Assembly: GCA_013314815.1 (NCBI GenBank)
Contig: JABUEY010000017.1
Coordinates: 1-42,711, forward strand
Length of the DNA stretch: 42,711 bases
Direction: 5' to 3'
Source: Syntrophobacteraceae bacterium
Lineage (GTDB): Bacteria > Desulfobacterota > Syntrophobacteria > Syntrophobacterales > Syntrophobacteraceae
Both the position numbers and the translations under genes were made by a program. The number at the start of each line of letters is the position of its first letter. Within the stretch, counting starts at the first letter, position 1. The notes below the pieces were generated by a model that did no database searches, was not told where the DNA came from, and worked only from the letters and a program-made list of their open reading frames with translations. Below, one piece after another: positions 1 through 42,711 of this stretch.

Positions 1-1852
1 TTTCCTTTTGAAGCGCCTCCTCGGCTTTCTTTCTGTCGGTGATGTCGCGTATGGACTCGATGGCGCCGATGGGCCTGCCGTTCCTGTCGTAAAGCGGTGA
101 AGCGATGATCCAGAGGTATGCACCCTTGCCGCGGTAGGACATGGGAACGTAGGCCTCCGCGTAAAGCGTACTTCCCTTCTTTTCGATGAAGTCGTAATTG
201 AGGCGGGATGTCGGGTCGCCGCTGAACAGGAAATCAATGAGGATGGGCCTGGGTTCACCGTAAAAAGGAATGCCGTAGGCGTATCCCCCCTTCCCCATGA
301 TGCTCTCCTTGCGAACCCCGGTCATCTTCTCGATGGCCCTGTTCCAGGCGATCACCTTTCTTTCCTGGTCGATGACAAACGTCGCGTCGGGCAGGAAGTC
401 AATAATGTCCAGCAGCTTCTGGTGCGCGACCTGCAGCGCTTCCTCCGATTGCTTGTGCTCGGTCACGTCCCGTATGGATTCAATCGCCCCGATCAGTTCG
501 CCGTTTTCGTCATAAAGGGGGGACGCAGCCATCCACAGGTATGCTCCCTTGCCGCCGTAGGCCATGGGTACGTAGGCCTCCGCGTAGAGGGTATTTCCCT
601 TTTTTGCGACAAAGTCGTACAACCCGGCTGTGCCCTCGTCCGTTTGGTCGAAAACCATATCAATGAGGATGGGCTGAGGCTTACCATAAAAGGGCACGGC
701 ATGGGCGTGTTCGCCCTTTCCGAGGATATCGTCCTTCCTCACGTTGGTCATTTCTTCGATGGCCCTGTTCCAGGCGATCACTTTCCGGTGCCTGTCGATG
801 ACGAAGGTCGCATCAGGGAGGAATTCGATGATGCCAAGGAGTTGCTGGTGAGCCATCCTCTGGGCCTGTTCCGCGTTCTTGCGAAGGGATATGTTGCGCG
901 CTATGCCTTCGATGGCCGCAAGCCTGCCCTCTTCATCGTAGATGGGAGCCGCGTGCTCTTCGGTCCAGACAATGCTTCCGTCGTCAAGCACCCAGCGCAG
1001 GGCGGGCAGACACACCGCGGGGAAATATTCCGTCGGCATGTCGTGCAGGAACAGAGCTTCAAGAAGAGGGCGGTCGTCGGGGTGAACAAGCTTGAAAGGC
1101 AGTTCGGGATCCGAGTAATACTCTTCGGGATCGTGGCCCGTGATGGTCTTTACTGCGGGACTCACATAAGTGTAGCGCCGCTTCGGAAGGAGTTCATAGC
1201 GGTAGATGATATCCGGGGCGTTTTCCGCCAGTCGCCTGAAGCGCTCTTCGCTCCTGCGCAGCGCGTTTTCCGCCTTCCTGCGTTCGGAGATCTCCTGCTG
1301 GAGCAGTTCGTTGGCGCTGGCCAGTTCAACGGTCCGCTCCTCGACCAGTTCTTCGAGGTGCTCCCGGTACCTTTTCAGTTCTTCTTTTCGCCGTTCACGA
1401 GTGGTGATGTCGTGGGCGACTCCGAAAACGGCAACAACCTGCCCGAGGGGATTGCGATGGGCCAGCGCGTTGAACAGGACGGCGATTCTGCCGCCATCCC
1501 GGTGCAGGAATTCCAGGTGACAATCCCGGACTTCTCCTTCCAGGCATGCTCTCTGAAAGACGCCCAGGGCCTTTTCCTGGTTGCTGAACAGGTCGTGGAA
1601 CAGCCTTCCCGCCAGTTCCCCGCATGAACAGCCGATGATTCTCGATGTGGCGCTGTTTGCGGCGCATACCCTGCCGTCCGGGTCGATGGCAAGGTAAGGA
1701 TCGATGCTGGCTTCGAGCATGCTGCGGACCAGAGGATCCGCCAGCTGAACGTTCAATTCCGAGGACTCGCCACCCGACGTCCGGGTCGCCCGGCTGCGCA
1801 GTTCCGCAAGCTCCCGGATCAGTTGATCTCTGGTCTTGGCTTCGTCTTTCAT
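1..1852 (-). CDS. Multi-PAS sensor protein, 3' end beyond the window
   Basis: An uninterrupted minus-strand frame runs from ATG at 1852 (GAGAGAAG about 6 nt upstream) to base 1, giving about 617 residues. I see four PAS-like units. One lies near residues 45-140, followed by a charged coiled-coil stretch (EELVEERTVELASANELL). The second, near 175-300, ends with a PAC-like IEGIARNIS. Two closely similar units follow, each opening with FLPDATFVID and an AWNRAIE motif and ending AIESIRD(V/I)T. The pair repeats with a period of about 429 nt (143 codons). No transmembrane segment is seen, so it is probably cytosolic. The output domain (histidine kinase, GGDEF or other) is outside the window and cannot be named. 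PAS units bind small ligands or cofactors; what is sensed here is unknown. Confidence 0.85.
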   Translation of the reverse strand, partial: MKDEAKTRDQLIRELAELRSRATRTSGGESSELNVQLADPLVRSMLEASIDPYLAIDPDGRVCAANSATSRIIGCSCGELAGRLFHDLFSNQEKALGVFQRACLEGEVRDCHLEFLHRDGGRIAVLFNALAHRNPLGQVVAVFGVAHDITTRERRKEELKRYREHLEELVEERTVELASANELLQQEISERRKAENALRRSEERFRRLAENAPDIIYRYELLPKRRYTYVSPAVKTITGHDPEEYYSDPELPFKLVHPDDRPLLEALFLHDMPTEYFPAVCLPALRWVLDDGSIVWTEEHAAPIYDEEGRLAAIEGIARNISLRKNAEQAQRMAHQQLLGIIEFLPDATFVIDRHRKVIAWNRAIEEMTNVRKDDILGKGEHAHAVPFYGKPQPILIDMVFDQTDEGTAGLYDFVAKKGNTLYAEAYVPMAYGGKGAYLWMAASPLYDENGELIGAIESIRDVTEHKQSEEALQVAHQKLLDIIDFLPDATFVIDQERKVIAWNRAIEKMTGVRKESIMGKGGYAYGIPFYGEPRPILIDFLFSGDPTSRLNYDFIEKKGSTLYAEAYVPMSYRGKGAYLWIIASPLYDRNGRPIGAIESIRDITDRKKAEEALQKE

Positions 1853-2258
1853 CTTCAGCTTCTCTCGAAGTGCCGCGCGAAACCGACGGAATGTCGACCT
1901 CGCACAACGGCGCTCCTCTGATTGTCCGCCCGTATTTTATCAGAAGTCGGACCCGGGTTAAAGTCGATTAGATGTCGATTGCGTGTCGGTCGCGCTGTGG
2001 ACTCCATGCGGCGATAACTCATTGATTTCTTGCGGTTGAAAAGAGAAGCGGAGTGCCCCATCGGTTCTTCCAATGATCGAATCCATATTTATCCATGCTA
2101 CCTATTTGTATTTCGAATGCAGAGGATTTATAAGATCGATGATCATGAACGAGGTGCTCTGAAACCGCGAAGCCGGCGGCAGATTTTTTCTTTTTGCCTC
2201 CGGTGCGGAAGGGTGTGGTATTCTACATAAACGTGGCGGGAACAAACAGGGGAACCGG
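1853..2258. other. Divergent intergenic region, no gene seen
   Basis: About 400 bp between the PAS gene (minus) and the TIM-barrel gene (plus). It is more AT-rich than its surroundings and should hold both promoters. I found no convincing -35/-10 pair at good spacing, no RNA gene and no strong hairpin. Short open frames here look like chance. Confidence 0.5.
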
Positions 2259-3143
2259 GTGGATACGGATCTGCCGAAGCTGGCTGTGTGCAATTTTCAG
2301 GGCGAAGCGGAGGACCTGAAAAGATTTGCCGTGAAGAACGGGTTTGCAGGGGTTGACTGGACTTTCAAGACCCGGGATCTTCCCGAAAATGAATGCCAGG
2401 AATCCAGGCTTTGCAAAGAAATCGCACGCCTGCATCCGCTGGAAGTGCGTTACCATTGTGCTTTCAAGGGAATTGATGTCGGGGATGCCGATGTGGAGAA
2501 GGCGCGGGATGCCGTCGAGATTTTTGCAAAAGTGTGCCGACTGGTCTCGAAAATGGAAGGCAGGTACGTGACGATACACCTGGGTCTCGGCCGCACGGCC
2601 ATGCATGGTCTCTCCTGGGACCGTACCATCGGTGCCCTGACGGACCTGGTAGGCTTCGCGGATGGGCTTGGCGTATGTGTCTGCCTGGAAAACCTGGCTT
2701 CGGGATGGTCGAGCCGGCCGGAGCTCTTCGAAAAGCTCATTCGCAAGTCCGGTGCGGGCATCACCCTGGACATCGGCCACGCTCGAGTAAGTCCTTCCAT
2801 CGAGAGCCAGTATTATGTATTTGAAGACTTCGTCGCTCCCCACGAAAGCCGGGTTTTCAATGCCCACGTCTATCACGAGGAACGGGAGGGGAGGCACCTG
2901 CCTCCGACAGATCTTTCCGACATGTTCGACCGGCTGGTTCTCCTGGATTCGCTGCCGTGTGACTGGTGGGTGCTCGAACTGAGGGAGGAGCAGCCTCTCC
3001 GGGCGACCCTCGACGTGGTCAGACAGTTCCTTTACACGAAGGAACACTCGTGCGCGGCACCCGCAACCGCGGCCGGGACGGGATTCATTGCCCGTAAGGA
3101 AGCAGGCGCCGAGGGTTTTCCTGTCCATCGAATCGCGGGCTGA
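2259..3143 (+). CDS. TIM-barrel sugar phosphate isomerase/epimerase-like protein
   Basis: 294 residues from a GTG start at 2259, with AGGGGA about 8 nt upstream. The features fit the xylose isomerase-like/AP endonuclease 2 TIM-barrel family: repeating beta-strand ends with acidic and His residues, such as VTIHLGLG, CLENLASG, GITLDIGHARVS, FNAHVYHEER and WVLELREE. These place the metal-binding Glu, Asp and His residues typical of the family. Members isomerise or epimerise sugars or inosose-type compounds; the substrate is not readable here. It leads a same-strand set with a CDP-alcohol phosphatidyltransferase (121 nt downstream) and a nucleotidyltransferase. This suggests it prepares, or reshapes, the alcohol that those two activate and transfer. 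The last 25 or so residues after FLYTKE look like a poorly conserved tail. Confidence 0.8.
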   Translation: MDTDLPKLAVCNFQGEAEDLKRFAVKNGFAGVDWTFKTRDLPENECQESRLCKEIARLHPLEVRYHCAFKGIDVGDADVEKARDAVEIFAKVCRLVSKMEGRYVTIHLGLGRTAMHGLSWDRTIGALTDLVGFADGLGVCVCLENLASGWSSRPELFEKLIRKSGAGITLDIGHARVSPSIESQYYVFEDFVAPHESRVFNAHVYHEEREGRHLPPTDLSDMFDRLVLLDSLPCDWWVLELREEQPLRATLDVVRQFLYTKEHSCAAPATAAGTGFIARKEAGAEGFPVHRIAG

Positions 3144-3264
3144 ATGCCGTTCCCGGTCTTCACTCCTGACAGGACGTGTCGACTCCTCTGCCGTCATGCG
3201 GCAAACCCGTACCGGGGACTCCCCGATACTGTCGACGGCAGGGAACACCGGGACGGAAGGGGTT

Positions 3265-3996
3265 ATGAAGTCCTGCCTGCAGACCGGAAGAAGCGGGCAT
3301 CACACGAAGAACCTTCTATACCGACAGCAAACGACGATGAATGACCCCCGCCTGTCATTGCCATGGCAGACCAAACCGACCGACCGGTTTGTACTCAAAT
3401 GGATCAAGATCCATCTTTCCGCCAGGATTACCCCGAGGCTGCTCAAAATGTCGTGGGTTGAACCCTGGCTGCTGACTTTGCTCAGTTCATGCATCGGTGT
3501 CCTCTCGGGACTGATCTTTGCCTGTGGGTTTGGATTTGCCGGGGGCTGTGTCGCAGCGCTGTCACAGGTTCTTGACGGTGTGGACGGCCAGTTTGCGCGC
3601 CTGACGGGAAAAGAGAGCAAAGGGGGGGCGTTTCTGGATTCGGTGATGGACCGGTATGCGGATGGAGCCATGGTCATGGGTGTGGCGGTTTATCTTGCCC
3701 GTCTTTCCCTGCCGATTCCCCTGTGGTTTCTCCTGGCCTTGGGATCGGCCGCCCTGATCGGGAGCAGCCTCATCAGCTACTCGAGCGCCAGGGCGGAGAA
3801 CCTCGGCATCGAACTCGGACCGCCGACTCTGGCTTCGAAAGGGACGAGGGTATCCGTAATCATCCTGTGCGGCCTGGGAAGCCTTGTGTGGCCGTCCATG
3901 CCCATCCTGGCCCTTGGCTACCTCGCCCTGCATCCGAACCTGGTGATTGCAGGAAGACTTGTTCGCGCCGCAAAAGCATCGGGAAACCGAAACTGA
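3265..3996 (+). CDS. CDP-alcohol phosphatidyltransferase family protein
   Basis: About 243 residues. I chose ATG 3265 because GGAAGGGG lies 3 nt upstream; ATG 3337 (MNDPRLS) is an alternative without a good ribosome site, and the frame is open back to 3088. The family signature DG-x2-AR-x8-G-x3-D-x3-D is complete: D104, D107 G108, A111 R112, G121, D125, D129, counted from 3265. These Asp residues bind the two metals used to displace CMP from a CDP-alcohol. Hydrophobic stretches around the motif (for example LLTLLSSCIGVLSGLIFA) mark it as an integral inner-membrane enzyme. The acceptor could be a phospholipid or a soluble alcohol phosphate. Its neighbours, an isomerase-like protein and a nucleotidyltransferase, suggest an uncommon head group rather than housekeeping PgsA or PssA. 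Confidence 0.88.
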   Translation: MKSCLQTGRSGHHTKNLLYRQQTTMNDPRLSLPWQTKPTDRFVLKWIKIHLSARITPRLLKMSWVEPWLLTLLSSCIGVLSGLIFACGFGFAGGCVAALSQVLDGVDGQFARLTGKESKGGAFLDSVMDRYADGAMVMGVAVYLARLSLPIPLWFLLALGSAALIGSSLISYSSARAENLGIELGPPTLASKGTRVSVIILCGLGSLVWPSMPILALGYLALHPNLVIAGRLVRAAKASGNRN

Positions 3997-4075
3997 AGAA
4001 GAGCCGAAAGGGCCTTCGGAGCAGCACGCGCCTCCGCCGTTTTCGACTCAAACCGCTCGACCCGGGGAACCAGGC

Positions 4076-4651
4076 ATGGTGAAAACAGGCGTCATACATG
4101 GTCGATTCCAGGTTTTTCACAAGGATCACCTGAAGTACATCCTGGCCGGGAAGTCCCGCTGTTCCCACCTGGTGGTGGGGATCACCAACCCGGATCCGCT
4201 GCTCACCAAGAAAGATCCCGCCGACCCGCACCGCAGCACTCCTCTTTCGAATCCGCTCACCTATTTCGAACGCTACGTAATGATTCGGGAGACCCTGGTG
4301 GAAGCAGGTCTTGGCTGGACTGATTTTTCCGTGGTTCCGTTTCCCGTGAATTTTCCGGAGCTCTACAAGTATTATGTTCCGCTGGATGCCGTGTTTTTCC
4401 TGACGATCTATGACGAGTGGGGGAGGCGCAAACTTGAATGGTTTCGCGGCCAGGGCCTGGCAACGGAGATTCTGTGGACGAGGTCTTCGGCAGACAAGGG
4501 GCTGAGCGCCGGATACATACGGAGGCTCATGGCCGAAGGCGCGCAATGGACACACCTCGTGCCCGCCGCGGCCACCAGGCGCCTTGTCGAATGGGACATC
4601 CCGGAACGTCTGAAAAGGCTGTTCGATGCCGCCCGACAGGACGGGATCTGA
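4076..4651 (+). CDS. HxxH nucleotidyltransferase, NadM-like
   Basis: 191 residues from ATG 4076 with GGGGA about 8 nt upstream; an upstream extension to 3947 overlaps the previous gene and is unlikely. The N-terminus has the nucleotidyltransferase signature GRFQVFHKDH (His15 and His18). A C-terminal RSSADKGLSAGYIRR resembles the ISxTxIR phosphate-binding loop. The closest named family by eye is NadM-type nicotinamide-nucleotide adenylyltransferase. The fold is equally used by cytidylyltransferases such as TagD. Sitting 79 nt after a CDP-alcohol transferase, it may be the enzyme that makes the nucleotide-alcohol donor. NMN adenylylation remains the alternative. Soluble; no membrane segment. 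Confidence 0.8.
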   Translation: MVKTGVIHGRFQVFHKDHLKYILAGKSRCSHLVVGITNPDPLLTKKDPADPHRSTPLSNPLTYFERYVMIRETLVEAGLGWTDFSVVPFPVNFPELYKYYVPLDAVFFLTIYDEWGRRKLEWFRGQGLATEILWTRSSADKGLSAGYIRRLMAEGAQWTHLVPAAATRRLVEWDIPERLKRLFDAARQDGI

Positions 4652-4655
4652 AAAC

Positions 4656-4678
4656 GCCCGGCATGGAGCATGCCGGGC
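4656..4678 (-). terminator. Hairpin between convergent genes
   Basis: A perfect 9-bp stem (GCCCGGCAT / ATGCCGGGC) with a 5-nt loop. Read on the minus strand it is followed by GTTTTC, a short T-run, so it most likely ends the minus-strand pair 4712-5109. On the plus strand no T-run follows, but it may still protect the 3' end of the nucleotidyltransferase mRNA. Confidence 0.6.
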
Positions 4679-4711
4679 AACCCGTCAGATCGCAAGGCAC
4701 TTTCGAGGAGG

Positions 4712-4915
4712 CTATACTTTTTTCCCTGTTACAAGTCGGGCGAAATGCTCGAAGGAACGATCATAAGTCCTTTCGGCTTCTTCGGGAAAACAGCAGGCAG
4801 GCAGCTGCCGGCTTTTCAGGTGATAATGAAGGCATTCGCAGCAGATGCCCTGCCTGGAACACCCGCTGTAACTGCAATTGCAGTGGTCCAGGTTCTTGTC
4901 CTTCCTGCAGTCCAT
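4712..4915 (-). CDS. Small Cys-rich protein, DUF6485-type
   Basis: 67 residues from ATG 4915, which has GAGGAAA about 7 nt upstream; the frame also opens at TTG 4930, overlapping the stop of the upstream gene. The sequence opens MDCRKD and contains CNCSYSGCSRQGICCECLHY and later PACCFP. This dense Cys pattern is what I recall for the DUF6485 family of short proteins in sulfate reducers and related anaerobes. The cysteines suggest metal or Fe-S binding; no function is known to me. It is translationally coupled to a small membrane protein. Confidence 0.75.
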   Translation of the reverse strand: MDCRKDKNLDHCNCSYSGCSRQGICCECLHYHLKSRQLPACCFPEEAERTYDRSFEHFARLVTGKKV

Positions 4916-4926
4916 CGGTCGTTTCC

Positions 4927-5109
4927 TCAATGAGCAGGAGCGGCGTTCTTATCTCCTTTGGCTATCAGGATGCTCATGACGAAGATGAGCACGGCTTCCC
5001 ATACAATGACGGCGGTCCAGTTTTCGAAGAAGTGATAGAAGAGTCCTCCGCCTACGATTGCGGGAACTCCGGAAACGATCATCATTCCGAATCTCCAAGG
5101 CCATCTCAT
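4927..5109 (-). CDS. Small two-helix membrane protein
   Basis: 60 residues from ATG 5109, with GGAAGGGGG about 7 nt upstream, a strong ribosome site. Two hydrophobic segments are visible, roughly residues 8-28 (MMIVSGVPAIVGGGLFY) and 32-50 (TAVIVWEAVLIFVMSILIA), with a charged Lys/Asp tail. It overlaps the frame of the Cys-rich gene downstream, so the two are likely co-expressed. I do not recognise the family. A membrane anchor or partner for the Cys-rich protein is possible but unproven. Confidence 0.65.
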   Translation of the reverse strand: MRWPWRFGMMIVSGVPAIVGGGLFYHFFENWTAVIVWEAVLIFVMSILIAKGDKNAAPAH

Positions 5110-5160
5110 ATCATGTCCCCCTTCCGGCTAGCCCCTAGGTGTGATCTGGTTGTTTCACCC

Positions 5161-5188
5161 ATTTAAACATTCGCCATTCCTATCACAA
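5161..5188 (-). promoter_or_regulatory. Possible sigma-70 promoter for the small-gene pair
   Basis: On the minus strand, TTGTGA (5188-5183) is separated by 16 nt from TTAAAT (5166-5161), about 50 nt before the ATG at 5109. The match is partial (good -35, fair -10), so this is a suggestion only. Confidence 0.3.
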
Positions 5189-5581
5189 GGTGACTTTCCT
5201 TTCAACCCTTTAGGAAAAGCATGACAAGCACAAAAACTGTTGAACGCATGACGGGTGATCTGGTATGTTTCCCTTCAGACAGCCTGTGGATACAGGATGA
5301 AATGAAAAGGGTCCCATCCCTGTGAAGGTTCGAGGAGTCTCCTTGCGGGTGCTGCGGGGGGCAATGCCCTGGGATGGGAGAATTCGCCGGAACTTTCACA
5401 ATGTCTTTCCGATCTGCCTGACCCAACACACGGTTTTGTCCAGTCCTTTTGCGCCCGGGTCGGCTTTGGTGCCCGAGTCCGACGAAACGGCGTCGGAATT
5501 TGCTCAGGGTTCTGTTCTCTTAGGTCAGGAGCCAGGAGGTCCGGTGTGGATGAGAAATGATTCCCAAAAAAGGGACAGCCG
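5189..5581. other. Intergenic region, no gene seen
   Basis: About 390 bp upstream of the outer-membrane barrel gene. Short frames on both strands (for example 5322-5585 plus and 5275-5763 minus) have no recognisable domain and poor ribosome sites. No RNA gene or strong repeat was found. The promoter for the barrel gene should lie here. Confidence 0.45.
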
Positions 5582-6214
5582 ATGAAGAGAGTTCTTCTGG
5601 CAGCAAAGGTCTTCCTGGTGCTGATGTGCGCTCCGTTTGCGGGCGGTGAGGCCGCCGCGGAGAAGAACTGGTATGCCGTTCTGTACGGAGGGCAGTTTGC
5701 GGACAACAGTGTCCTCGGTCTTCTTACCTGCCAGGAATCACCTAATTTCAACACATCGAGCAAGGCTTATGAGGACTTCGAACCTTCCTACCTCGTCGCA
5801 GTAGCCGTGGGGAAGGAATTTGCCCGGTTTGGAAGGTACCTGGGGTGGGAGCTTGAAGGGCAGGTGGTGAAGCATTTCGGGTTTCAGGACAACATGGAAT
5901 TCAACGGGCTCCTTGTAGCCCGCTGGCTGTATTTCCCCTGGAACTGTTATCTCAACACGAGTCTCGCTCTGGGGGACGGGATTTCGTATGCCACGCAGGT
6001 GCCGCGAGTCGAGCACGTCAACGAGCGGTGGGGGAGGTCCGAAGAAAAGGTGCTCAACTACATTCTCATAGAACTGGCCCTGTCCCTGCCCGACATTCCT
6101 CAGTGGAGTTTCGTAACACGGGTTCACCATCGTTCCGGCATATTCGGGCTGCTCGGCGACAACGTTCGAGGGTCGAATTTCCTCTGCCTGGGGCTCAAGT
6201 ACACCTTCCGCTGA
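5582..6214 (+). CDS. Outer-membrane beta-barrel protein, PagL-like or conserved hypothetical
   Basis: 210 residues from ATG 5582. A signal peptide is clear (MKRVLLAAKVFLVLMCAPFA, cleavage near residue 25). The rest alternates hydrophobic and polar residues in short strands and ends in KYTFR, with the near-terminal Phe usual for outer-membrane barrels. A run near 179-207 (VTRVHHRSGIFG, then GSNFLCLGLKY) includes H183-R-S185. This resembles the His-x-Ser catalytic dyad of PagL lipid A 3-O-deacylases. The length is a little above PagL, and a convincing catalytic Glu cannot be placed by eye. It could be a lipid A deacylase-type enzyme or a non-enzymatic eight-stranded barrel. It appears monocistronic. 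Confidence 0.7.
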   Translation: MKRVLLAAKVFLVLMCAPFAGGEAAAEKNWYAVLYGGQFADNSVLGLLTCQESPNFNTSSKAYEDFEPSYLVAVAVGKEFARFGRYLGWELEGQVVKHFGFQDNMEFNGLLVARWLYFPWNCYLNTSLALGDGISYATQVPRVEHVNERWGRSEEKVLNYILIELALSLPDIPQWSFVTRVHHRSGIFGLLGDNVRGSNFLCLGLKYTFR

Positions 6215-6246
6215 CCAGGATTGGTCCGGCGGCGTCTCGATGGAAG

Positions 6247-6288
6247 ACGCACGCGGAACATCTTTTCGAAAAGTGTTCCGCGTCTTGA
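6247..6288. terminator. Bidirectional hairpin between convergent genes
   Basis: The arms ACGCGGAACA (6251-6260) and TGTTCCGCGT (6274-6283) enclose a second palindrome, CTTTTCGAAAAG, making a long stem between the barrel gene (plus) and the permease gene (minus). It probably stops transcription from both sides. Confidence 0.6.
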
Positions 6289-6295
6289 AAGGTCG

Positions 6296-7423
6296 TCAGT
6301 TCAGTGTCTTGCTGAATCGCCTGGTTGCGAGTGCCAGTGTAACGAATCCCATGACGAGGAGTGCGGCCATCTGCGGCCAGAGGACCTCCACTCCCACACC
6401 CTTCAGGAAGATTCCCCGCACAATCACCAGGAAGTAGCGAAGCGGGTTCAGGTAAGTAGCCCACTGGACGATCTCCGGCATGTTGGCAATGGGAAACATG
6501 AAACCGGACAGCAACGCGGCTGGAAAATAAAAGAAGAACGTACCCATCATGGCCTGCTGCTGAGTGCCGCTGACTGTGGATATGAGAAGGCCGACTCCCA
6601 GTGTCGTCATGAGGTAGATGCTCGTGGCAAGAAACAGGAGTGGCAGGCTGCCTCGGATGGGGATGTCGAACCAGAACACTCCCACCACCGTGATCACCAG
6701 GACGTCGATAAAGCCGATCAGTGCAAAAGGCAGGGTCTTGCCGAGGATGAATTCCGCGGGGGTGATCGGGGTCACCATGATCTGCTCCATGGTGCCGATT
6801 TCCTTTTCCCGTACGATGGCCATGCTCGTCAGCATGAGGGTGATCAGCATCAGGAGGATGGCGATGACCCCGGGGACATAGAAATTCCGGCTTTCGAGGT
6901 TCTCGTTGAACCAGGCGCGTGCCTGCAGTTCGACCGCCGGGTATGCGGTTTGAGGCTTCCCCAGCCGGGAAAGCCTCTCTAACAGGACCTGGCTCGAGTA
7001 CCTCGATACGATGTTCGAAGCGTAGCTCAAAACGATGCCTGCGGTATTGGAATCCGTGCCGTCGGTGATGATCTGGAGCCGGGCTGTTCCGGATACGAGG
7101 TCTTCGCCGAAGCCTTTCATAAAATGCAGGACGGCACCGGCCAGCCCCCTGTCCATGATTTCCCTGACCCGTGCCTCGTCTTCGGGATATTCGACGATCC
7201 TGAAGTACCCCGAACCGGCGAAGCGAGCCGTCAGTTCGCGGCTTGCGGTGCTGTTGTCGAGGTCGTACACGGCGGTGGCGATGTTTCGGACGTCTGTGGT
7301 CACCGCGTAGCCGAAGACGAGCACCTGGATGACGGGCATAACGAAGATGACGGCTTTCATCTTCGGGTCCCTGAAAATCTGGATGAATTCCTTTACGAGC
7401 ATATGCCTGATACGTACCGGCAT
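6296..7423 (-). CDS. ABC-2 type transporter permease (YbhR/YhhJ-like)
   Basis: 375 residues from ATG 7423, two bases after the stop of the upstream permease. It begins with the family's KEFIQIFRDPK motif, then a first membrane helix (AVIFVMPVIQVLVFGYAVT). A large periplasmic loop follows (about residues 40-170), then a cluster of five helices in the C-terminal half (for example VIAILLMLITLMLTSMAI and EKEIGTMEQIMVTPI). This is the DrrB/YbhR architecture, one subunit of an ABC exporter of drugs or hydrophobic compounds. The pair with the next gene should form a heterodimer. No ATP-binding subunit or HlyD adaptor lies beside them, which is unusual. Confidence 0.9.
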   Translation of the reverse strand: MPVRIRHMLVKEFIQIFRDPKMKAVIFVMPVIQVLVFGYAVTTDVRNIATAVYDLDNSTASRELTARFAGSGYFRIVEYPEDEARVREIMDRGLAGAVLHFMKGFGEDLVSGTARLQIITDGTDSNTAGIVLSYASNIVSRYSSQVLLERLSRLGKPQTAYPAVELQARAWFNENLESRNFYVPGVIAILLMLITLMLTSMAIVREKEIGTMEQIMVTPITPAEFILGKTLPFALIGFIDVLVITVVGVFWFDIPIRGSLPLLFLATSIYLMTTLGVGLLISTVSGTQQQAMMGTFFFYFPAALLSGFMFPIANMPEIVQWATYLNPLRYFLVIVRGIFLKGVGVEVLWPQMAALLVMGFVTLALATRRFSKTLN

Positions 7424-7425
7424 TT

Positions 7426-8562
7426 TCAGACCAGCCTTTTCTTGAAGGCGACGTTGGCCGCGGCGAACACGACCGCCCCGAAAATCGTGAGAAAGAGTGC
7501 TTCGATGGCCAGGATTTCCAGGCCGACTCCCTTGAGATAGATGCCTTTGAGTATGGTGATGAGGTACCGGGCGGGGATGACGTGTGTCATGACCTGCAGC
7601 GCCTGGGGCATGTTGCTGATGGCGTATACGAATCCGGACAGGAGAAAGGAGGGAAGGAAGGTGAGGGTCATGGCCAGTTGAGTGGCGAGCAACTGGTTCC
7701 TGGTAACGATGCTCACGAGCATCCCCATGGACAATGCCCCGGCAAGAAAGACGGATGCCATGACGAAAAGCAGTGCGACACTGCCGCGCAGCGGGACTTC
7801 AAACAGGAATTCCCCCATGACCACGGCCACAAACACGTCGAACAGGCCGATCACGAAGTAGGGAATCATCTTTCCCAGGATCAGTTCGTTGCCTCTCACC
7901 GGGGTGGAAATGAGCTGCTCCATGCTGCCGCTTTCCCACTCGCGGGCCACGGTGGTCGAGGTGAGCATGGCGGCAATGATCATCATGATGACCACTATGA
8001 GTCCCGGGACGATATAGTTCCTGCCTTCCATGTCCGCATTGAACCATACCCGGTGGCGAAGGTCGAGAGGCTCACTCGCTTGAGGTCCTGGAATCGTCTG
8101 GTTTCGGCGCAGCGTAACGTGCCGGGAGAACGACTGTGCGACTGCGCCGGCGTATCCGAGGGCGATGGTGGCGGTGTTGGAATCGCTGCCGTCCAGGATG
8201 AACTGGACCGATACGGGACGCCCGGATTCGATGCGTGAGGCAAAATCAACCGGAACGATGATGGCCGCCTGCACGGATGCGGTATCGATGGCGCGCTCCA
8301 CTGCAGAGTACCCGGTGACGAATTCCCGGATGGAGAAATAGCGCGACCCGTCAAAGCGGCTGATGAACTCCCTGCTCACATGAGAACGGCTCTGGTCCCA
8401 GACGGCTACGGGGATATTGTCTACGTCGAGGGTCAGGGCATAGCCGAAAAGGATGAGCATGAGCATGGGGATGGCGATGGACATGCCGAGGCTTCTCGGG
8501 TCGCGCAGGATATGAAGAAATTCCTTCCGGGCGATGGCCAGGACGCGAGAAGTCTTTACCAC
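7426..8562 (-). CDS. ABC-2 type transporter permease (YbhS-like)
   Basis: About 378 residues from GTG 8562, which has AGGAAGG 8 nt upstream; the frame can extend to GTG 8652, but that adds 30 unconserved residues. It starts with VLAIARKEFLHILRDPRSL and a first helix (SIAIPMLMLILFGYALTL), has a long extracytoplasmic domain, and then five C-terminal helices with the ESGSMEQLISTPV coupling motif. It is clearly paralogous to the downstream permease and of equal length, so the two likely form the membrane part of one ABC-2 exporter. An ATPase and a membrane-fusion protein, normally just upstream in ybhGFSR-type operons, are absent here. Confidence 0.9.
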   Translation of the reverse strand: MVKTSRVLAIARKEFLHILRDPRSLGMSIAIPMLMLILFGYALTLDVDNIPVAVWDQSRSHVSREFISRFDGSRYFSIREFVTGYSAVERAIDTASVQAAIIVPVDFASRIESGRPVSVQFILDGSDSNTATIALGYAGAVAQSFSRHVTLRRNQTIPGPQASEPLDLRHRVWFNADMEGRNYIVPGLIVVIMMIIAAMLTSTTVAREWESGSMEQLISTPVRGNELILGKMIPYFVIGLFDVFVAVVMGEFLFEVPLRGSVALLFVMASVFLAGALSMGMLVSIVTRNQLLATQLAMTLTFLPSFLLSGFVYAISNMPQALQVMTHVIPARYLITILKGIYLKGVGLEILAIEALFLTIFGAVVFAAANVAFKKRLV

Positions 8563-8907
8563 TCTCGATGCCTTCCTGAAAAGTATGGAAAGAAAAGGAT
8601 CCGGTGGCAACAGATGCCATTCATCCACGGAAGGCAGAGTAACATGAAGCACCCTCCGTCATGCACAAAAAAACAACTCATCCACATGAGGAGCATCCCG
8701 GGGGCCCCGCCTTGTCCACCCTTTACTGCCGTTGTCAGGTGCTCGTTTTCCGTAAGGGCTGTCGGAATAAAGGCTCGAAGGCCGCCGCGGACGGATCAGA
8801 TACGGTCGGGCCTGTCGTCGGCTTTCATGAATGGTTTGATCCTGATCGAAAAAGTGTTAATCTTTTTTGTTACAAAATCTGCTGATGAAAGGAATCCGCC
8901 CGACACG
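8563..8907. other. Divergent intergenic region with a possible tsaD promoter
   Basis: About 345 bp between the permease operon and tsaD. On the plus strand TTGATC (8836-8841) and TAATCT (8858-8863) are spaced 16 nt, a weak sigma-70 match about 45 nt before the tsaD start. I see no gene or repeat. Confidence 0.35.
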
Positions 8908-9918
8908 ATGCTGGTACTGGGTATTGAAAGTTCCTGCGACGAAACCGCTGCAGCGGTAGTCGAAAATGGAAGGCGCATCCTGTCCGATGTGATCGCAAGC
9001 CAGGTGGCCGTGCACGAACCATACGGAGGCGTGGTTCCCGAACTGGCGTCCAGAAAGCACGTGGAAACCATCCTTCCCGTGATTGACCAGGCTCTTCGTG
9101 AGGCCGGGATTACCGCCAGCGGACTCGATGCCGTCGCCGTGACTCGGGGCCCGGGCCTCATCGGTGCGCTGCTTGTGGGATTGAGTGCGGCGAAGGCCAT
9201 GGCCTATGCGCTCAATAAGCCGCTCATCGCGGTCAATCACCTGGAAGGGCACATGCAGGCGGCTTTCATCGAGGGAGAAGAAATGGACAGGCCGTGCGTA
9301 TGCCTGGTAGTCTCGGGAGGGCATACGGCGTTGTATCGTGTCGAACCCGACGGGAGCAGCAGTCTTCTCGGATCGACACGGGACGACGCAGCCGGGGAGG
9401 CCTTTGACAAGGTCGCCAAGTTGCTGAACCTCGGGTATCCGGGTGGAGCAGTCATCGACGCTCTGTCGGCGAAGGGAGACCCGGGCGCCCATGCCTTCCC
9501 GCGCGCCTTTATGGATTCCGATTCACTCGAGTTCAGCTTCAGTGGCATAAAGACCGCCGTTGCCCATTTCGTCCGCCGGTTCGGCCCTCCTTCATCCTCC
9601 GAAATATACCGCATCGAAGACCTGGTTGCCTCGTTTCAGGAAGCGATCGTGGATGTCCTTGTGAGCAAGACGATCAAGGCCGCAAACCGGTGCAAACTTC
9701 GAGACATTGCCGTTGTGGGTGGAGTCGCGGCCAATCGGCGCCTGAGACAAAGACTGTCCGAGGAGGCTGCCAGGCTTCAGCTGAACATCCATCTTCCTTC
9801 CATGAGATTCTGCACGGACAACGCCGTGATGATCGCCGCCGCAGCATATTTCAACTGGAAGAGATCCGGGTTTTGCCCGGATCTCTTCGAACTGGATGCA
9901 TTGTCGAGGTGGTTCTGA
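8908..9918 (+). CDS. tsaD: tRNA N6-adenosine threonylcarbamoyltransferase TsaD
   Basis: 336 residues from ATG 8908 (AAAGGAA upstream, spacing rather long). The start MLVLGIESSCDETAAAVV is the standard TsaD N-terminus. ELASRKH, then NHLEGHMQAAF (metal-binding His pair), VSGGHT and FSFSGIKTA are all present, so the ASKHA-fold ATPase core is intact and full length. TsaD transfers threonylcarbamoyl from TC-AMP to A37 of ANN-decoding tRNAs, working with TsaB and TsaE in the cytosol; those partners are not in this window. It is followed after 3 nt by rsmA, so translation of the two is probably linked. A longer frame reaches back to 8380 but has no TsaD homology. Confidence 0.97.
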   Translation: MLVLGIESSCDETAAAVVENGRRILSDVIASQVAVHEPYGGVVPELASRKHVETILPVIDQALREAGITASGLDAVAVTRGPGLIGALLVGLSAAKAMAYALNKPLIAVNHLEGHMQAAFIEGEEMDRPCVCLVVSGGHTALYRVEPDGSSSLLGSTRDDAAGEAFDKVAKLLNLGYPGGAVIDALSAKGDPGAHAFPRAFMDSDSLEFSFSGIKTAVAHFVRRFGPPSSSEIYRIEDLVASFQEAIVDVLVSKTIKAANRCKLRDIAVVGGVAANRRLRQRLSEEAARLQLNIHLPSMRFCTDNAVMIAAAAYFNWKRSGFCPDLFELDALSRWF

Positions 9919-9921
9919 TCC

Positions 9922-10770
9922 ATGCTTCTTACTCCCGGACAGTACTTCCGCCTGCAGGGAAGGAAACCGCGAAAGCGTTTCGGCCAGCATTTCCTGTCCC
10001 AGTCCGGGACCGCGGAAAAGATCGTGGCGAGTGCCGACCTCGATCAGAACGATGTTGCGGTGGAGGTGGGCCCGGGCCTTGGAGCCCTGACCCGGCACAT
10101 CCTGCACAGGGTAAACCGCCTCCATCTCGTAGAACTCGACCGGGACCTGGCGGGCTACCTGAAGGAGAACCTGGAACCCGGTAACTGCAGGGTCGAAGTC
10201 CATCAACAGGATGTCATGACATTTGACTTCAGCTCCCTGAGCCGGCGCGAAGGCAGGCGCATGGTCCTCCTGGGAAACCTTCCCTACAACATCAGCTCTC
10301 CTCTTCTCTTTCACATCCTTTCGTCGGGGCCGGCCGTAAAAAGGGCCGTGTTCATGGTGCAAAGGGAAGTGGGGGAGCGCATTGCCGCGGAAGCGGGAGG
10401 AAAAGACTACGGCGTCCTGTCGGTACTCCTGGGGATCTGTTCCACGGTACGCCCTTTGTTTACCGTTGACCCGAGCCAGTTTTACCCTCCCCCCAGGGTA
10501 GATTCCCTCGTGGTTCGGATCGACTTTCCCGATGAACCGCCGGCGGTGGGTCTTTTTTTCGACTTTCTTCGCAGGCTGGTCAGTGTCTCCTTTCAGAAAA
10601 GGAGAAAGACTCTGCAAAACAGCCTGAAAGGCTCGGGGTGGTTCCAGGCGGAAGTACTCGATGAAGCATTCAGGGCATGCGGGATCGACCCGAGAAGACG
10701 TCCGGAGACACTCAGGCCCGAGGAGTTCCTGAAGCTGGCCGAGTTCCTTTACCGACGGGGGAAAAGATGA
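9922..10770 (+). CDS. rsmA: 16S rRNA adenine dimethyltransferase RsmA (KsgA)
   Basis: 282 residues from ATG 9922. Hallmarks are RKRFGQHFL near the N-terminus, the SAM-binding EVGPGLGALT, the acidic HLVELDRDL and the catalytic GNLPYNISSPLL (NLPY). A C-terminal PPPRVDSLVVRI and FQKRRKTLQNSL complete the fold. The enzyme dimethylates two adjacent adenines in helix 45 of 16S rRNA late in small-subunit assembly. It starts 3 nt after tsaD and ends in an ATGA overlap with the molybdopterin oxidoreductase gene, so the three are probably one transcript although the last has an unrelated job. Confidence 0.96.
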   Translation: MLLTPGQYFRLQGRKPRKRFGQHFLSQSGTAEKIVASADLDQNDVAVEVGPGLGALTRHILHRVNRLHLVELDRDLAGYLKENLEPGNCRVEVHQQDVMTFDFSSLSRREGRRMVLLGNLPYNISSPLLFHILSSGPAVKRAVFMVQREVGERIAAEAGGKDYGVLSVLLGICSTVRPLFTVDPSQFYPPPRVDSLVVRIDFPDEPPAVGLFFDFLRRLVSVSFQKRRKTLQNSLKGSGWFQAEVLDEAFRACGIDPRRRPETLRPEEFLKLAEFLYRRGKR

Positions 10771-12851
10771 CTGCGAACTGGATCAGGACTCATTGCTCCC
10801 GTTTCGACCACGGGGGCTGTGGAATGAAGGTGCGGGTACTGGACGGGAGGGTTGTCGAGATCAGGCCGGATTCCACCGATCCTTTCAGCCGAGGCTGGTC
10901 GTGTGTCAAGGGCATGGCGGCGATCGAGCGTCTTTACGGAGCTCGAAGGCTTACAAGGCCTCTGAAGAGAAGGGGAGTTCGCGGGGGTGGGAAGTGGGAA
11001 CCGGTGTCCTGGGATGAGGCACTGGATTTGCTCACCGTTCGCTTCAAAGATACGATCGCCCGCTTTGGTCCGGAAGGAATCGCGTTCGCCCAGGGGGCTC
11101 CCAGGGGCCTCGAGTTCTTTCTCCTTCTTCGCCTGGCCAATCTGCTCAACACTCCGAACACAGCCGCGGCTCAGCACATATGCCATATGCCCCGGGAACA
11201 GATGGCCATGGTCACATGCGGCTTTTTCCCTGTGGCGGACCTGGATGGACCTTCCCGCTGCGCGCTGGTATGGGGAAGCAATCCACTGAATACGAACGAG
11301 GAAGGCGTACTGGGTGGAAACCTCATGCGCTGCATCCTTGGCGGTGCGGCACTCATCGTGGTGGATCCCCTGAGGACGGAACTGGCTCAAAGAGCGGACG
11401 TGTGGCTGCGGGTCAGGCCCGGGACCGACGACCTGCTGGCCCTCGGGTTTCTTCACCTTGTGATCGAAGAGAACCTTTACGACCGGGATTTCGTCCGGGA
11501 TTGGACAACCGGCTTCGACGATCTGCGCAAGGCCGTAAAGCCCTACTCCCCGGAACGCGTATCCCGGGGCACCTGGATATCGAAGGAAGAACTGGTGCGG
11601 GCCGTCCGCCTTTACAGTGAATCGAAACCCGCCCTCATCCAGTGGGGAAATGCCATCGAACACAGCATCAACAGCTCCCAGACGTGCAGGAGCCTGGTGC
11701 TGCTCATGGCTCTCACCGGGAACCTCGAAGTCCCCGGAGGCAACATTCGTGCCCGGGCACCCGAACTGCAGAAACTCTCGGAATTCATCTGCCTGGACCG
11801 CTTCCCGGACAGAAGCCAAAAGCTCATCAACCGCCGCTACGGCCTGATCCCGAGGCTGCTTACCGTCCCCAACTGGATGCTTGTCCAGGCGATCCTGGAT
11901 CAATCTCCGTACCCGGTGCGAGGCCTGTATGCCCAGGGCACCAATCCACTGGTGAGCTGCGCTTCATCGGATAAGGTCTTTCGAGCCCTGTCCCGGCTCG
12001 ATTTTCTTGCCGTCGCCGATATTGTGATGACTCCCACGGCAGCCATGGCCGATCTCGTGCTTCCCGCGGCCACTCACCTGGAATTCAACGACATCGGCCA
12101 CTACGGCCTGCCTCATGGCATTGTGTTCGCCCGGCCCAAGGCTGTCGAGCCTCGATGCGAATGCAGGGCGGATATGAAGATCTTGAACGAATGGGGAAGG
12201 AGGATGGGGTTCGAGCCGTTCTTCCCGGATGATCCCGAACAGATCCTGGATGAATTGCTCGCTCCCTCGGGCCTCGACTACCGTGGTTTCGTCGAAAAAG
12301 GTATGCTCAGAGGCAGAAAAACCTACCGGACCTATGAAGAGAAGGGGTTCACGACGCCCGGAGGAAAGGTCGAATGCCGCTCCTCCCTTCTCGAAAAATG
12401 GGGCCATAATCCCCTGCCGTCCGCCACAGATCCCGTTCCCCTGTCCGGCGACTTCCCGTTCCTGCTCACCAGTTCCAAACCCAAGAATTTCTTCCATTCT
12501 GGCTACAGGCACCTCGATATGCTTCGAGCACGGCATCCCGGCCCGCGCACGCTGATCCATCCCGAAACGGCGCGAGCCCTGGGAATAAAGGAAGGCGACA
12601 GCGTTCGCGTGGTAACGGCTTCGGGATCCATGGTCCAGGAGGTGCTGCTGTCCGGGGGAATCGACCCGCGGGTTGTGTACGCCGATTACGGCTGGTGGTT
12701 TCCCGAAGAAGAGGAAAAGGATCTGTTCGGCCGACGCAAATCCAACATCAATTGCCTGACGACTTTCGATGGCCCGTTTGACCCGGTCCTGGGCACGACT
12801 CAAATGAGAGCACTGCCCTGCAGGATCGAAAAATGCGTGCAGGGCGAATAG
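10767..12851 (+). CDS. Molybdopterin-dependent oxidoreductase (DMSO reductase superfamily) with atypical Fe-S motif
   Basis: 694 residues from ATG 10767, overlapping the rsmA stop (ATGA). The N-terminus carries an Fe-S motif, HCSRFDHGGCG, then 27 residues to GWSCVKG. The usual C-x2-C-x3-C-x27-C is therefore C-x3-D-x3-C-x27-C, with Asp where the second Cys is expected. WEPVSWDEALDLL, the CHMPREQ region, VWGSNPLNTNEEG, WGNAIEHSINSSQT and the C-terminal molydop-binding domain (HPETARALGIKEGDSVRV, YGWWFPEE) follow the superfamily order. No twin-Arg signal is seen, so it is probably cytoplasmic. No small subunit or membrane anchor lies beside it. The substrate cannot be named; this clade holds many uncharacterised enzymes in anaerobes. 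Confidence 0.9.
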   Translation: MTANWIRTHCSRFDHGGCGMKVRVLDGRVVEIRPDSTDPFSRGWSCVKGMAAIERLYGARRLTRPLKRRGVRGGGKWEPVSWDEALDLLTVRFKDTIARFGPEGIAFAQGAPRGLEFFLLLRLANLLNTPNTAAAQHICHMPREQMAMVTCGFFPVADLDGPSRCALVWGSNPLNTNEEGVLGGNLMRCILGGAALIVVDPLRTELAQRADVWLRVRPGTDDLLALGFLHLVIEENLYDRDFVRDWTTGFDDLRKAVKPYSPERVSRGTWISKEELVRAVRLYSESKPALIQWGNAIEHSINSSQTCRSLVLLMALTGNLEVPGGNIRARAPELQKLSEFICLDRFPDRSQKLINRRYGLIPRLLTVPNWMLVQAILDQSPYPVRGLYAQGTNPLVSCASSDKVFRALSRLDFLAVADIVMTPTAAMADLVLPAATHLEFNDIGHYGLPHGIVFARPKAVEPRCECRADMKILNEWGRRMGFEPFFPDDPEQILDELLAPSGLDYRGFVEKGMLRGRKTYRTYEEKGFTTPGGKVECRSSLLEKWGHNPLPSATDPVPLSGDFPFLLTSSKPKNFFHSGYRHLDMLRARHPGPRTLIHPETARALGIKEGDSVRVVTASGSMVQEVLLSGGIDPRVVYADYGWWFPEEEEKDLFGRRKSNINCLTTFDGPFDPVLGTTQMRALPCRIEKCVQGE

Positions 12852-13090
12852 AATCTGTTTCTCCGTCAATCCTTCTGCTTCCAGGCAAGAAAGGATGCCG
12901 GGAGTCTCTTCGGCCGGCAGGAAATCTTCAGGGAAGCTTGAAAGTTCGCGTGGTTGTGGTAGACTCCGACGTCATTTCATTGAATGGAATCTTTGCAGGG
13001 GCTATACTGCATCGTTTGCAGATCATGCGGGCCCGTCGTGGTCTCGGGCTGGCGGGCGGGCGGGTGGAGTCCGCCGGAAGATTGAAGGAC
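12852..13090 (+). other. Leader region of the lipid cluster
   Basis: About 240 bp between the oxidoreductase and the reductase gene at 13091. It holds the promoter at 12980-13008 and a GC-rich leader of about 75 nt containing a GGCGGGCGGGCGGG run near 13050. No gene is seen. Confidence 0.5.
12980..13008 (+). promoter_or_regulatory. Strong sigma-70-type promoter of the lipid cluster
   Basis: TTGAAT (12980-12985), a spacer of exactly 17 nt, and TATACT (13003-13008). It lies about 80 nt before the first gene of the ten-gene lipid cluster and is the best promoter match I found in the window. It implies the cluster has its own transcription start rather than reading through from rsmA and the oxidoreductase. 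Confidence 0.6.
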
Positions 13091-13870
13091 ATGGACAAGT
13101 TGCCTTTTGAAAACAGGACGGCTCTCATCACGGGCAGTTCCCGCGGGATCGGACGCTCCATCGCGCTGAGTTTCGCTCGACACGGCGCAGACATCGTGGT
13201 GAATCATCACAGGCAGGGGGGATCCTCCGAGGCCGGGGCGAAACAGCTCTGCGACGAAGTGAGGGCTCTCGGGCGGCGCGCATTCGTCGTTCGAGCCGAT
13301 ATCTCGGTCAAGGACTCAGTGAAGGGGCTTTTCGAAGAGACAAAAAGAGAATTCGACCGACTGGATTTCCTTATCCTCAACGCGGCCCGGGCGCCTTTCA
13401 AACCCATTGAAAGGCTTCTCGAAAGGGAGTTGAGGCAGCTGGTCGAAACCAACTATCTGGGAAACATATTCTGCATCCAGGCGGCACTCCCTCTGCTCGA
13501 GAAGACTCAAGGAAAAATCGTATTCATATCGAGTCTCGGAAGCCGTTTCTACAATCCGGCGTATCCTCTCGGAAGCATGAAAGCGGCCATGGAATCGGTG
13601 GTAAGAGACACCGCCGAGAGCCTGGGCGGGAGGGGGATTTCCGTCAATGGAGTCTGTGCGGGGATAGTGAAGACCGATTCTTTCAAGGTATTGAGGCAGT
13701 ACATGGAGGAGATCGATCGCATGCCCGAGGGGCTTTTCGTGGAACCCGAAGAGGTTGCGGATGTGGTGATGTTCTTGTGTTCCCCGGCCGGCAGAGGAAT
13801 CCGGGGGCAGACCCTGGTGGTCGACCGGGGGCTGAGCAACAGCCTGTACCGGTCCGTGGCCGTGAAATAG
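13091..13870 (+). CDS. FabL-like enoyl-ACP reductase (SDR family)
   Basis: 259 residues from ATG 13091 (GAAGGA just upstream). It is a short-chain dehydrogenase with the NAD(P)-binding ALITGSSRGIGRSIA and the NAA motif (ILNAARAP). The catalytic region reads ISSLGSRFYNPAYPLGSMK. By eye this resembles Bacillus FabL (ISSLGS, then VGVSKAALE, and IRGQTIIVDGG) more than FabG. Tyr158 and Lys164 are five residues apart, one fewer than the Y-x6-K of FabL and FabI and two more than the YxxxK of FabG. The C-terminus has IRGQTLVVDRG. It probably reduces the enoyl thioester in the cluster's chain-elongation cycle. A ketoreductase role cannot be excluded. Confidence 0.8.
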   Translation: MDKLPFENRTALITGSSRGIGRSIALSFARHGADIVVNHHRQGGSSEAGAKQLCDEVRALGRRAFVVRADISVKDSVKGLFEETKREFDRLDFLILNAARAPFKPIERLLERELRQLVETNYLGNIFCIQAALPLLEKTQGKIVFISSLGSRFYNPAYPLGSMKAAMESVVRDTAESLGGRGISVNGVCAGIVKTDSFKVLRQYMEEIDRMPEGLFVEPEEVADVVMFLCSPAGRGIRGQTLVVDRGLSNSLYRSVAVK

Positions 13871-13907
13871 AGTTCCGATATCCAGACAATAAATGAAGGC
13901 GAGGCGA

Positions 13908-14471
13908 ATGAAGCAGTCGATCATACCCGAGGAAAAGGTGGTTGAAGAGGTGAATAAGGCCATCGTGGAAGGCCTGGACATCAAGGAAGGGAGCGTTGCA
14001 CCCGACAGTTCTCTTATCAGGGATCTGGGCGCCGAGTCCCTGGATTTTCTCGATATCAATTACCGGCTCGAACAGACATTCGGAATAAAACTGGCGCGCC
14101 ATTCCATCCTCGAACACATGGAAGAGATGTTCGGCGAAGAATCGGCCATTGACGAAAACGGCCGGCTGACGGAGAAGGCGGCCGCCATGCTCCGCAGGCG
14201 GTTCGGTGATGGGGGGGCATCCCTGGAGCCGGGGATGGACATCGATGAAGTGCCGGCCATCGTGACGGTGCGGTCCATCGTGGACGGAGTCCTGCACGTT
14301 CTGGACAGCCTTCCTGACAAGTGCACATCCTGCGGTGCATCCGCATGGACTCCCGAAGACGGCAGCCGGATCAAGTGTGGATCCTGCGGGGAATACGCGG
14401 TTTTCACCAACGGCGATGACCTGGTCAGGGAGTGGCTCCAAGAGATGCAGGAAGAGGAGAAGATCTTCTAG
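13908..14471 (+). CDS. Acyl carrier protein fused to a C-terminal zinc ribbon
   Basis: 187 residues from ATG 13908, which has AAGGCGAGG 3 nt upstream; ATG 13893 is an alternative. Residues 5-75 form an acyl carrier domain with the phosphopantetheine site DLGAESLDFLD (Ser44). A linker of about 60 residues is followed near 137-163 by CTSCG, 12 to 14 residues, and CGSCG, a C-x2-C-x14-C-x2-C zinc-ribbon pattern. An acidic tail (QEMQEEEKIF) ends it. Ordinary AcpP is about 80 residues, so this is more than twice the usual length. It should carry growing chains for the surrounding ketosynthases. The zinc ribbon may dock a partner enzyme. Confidence 0.85.
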   Translation: MKQSIIPEEKVVEEVNKAIVEGLDIKEGSVAPDSSLIRDLGAESLDFLDINYRLEQTFGIKLARHSILEHMEEMFGEESAIDENGRLTEKAAAMLRRRFGDGGASLEPGMDIDEVPAIVTVRSIVDGVLHVLDSLPDKCTSCGASAWTPEDGSRIKCGSCGEYAVFTNGDDLVREWLQEMQEEEKIF

Positions 14472-14557
14472 TTCGACGGGGAGCCAGTGCGGGCAGGGAG
14501 ATCTTTGTCGATCGTCCGGATTTGCATGGAATTCCCTGATCCCCTGGCGGGGAAACC

Positions 14558-15856
14558 ATGAAAAAAAGAAGCAAGCGAAGAGTGGTGGTCACCGGCTACG
14601 GAATGGTCACTCCTCTTGGAAGGAACAGCCGGGAAACCTTCGATCACGCCGCCGCCGGCGAGTCGGGTATCAGTACCATAAAATCGTTCGACACCTCCGG
14701 ACTTCCATGCACCATAGGAGGGGAGGTGGACGATCGCTGGGTGGCCGATTCCTCGCATCTTCTCGCTCGAGGCCTTGAAAAATGTTCGTCCAGGGGTCTC
14801 AAGTTGATGCTGATGGCCGCTTCTGAAGCGGCTGAGACGGCGGGACTCGACAAGCTGACGGACCGGGGAAGGATCGGAGTCAGCCTCGGGTACCATGGCG
14901 AGAGCCCGTCCATCGAGGACGTGATCCTTTTCAACCGTTTCCATGACGGCGGGGGAACCTGGGACATCGGCGAACTCAGGAAGAATATTTCCTATTCCTA
15001 TTTCAACTTCTTCAGGAGAAAGCCCGATGTGGCAACGTCTCTGCTCTCGATGGCCTTCGACTGCAGAGGCAGCAACCTTTCCATAGTCTCGGCCTGCGCG
15101 GCGGGCACCCAGGCCATCGGGGAGGCCTTCAAGATCATCGGGTCGGGGAAATGCGATGCAATGCTTGCCGGCGGATGCGAGGCTTCCTTGAATTTTCTCG
15201 GCTTCCTGGGTTTTGTCCTGATCCGGGCACTTTCCGAGAAACATACCGAGCCCCGGAAAGCCTCGCGCCCGTTTGACCGGAAAAGAAACGGCTTCATCAT
15301 GTCCGAAGGCGCCGGATGTGTCGTTCTCGAGGACCTCGATCATGCACGGGCCAGAGGTGCGGCGGTTTTCGGAGAGGTTCTCGGGTATGGTTCGTCGGCG
15401 GATGCCTACCGCATCACGGACATTCACCCGAAGGGGGACGGTGCCGTTCTGGCCATGAAATCGGCGCTGTCGGACGCGTCTCTCGATCCGGGGCAGGTCG
15501 ACTATATCAATGCGCACGGTACCTCCACCACACAAAACGACCTCGTCGAAACCCTGGCAATCAAGAGAGTATTCGAGGACCGGGCGAAGCGGGTACCCGT
15601 CAGTTCCAACAAGTCCATGATCGGCCACCCCATCGCCGCCGCAGGGGCGATCGAATTCATCCTGACCCTGATGGGCATCAACAGGTCTCTTCTGCTTCCC
15701 ACCATCAATTATGAATACCCTGACCCGAAGTGTGACCTGGACTACGTGCCCAATGTAGCCAGGAAGCAAGAGCACGGAATCGCCCTTACCAATTCGTTCG
15801 GATTCGGCGGGCAGAACGCATGCCTTTGCCTGGGTGCATACAAGGAAGATCGATAA
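14558..15856 (+). CDS. Beta-ketoacyl-ACP synthase, intact KS (FabF-like)
   Basis: 432 residues from ATG 14558 (GGCGGGGAA upstream). Thiolase-fold ketosynthase with a full Cys-His-His set: Cys180 in VSACAAGTQ, His320 in NAHGTST, His357 in SMIGHPIA, and a C-terminal NSFGFGGQNA. FabF-type length. It condenses malonyl-ACP with an acyl-ACP. The N-terminus RRVVVTGYGMVTPLG is canonical. It follows the zinc-ribbon ACP by 86 nt and is followed 15 nt later by a ketosynthase homologue lacking the Cys, a KS/chain-length-factor-like order. It shares more motifs with the ketosynthase at 17633 (both have GYGSS-x-DAYR and DPKCDLDYVPNV or a near copy), so these two are recent paralogues. Confidence 0.92.
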   Translation: MKKRSKRRVVVTGYGMVTPLGRNSRETFDHAAAGESGISTIKSFDTSGLPCTIGGEVDDRWVADSSHLLARGLEKCSSRGLKLMLMAASEAAETAGLDKLTDRGRIGVSLGYHGESPSIEDVILFNRFHDGGGTWDIGELRKNISYSYFNFFRRKPDVATSLLSMAFDCRGSNLSIVSACAAGTQAIGEAFKIIGSGKCDAMLAGGCEASLNFLGFLGFVLIRALSEKHTEPRKASRPFDRKRNGFIMSEGAGCVVLEDLDHARARGAAVFGEVLGYGSSADAYRITDIHPKGDGAVLAMKSALSDASLDPGQVDYINAHGTSTTQNDLVETLAIKRVFEDRAKRVPVSSNKSMIGHPIAAAGAIEFILTLMGINRSLLLPTINYEYPDPKCDLDYVPNVARKQEHGIALTNSFGFGGQNACLCLGAYKEDR

Positions 15857-15871
15857 AGCCGTCGACATCGA

Positions 15872-17161
15872 GTGATGAGCAAACGTTCCATGGAAAACAG
15901 AGTGGTGATAACGGGCAGTGGTCTGGTCTGCTCCCTGGGTTCGACGGAGTCGGAAGTCTGGAGCCGGCTTGTGGCGGGCGAGGAAGGAACCGCTCCCGTT
16001 GGCCGCTCGGACTGCGACAGCTTCCATTGCCCTGCCGCCCGGACCGAACGGTTTTCTGAAGCGAACCCGGGTATCCAGCAGCGGCTTGGGCAAATCATGG
16101 ATACCCACCTGGCCCTGCTCATGAAAGCCGTGGGGGACGCCGTGCTCGGGAGCGGGCTGAACGCAGGGGACATTCCTGCCGACCAGAGGGGTTTTTTTGC
16201 GGGCATGGGCATGGTGGACTACGAGGTCGCGGATCTGCTGCCAGCGGTTCTCGAGTCACTGGGGCCTGCAGGTGAACTCGACTACAACCGCTTCTACTCA
16301 CAAGGATACACCCATATCTATCCCCTTTGGCCCCTGGCCATGCTCAACAACATCGCCTTCTGCCAGGTCGGCATAAGGTACGACATTCGAGGGGAAAACT
16401 GCGTCTTTTCGCCGTACGCCGATTCAGGGCTTTATGCGATCGCCGAGGGTTACCGGACAGTGAAGGAGGGCAGGGCGAAGCTGGCCCTTTGCGGGGGTGT
16501 CAGTGATAAGATCTCCGCTTCGAGCCTTGCCCGTGCCGTACTGTCTCAACTGCTGGACAGTTCCGGAGATGGAGCTCGATGCAGGCCTTTCTCCATCGTG
16601 AGGAAAGGATCCATACTCGGTGAGGGCTGCGGTATCGTTGCGGTTGAACTTCTCTCTCACGCCGCGCAGAGGAAGGCCGTTCCTCTTGCAGAGGTGCTCG
16701 GGTTCGGTTCGGCATCGGATGGGGAAGGAGAATTGAGCCACCCGGGCTCAGACACCATTTCACAGGCCATGTGCACCGCACTGGACCAGTCCGGAATCAA
16801 ACCCTCGGACATCGATCTGCTCATCGCTCATGCCGACGGGAATCCTGCGGGCGACGAAGCCGAGATGGAAGCCATACACACGGTTTTCTCCGGTTGTTTC
16901 GACCGACTCATGGTCTATTCATCCAAGGGTGCGCTGGGCCATATGTCCGCGGCGGCCCCCGCCGTCGACACCCTGATCGGCATAAACTGCATGCGGAATG
17001 GAATGGTTCCGCCAACCCTCCATGCAGATCCCGTGGATCATCGAGTCCGATTCGACCTGGTGGCGGGAGAATGCCGTCCATCCCGGGTGCGGCGTTGCCT
17101 GATCAATTCGAGAAGCCATGAAGGCCGGTGCGCTTCCCTGGTTATCGGATCCTGCGGTTGA
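15872..17161 (+). CDS. Ketosynthase-like protein lacking the catalytic Cys (chain-length-factor-like)
   Basis: 429 residues from ATG 15872 (later in-frame ATGs at 15875 and 15890 are possible). The fold and both His residues are kept (His320 in LIAHADG, His357 in GALGHMSA). The nucleophile region reads FSPYADSGLYAI, placing Ala183 where the active Cys should be. It therefore cannot form the acyl-enzyme by the normal route. Known Cys-less homologues are chain-length factors of type II PKS and aryl-polyene systems, which pair with an active KS and shape the product cavity, or malonyl-ACP decarboxylases. It lies directly downstream of an intact KS. The C-terminal NSFGFGG motif is also degraded (NSRSHEG). 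Confidence 0.88.
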   Translation: MMSKRSMENRVVITGSGLVCSLGSTESEVWSRLVAGEEGTAPVGRSDCDSFHCPAARTERFSEANPGIQQRLGQIMDTHLALLMKAVGDAVLGSGLNAGDIPADQRGFFAGMGMVDYEVADLLPAVLESLGPAGELDYNRFYSQGYTHIYPLWPLAMLNNIAFCQVGIRYDIRGENCVFSPYADSGLYAIAEGYRTVKEGRAKLALCGGVSDKISASSLARAVLSQLLDSSGDGARCRPFSIVRKGSILGEGCGIVAVELLSHAAQRKAVPLAEVLGFGSASDGEGELSHPGSDTISQAMCTALDQSGIKPSDIDLLIAHADGNPAGDEAEMEAIHTVFSGCFDRLMVYSSKGALGHMSAAAPAVDTLIGINCMRNGMVPPTLHADPVDHRVRFDLVAGECRPSRVRRCLINSRSHEGRCASLVIGSCG

Positions 17162-17174
17162 CTGGAGGCACTTC

Positions 17175-17621
17175 ATGAGGTTTCTGCTTTACGACGCAAT
17201 AGAGGAGATCGGAAAAGGGAAATACATCAAGGGATATAAAACCTTTTCCCTGTCGGACGAATCTCTTCGCGGTCATTTCGGAGAAACAGCCTGGGTTCCG
17301 GGAGTGCTTTTCATCGAGTCCATGGCTCAGCTGCTGGGATGGCTGGTCATCTTTTCCCACGATTTCTCGATCTCGGCAGTCATGACTCTTGTCGAGAACG
17401 TGAAGATCCCTTCACGGTTGAGGCCGGGGTTCCGAGCGGAAATCCAAGGGGAGATTCTTTCCACGTCGAAAAGGGATTCCCTCGGCTGCTGCCGGATGTA
17501 CGTGGATGGAGAGATGATCGCCTCCGTTGAACGGATTATCTATGTCCACTCCCGGAGCGCCGATTCCGGGCAGCTCTTGAACCTGTTCCGCTATTACGGC
17601 GGAATGGTGGACCGGGCTTGA
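17175..17621 (+). CDS. FabZ/FabA-like 3-hydroxyacyl-ACP dehydratase 1
   Basis: 148 residues from ATG 17175, chosen because GGAGG lies 7 nt upstream; a longer frame from 17118 overlaps the previous gene. Hot-dog fold with the catalytic pair His34 (RGHFGET) and Glu48 (VPGVLFIESMAQ) at the normal 14-residue spacing of FabZ. The HFPGxP of ordinary FabZ is changed to HFGETAW, so the active-site rim differs. It should dehydrate 3-hydroxyacyl-ACP to the enoyl form. A paralogue with the same His34/Glu48 numbering is encoded at 19855. Two dehydratases in one cluster suggest different chain lengths or a heterodimer. Confidence 0.85.
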   Translation: MRFLLYDAIEEIGKGKYIKGYKTFSLSDESLRGHFGETAWVPGVLFIESMAQLLGWLVIFSHDFSISAVMTLVENVKIPSRLRPGFRAEIQGEILSTSKRDSLGCCRMYVDGEMIASVERIIYVHSRSADSGQLLNLFRYYGGMVDRA

Positions 17622-17632
17622 GGTCTCGGGAT

Positions 17633-18916
17633 ATGGCTGCGAGAAGAAGAGTCGTTGTAACGGGGATGGGGCTTGCGACTCCGCTGGGGATCGATGTCGA
17701 GGACAACTGGCGGAAGATGTTTGCAGGGATCTCGGGAATCGGCAGGCTGAGCCTTCCCGGAACCGAAAAGTCGCCTGTGCGGGCGGTGGGAGAAGTCAAG
17801 GCAGATGACCTGGAGAGAATCTGGAGGGAGTTCCCCGGGCGGGCTGATTCCGAGGGAGAGAAAAGGACCCTTTTTGCGCTCTGGGCTGCAAGATCTGCGA
17901 TGAAGGATGCCGGGCTCGATGATTACAAGGGGTGTCGGGAACGCTTTGGCGTGTCGCTGGCGGCGGGCCTCGGGATCAACTCCCTGGACGACATCCATCG
18001 ATGGATCACCGCGGATCGGGCGTTTGATTACTCCGGGTTTGCCGCTCAATGCCACCGGGTGAGCAGGGAATCCATCCTGAGGAACAGCTCGAGCAGGGCC
18101 GCGTCTCTCGTTGCGACCGAATGCTGCTGCCGCGGGCCGAACCTGACCGTGACCACAGCGTGTGCGTCCGCCACCCAGGCGATAGGTATGGCGGCCAGGA
18201 TGGTCGAGAGGGGCGAGGCCGATGTTATGCTGGCGGGAGGTGCCGATTCCATGCTCAACCCGGTCGGGCTGGTTTTTTTCGTTCTACTGGGTTCGGCTTC
18301 TCTCCATGGCGGAGACCCCGTAGAAGCCTGCCGCCCGTTCGACAGGAAGAGATCCGGGCTGGTCATGGGGGAAGGGGCCGGCATCGTGGTTTTGGAGGAG
18401 GAATCCCACGCTGTAGGAAGGGGTGCCAGAATTTTTGCCGAGGTTGCCGGGTACGGTTCATCCATGGATGCCTACAGGCTTACGGCACCCGAACCTGAAG
18501 GGAGAGGCGCCGAACAGTCCATGAGGCGGGCGCTGGAGGATGCGGAGCTGCCTCCGGACGGTATCGACTATATCAATGCCCACGGGACCTCCACGAAGCT
18601 GAATGACCTGGCGGAAACCCTGGCCATCAAGCGTCTTTTTGGAGATCATGCTCGGAGGCTGAGTGTCAGTTCGAGCAAATCGTTGATCGGGCACCTGCTG
18701 GCGGCATCCGGAGGTCCCGAGTTCATCTATACGGTATTGAGTGTGAACAGGGACGAGATTCATCCCACGGTCAACCTGGTAAACCGGGATGCAAAGTGTG
18801 ATCTGGATTATGTGCCGAACGTCGGAAGAGCGAAAACCGTTCGAGCTGCATTGTCCAATTCCTTCGGATTCGGTGGTCAGAATGCTTCCATTGTCGTGAA
18901 GAAGTACAGAGGATGA
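17633..18916 (+). CDS. Beta-ketoacyl-ACP synthase, second intact KS
   Basis: 427 residues from ATG 17633; a TTG at 17618 overlapping the previous stop is the alternative. Complete Cys-His-His: Cys177 in TTACASATQ, His317 in NAHGTST, His354 in LIGHLLAA, with NSFGFGGQNA at the C-terminus. The canonical start RRRVVVTGMGLATPLG is present. It is 11 nt after the first dehydratase. It is closely related to the KS at 14558 (shared GYGSSMDAYR, NDLAETLAIKRLF, KCDLDYVPNV), suggesting duplication within the cluster. It may pair with one of the Cys-less homologues, most likely the one at 20307 or 15872. Confidence 0.92.
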   Translation: MAARRRVVVTGMGLATPLGIDVEDNWRKMFAGISGIGRLSLPGTEKSPVRAVGEVKADDLERIWREFPGRADSEGEKRTLFALWAARSAMKDAGLDDYKGCRERFGVSLAAGLGINSLDDIHRWITADRAFDYSGFAAQCHRVSRESILRNSSSRAASLVATECCCRGPNLTVTTACASATQAIGMAARMVERGEADVMLAGGADSMLNPVGLVFFVLLGSASLHGGDPVEACRPFDRKRSGLVMGEGAGIVVLEEESHAVGRGARIFAEVAGYGSSMDAYRLTAPEPEGRGAEQSMRRALEDAELPPDGIDYINAHGTSTKLNDLAETLAIKRLFGDHARRLSVSSSKSLIGHLLAASGGPEFIYTVLSVNRDEIHPTVNLVNRDAKCDLDYVPNVGRAKTVRAALSNSFGFGGQNASIVVKKYRG

Positions 18917-18997
18917 CCTGGAAAGCCCGGCCTCCCGGTTGCAGAAAGATCAACACCGATGTTGCGGGTAAATTTCTGATAGAGGTATTCGCCTGCC

Positions 18998-19750
18998 ATG
19001 AAGATCGATCTTGCTGGTAAGATTGCCCTCGTGACGGGAGGATCGCGTGGTATCGGCCGTGCGTGCAGTATCCTTCTCGCTCGTGCGGGGGCCGCGGTCC
19101 TCGTCAATTACAACAGGTCCCGCGAGAAGGCGGAAGAGGTCATGAACGAGATCCGGGAACTGGGCGGGGAAGCCGAGATCTTCAAGGCGGATGTGTCTGT
19201 CCCCGAGGAAGTGGAGGAGCTTTTCGAATTCTTGAAGAAAAGGTTCGGGACCCTGGACATCCTGGTCAACAACGCCGGGATCATCCGGGACAACCTGCTG
19301 CTTACCATGAAGATCAGCGACTGGGACAGGGTACACGATGTCGACCTCAAAGGCGCCTTTCTCACCTCGAAATCGGCTGCTGAAATGATGCTGCCCCGTC
19401 GATCCGGGAAGATCATCAATGTCTCGTCGGTCGCCGCTGTTGCCGGCGGCCGCGGGCAGACCAACTACGCGTCCGCCAAGGGAGGACTGGCGTCCTTCAC
19501 CAGGGCCTGTGCCGTCGAACTCGGCGCAAAGGGCATCCAGGTCAATGCGGTTCTGCCGGGCATGATCAGCACGGATATGAGCAGCCGTACCGTCAGGAGA
19601 GCGGGTGAACTGATTCTGAAAAGAATTCCGTTCGAGAGGTTCGGAGATCCGATGGAGGTCGCTTCACTGGTGCTGTTCCTGGCTTCGGACCTGTCCGGTT
19701 ACATCACCGGCCAGACCATCGCTGTCGATGGCGGACTGAGTATCTCGTGA
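18998..19750 (+). CDS. 3-oxoacyl-ACP reductase, FabG type
   Basis: 250 residues from ATG 18998. Classical SDR: cofactor site [16 protein letters not shown] (residues 91-94), catalytic Ser143/Ser144 region ([10 protein letters not shown]), Tyr157-x3-Lys161 (NYASAKGG), [12 protein letters not shown] and the C-terminal [13 protein letters not shown]. Unlike the SDR at 13091 it has the YxxxK spacing of FabG. It should reduce the 3-oxo group with NADPH in each elongation cycle of this cluster. A housekeeping fabG presumably lies elsewhere; here there is no fabD or acpP beside it, which marks it as the cluster's own ketoreductase. Confidence 0.93.
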
Positions 19751-19854
19751 AGGATGAGGGAGCATCGAGTCCGCCGTCCGGCTGTTCGAGCCAGTCGGAG
19801 AACTGCCGGAACATCTGATCTGCTCACGACGAAAACAGGATTGAATCAGAGAAC

Positions 19855-20310
19855 ATGCGCTACCTACTTGTTGATCGCATTTTGGAATACAGATCGGGCG
19901 AGCGTATCAGGGGAATTAAAAACGTCGCCATGAGCGAGGATTTCCTTGAATTTCATTTTCCCGGAAATCCCATCATGCCGGGAGTCCTGCTTATCGAGGC
20001 GCTGGCGCAGCTTGCCGGGTGGCTCGAAGCCGTATCTTCGGACTTTTCCAGGTGGTTTCTCATCACTGCCGTTAAGAAGTGCAATTTCTACGGTTTTGTC
20101 CTTCCGGGAGACCGGGTGGAACTGGAAGTTGCTGCAAAGCAGGACGAAGGATCTCCGCTGATGCGCTGTTCCGGTATCTGCAGCGTGGAAGGCAGGAAAA
20201 AGGTCAAAGTCGATTTCGAAGGGGAACTCGTTCCCCTTTCCTCCATTGAAAATGTTGAAGATCAGAGGAGATTCTTCAAGATCCTGACAAGGGAGTTCAG
20301 CCTGTCATGA
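19855..20310 (+). CDS. FabZ-like 3-hydroxyacyl-ACP dehydratase 2
   Basis: 151 residues from ATG 19855 (ribosome site weak). Hot-dog dehydratase with the standard motif HFPGNPIMPGVLLIEALAQ; catalytic His34 and Glu48. It is closer to ordinary FabZ than its paralogue at 17175, although both begin MR(F/Y)LL and share the residue numbering. Its stop overlaps the start of the next ketosynthase-like gene (20307-20310), so the two proteins are probably made in equal amounts. Confidence 0.88.
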   Translation: MRYLLVDRILEYRSGERIRGIKNVAMSEDFLEFHFPGNPIMPGVLLIEALAQLAGWLEAVSSDFSRWFLITAVKKCNFYGFVLPGDRVELEVAAKQDEGSPLMRCSGICSVEGRKKVKVDFEGELVPLSSIENVEDQRRFFKILTREFSLS

Positions 20311-21617
20311 TTTCCGCCAGAGAAGTCGTGGTCACGGGAACAGGGCTCATATCGCCTTTGGGAAGAGATGTCCCGGAAAACTGGGAGAACTTCAAGGCCG
20401 GCAGGACGGGTATCGAACGCTTTCCTGGAAATGGCCGGCCCGACAGCCTGCAGTACCTCGGGAAGGTAAAGAACATCGATATTCCCGAGGGTATTCCCGC
20501 CAAGCTGCAGAGCCAGATGAGGTTCCTCAACCGTGGGTCGATGCTCGGGTTTCGGGCTGCATACGAAGCGGTTCGTACGTCTGGAATGGATCTTTCCCAG
20601 GTGTCGAGGGAGCGCAGAGCCCTGTACATTGCATCCGGGGATCTTACCAAGGTGGGTTACGAGTTCATGCATCCGGCGATCATGGCTGTTTGGGACGGCA
20701 GATCCAGCTGCGTGGACCAGCGCAGACTCAACAGAATGTCCCTGGAAAAGGTGAATCCCTTCTTCCTGCTCGAGTCCATCTGCAACAATGCATTCAGCTT
20801 TCTTTCCGCGTATTTCGAGTTCAAGGGACCCAATACGAGCCTGGCAAGCCTTTCTCCCTGTGGAGGGCATGCCCTGGAACTGGCGTCCCGCAGAATCATG
20901 CAGGGTGAGGCTGATGTCGCACTGGTCGTTGGGTGCGGCAACTGGATCAGCGATGTTCCCCTGATGGAGATGGACGGCCTCGGGATACTTTCCCGGTGCC
21001 GAAAGGGGGAGAAGTCCTACAGGCCTTTCGACCGGCACCGGGACGGGTTTATCGCGGCGGAGGGAGGAGCGGCGGTGTTCCTGGAGTCGGCTGAAGGTGC
21101 CAGGGATCGTCGAGCGAAAGTCCATGCCGTGATCAAAGGATTTGGGAATTGCATGGAAGTTGCCGAGAGCCGCAGGTTGAGTGTCCCTTCCAGTGTGAGT
21201 GTCCGCAGCATGCGTATGGCACTCGACGAAGCAGGACTGGATCCGGGCCGCCTCGCCTTTATCTGCCCTCACGGCAGTGGGACCCGAAAGGGCGACAGGT
21301 CGGAACTCAGATCCATTTCGGAACTGCTGGGGGATCAATGGCCGGATGTTCCCATATGCGGACTGAAGCCTTACACGGGGCATATGGCGGCGGCAAGCGA
21401 TCTGGCGGAAGTGATCTTCGGAATCATGGCCGCCGCGGAAGGCATCGTTCCGGCAACGCTCAACTTCCACCAGGCGGATGAGGAATTCTCGATGCTGAAC
21501 CTATCCTCCGGGTTCCGGCAGACGGATCTCCGATGTTTTCTGTCGACGAGCTACGGGATCCTGGGGGAATCGTCTTCAACAGTGCTCGAAGCCTTGGACG
21601 GACAGGTCTCGTGGTGA
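20307..21617 (+). CDS. Ketosynthase-like protein with Ser at the nucleophile position
   Basis: 436 residues from ATG 20307, overlapping the dehydratase stop. The KS fold is clear (VVVTGTGLISPLG, YRPFDRHRDGFIAAEGG). Both His residues are kept: His322 (CPHGSGT) and His359 (YTGHMAAA). The nucleophile segment reads SLASLSPCGGHALELA; aligned on the flanking residues, Ser183 takes the Cys position, and Cys185 lies two residues later. It is more diverged than the other three KS proteins and lacks the NSFGFGG end (TSYGILGESSS). It may be a chain-length-factor-like or priming subunit. A shifted nucleophile Cys185 cannot be ruled out by eye. Confidence 0.85.
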   Translation: MISAREVVVTGTGLISPLGRDVPENWENFKAGRTGIERFPGNGRPDSLQYLGKVKNIDIPEGIPAKLQSQMRFLNRGSMLGFRAAYEAVRTSGMDLSQVSRERRALYIASGDLTKVGYEFMHPAIMAVWDGRSSCVDQRRLNRMSLEKVNPFFLLESICNNAFSFLSAYFEFKGPNTSLASLSPCGGHALELASRRIMQGEADVALVVGCGNWISDVPLMEMDGLGILSRCRKGEKSYRPFDRHRDGFIAAEGGAAVFLESAEGARDRRAKVHAVIKGFGNCMEVAESRRLSVPSSVSVRSMRMALDEAGLDPGRLAFICPHGSGTRKGDRSELRSISELLGDQWPDVPICGLKPYTGHMAAASDLAEVIFGIMAAAEGIVPATLNFHQADEEFSMLNLSSGFRQTDLRCFLSTSYGILGESSSTVLEALDGQVSW

Positions 21618-21620
21618 AAT

Positions 21621-22568
21621 ATGGAAAAACAGAAGGCCCGCAAAGGGAAACTTGTCCTTCTCGCTGAATACTATTCGTTCCGGGCAGCATTGTCTCTCGC
21701 ACGCTCTCTGCCCCTTTTCGTCCTGCGCTTCTCCTGCCGGCTGCTCGGCAACGCGCTCTACATCCTCCTGCCCAGGCGCCGGCGGCTGGCCATGGAGAAC
21801 CTGCGCTTTGCATTCAACGGTCTGAAAAGCGAACAGGAAATCCGTCGAATCGCCAGGGAAAGTTGTGTATCCTTTTTCCTCACCGCAGCCGAAATCATGA
21901 AGTTCCATCTCTACGACCTCGGGGCCGACGCCATCAGGAAAAGAGGATATCGAACCGGGCAGTTTGAAGAACTCTTTCAGAAGGCCAGGATGATCCACGA
22001 TCAATCCGGAGGATGCATCTTTGTGACTCCTCACATCGGCAACTGGGAACTGCTTCCCTATGTGAGCGCCCACGTGGGAATCCCTCTTGCCATTGTGGCC
22101 AGACCCATGGACAACCACTACCTCGAGAAACTCATCACCTCCAACCGCACGGCCAGCGGACAGATCGTGGTGCCGAAAAGAAACGCCATGTTCGTTCTGC
22201 AGCGCATTCTGCGCCGGGGGAAATCCATCGGGATGCTCCCGGATCAGAGCACCGGCAAGGGTATCCCCGCCGATTTTTTCGGAAGAAAGGCCATGACCAC
22301 GCCTGTTCCCGCCTTGCTTGCCCTCACCTACAGGCGGCCCATCGTGGTGGTGGCGTGCTGCAGATCCCAGGATGATGGGAGTTTTGAAGGTTTTGTGTGC
22401 GATCCCATCCATCCCGGCGAATACAACAACGAACAAACCGGCATCCTGGCTCTGACCGAAGCGATGAACCGCGACATGGAGAGTATTATACGCAGGCACC
22501 CCGAACAGTATCTGTGGATGCACAATCGCTGGAAAGAGCACAAGAACAGGAGAAGTGCTTTCTCTTGA
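21621..22568 (+). CDS. LpxL/HtrB-like lysophospholipid acyltransferase
   Basis: 315 residues from ATG 21621, 3 nt after the ketosynthase-like gene. It has the H-x4-E acyltransferase motif His138-Glu143 (TPHIGNWELL), then IVARPMDN, the GKSIGMLPDQ block, and a C-terminal YLWMHNRWK typical of lauroyl/myristoyl lipid A acyltransferases. A hydrophobic N-terminal stretch (LPLFVLRFSCRLLGNALYILL) anchors it in the inner membrane, active site to the cytosol. LpxL-type enzymes take acyl-ACP directly. As last gene of the cluster it is well placed to unload the chain from the zinc-ribbon ACP onto lipid A or a related lipid. It could also be the housekeeping LpxL, but its tight coupling argues for a dedicated role. 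Confidence 0.9.
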   Translation: MEKQKARKGKLVLLAEYYSFRAALSLARSLPLFVLRFSCRLLGNALYILLPRRRRLAMENLRFAFNGLKSEQEIRRIARESCVSFFLTAAEIMKFHLYDLGADAIRKRGYRTGQFEELFQKARMIHDQSGGCIFVTPHIGNWELLPYVSAHVGIPLAIVARPMDNHYLEKLITSNRTASGQIVVPKRNAMFVLQRILRRGKSIGMLPDQSTGKGIPADFFGRKAMTTPVPALLALTYRRPIVVVACCRSQDDGSFEGFVCDPIHPGEYNNEQTGILALTEAMNRDMESIIRRHPEQYLWMHNRWKEHKNRRSAFS

Positions 22569-22802
22569 ATCGACGGAAACAGCGATTATACGCAATGGCC
22601 TGAACAAATACGCATTGTTTTGCCGGCAAACCAGCCACCTGAGCTGCTTTCGCTCCTATGACTCTCTTCATTTCACAATTATTTGTGACGCCCTGTACAG
22701 CATAACCGCCCTTCCCCCGCTGTCGCCGTCCAGCCTCCGGGGCGGGGTCTGCGGATAAGTCTGGTTCATCCGGCAAACGAGTACACTCCCCTTGCTTTTC
22801 AA

Positions 22803-22874
22803 GCATCCGCTGTTCTTCACGCATCCGCTGTTCTTCGCGCATCCGCTGTTCTTCACGCATCCGGTGCGCTTCAA
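22803..22874. repeat. 18-bp tandem repeat, four units
   Basis: Units of GCATCCGCTGTTCTTCAC start at 22803, 22821, 22839 and 22857; the first three are near identical and the last has diverged. The unit is a multiple of three, and the minus strand reads it as repeated MREEQR, but no ribosome site or conserved flanking protein supports coding. Confidence 0.8.
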
Positions 22875-22924
22875 GCAACAGATCGATGGCAGCACAACGT
22901 CTTCTGTTGCGCAGACGCAGACCG

Positions 22925-22989
22925 CACCGTCCTTTCCGCCAAGACTCCACCGTCCTTCCCGCGAAAAATAACACCGTCATTCCTGCGAA
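22925..22989. repeat. REP-like motif, three spaced copies
   Basis: The core CACCGTCATTCCTGCGAA (22972-22989) is preceded by CACCGTCCTTCCCGCGAA (22948-22965) and a weaker copy at 22925-22942. A further copy, differing by one base, is at 42566-42583. Such CGTCATTCCCGCGAA elements are widespread dispersed repeats in proteobacterial genomes. Confidence 0.65.
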
Positions 22990-23130
22990 CTCCGGCATAC
23001 CGTTACTGGAACATCAGCGGGGTTTGTGGTAAACAAAAAAATTCATGGTTAAAATATACATAATGAATCCGGACCAAACAAATGCGGAATCCTGCAGTCT
23101 CGACGGCCGGAATCCAGGAGATCGACCCGA

Positions 23131-25122
23131 GTGATCACGGTTCAAGGCATATCGAAGTTCTTCGGCAGCAGAGAACTTTTCAAGGATGTCTCTTTTCACC
23201 TGCGGCCCGCCGAGAGGATCGGCCTCATCGGGAGCAACGGTGCGGGCAAGACCACGCTGTTCCAGATCCTCACGGGAAGCATCCAGCCCGACACGGGGTC
23301 AGTGACGGCTCCGCGCAACCTGAGCATCGGCTATCTGCCTCAGCAGTGGATCCCATGCCGGGACAAGACCGTTCTTGCTCACGCCATAGATGTTCACAGT
23401 CAACTCAACGACCTGCAGTCGGAGCTGCGTTCGCTTCAACAGGCCCTGGAACGGGAAAAAGATCCGGAATCGATCGGCGATGCGGTTCTCAGACAGGCTG
23501 CCCTGCTGGAAAAGATCGAGCACCTGGGAGGCTACGATATCGAGTCCCGCGCTGCGAAGATCCTCGCCGGACTCGGCTTCGACACAAGCCAGCTCCATCA
23601 GCCCGCTGCAAGCCTCAGCGGCGGCTGGATAATGCGCCTTGAACTCTCGCGGCTTCTTCTTTCGGAACCCGACCTGCTCCTCCTGGACGAACCCACCAAC
23701 CACCTGGACCTCGAATCCCTTATGTGGCTCGAACAGTACTTGCTTACCACCTCATCCGCCATTCTCCTGGTTTCCCACGATCGTTCCTTCTTGAACAAGG
23801 TGGTGCAGCGGATCTTCGAACTGGAGCTGGGCCATCTTCACGAGTACTCGGGAAACTACGATTCGTACCTTGAAGAGAAGGCCGTGAGGCAGGAGATACA
23901 CGCCGCTTCCTACAAGAATCAGCAGGACCGAATCCGCCAGGTGGAGCGGTTCATCGAGCGCAACCGATACCGGAAGTCGACCGCCAGCCGAGCTCAGAGC
24001 CGGATCAGGATGCTGGACAAGATGGACCGGATTGAAGCTCCATCGGCCGGGCTGGAGCAGATCCACTTCGACTTTCCCGAACCTCCCCGCTCCGGAAAGC
24101 GCGTGTTTGAACTGAGCGGTGTGCACAAGTCCTATGGGAATTGTTCCGTCTATTCGGGCATAGACCTCGTCATAGAACGGGGCGATCGGATTGCTTTCAT
24201 CGGTGAGAACGGGGCTGGAAAGAGCACTCTGCTCAAGATGCTGGCGGGAGTAGAAAGCGTATCGGGAGGAGACCTCACTGTCGGCCTGAAGGTGGTCAGC
24301 GGGTATTACGCTCAGCACCAGTGGGAGCAGCTTCATTCGGAATGGACTGTCATCGGGGAGGTGTCTTCTATTGCAGGGGATATGACTCAGACCCGGTTGA
24401 GAGGCCTGCTGGGTGCTTTCCTTTTCAAGGGCGAAGAGGTCATGAAGAAGGTGTCTGTTCTGAGCGGTGGGGAAAAAGCACGCCTTATTCTCTGCAAGCT
24501 GTTGCTCCAAAGACCCAATGTGCTTCTCCTCGATGAACCGACAAATCACCTGGACATTCCGTCCAGGGTGGTCCTCGAAAAAGCCCTCGAAAATTTCCCT
24601 GGAACAATCTGCTTCATCAGTCATGACCGGCATTTCATCAACGCCGTGGCCAACAGGGTGCTGTTCGTGAATGCGGGCAGAGTCCGTCTCTTCCCAGGAA
24701 ACTATGACGACTTCCTGAACATCTGGGCAAAAAGCCTGGAAGCGGAATCAACGGGCTGCAGGGAAGAAAGATCCGGGGTAAGCAGGCCCCCGTCCACATC
24801 AGGGTTTCGAAACGACCGGCACGACAGGCGAGCCAGGGCGGAGCTCAGAAATGAACTGTATCGACTCAAGAGGCCTCTCCAGCAGAGCCTGGAAGAGCTC
24901 GAAACCGAACTCGAGGCCGCCCACCATCTACTCGACTCCCTCAACAACCGTCTCGCCGACCCCGCCACCTACAGAAACGGTGGCGAGGTTCAGAACCTTC
25001 GCAACTCGCACCGGCTATGCACGGAAAAGATCAGGCAGCTGACCGGCGAGTGGGAAGTATTTGCCCTCAGACTCGAAGCCGTCGAAGAAGAGTTCTGGAA
25101 GGAAAGGGAAAAGGTCATTTAA
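23131..25122 (+). CDS. ABC-F family ATPase (Uup/YheS-like)
   Basis: 663 residues from GTG 23131 with AGGAGA about 9 nt upstream. It has two ABC domains in tandem and no membrane segment. Domain 1: Walker A GSNGAGKTT, signature LSGGWIMRLEL, Walker B LLLLDEPTNHLDL. Domain 2: GENGAGKST, LSGGEKARLIL, VLLLDEPTNHLDI. A charged inter-domain linker (residues near 245-300, RQVERFIERNRYRKS) corresponds to the P-site tRNA interaction motif, and a C-terminal helical tail (LQQSLEELETELEAA) resembles Uup. ABC-F proteins act on the ribosome E site to relieve stalling or drug binding. No resistance context is obvious. It is 76 nt before a LysR gene. Confidence 0.94.
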   Translation: MITVQGISKFFGSRELFKDVSFHLRPAERIGLIGSNGAGKTTLFQILTGSIQPDTGSVTAPRNLSIGYLPQQWIPCRDKTVLAHAIDVHSQLNDLQSELRSLQQALEREKDPESIGDAVLRQAALLEKIEHLGGYDIESRAAKILAGLGFDTSQLHQPAASLSGGWIMRLELSRLLLSEPDLLLLDEPTNHLDLESLMWLEQYLLTTSSAILLVSHDRSFLNKVVQRIFELELGHLHEYSGNYDSYLEEKAVRQEIHAASYKNQQDRIRQVERFIERNRYRKSTASRAQSRIRMLDKMDRIEAPSAGLEQIHFDFPEPPRSGKRVFELSGVHKSYGNCSVYSGIDLVIERGDRIAFIGENGAGKSTLLKMLAGVESVSGGDLTVGLKVVSGYYAQHQWEQLHSEWTVIGEVSSIAGDMTQTRLRGLLGAFLFKGEEVMKKVSVLSGGEKARLILCKLLLQRPNVLLLDEPTNHLDIPSRVVLEKALENFPGTICFISHDRHFINAVANRVLFVNAGRVRLFPGNYDDFLNIWAKSLEAESTGCREERSGVSRPPSTSGFRNDRHDRRARAELRNELYRLKRPLQQSLEELETELEAAHHLLDSLNNRLADPATYRNGGEVQNLRNSHRLCTEKIRQLTGEWEVFALRLEAVEEEFWKEREKVI

Positions 25123-25198
25123 GAGGAGCCTCTCCCCGGAGGACGGGTCGGATTCCGTGGGAGACAAGGCAAAGACTCTTCACCGGAAAGAAGGAATC

Positions 25199-26110
25199 AT
25201 GGATATTCACCGCCTGGTGGTCTTCTGCAAGGTCATCGAACTTCAGAGTTTTACAAAAGCCGCCGATGCCGTCTGTCTCACCCAGCCTACCGTGAGCGAA
25301 CACATTCGCGCACTGGAAGAGTCTCTCGGAGAAAAACTTGTGGATCGGCTCGGGCGCGAAGTGCTCCCCACACCGGCAGGAAAGATATTATACCAGTATG
25401 CCCGCGATATCATTCAGCTTCGCGACGAAGCTATCCAGGCGCTTGATAAATTCAAGGGAAATCTTTCGGGCAACCTGGTGATCGGGTCGAGCACCATTCC
25501 TGGCACTTACATTCTTCCTCAACTCATCGGGTCGTTCAAGTCGCTGCATCCATCGATACAAATCCGCGTGAGGATATCGAGCAGTGCCGAAGTCGTAGAC
25601 AGGATCCTCGACGGCGGCGTCGAATTCGGGCTGATCGGAGCCAGGTGGGACGACAGGCGGATTCTGCTCGAGGAGGTCTTTTCCGACGAACTGGTTCTCA
25701 TTGTCTACCCGGAACATCGATGGGCCAAAGCTCCATCGGTGGTAATCGAAGAGATTGCAGATGAACCTTTTATCTTCAGAGAGAAGGGGTCGGGAACGCG
25801 CATCGTCATGACCAGAGCACTCGAGGCCGCCGGGTTTCCCATGTCCAGGATGAGGGTGATTGCCGAAATGGGGAGCACCGAGGCGGTGAGACAGGCGGTG
25901 AAGGCACGCATCGGTGTGGCTATCATCTCCTCCCAGGCAGTAGCCGAGGACCTGGAACGCAGGACACTGGTCGCTTTGCCTCTGAAGGGAATGCAGATCT
26001 CGCGACCCTTTTACCTGGCTCAGCGCAAAAACCGCCAGCCGTCACCCCTCTGCACCGCCTTTCTCAACCACCTGCGGGCCGAAGCCGCCGAGAAAAACGC
26101 CAGGAAATGA
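25199..26110 (+). CDS. LysR-family regulator, selenium-metabolism-associated type
   Basis: 303 residues from ATG 25199 with AAGGA 4 nt upstream; the frame is open to 25061 but overlaps the ABC-F gene. The N-terminal winged helix is clear (MDIHRLVVFCKVIELQSFTKAA, TQPTVSEHIRALEESLG, LVDRLGREVLPTPAG). The LysR substrate domain begins near residue 90 (GNLVIGSSTIPGTYILPQLI). The sequence and its position just before yedF match my recollection of the LysR proteins annotated as selenium-metabolism associated. It likely controls yedF and perhaps unlinked selenium genes. Its inducer is unknown. Confidence 0.9.
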   Translation: MDIHRLVVFCKVIELQSFTKAADAVCLTQPTVSEHIRALEESLGEKLVDRLGREVLPTPAGKILYQYARDIIQLRDEAIQALDKFKGNLSGNLVIGSSTIPGTYILPQLIGSFKSLHPSIQIRVRISSSAEVVDRILDGGVEFGLIGARWDDRRILLEEVFSDELVLIVYPEHRWAKAPSVVIEEIADEPFIFREKGSGTRIVMTRALEAAGFPMSRMRVIAEMGSTEAVRQAVKARIGVAIISSQAVAEDLERRTLVALPLKGMQISRPFYLAQRKNRQPSPLCTAFLNHLRAEAAEKNARK

Positions 26111-26295
26111 GAACAGGCATTCCATCCTGCGGTTGTGGCGCCGGCCGTGAGGCTTATGGCTTTCCCATCGATTTTGTCCATAGTTTGATAAAAATCCATC
26201 TATATTATTGATTTGCAGCATCCGTTCACTCGGTGTAGCTATCTCAAGAAGGTTTATTTTTCAGAACAGACCCGTATGGAAAGTGAGCGGAAACC

Positions 26296-26901
26296 ATGTT
26301 GCAGGAAAGACTGGACTGCCGCGGGTTGGCCTGTCCCAATCCGGTGTTGAAGACGAAGGAAATCATCGACCGCGGAGGCGTTCAACGGCTCCTGGTAGTG
26401 GTGGACAACCCGGCCGCAGCCGAAAACGTGAGTCGCTTTTTGGGCAGGTTCGGCTACGACACTACCGTTGACAGTCATGACGGGATTTTCGATGTGACCG
26501 GCACCAGGGAAGAATCGACGGAATGCGGGATATTCGTTGAAGAGGCTCGGCAGGCGTCGGAGCACAAAATCCTCATCATGGTGGCGACGGATCGCATGGG
26601 ACGGGGAGACGATGAACTCGGACGCAGGCTCATCGTCAACTTTATTTCCACCATCCATGAAATGGGGCAGGATCTCTGGCGCCTCGTGCTCGTGAACGCC
26701 GGTGTCAAGCTCGCCGTCGAAGGCTCGGAAGTCCTCGATGCACTCAAGAAACTCGAGGAAAGCGGCGTGCAGTTGCTCGTGTGCGGCACATGCCTCAACC
26801 ACTTCGGCCTCCTCGAAAAGAAGCGGGTGGGGGAAACCACGAACATGCTCGACATCGTCACAGCCATGCAGCTGGCGGACAAGATCATCAACATCACCTA
26901 G
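26296..26901 (+). CDS. yedF: Selenium metabolism protein YedF
   Basis: 201 residues from ATG 26296. An N-terminal TusA/SirA-like domain has the CPxP motif (residues 8-16, CRGLACPNP), continuing VLKTKEII. A C-terminal DsrE-like domain spans about residues 90-200 (KILIMVATDRMGRGDDELG, GVQLLVCGTCLNHFGL). This two-domain protein is the YedF family found in genomes that use selenium. It is thought to handle selenium or sulfur species, but its exact reaction is not settled. The gene follows the LysR regulator by 185 nt. The AT-rich stretch at 26175-26215 (ATAGTTTGATAAAAATCCAT) may contain its promoter or operator. Confidence 0.92.
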   Translation: MLQERLDCRGLACPNPVLKTKEIIDRGGVQRLLVVVDNPAAAENVSRFLGRFGYDTTVDSHDGIFDVTGTREESTECGIFVEEARQASEHKILIMVATDRMGRGDDELGRRLIVNFISTIHEMGQDLWRLVLVNAGVKLAVEGSEVLDALKKLEESGVQLLVCGTCLNHFGLLEKKRVGETTNMLDIVTAMQLADKIINIT

Positions 26902-27144
26902 TTTTCGACGCACGGTGGAGATCCTTCTTTATCCGAAGAATCAGTGCGTAGCTCGCAGGTCACGCAGGAAAAGGAGAGGGAACAGGAGGGAGCAAAGCTC
27001 AGAGCTGCACACTTCACCTTCCCTGCACTGGTGATGAAAAGCTGCGGCGCACACTTGTGGACCTGTGCCGGACCGACACTCCCTCCGCATTTACGGTACG
27101 GCGGCCTGTTGCACCGATGGTGCTGCCCTCCGGTAATGACTCCG

Positions 27145-28677
27145 TCACAGGTAGCCCAACCCTCTCAGCTGTTCTTCCACTTCCCCTCTTTCTTTGTCTG
27201 CATCGCTTGAACCGAAGGAAGCGAACGCGCCTTTTGTCTTTTCGAGACTTCCTGTCATTCTGCCGTCTGATTTCAAAGGATCGAAGGGAATGCGTTGCCG
27301 ACTCATAATGAGAGCAGGAACTTCGAATATCTCCAGCGGCATCCTGGAAGGTTCAAAGGTGTCGTCCAGGATGATGACGCCCGACCTGTGATGCATTCCC
27401 ACATGCTGTTTGAAAGGAATGGGCGTTTCGAGCCATGGCTTGCCGTCCGGCACGATCCCAGCCGCCGCCACCCCGTCTGCAAAGACGATCTTGCGTCGAT
27501 TCCCCGGGCCTTCCAGTTCCGACACGGTTCTGACGAGACCTGCTCCGCCTGGATCGGTCAAGGCTTTGATCTCGTCGATGATCCTGTTGCAGACCAGCGA
27601 ATCGGCCGTGAGCAGATGAAGAAAAGCGACGTGGGTGGCGTTGGTTTCCACGAAGGCCACGGTCTTCTCATAGTCTATGACGGATCCCAGGTATTGGTTG
27701 GTGGCCGCGGCCTTCACGGCGCTGTGCTTCATAGTGGATTTCCACTTGTGCAACGCAGGAAGGTCCATGATTCTCTTGATCGTGGAAACCACCATCCGTT
27801 TAGCGTCTTTTCTGAGAACCAGGCAGCCTTTCCGGTGGAGCCAGTTATTGATCTTCACAATGTGTCGGCATCTCTGAAACCCGTGGTCTGACAATAACAT
27901 AACTGAAAACCCACGGCTGTTTCCTTCGTCGATTATCTCTCCGGCCAGGCGGTCCAGGCGGGAATAGAATGCGGCCACCCTGACGAAATCCTCGATCCTG
28001 TGGGCCGGGTCCGACGGATCCATGCAGGGCCAGAGATAGTGCTGGATCAAATCGCTTTCCTGGATATGAACCATGAAGACATCCCAAGGTTCTCTCCTCA
28101 GGAGATGGATCGCAAGGCGGGCCTTTTGAAACATCATCGCGCTCCACCTGTCCACGATCTCTTCGATTTGCATCTCTTTCTGATCCGCCCCAATTCCGCT
28201 CTGCATCACCTTGAAGCCTGGTACGATATCGTAAAGTTCTTTCTTGAATTCCGGCGGGAACGTATATTCCGCATCGCCTGAAGGAACGGGAAACCCGGAA
28301 ACCAATATCCCGTTAACGGGAAAGGGAGGATAGGTGAGAGGCAGGTTGAGGATACAGACTCTTCTCCCGTGATCCGACAGGATTCTCCAGATGTGCCTCG
28401 ACCGCATACTCGAAGAAAAGAGTATGCTGCTTCTGAACCTGCCGTTTTCCATGAAGAAACTGCGGAACCCGAGCACGTTGTGCTCATGTGCGGGCAGGCC
28501 TGTTTGAAAACTTGTCCAGGCCGTTGGAGTGATCGGGGGTTCCGTGGACAGCAGTGTGCCGGAGAAGCCTTTTTGGACCGCATGCTGGAGGCGGGGCATG
28601 CAGCCGGACTGAATCATCGGATTGAGCACGTCCCAGGATGCACCGTCTATCCCGATCACCAGAACCTTTCGCATCAT
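27145..28677 (-). CDS. Alkaline-phosphatase-superfamily phosphodiesterase/nucleotide pyrophosphatase
   Basis: 510 residues from ATG 28677, with AAGGGGCG just upstream; the frame extends to 28806 without support. The metal-binding signatures of the type I phosphodiesterase family are visible. These are Asp11 in VIGIDGASW, a Thr in ITPTAWTSFQTGLPAHEHN, D and H in HIQESDLIQHYLW, and DHG in LLSDHGFQRCRH. No signal peptide or membrane helix, so probably cytosolic. Substrates of this family range from nucleotides to phospholipid and glycan head groups; none can be named here. It stands alone between convergent yedF and the divergent efflux region, with no operon partner. Confidence 0.88.
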   Translation of the reverse strand: MMRKVLVIGIDGASWDVLNPMIQSGCMPRLQHAVQKGFSGTLLSTEPPITPTAWTSFQTGLPAHEHNVLGFRSFFMENGRFRSSILFSSSMRSRHIWRILSDHGRRVCILNLPLTYPPFPVNGILVSGFPVPSGDAEYTFPPEFKKELYDIVPGFKVMQSGIGADQKEMQIEEIVDRWSAMMFQKARLAIHLLRREPWDVFMVHIQESDLIQHYLWPCMDPSDPAHRIEDFVRVAAFYSRLDRLAGEIIDEGNSRGFSVMLLSDHGFQRCRHIVKINNWLHRKGCLVLRKDAKRMVVSTIKRIMDLPALHKWKSTMKHSAVKAAATNQYLGSVIDYEKTVAFVETNATHVAFLHLLTADSLVCNRIIDEIKALTDPGGAGLVRTVSELEGPGNRRKIVFADGVAAAGIVPDGKPWLETPIPFKQHVGMHHRSGVIILDDTFEPSRMPLEIFEVPALIMSRQRIPFDPLKSDGRMTGSLEKTKGAFASFGSSDADKERGEVEEQLRGLGYL

Positions 28678-29392
28678 AACCGCCCCTTGAGCACGTTTGA
28701 AGCAAGTGCACCGGAATCCCGAGCCTTTGACGCCATTCCGGAGAAAATCCTCCGGACGATCGTACCTCAGAAGCTTCGGTTTCCGGGCCGGACATCCGCT
28801 TGCCATTCGATCGGTTCAAAATTCGGATCATGCTTGATGAGTCCGTGCTGTGTTATTCGGCATGGTCGCAGAAAAACTTGATGTATGAGACGATCCGGAC
28901 CTGGAGGTTATCGTAGGCGGGAATTTCGTTTGTGATCCGGGAGGATCATGCAGGGAGTTTATGCTGCAGGGTACAGCGATGGAATCAGATAAGCTTGTGA
29001 TTCTTCAGGCAAACGGAAAAAGCGTGGAAGAAAGGATGGTAGAGCAATGCAACGCCGGGTAAAGAGATCTCTGCGGCAGGATCTGCACTTACACTGTATT
29101 CACGCCTTTGCGGGAATGAACCTGAAAAGATTTCCGAATCATTGGAAAACATGCTAAAAAATGCCTGCCCGATGGAGTGCGGAAGGTTTGTGCGGCTTCG
29201 GTCCGCCTGTCGGGGGACATGCGCCACTGCCCGGGCCGGGCGGGACGGTCGGCTCCGAGTCATGGTGTTGTATACTGCGAGACACTTTTCATGCCGGCGG
29301 ATTTCCTCGCCAGAGAGTGCCGCTGATGCGGCAGCGTTCCTGCGATTTCGAAAATCCCGGTGGCCGAATAGCCGGGACTTTGCTTCAGCGAG
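28678..29392. other. Intergenic region, no gene seen
   Basis: About 715 bp between the phosphodiesterase (minus) and the HAD gene (plus). A TATACT at 29271-29276 resembles a -10 box but has no good -35. I found no regulator gene, which is notable because an efflux operon follows. Short frames in both directions lack recognisable domains. Confidence 0.45.
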
Positions 29393-30109
29393 GTGGATGA
29401 ATTGACCGCAACAGCAGCTCTCAAAGCGGTGATATTCGACTGTGACGGCATTCTGGTAAATACCGAACCCCTTCATTATCGAGCCTTTCAGGAAGTGCTG
29501 GTTCCACTGGGCCTGGGTCATGATTTTAACGAGTACATGGCCCGGTACATCGGGTTTGACGACCGTGACGCCTTCATCGAGGCGTTCGGAAGTGCGGGGC
29601 TCCCGATGGACGAGGTGCTCCTGGGGCAGCTCGTCAAGGCGAAGGAGCAGGCGCTGCGAGAAATCGTGGCACAGGGTCTGGATACCTTCCCCGGAGTGGT
29701 GGAACTTGTCAGGGACCTGGCTTCTCATGGTGTGCCTCTGGCGGTTGCCTCCGGAGCCCTGCGCGTCGAGGTCCGGCATTTTATCGAGTCTTTGGGGCTG
29801 AGGGAACTCTTTTCGGTTATTGTAGCGGCTGACGACGTGGCAAAAAGCAAGCCGGACCCGGAAACCTACCTGGTTGCCCTCGATCAGCTCGGGAAAGAGC
29901 TGGATGATCTTTCTGTCGATCCGGGAAGAGTAATCGCAATCGAGGATACGCCGGCGGGGATCCGTTCGGCCAAGGCGGCAGGCCTGTACGTGATCGCCGT
30001 AACGAATTCCTTCCCCCGGGAACGACTCGACGATGCGGATTGCGTGGTCGACAGCCTGGAACGGCTCGATTACGGCAGGCTCGTGAGCATGATCGAGCAT
30101 GAAAGATAA
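29393..30109 (+). CDS. HAD-superfamily hydrolase, beta-phosphoglucomutase-like
   Basis: 238 residues from GTG 29393; TTG 29402, with AGGTGG 5 nt upstream, is a good alternative start. HAD motifs: I, FDCDGILVNTEP (nucleophile Asp16, acid Asp18); II, AVASGAL; III, KSKPDP (Lys); IV, IEDTPAGI. A helical cap lies between motifs I and II (LHYRAFQEVL to LRDL region), as in subfamily I phosphatases such as phosphoglycolate phosphatase and beta-phosphoglucomutase. It probably hydrolyses a small sugar phosphate. It lies 42 nt before the TolC-type gene; a functional tie to efflux is not evident. Confidence 0.9.
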   Translation: MDELTATAALKAVIFDCDGILVNTEPLHYRAFQEVLVPLGLGHDFNEYMARYIGFDDRDAFIEAFGSAGLPMDEVLLGQLVKAKEQALREIVAQGLDTFPGVVELVRDLASHGVPLAVASGALRVEVRHFIESLGLRELFSVIVAADDVAKSKPDPETYLVALDQLGKELDDLSVDPGRVIAIEDTPAGIRSAKAAGLYVIAVTNSFPRERLDDADCVVDSLERLDYGRLVSMIEHER

Positions 30110-30151
30110 GGACGGGAGACTTGGTTCGAGACTGCAAATCGGGAATGAGAA

Positions 30152-31507
30152 TTGGCTGCTGACATTCGACTCTTCCATGCCGTTGTGCTTTTCGTCATGA
30201 TTTGCGTTGCTCCAGCCGGAGTCCATGCCTGGGAGTCGGCGCGAGAACTCCCTGCACAGCCTCTGGGCATGGCTGAAGCCGTGAATTTTGCCCTTTCCCA
30301 CAATCGCGTACTTCTTGCCGCCGAGCAGGAAGTGAAAGCCGTCGGGCAGAAGGTCAGGCAGTCTCGATCCGACTTCTATCCGAAGCTGGATGCCGCCTAC
30401 AGCTACACGAGTCTCAAAGACCAGCCCTACATGGAAGTCGAGTCCTTCCGGGTTCCCACAAGCTATACGACCTTGAACCGCTGGGAGGTCGAGGTTTCCC
30501 AGCCGTTGTTCACAGGTTTCGGCCTGACCGCCCGCCTGAACATGTCCAGGATGGACCAGGAAATCGCTCAAAACCGGCTCCAAGAAGTCAGGCTGAACGT
30601 GATCCAGGGAGTCAAACGGGCATTTCTGCGCACTCTGCTCGCTGAGAAGCTTTTGATGGTGGAACGGGACAGCGTGAGCAGCCTCGAGGTCCACAGGAGA
30701 AACGCGGAAACCTACCATCAGCAGGGCCTGGTCGCCCGCAACGATGTACTCAAAGCCGAAGTCGCGCTGTCCCAGGCCAGGCAGAGGGAAAGGGAGACAG
30801 CCAGGCGGCTCGTGCTCCTGAAATCCGAACTCAACAGGCTGCTCGACATCGATCTCCAGTTCGCGCTGAAGCTCAAGGAAGAAGAGATCCATATCCGGCC
30901 CGATCCTCCGCTGGACGAGCTGTTTCTGCTGGCCGAAGACAGGCGGCCGGAGTACCTGTCGGTTGCGGCATCCATCCGCCAGGCGGAGGAGGGGGTACGA
31001 GCCGCCCGGAGCCGTTATTATCCTCATCTTTCCGCCTTCGCCCTCTATTACCGCGAAGGGGAGGACTTCCTGTCGGAGAGGAATGAATTCACCAATAACG
31101 AGAATGCAGCGGTGGGGGTTCGCGTCAGTCTGAACGTTTTTGAAGGGGGTAAGACGGATGCGGCGATTAAGGAATGGCAGTACCGCAGAAAGGGCCTCGA
31201 GGAGCAGCAGCGAGATGTCAGGCAGCGGATCCGGCTGGAAGTGGAAGATGCCTTCGAGCAGCTCAAAGTGGCTCGAGTGAACATCGATACGGCCCGGACC
31301 GCCCTGAAACAGGCCGAAGAAAACGAACGGATGACCACCGTTCAATACAAGGAACAGATGGTCATTTTCCTGGAGGTCTTGAACGCTCAGGTATTCGTTT
31401 CCCAGACTCGAGTCGATTTCTTCCAGGCTCTATACGGATATCAAATTGCCCGGGCTGACCTCGAGAGAGCTGTCGGGGGACCGTACGAGGGCGGCGCGAG
31501 CAGGTGA
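30152..31507 (+). CDS. TolC-family outer-membrane efflux protein
   Basis: About 451 residues from a TTG start at 30152; the ribosome site is poor and the true start may be a few codons off. A signal peptide (LFHAVVLFVMICVAPAGVHA) is present. Two TolC/OEP repeats follow, with long helical stretches (GMAEAVNFALSHNRVLLAAEQ; DVLKAEVALSQARQRE; KQAEENERMTTVQYKEQMV) and the conserved YKEQ and RADLERAVGG ends. It forms the trimeric outer-membrane channel for the EmrA/EmrB-like pair downstream, 99 nt away. Confidence 0.93.
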   Translation: MAADIRLFHAVVLFVMICVAPAGVHAWESARELPAQPLGMAEAVNFALSHNRVLLAAEQEVKAVGQKVRQSRSDFYPKLDAAYSYTSLKDQPYMEVESFRVPTSYTTLNRWEVEVSQPLFTGFGLTARLNMSRMDQEIAQNRLQEVRLNVIQGVKRAFLRTLLAEKLLMVERDSVSSLEVHRRNAETYHQQGLVARNDVLKAEVALSQARQRERETARRLVLLKSELNRLLDIDLQFALKLKEEEIHIRPDPPLDELFLLAEDRRPEYLSVAASIRQAEEGVRAARSRYYPHLSAFALYYREGEDFLSERNEFTNNENAAVGVRVSLNVFEGGKTDAAIKEWQYRRKGLEEQQRDVRQRIRLEVEDAFEQLKVARVNIDTARTALKQAEENERMTTVQYKEQMVIFLEVLNAQVFVSQTRVDFFQALYGYQIARADLERAVGGPYEGGASR

Positions 31508-31606
31508 CTTCCGCCGTACCATGCGGCAGTGGCGGAGGTGTTGGGTTTTTTCAGTCAATCGTTGGGCGGAGCGCACACCTTGGGACCTTCACGGGGCTGA
31601 TCGAAG

Positions 31607-32887
31607 ATGGGGGAGATGGAAGGCCCGAACACGGGGCATCAAAGCAATACTGCTGCAGCAAGAAGGTTGAAACCGATCCTGCTGATCTGTGTTGTCTCGC
31701 TGGCATTGGGTTTCGGGTACTGGTGGATCTTCAAGAGGCATTGGGTCTCCACGGACAACGCCTATGTGAGAGTCGATTCAGCCAGGATAAGCGCGAGGAT
31801 TCCTGGAACGGTCATCCGTGTGCACGTCGATAACGATCATCCGGTCCGGGAAGGCCAACTGCTCTACGAGCTGGATCCCGCCGATTACCGCGTTGCGGTG
31901 GACAAGGCCCGTGCGGCCCTGCAGCAGGACGAGGCGGATGTTCAGGCCGCCGAAATATCGATATCCATGGTGGATGAACAGACTGCGGCCCTGGTGCAGG
32001 CAGCCGAAGCCGCCCTCAAGGCTGCGCGCGACAGTGAACGGGAAGCGCGTCACAGGCTTGCGGAATTGAAGAACATGCGCCAGGCTGTTGCGGCGGAACT
32101 GGGGCAGGTGGAACGGGATTTCGGCCGGTTCGATCATCTTTACCAGCAGGGAGCGGGGACCGCACGGCAGCAGGAACAGTCCAAGACGGCTCTGAAGAAA
32201 GCGAGGGCGCAGCTGGCCGCAACGGACGCTCAAACGGCCGCCGTGGAATCGGCCCTGGCTGCTGCTTCCCAGCAGGTGGACCGGGCGGTTGCCCAACTGC
32301 AGGCGGTGCAAAGCGACAGGTACAACGTGGAAATCCAGCGCTACAGGCTGGAATCGCTCAAGGCACGGCGGGATAAGTCCAGAGCGGAACTCGATGCAGC
32401 ACTTCTGAACCTTTCGTATTGCAGGGTCGAGGCGCCTATCGAGGGTTATATCGCTCAGAAAAGCATCCAGGTGGGGGATCGTATCCAGCCCGGGCAGGTT
32501 CTTATGGCCGTGGTCCCTCTGCAGGACGCCTATATCGAGGCCAATTTCAAGGAGACGCAATTGACCAACGTTCGCATCGGGCAGCCGGCCAGGGTCCGGG
32601 CGGACGTTTACCCCGGGTTTACCTACGAGGGAAAAGTGGCAGGGATTCGAGCGGGCACGGGAGCGGCATTTTCCCTCATCCCCCCTGAAAACGCGACGGG
32701 CAACTGGATCAAGGTAGTTCAGCGGGTGCCCGTAAAGATCGAATTCGTTACGCCTCCACCGTCCGACTATCCGCTGAGGCTCGGTTTATCCCTCGAGGTG
32801 ACCGTGGACACTTCCGACAGGAGCGGTGCCGTACTCGTGCCCGCCGACTCCAAGAACTCCCCTCCAGGTACCCCCTCGAAACCATGA
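31607..32887 (+). CDS. HlyD/EmrA-family membrane fusion protein
   Basis: 426 residues from ATG 31607; ATG 31616 is also possible. One N-terminal membrane helix (residues about 23-41, LKPILLICVVSLALGFGYW). Then come the lipoyl half-motif (YVRVDSARISARIPGTVIRV) and a long Ala/Glu/Gln-rich coiled coil (about 100-250), followed by the second half (CRVEAPIEGYIAQKSIQVGD) and beta-barrel (EANFKETQLTNVRIGQPA). This is the EmrA architecture: it bridges the inner-membrane pump to TolC. It ends in an ATGA overlap with the EmrB-like gene. Confidence 0.94.
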   Translation: MGEMEGPNTGHQSNTAAARRLKPILLICVVSLALGFGYWWIFKRHWVSTDNAYVRVDSARISARIPGTVIRVHVDNDHPVREGQLLYELDPADYRVAVDKARAALQQDEADVQAAEISISMVDEQTAALVQAAEAALKAARDSEREARHRLAELKNMRQAVAAELGQVERDFGRFDHLYQQGAGTARQQEQSKTALKKARAQLAATDAQTAAVESALAAASQQVDRAVAQLQAVQSDRYNVEIQRYRLESLKARRDKSRAELDAALLNLSYCRVEAPIEGYIAQKSIQVGDRIQPGQVLMAVVPLQDAYIEANFKETQLTNVRIGQPARVRADVYPGFTYEGKVAGIRAGTGAAFSLIPPENATGNWIKVVQRVPVKIEFVTPPPSDYPLRLGLSLEVTVDTSDRSGAVLVPADSKNSPPGTPSKP

Positions 32888-34446
32888 ACGGTCCATCGGA
32901 GCCCCCTCTGGTCAATAAGTGGCTGGTCGCTCTTACGGTGATGCTCCCCACGTTCATCGAAGTCATGGATACCAGCGTCGTCAACGTCTCTCTTCCGCAC
33001 ATCCAGGGAAGTCTGAACGCCGGCCTGGATGAGGTCACCTGGGTTCTGACTTCCTACCTGGTCTCCAACGCCGTGATCATTCCCATCACGGGCTGGCTCG
33101 CAGGTGTCTTCGGAAGAAAACGCTACCTCATGTTTTCGCTTGTCGTCTTTACCCTCAGCTCTCTGCTGTGCGGTGCGGCACCGTCCCTCGAGGTCCTCAT
33201 TATCGCCCGCATCCTGCAGGGGCTCGGAGGCGGCGGTCTGCAGCCCCTTTCCCAGGCCATTCTTCTCGAATCCTTCCCGCCCAGGGAGCACGGAATCGCC
33301 ATGGCTGCCTTCGGCATGGGGGTGGTAATGGCGCCCATCCTCGGGCCTGTTCTCGGTGGCTGGATAACGGACAACTGGAGCTGGCGCTGGGTGTTCTACA
33401 TCAACCTGCCGGCGGGTATCCTGGCGGTCTCCATGGCCGCCCTGTTCATTCATGACCCCGGCTACATCCGCCGCCGACAGCTGAAGATCGACAAGTGGGG
33501 GCTCCTTCTTCTCACCGTAGGCCTCGGCTGCCTCCAGATCGTCCTCGACAAGGGGGAAAGAGAAGACTGGTTCAACTCCAATCTTATCGTGACGCTCTCC
33601 GTGCTTTCCTTTGTGGCCCTGGTGGGGTTTGTCATTGTGGAGCTGAAAACCGAGAACCCGGTGGTGAACCTGCGTGTCTTTAAGGACAGGAGTTTCGCGA
33701 CGGGCAATGTCATCATGTTTGCGGGGTTTTTCTGCCTCTTCGGAAGCATTGTGCTGCTGCCCCTGTACCTGCAGCAGCTTATGGGATACACGGCGTTCTG
33801 GGCCGGGCTGGTCCTGGGGCCGGGAGGCATCGCGAGCTTCTTGATCATGCCCGTTGCGGGAGTGCTCATGAAGAAAGGAATCAATCCGCGCAACCTCCTT
33901 GCCGCCGGCTTGACCATTACGGCCTGTTCCCTCTGGCTGATGTCCGGATTCAATCTTGAAGCCGGTTTTCTTGCCGTTTCCTGGCCGCGTTTCGTCCAGG
34001 GCATGGGCCTTGGCCTCTTTTTCGTGCCCCTGTCCGCGGCAACCTATGCGAATATCCCCAGGGAGGAAACGGGAAATGCCTCGGGAGTCTTCAACCTGCT
34101 CCGCAACCTGGGGGGAAGCTTTGGAGTCGCTTTCAGCACCACGGTGCTCGCTCAGAGAAGCCAGATGCACCAGACCTATCTTTCAGAAAATATCACCCCC
34201 TATAATCCCGCTTTCCAGGAATTCTACAACCGGATCTGCCAGTGGCTCCAGGCACATCAGCCTCAAGCCGCATGCCCGGAAGGGGGCCTCGCGATTGTCT
34301 ACCGGGAAGTCATGAGGCAGGCAAGTATGCTGGCCTTTAACGATACCTTCTTCCTGCTGGCCGTCGTCACCTTCGCCCTGGTGTTCCTCACTCCCGTGTT
34401 CCGCAGGCCGAAAAAGACGGGCATGCAGGCCGAGGGGATGCATTGA
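32884..34446 (+). CDS. DHA2-family MFS multidrug transporter (EmrB/QacA type)
   Basis: 520 residues from ATG 32884, overlapping the previous stop by 4 nt. Fourteen hydrophobic helices. Family motifs: FIEVMDTSVVNVSLPHI (motif D1), WVLTSYLVSNAVIIPITGWL, GRKRYL (motif A), RILQGLGGGGLQPLSQA (motif B) and GPVLGGWI (motif C). It uses the proton gradient to export hydrophobic drugs or bile-salt-like compounds through the fusion protein and TolC-type channel encoded upstream. No MarR- or TetR-type regulator accompanies the operon. Confidence 0.95.
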   Translation: MNGPSEPPLVNKWLVALTVMLPTFIEVMDTSVVNVSLPHIQGSLNAGLDEVTWVLTSYLVSNAVIIPITGWLAGVFGRKRYLMFSLVVFTLSSLLCGAAPSLEVLIIARILQGLGGGGLQPLSQAILLESFPPREHGIAMAAFGMGVVMAPILGPVLGGWITDNWSWRWVFYINLPAGILAVSMAALFIHDPGYIRRRQLKIDKWGLLLLTVGLGCLQIVLDKGEREDWFNSNLIVTLSVLSFVALVGFVIVELKTENPVVNLRVFKDRSFATGNVIMFAGFFCLFGSIVLLPLYLQQLMGYTAFWAGLVLGPGGIASFLIMPVAGVLMKKGINPRNLLAAGLTITACSLWLMSGFNLEAGFLAVSWPRFVQGMGLGLFFVPLSAATYANIPREETGNASGVFNLLRNLGGSFGVAFSTTVLAQRSQMHQTYLSENITPYNPAFQEFYNRICQWLQAHQPQAACPEGGLAIVYREVMRQASMLAFNDTFFLLAVVTFALVFLTPVFRRPKKTGMQAEGMH

Positions 34447-34500
34447 GGCCTTGATGTTCGCGAGCCGGAAAGATAAGAAGGGATAAGGAGGTTTTGGACG

Positions 34501-35694
34501 GTGTTCAGAGTACCCGCGGAGGAAATTGCAGGTCGCCTTGTCGCCTTTCAGTCGCTGTTGAAAGAAAATGGAATCGATGCGGCAGTCATCCGGCAGAATG
34601 CCGACCTGTACTATTACACCGGTACCGTTCAGGATGCCCACCTCGTCGTTCCCGCCGCCGGTGAACCTCTTCTCATGGTGCGCCGGGATTTGACTCGTGC
34701 CGAGGAGCAGTCTCCCATACGACCCGTTGTACCTCTGCGCAGCCTTTCCGAACTCGCCTCCGCGGTCACTTCGGCCTGCGGGAACGAACACCCGCGGCGG
34801 GTCGGCATGGAACTGGACGTCCTGCCCGCCGCCCTGTTCTTTGTCTACGACGAAAACATCTTTCCCAGGCAGCAGATCGTCGATGTGAGCACCCTCATAC
34901 GGCGGATGCGGACTGTCAAGTCGCCCTGGGAGATCGAAATGATGCGCGCCGCAGGCGCCATGTCGAAGCGGATCGCCGATGCCGTCCCGGAACTGCTTCG
35001 GGAGGGGATCGCTGAATTCGAACTGGCGGCCGAACTGGAAGCCCTGGCCAGAAAGGCCGGCCACGCGGGGATGCTGCGCTGCAGGACATTCAATATGGAA
35101 ATGAGCTTCGGGCATATCCTTTCCGGCCCCAATGCTGCCGTCCCTTCCTACAACGACGGCCCCACGGGAGGCCCGGGAGTGAGCCCTGTGTTCGGTCAGG
35201 GGGGCGGATACCGTAAAATCCGTGCCGGAGAACTGGTGAGTGTCGATACGGTGACGTCCTGTCACGGGTACTTCAACGATCAGACGCGCAATTTCTCCAT
35301 CGGGTCGCCGCCGGATCGACTGCTGGATGCCTACGCGTTTGTCAGGGAGGTCTCCGAGCGGTTCAGGGATGTGGCAAAGCCGGGTGTCGTGACGGGTAAA
35401 CTCTTCGAACAGGTTTGGCGGTGGGCGGAAGATGCCGGGTGGGGGGAGTGGTTCATGGGGTATGGGGAACCACGGATCTCCTTTGTCGGGCACGGCATCG
35501 GGCTCGAGATGGACGAATATCCGTTCATCGCCCAGGGGCACCGGCTGCCCCTCGAGGTCGGGATGACTTTCGCCTTCGAACCGAAAATCCTCATTCCCGG
35601 CCTCGGAATTGCCGGCCTGGAAAACACCTGCGTTGTGACGGAGGAAGGGATCGAATCGCTCAACCCGGCCACCGAAGACCTGGTGATCGTCTGA
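34501..35694 (+). CDS. M24-family Xaa-Pro peptidase-like metalloenzyme
   Basis: 397 residues from GTG 34501 with AAGGAGG 9 nt upstream, a strong ribosome site. A creatinase-type N-terminal domain (about 1-135, IDAAVIRQNADLYYYTGT) precedes the pita-bread catalytic domain. All five metal ligands are present: Asp249 and Asp260 (VSVDTVTSCHGYFNDQ), His331 (FVGHGIGLEM), Glu360 (FAFEPK) and Glu374 (LENTCVV). This supports an active aminopeptidase P/prolidase-type enzyme. It is 54 nt after the MFS pump and may be co-transcribed. Cytosolic, no signal peptide. Confidence 0.93.
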   Translation: MFRVPAEEIAGRLVAFQSLLKENGIDAAVIRQNADLYYYTGTVQDAHLVVPAAGEPLLMVRRDLTRAEEQSPIRPVVPLRSLSELASAVTSACGNEHPRRVGMELDVLPAALFFVYDENIFPRQQIVDVSTLIRRMRTVKSPWEIEMMRAAGAMSKRIADAVPELLREGIAEFELAAELEALARKAGHAGMLRCRTFNMEMSFGHILSGPNAAVPSYNDGPTGGPGVSPVFGQGGGYRKIRAGELVSVDTVTSCHGYFNDQTRNFSIGSPPDRLLDAYAFVREVSERFRDVAKPGVVTGKLFEQVWRWAEDAGWGEWFMGYGEPRISFVGHGIGLEMDEYPFIAQGHRLPLEVGMTFAFEPKILIPGLGIAGLENTCVVTEEGIESLNPATEDLVIV

Positions 35695-35734
35695 GGCGGA
35701 AGCCGGCCGGGCGGAGCGGCGGAATCGAATTCCG

Positions 35735-36781
35735 CTACTGGTTCGTGCTCGGCGGATCGAACCCGAAGCCGATAAAGCCGACACTTACCCGCAGGCCGTA
35801 AGTCATCGCTTTCAGACCGTGTGTCTCGACGTAGATAACGTCCCGATCCTTCAATTCGATGTTCCGGCCGGAAGAATCTCCCGAATCTCTCATGTTCAGC
35901 TGCATGACTTCTCTTGTGCCGTTGGAACTGAGGCGGACCAGCTTGACGTTGTTGTCGTCTGCGATCTTGGAAAGACCACCCGCCGAGGCAATGGCCTCCT
36001 GGACACTCATGGTCTGGGTGATCGCATAGCTGCCGGGCCGCTTGACAGCTCCATCCACGTATACCGTCCCGGCCTCGGGAACATAAATCACGTCCCCGCC
36101 CTGGATCTCGATGTTCAGTTCCGTCTTGCCGTTCTTGATGATCTCGTCCAGGTCCACGAAAAGGGTCTTGGGATGGGACGGATCGTCGCTCTTCCTTCGC
36201 ACCTGGACGGTGCGACCTGCCTTGTCCGTCAGGCCTTCGGCCAGAGCAAGCACATCCAGGAGTCGCTGGCGGGCGAAGTAGTCATAAGTGCCGGGTTTTT
36301 TCAGGGAGCCCATGAGTGTAATCTTGCCGGAAACGTGCTCCTTCACAAAGATGCTCACGTGAGGATCCTGCAGGTACTTTGCGCGGTAGAGATCCTCGAT
36401 CTTTCGTTCGGCTTCGTAGCTGGTGAGTCCCTGCACGGGGACGGGGCCGAGCAGAGGCAGGGTGACCGAGCCTCGAGCGCCGACTCGGCCTTCCGACTTC
36501 AGATTATTATCTTCGAACACGGTGACCTGGATGAGGTCACCTTCTCCGAGAATGTAATCGGTGGGAGGTGGAGAATTCACCATCGTCGCCAGCAGCATTT
36601 CGTTGATCTGTCGAATGTCCTGCCTCGAATCATTCTCCTGTTCCCGAACCATTACGTCCTCGAATTTCGCCGTGGGCTGAGGCCCCCTCACGCACCCGGC
36701 AAAGGAAAGGGCCAGTACACAGGGAAAAAGAGCGACGCACAATCTGGCGGCAAACCGGCTGGAAACACGGATGGATTTCAT
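35735..36781 (-). CDS. Polysaccharide export lipoprotein, Wza type (SLBB)
   Basis: 348 residues from ATG 36781 with AGGGGAG about 9 nt upstream. A lipoprotein signal ends in LALSFAGC (Cys30). The Poly_export domain (YILGEGDLIQVTVFEDNNL to VSIFVKEH) is followed by two SLBB-like segments (ITLMGSLKKPGTYDYF; VYVDGAVKRPGSYAIT). It forms the outer-membrane export channel for an exopolysaccharide or capsule. It is downstream of the FecR-like gene in a minus-strand pair and divergent from the Wzc-type gene at 38336, with which it should work. Confidence 0.93.
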   Translation of the reverse strand: MKSIRVSSRFAARLCVALFPCVLALSFAGCVRGPQPTAKFEDVMVREQENDSRQDIRQINEMLLATMVNSPPPTDYILGEGDLIQVTVFEDNNLKSEGRVGARGSVTLPLLGPVPVQGLTSYEAERKIEDLYRAKYLQDPHVSIFVKEHVSGKITLMGSLKKPGTYDYFARQRLLDVLALAEGLTDKAGRTVQVRRKSDDPSHPKTLFVDLDEIIKNGKTELNIEIQGGDVIYVPEAGTVYVDGAVKRPGSYAITQTMSVQEAIASAGGLSKIADDNNVKLVRLSSNGTREVMQLNMRDSGDSSGRNIELKDRDVIYVETHGLKAMTYGLRVSVGFIGFGFDPPSTNQ

Positions 36782-36809
36782 GGCTGAATACTCCCCTGCG
36801 AATGAAAAC

Positions 36810-36840
36810 GGCGGTACCCCGACTTCGCAGGGATACCGCC
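36810..36840 (-). terminator. Hairpin between the FecR-like and Wza-type genes
   Basis: GGCGGTA (36810-36816) pairs with TACCGCC (36834-36840), extended by CCC/GGG after one mismatch. On the minus strand a GTTTTC run follows. It lies inside the two-gene unit, so it may attenuate the distal wza-like gene or stabilise the upstream message. Confidence 0.5.
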
Positions 36841-36878
36841 CTTTTCTTGCGCTCTTATGAAGAAACCGGTCGAGCTGA

Positions 36879-37649
36879 TTACTTGGGGCTGATCGGCTTT
36901 TCGTCGCCGCCACTGGTCAACGCAAACCCCAGGCCTATTCCTATTCCGGCAAGGCCTGCTCCGCCAAGCACAAGGGCGGGAGTCGAAATGCCACCGATGC
37001 CGCCACCGCCGGCGCCCGCTCCGCTCGTGGATCCGGACGGAGGAACGTAGCCGGCCGGCTTATCCTTGTCTTTCTTCTCCTGCTGCGGCGGGGTCATCTG
37101 AGCCTGCGCAAGCAGGATCGAATGGCCCGGCTGAATCACCTGGACACCGTTGGCGCCGGAAACCTGCAGAGCACCTTCCTCGACGGCCACTTCCGTCACC
37201 TTGTCTCTTACGGAAATATATCCTCGCACCGCACCGGAACCGCCGGCCGGAATCACGGCCTGCTCGATCCTCAATACGTCATGAGGCGTATGAAAGGCAA
37301 TGGGCTTGGCTTCGGGACGAATGGCGAAATCGACCCGCCCGTTCTTTACGGTGAGATCCCATTGCTGCTCACCGTCACTTGCGGCGAAGACCGCCTGGTC
37401 CTGGGCCACGAGCTGCAGGTGCTGAGTCTGAATAAGGCAGTTGCCCGAGCATGCCATAAGGATTCCCTGGGGAAGCGGCATTTCGGATTTGAAATGGTTG
37501 AGTTCCCGCCCGTCGGCTTCCCCCAGAACGCTGACCTTCCCGGTGGGAATGATTCGAGCGGACGACGCCGCTCCCGCAAAGACGGGCTGCATGATGAGCA
37601 AGAACACCATCACCAGGGAAAGTACCTTTGCGATTCCTCTGAGCACCAT
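36879..37649 (-). CDS. Secreted FecR-domain-like protein with Gly-rich C-terminus
   Basis: 256 residues from ATG 37649 with GGAGGAGG upstream, a strong ribosome site. Signal peptide MVLRGIAKVLSLVMVFLLIM with cleavage after VFAGA. Residues 30-180 have the FecR-type pattern (ARIIPTGKVSVLG, WDLTVKNGRVDFAIRP, HTPHDVLRIEQAVIPAGGSG, VAVEEGALQVSG). A Pro/Lys linker leads to a Gly-rich stretch (GAGAGGGGIGGI) and a final hydrophobic segment (PALVLGGAGLAGIGIGLGFAL). It is probably periplasmic or membrane-attached. FecR-like proteins beside Wza-type genes are known in polysaccharide loci, but their role is unclear. Confidence 0.85.
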   Translation of the reverse strand: MVLRGIAKVLSLVMVFLLIMQPVFAGAASSARIIPTGKVSVLGEADGRELNHFKSEMPLPQGILMACSGNCLIQTQHLQLVAQDQAVFAASDGEQQWDLTVKNGRVDFAIRPEAKPIAFHTPHDVLRIEQAVIPAGGSGAVRGYISVRDKVTEVAVEEGALQVSGANGVQVIQPGHSILLAQAQMTPPQQEKKDKDKPAGYVPPSGSTSGAGAGGGGIGGISTPALVLGGAGLAGIGIGLGFALTSGGDEKPISPK

Positions 37650-38335
37650 TTCCTCCTCCTATTTCGAATGGTCGGAAAGAGATCCAAAAGGTTTTCCGAA
37701 ATGGCCTGGCATCACCCGGGACATAAGCCCCATAAGGCCCGGGTCATATCACCCTCCATATGACAACCTTATAGGCATAGACATCAGGGGGTGTCAAGGG
37801 AAAAAAGATGCAAATCACAAAACAGACAGATTCTTTTGGAGCCTGGAATTATCGGCTTGAATCTCGATCGGTTTGCTGAGATAATGCACGGAATTGGCAA
37901 CATCGTATGCAGTTCCCGAACGTGCATCGTGGCAGTGTAAAAGTATGTTCCAATTTTGCCTCCGGCCTTGTGGGCCTGTCAAGGCAAATCGTGGATCGAA
38001 ATGGAATTCCCGAGCTGTCGGAGTGGTGTTCAATCTGTTTTCCTCTGCCTCCGGACGGATTCCCATCCCGAAAGATCCGGCTCTGGTCAACTTTCAGATT
38101 ACTCATTGAGCAGCAACTGCATGGCTGTACTTTCCCATTTACCCGTCGCGGCTGTTCGCCGCAAATTCGGCCCGACCCGGGCTTTCCAGGAAGTTTCCAA
38201 GGGATTCAGCCGTTCGGCGTCCTGCTTTTGCGCCTCTGCGCGCGGACACCGCGACGGGCGGTTTCATACCGGCGCGCTCGGAACGGGCGCCGGAAGGAAG
38301 CGGTTTTTCAGGTTTGAGATCACCAGGAGCAGATC
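37650..38335. other. Divergent regulatory region of the polysaccharide locus
   Basis: About 690 bp between the divergent FecR-like and Wzc-type genes. It is long enough for two promoters and regulator sites. Overlapping short frames (37907-38317 and others) have no recognised domain. A TGGCA...TGCA near 37895 resembles a sigma-54 site but the spacing is one base too long. Confidence 0.5.
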
Positions 38336-40681
38336 ATGAAGCCCCAGAATGGAAAACCTTCCGACAGGCAGTATCCGGCCACCGTCAGTCCTCCGGGAGC
38401 CAACCTGCCTGCCACGGAAGTGCGTGAAGCCGTCCCGGATTTCGACGAATCGGCCGATCTTCGCACGTATCTCGAGATCGTGATGCGTCACAAGTGGCTG
38501 GTTCTGACCTTTCTCGTGGGAGTCTTTGTCACCACGCTCATCGTGAGCCTCAGCATGCAGCCGGTTTTCAAGGCCAACGGAAAGCTCGAGGTGAGTCTGC
38601 GTTCCCCGAAGGTCACCAAGTTCGAAGATGTCATGGCCACGCAGCTCCAGACCCGAGAATTCATGCAGACGCAGGTGAAGCTGCTCCAGAGTGAATCTCT
38701 CACCCGGCGCGTTATCGAGAAGCTTCAGCTGGACAAGAACCCTGTTTTCAACCCGGCCGTGGACCAGGAGGATTCTTCCGGCGGTTTCATGCAGGCTCTG
38801 AAAGCCGCCGTGAAATCATGGATTCCCCTGGGAAGCCGGGAGGAGGAAGCAGATCCGGCTCTTGCCCGCCTGCAGCTCGAGAAGAGCATGGAAGAGAAAT
38901 TCACCAAGAGCCTCGAAGTCCAGCCCGAACGCGATACGGCTCTCATCTCCCTCGCCTTCAGTTCCACCGACGCGGCGCTTGCCCGTGACATCGTCAATGC
39001 ACTCCTGCAGGAATTCATCTCCTGGGAAATGGACAAGAGGATCGACGCGGCCGGCGCGGCCAAGCAGCAGCTGGAAAAGCAGCTCGAAGTGGCCCGCATA
39101 CAGCTCGAATCCGCTGAAAGCAGCCTGAACAAGTTTGCCCAGAAGGCCGGTATCGTCTCGCTCGAATCGAACCTCAACCTGGTCTACAGGCAGCTCGAGG
39201 AGATCAACAAGGCCTACGCCGCAGCCGAAGCCGACCGCATCGCCAAGGAATCCCTGGCGTCCGAGGCGGCCAAAGGCAACATTTCCTCGCTGCCCCTGAC
39301 GGTGGAAAACGCGCTCATCCAGCAGCTGCGCCAGGAGCATGCCAAGCTCACCGCCGAATACCAGGATCAACTCAGCACCTTCAAAGACGACTATCCGAAG
39401 ATGAAGAACCTCAGGGCCAGGATCCAGGACGTCGAAAAGAGGATCCGCACCGAGGAGATGCGCATCCTGGATTCCATCAAGAGCGACTATTTCGCGGCCC
39501 TGAAGAAGGAACAGACCCTCAAGGAAGAAGCCGAAACCAAGAAAATCCGGGCCCTCGAACTCAACGACCGCGCCATCCAGTACAAGGTGCTGCAGCGCGA
39601 GGTGGAGACGAGCAAGCTGATCCATTCGAGCCTGCTCGAGCGGTCCAAGGAAATCGATGCCAACGTCGGTACGGAGCTCGGCAAGATCCAGGTGGTGGAC
39701 TATGCCGCCCTGCCGCTTACTCCCTACAAGCCCAACGTGCGGCTCAACCTGCTGCTGGCCATCGTGGTGGGGCTCATGGGAGGAGTCGGCCTCGCCTTCT
39801 TCATGGAATACCTGGACAACACCGTCAAGCGCATCGATGAAATATCCGACCGCTTCCGCATCCCCGTGCTCGGCGTGCTTCCCATGGCCGATGCCGAAGA
39901 ACTGGCCGATCTCGATTACATCGTCCGCACAAAGCCGAAATCGAGCTTCGCCGAATCCATACGAACGGCCAAGGTGTCCATACAGCTTTCGAGTTCCACG
40001 GACGAGCCGCCCAAGTCGTTCCTGATCACCAGCACCACGATGGGGGAGGGGAAGAGCACCATTTCGGCCAACCTGGCCCAGGCGTTTGCGACGGCGGAGG
40101 AGAGGGTGATCATTGTCGATGCGGACATGAGGCGTCCTCGGCTGCACAAGATCTTCAACGGGAACGGAGTCCCTTCGGTGAGGCGCAGGGGACTCAGCCA
40201 GTACCTGACGGGGCTGTGCAAGATCGAGGAGATCATCCAGCGAACGGAGGTCCCGAACCTGTGCTTCGTTTCGGCCGGCCCCATCCCGCCCAACCCGGCG
40301 GAACTGCTCGCGTCGTCCCGGATGAAGCAGTTCCTTGAAAAGATCTCCAGGCACTTCGATCGGGTGATCGTGGATTCTCCTCCCGCCGCCGGCTTTGCCG
40401 ACGTGCTGGTGCTCAGCAACTGCGTGGACGGAGTCATCCTCGTGAGCACCCTCGGGCAGACGCACCGCGATGCGCTGCGGATCTTCCGCAGGAGCATCTT
40501 CAACGTCCGGGGCCACCTGCTGGGAGCCATCGTGAACAAGCTCGACATCAGCCACCGGTACGGCGGGTACTATTACAAGTACTACAACTACTATCACTAC
40601 TATTACCACCCGAACCGGGGAGACGATGCGGAGAAGCTCCCCCAGGGCCGTCCGCTGCAGGAAGAAGCCCCCCGGGTTTAA
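38336..40681 (+). CDS. Wzc-type polysaccharide tyrosine autokinase (chain-length determinant fused to BY-kinase)
   Basis: 781 residues from ATG 38336. The N-terminal Wzz domain has a first membrane helix at about 52-72 (WLVLTFLVGVFVTTLIV), a long periplasmic coiled coil (about 200-440), and a second helix at about 470-490 (LLLAIVVGLMGGVGLAFF). The cytoplasmic kinase has Walker A near 570 (TMGEGKSTISANLA), Walker A' VIIVDADMRRPRLH, Walker B RVIVDSPPAAG, and a C-terminal tyrosine cluster (about 740-758, YYYKYYNYYHYYYHP). Cyclic autophosphorylation of that tail controls polymer length and export with the Wza-type channel. The tail is unusually dense in Tyr. Confidence 0.95.
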   Translation: MKPQNGKPSDRQYPATVSPPGANLPATEVREAVPDFDESADLRTYLEIVMRHKWLVLTFLVGVFVTTLIVSLSMQPVFKANGKLEVSLRSPKVTKFEDVMATQLQTREFMQTQVKLLQSESLTRRVIEKLQLDKNPVFNPAVDQEDSSGGFMQALKAAVKSWIPLGSREEEADPALARLQLEKSMEEKFTKSLEVQPERDTALISLAFSSTDAALARDIVNALLQEFISWEMDKRIDAAGAAKQQLEKQLEVARIQLESAESSLNKFAQKAGIVSLESNLNLVYRQLEEINKAYAAAEADRIAKESLASEAAKGNISSLPLTVENALIQQLRQEHAKLTAEYQDQLSTFKDDYPKMKNLRARIQDVEKRIRTEEMRILDSIKSDYFAALKKEQTLKEEAETKKIRALELNDRAIQYKVLQREVETSKLIHSSLLERSKEIDANVGTELGKIQVVDYAALPLTPYKPNVRLNLLLAIVVGLMGGVGLAFFMEYLDNTVKRIDEISDRFRIPVLGVLPMADAEELADLDYIVRTKPKSSFAESIRTAKVSIQLSSSTDEPPKSFLITSTTMGEGKSTISANLAQAFATAEERVIIVDADMRRPRLHKIFNGNGVPSVRRRGLSQYLTGLCKIEEIIQRTEVPNLCFVSAGPIPPNPAELLASSRMKQFLEKISRHFDRVIVDSPPAAGFADVLVLSNCVDGVILVSTLGQTHRDALRIFRRSIFNVRGHLLGAIVNKLDISHRYGGYYYKYYNYYHYYYHPNRGDDAEKLPQGRPLQEEAPRV

Positions 40682-40690
40682 GGAGATATC

Positions 40691-42055
40691 ATGCTCGACC
40701 GGTTCTCGAGGGTGCTCTTCACTGCGGTCCTGTTGTTCATGGCGGTGTACCTTGCCTGGTACGGCTACTGCCGCAAACAGGTTGCGGCGGGCAACCTCGA
40801 ATTCCAGGCGGAAAGTTCCTTCGCGGAATTCTTTCCGCAGCCGCTGCAGCTGCGCGGAAACCTGGCCTACTACGGAGAAATGGACCCGGTCATGGCGGCC
40901 GAATACTTCCGTGAAGCCATCGCCGTGCAGCCGATCACCATCGACGCCTGGCTTTCACTCGCCCAGATGGAACTCGCCATGGGGCGTATGGACGAAGCGC
41001 GCAGGCTTCTGGGCATCGTTTCCCCTCTCATTCCCCACGTGAGCACCTGGAAGTGGAAGCAGTTCGCCCTGGCCGGAGAAACGCGGGACGAGGAACTTTT
41101 TATCCACTGCTACAACTTCATCCTGTCCCGGCTTCCCGCCCGGGTGGGAGAGGCTTCCTTCCTGGCCGCGACCTACTGGGGCGGCTGGGATCGAGTGCTT
41201 CCCCACGTGGCCCCGGAAAACCACACGGTCTTCCTCGAACAGCTCATGAGGCACGGGCAGCTGGACGTGGCTCTCGACCTGTGGAGGATCATCCAGGAAA
41301 GGGAGGCGCAGTCGAGGCTGTACGTGGAACAGGGAGCCGCGGGTTCCGTCGCGCAGGCGTCATCGGCGGGAACGAACCGTCCCGCCAATCCGTCGTCTTC
41401 CGGCAATGGATCTTCGACTGAAGAATCGCCGCCGGGGATTCCCGACGAGCAGTTGAAGCTCAGGTTCTGCAGCGCGCTTCTTGCCGACGGCCGGATTTCC
41501 GAGGCCAAGCGGGTCTGGAAGGGCATTGTGGACGAGGAAAACCCGGTCCACGACGGCGGATTCGAATCGGAACCTCTCAACATGGCCTTCGGCTGGAGGT
41601 TTGCCAGGAGTACGGAGGTATCGATTTCGCGGTCGAAGGAAATGCCCGTGGCGGGTGATTACGCTCTCAAACTTCGATTCAACGGCACGAAGAACGTGGT
41701 GTTCGGCCACGTGTCCCAGGTGGTGCCCGTGGAACCCGGGCAGTCGTACATATTGAGCTTCTTCCAGAGAAGCCGGGAGATCACGACGGACCAGGGGGTG
41801 TTCATCCGGGTGAGCGGTTTCCAGTGCGAAGGCCTGCAGGCGGAAACTCAGCCCGTAACGGGCACGATCCCCTGGACCCAGGAAGACCTGCTGGTGGAAG
41901 TGCCCGAAGGGTGTGAAGCCATGCTGCTGCAGGTGCGAAGGAAAGAGAGCCTCAAACTCAACAACAAGATAGCCGGAGATTTCTGGCTCGACTTCTTCCG
42001 GCTGAACCCCGTGGCCAAGTCGCCCACCGGGGACGGGTACATCGGAGGCCGCTGA
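40691..42055 (+). CDS. TPR protein with C-terminal carbohydrate-binding-like domain
   Basis: 454 residues from ATG 40691 with AGGAGA 5 nt upstream. A single N-terminal membrane helix (RVLFTAVLLFMAVYLAWYGY) anchors it. TPR-like helices follow (MAAEYFREAIAVQPITIDAWLSLAQ; MELAMGRMDEARRLL), then an Ala/Ser/Pro-rich linker near 215-250. The C-terminal beta-rich domain runs from about 285 (HDGGFESEPLNMAFGWRF, DYALKLRFNG, VPVEPGQSYILSFF). That module resembles carbohydrate-binding jelly rolls appended to polysaccharide-locus proteins. It directly follows the Wzc-type gene (9 nt gap), so it likely assists polymer assembly or length control. Confidence 0.85.
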   Translation: MLDRFSRVLFTAVLLFMAVYLAWYGYCRKQVAAGNLEFQAESSFAEFFPQPLQLRGNLAYYGEMDPVMAAEYFREAIAVQPITIDAWLSLAQMELAMGRMDEARRLLGIVSPLIPHVSTWKWKQFALAGETRDEELFIHCYNFILSRLPARVGEASFLAATYWGGWDRVLPHVAPENHTVFLEQLMRHGQLDVALDLWRIIQEREAQSRLYVEQGAAGSVAQASSAGTNRPANPSSSGNGSSTEESPPGIPDEQLKLRFCSALLADGRISEAKRVWKGIVDEENPVHDGGFESEPLNMAFGWRFARSTEVSISRSKEMPVAGDYALKLRFNGTKNVVFGHVSQVVPVEPGQSYILSFFQRSREITTDQGVFIRVSGFQCEGLQAETQPVTGTIPWTQEDLLVEVPEGCEAMLLQVRRKESLKLNNKIAGDFWLDFFRLNPVAKSPTGDGYIGGR

Positions 42056-42090
42056 GGCGGCGCGGCGGGGGCTGTGCAAATCCCCCCCGG

Positions 42091-42111
42091 CCCCCCTTTA
42101 CAAAAGGGGGG
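42091..42111 (+). terminator. Strong GC hairpin after the polysaccharide genes
   Basis: CCCCCCTTT (42091-42099) pairs with AAAGGGGGG (42103-42111) around a 3-nt loop. No T-run follows, so it may be an mRNA 3' end or a copy of the common CCCCTTT/AAAGGGG dispersed element rather than a simple terminator. Confidence 0.55.
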
Positions 42112-42113
42112 AG

Positions 42114-42236
42114 GCGGGAGATGCCTTTGCAGTGGGGGAGGCGCTTTTTTTAAAGTGGGGGAAGTGCCTTTGAAGCGGGGGAGATGCCTTTGAAGCGGGG
42201 GAGATGCCTTTGAAGCGGGGGAAGTGCCTTTGAAGC
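42114..42236. repeat. 20-bp tandem array, about six units
   Basis: Perfect or near-perfect units of GGGGGAGATGCCTTTGAAGC start at 42157, 42177, 42197 and 42217, with two diverged units before them (42114, 42134, the latter 23 bp). The GGGGG and CTTT parts resemble half of the hairpin at 42091-42111, which may be its source. Confidence 0.85.
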
Positions 42237-42259
42237 CGAGCAAAGATGGAATACACCCG

Positions 42260-42545
42260 CAGCAACGTTATCCCGGCAGCAGCGGCATTCTGGCAGGAAT
42301 ATTATTCTGGCAGCAGCGGCATTCCGGTAGCTGCGTTATTCTGGCAGCCACGGCATTCCGGTAGCTGCGTTATTCTGGCAGCAACGTCATTGCCACAACA
42401 ACGTCATTGGACCATGGTCAGTCACACAACACGGTCGGTCGCACAACACGGTCAGTTTCACAACGCGGTCAGTTTCACAACGCGGTCAGTTTCACAACAC
42501 GGTCAGTTTCACAACGCGGTCAGTCGCACAACTCGGTCATTGCGT
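42260..42545. repeat. 17-bp tandem array, about 17 units, gradually changing
   Basis: Nine units start every 17 bp from 42260 to 42396. The 5' ones resemble CAGCAGCGGCATTCTGG. A 14-nt unit (42413) follows, then seven more start from 42427 to 42529 as CAACACGGTCAGTTTCA-like units. The two halves intergrade through CAACAACGTCATTG (42396). Seventeen is not a multiple of three, so the open frame across it (42246-42599) looks accidental. Confidence 0.85.
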
Positions 42546-42565
42546 CCACATCGTACTCGCCTCCA

Positions 42566-42583
42566 CACCGTCATTCCCGCGAA
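42566..42583. repeat. REP-like motif copy
   Basis: CACCGTCATTCCCGCGAA differs by one base from the copy at 22972-22989. It sits at the end of the 17-bp array and may belong to a dispersed repeat family. Confidence 0.6.
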
Positions 42584-42705
42584 GGAGACTGTGTCGTAAT
42601 TGTAGGGCCTGGGAGTGGATTTTTATGGTTTAATAGGAATAAAAAATAGGCAAATCGGAAGGTTATGTGGTATAGTGTAGCCCTGAGAGCAGGAGGAAAA
42701 GGGCT

Positions 42706-42711
42706 ATGGCT
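42706..42711 (+). CDS. First two codons of a gene cut by the window edge
   Basis: ATG GCT at 42706 is preceded by AGGAGGAAAA, a strong ribosome site 5 nt away, and by a TATAGT at 42671-42676 that could be a -10 box. The product cannot be identified from two codons. Confidence 0.55.

Follow-up and report, generated by a model that had tools for sequence, protein, structure and literature searches.

The rhizobial lipid A cluster, with the gene order acpXL-fabZXL-fabF2XL-fabF1XL-adhlA2XL-lpxXL (PMC11901934), is built around a specialised acyl carrier protein (ACP). How cells keep two FAS apart when both carriers are small and alike is an open general question. AcpXL has about 92 aa and is not known to carry a ribbon or a long insertion. 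A second specialised ACP, RPA2022 of Rhodopseudomonas palustris (PDB 2kw2, 3lmo), is the top phmmer and Foldseek PDB match of the carrier described here and has the SLDFLDI motif in common with it. However, its construct of 101 residues is too short for an insertion plus a four-Cys ribbon. Housekeeping AcpP also shares PF00550, the ACP fold and a Ser at the start of helix II, but spans 77-82 aa against 187 aa here. In the full-text literature, whose coverage leaves out many subscription journals, no ACP with a zinc ribbon was found described in such a context. A Desulfovibrio paper on a 'specialized ACP' deals with biotin.

The carrier and its gene cluster

The window, a 42,711-nt stretch of a Syntrophobacteraceae genome, holds a cluster read entirely from the forward strand in the order SDR, ACP, KS1, KS2, DH1, KS3, FabG, DH2, KS4, and LpxL-family acyltransferase. 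Its genes are:

13091..13870, +, FabL-like SDR reductase, 259 aa from the likely start (longest ORF from 12833), universal upstream partner (profile matches, locus comparison)
13908..14471, +, ACP-zinc-ribbon protein, 187 aa (translation, PF00550, orthologue alignment, AF2 model)
14558..15856, +, KS1, ketosynthase with Cys-His-His intact, predicted active, universal downstream partner (profile match, active-site alignment)
15872..17161, +, KS2, chain-length-factor-like, active Cys replaced by Ala (profile match, active-site alignment)
17118..17621, +, DH1, FabZ-like dehydratase, likely true start near 17175 (profile match)
17618..18916, +, KS3, ketosynthase with Cys-His-His intact, predicted active (profile match, active-site alignment)
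18998..19750, +, FabG-like ketoreductase (profile match)
19855..20310, +, DH2, FabZ-like dehydratase (profile match)
20307..21617, +, KS4, chain-length-factor-like, active Cys replaced by Ser (profile match, active-site alignment)
21621..22568, +, LpxL/HtrB-family acyltransferase, the sole PF03279 gene found in the source genome (profile search of the genome)

Within the carrier gene, the following parts are distinguished:

14037..14039, +, Ser44 codon, phosphopantetheine site (invariant in 77/77 aligned relatives)
14097..14252, +, insertion of residues about 64-115 between ACP helices II and IV, with helices 67-75, 89-103 and 112-118 (AF2 model; PDB ACP alignments skip it)
14253..14309, +, ACP helix IV region, residues 116-134 (AF2 model, structure alignment to ACPs)
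14310..14402, +, zinc ribbon, residues 135-165, with Cys 139, 142, 157 and 160 (Cys pattern, conservation; model strands)
14403..14468, +, C-terminal helix GDDLxxEWLxxxQExxKIF, residues 166-187 (orthologue alignment, AF2 model)

The carrier is encoded by a single intact frame. A preliminary description of this DNA had placed Ser44 and, about 95 residues further on, a C-x2-C-x14-C-x2-C pattern in one 187-residue frame, and the translation reproduces this exactly. Ser44 lies in the context LGAESLDFLD, and 95 residues lead from it to the first Cys of C139TSC142, which is followed by 14 residues and C157GSC160 (C139-x2-C142-x14-C157-x2-C160). The ORF caller places the start 15 bases further upstream (13893, 192 aa), but the start codon that is conserved is the ATG at 13908.

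Family models place the protein among ACPs but outside the housekeeping type. PF00550 (PP-binding) scores 27.7 bits against a gathering threshold of 20.8 and is matched by 77/77 relatives, whereas TIGR00517 (AcpP) reaches 43.2 bits, below its cut-off of 70.45. Zinc-ribbon Pfam models all stay below their cut-offs for the 187-aa protein (best, RUBY_RBDX, 16.9 versus 26.5 bits), so the ribbon is called from the Cys pattern, from the conservation of that pattern and from the structural model. Against PDB sequences, the best match of the ribbon has an E value of only 0.011. Four conserved Cys in two pairs on a short modelled beta hairpin, the features that define a zinc ribbon, are present, and the segment is a predicted zinc binder. 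A weak NCBIfam match to LysW/ArgW (E 0.018) raises the idea of a LysW-like amino-group carrier joined to the ACP. This is extremely improbable and was rejected on the score of 15.1 bits against a cut-off of 75 and on the C-terminus, which reads EEEKIF rather than the LysW glutamate tail; lysine/arginine genes are also absent from the cluster.

The fusion is widely conserved. Twelve same-family orthologues align across all 187 residues at 57-66% identity with the four Cys invariant, which argues against a chance fusion. A scan of GTDB genomes returned 80 loci, comprising 77 of the ribbon type and 3 ribbonless relatives. The ribbon-type loci, which answer the call for a cross-genome domain search in the preliminary description, span five phyla: Nitrospirota, Desulfobacterota, Gammaproteobacteria, Acidobacteriota and Nitrospinota. 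Most belong to Nitrospirota (Thermodesulfovibrionia, Magnetobacterium, Magnetominusculus), and the Desulfobacterota carriers include Syntrophobacteraceae, Desulfarculales and others. Distribution within Desulfobacterota is patchy, given that just 3 of 297 genomes in a phylum-wide sample, the source genome included, encode the full-length form. Among 74 full-length ribbon-type sequences, Ser44 shows no variation and 73 have the complete set of four Cys, with L106 as the exception; a few orthologues have C-x-C instead of C-x2-C as the first pair. The preliminary description had named two outcomes that would undo its reading of an ACP joined to a zinc ribbon, namely a ribbon missing from orthologues and a frame error. 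The first is contradicted by these counts, and the second, together with an assembly fusion, is ruled out by the same fusion in orthologues from many independent assemblies. The fusion is thus real.

Other carriers occur in the source genome. A canonical 82-aa AcpP is encoded separately (L003), and a third ACP of 129 aa lies beside a KS-like gene (L002, G000:C43). ACPs resembling the latter, in L017, L018 and L030, neighbour hotdog, SDR and nitroreductase-like genes. For phosphopantetheinyl transfer, no AcpS match was found in the source genome, and the window cluster is likewise without AcpS. In many Desulfobacterota and Nitrospirota clusters, by contrast, an AcpS gene lies between FabG and DH2. 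The sole PF01648 gene of the source genome is Sfp-like, at C200, and adjoins a PKS-like ORF.

Gene neighbourhoods and the putative lipid A pathway

The two genes flanking the carrier are its most constant companions. A FabL-like SDR lies beside the ribbon ACP in 77/77 loci and KS1 in 75/77; in the two loci without KS1, the contig breaks off inside the ACP or shortly behind it. In the SDR, a YPLGxMK motif (Tyr-x5-Lys) is invariant in 74 sequences (window 13091-13870, L033-L109) and differs from the classical Y-x3-K. The motif of FabL/FabI is Y-x6-K, unlike that of the SDR, and an enoyl reductase role is uncertain.

Lipid A genes recur around this trio. Eight Nitrospirota loci carry lpxD-fabZ-lpxA-lpxI-gnnA-gnnB directly upstream of SDR-ACP-KS1, and six further Nitrospirota loci have gnnA/gnnB or gnnB. 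In the sample scanned, LpxD, LpxA and KdsA pass curated cut-offs, while the names LpxI, KdsD, UDP-GlcNAc 3-dehydrogenase (GnnA) and aminotransferase (GnnB) are best hits below equivalog cut-offs. Because the majority of the Nitrospirota loci are related, this synteny does not represent many independent events. In a Desulfobacterota locus (L152, genome G318), the whole cluster adjoins lpxD and lpxB and is flanked at its opposite end by an ABC exporter. In Nitrospirota genomes with only the three-gene locus, homologues of KS4 and LpxL with 51-56% identity are encoded elsewhere, adjoining lpxB (L133, L134); in L134, they have a further neighbour that looks like waaA on visual inspection. These distant KS4-like and LpxL-like genes rule out the three-gene loci as complete pathways. 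A search for LpxL in Magnetobacterium found none. The source genome has lpxA, and the neighbours of the window cluster include no lpxA, lpxD or lpxB. Read at the level of gene content, the neighbourhoods support a specialised carrier that would serve a lipid A acyl chain.

On balance, we favour, with somewhat better than even confidence, a second type II FAS, encoded by the cluster and making a special lipid A acyl chain, with the ACP-zinc-ribbon protein as its dedicated carrier. Ser44 would first receive phosphopantetheine, for which the source genome offers the Sfp-type enzyme elsewhere. Chain extension on the carrier would then fall to KS1 and KS3, with the inactive KS2 and KS4 as their probable chain-length partners, together with FabG, the two FabZ-like dehydratases and the FabL-like SDR, as gene content and active sites suggest. 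Finally, in line with the gene context, the LpxL-like acyltransferase would pass the chain to a lipid A precursor. Any length or hydroxylation given for the product is a guess from analogous systems.

Pairs of KS and CLF-like proteins with a ketoreductase and dehydratases, as present in the window, also occur in loci for type II polyketides and aryl polyenes. A secreted polyketide or polyene as the product, instead of a lipid A chain, is nevertheless unlikely in view of the LpxL-family transferase and the lpx/gnn neighbours that recur in two phyla. The set would, moreover, be fully reducing if the SDR is an enoyl reductase. A tripartite efflux set (outer-membrane factor, HlyD-like adaptor, and MFS pump) is encoded at window 30152-34446.

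Structure and role of the extension

AlphaFold2, run with the 77-sequence alignment, models the 187-aa protein with a mean pLDDT of 93.4 and a pTM of 0.88. The model, built without zinc and without pairwise error, contains helices 8-23, 44-58, 67-75, 89-103, 112-118 and 121-132, strands 147-150 and 154-157, and a helix at 169-184. Solved PDB ACPs pair only about 72-84 residues across model positions of about 4-137, in most rows at roughly 1.4-2.5 A. This shows that about 50 residues are inserted into the ACP fold, separating helix II from helix IV. Structure-alignment Z values of this size can also arise from the shape of helical bundles, but the ACP assignment has sequence homology behind it. 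Foldseek and VIA-align matches are essentially confined to the ACP part and are uninformative on the ribbon.

Inside the whole protein, the ribbon is modelled at a pLDDT of about 95, whereas the ribbon and terminal helix modelled alone reach a pLDDT of 64 and a pTM of 0.39, a quality too low to search for related folds. This contrast is only suggestive, as the runs differ in length and the ribbon-alone alignment is thinner. In the model, the ribbon, well predicted in context and poorly alone, thus seems to belong to a single rigid body instead of forming a loose tag, and if it docks, it would do so as a rigid face. The preliminary description had proposed a docking tag keeping the carrier private to the enzymes of the cluster. 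Privacy to the pathway agrees with the separate AcpP and the constant SDR and KS1; the loose tag is disfavoured by the model.

Docking in a stricter form, with the ribbon as a specific module for KS1 or the FabL-like SDR, has appreciable but less than even odds. The strict co-occurrence of the ribbon with both partners speaks for it. Ribbonless long ACPs (L143-L147, L150; L110-L112) share the helix II-IV insertion at 33-41% identity but stop after helix IV, at about 132-142 aa. Six of them belong to Desulfobacterota clusters (L143-L147, L150; genomes G234, G319, G124, G338, G257, G088) that are multi-KS and without a FabL-like SDR or LpxL, and three other ribbonless relatives have no such neighbours at all. 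The ribbon therefore travels with the SDR and KS1, which fits docking, yet a single inherited operon predicts the same. The ribbonless multi-KS cluster, whose ACP measures 132-141 aa, also has FabG, often AcpS, and FabZ-like and NAD-dependent genes. At L103:2549-4252, an in-frame ACP-KS1 fusion of 568 aa cleanly lacks the ribbon, as expected if a covalent link replaces docking. This hints at a ribbon tether to KS1, but the locus is a single 4.4-kb MAG contig and may reflect an assembly deletion. Also against docking, conservation of the ribbon body is not above that of the rest of the protein, its Cys and Trp apart.

The ribbon may instead be a mere structural plug that holds the enlarged ACP together, with specificity residing in the insertion and helix II; we give this the same tentative weight. 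The single body modelled at high confidence agrees with a plug, as does the helix II region, the most conserved segment in the alignment of full-length orthologues (entropy 0.33). The Nitrospinota orthologue L106:10001-10555 has lost three of the four Cys yet kept the ribbon segment and C-terminal helix, which suggests that the zinc may be structural. On the other hand, relatives without a ribbon have the same insertion, and the invariant residues of the terminal helix in the orthologue alignment suggest a contact. Docking and pure stabilisation are about equal as detailed roles.

A rigid recognition face with structural zinc is the most likely role of the ribbon. According to the model, the insertion, zinc ribbon and C-terminal helix would form one rigid extension of the ACP, most likely a shaped surface, stabilised by zinc, that is read by the partner enzymes and not by the housekeeping FAS. 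The extension may also shelter a long chain.

Comparison with known lipid A acyl-chain systems

Tentatively, and at less than even confidence, the zinc-ribbon ACP may define an unrecognised, widespread lipid A acyl-chain pathway outside Alphaproteobacteria, with ribbon and insertion as a metal-held face that separates the specialised from the housekeeping FAS. Such a fixed extra face, travelling with its partner enzymes, makes the separation of two FAS testable by a 50-residue deletion. The pathway also predicts unusual lipid A in Nitrospirota, magnetotactic ones included, in some Desulfobacterota and in other groups with mostly uncharacterised outer membranes.

The AcpXL system offers the nearest functional parallel. 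In both systems, a KS pair, FabZ and an LpxL-family acyltransferase (window 14558-22568) accompany a specialised ACP that is separately encoded. The AcpXL system is marked by a very-long-chain fatty acid of the 28:0(27-OH) type on lipid A. They differ in that the window encodes four KS-type proteins, FabG and a FabL-like SDR, and an alcohol dehydrogenase of the adhlA2XL type is absent from the window cluster (no Pfam match), with the SDR in its stead. PRK06508, a 93-aa subfamily model that we take to be of the AcpXL type, scores 41.7 bits against 83. AcpXL membership thus fails on the low subfamily score and the missing alcohol dehydrogenase. Our best reading, by analogy, is that the window ACP would work like rhizobial AcpXL without being a member of its family, a parallel in function.
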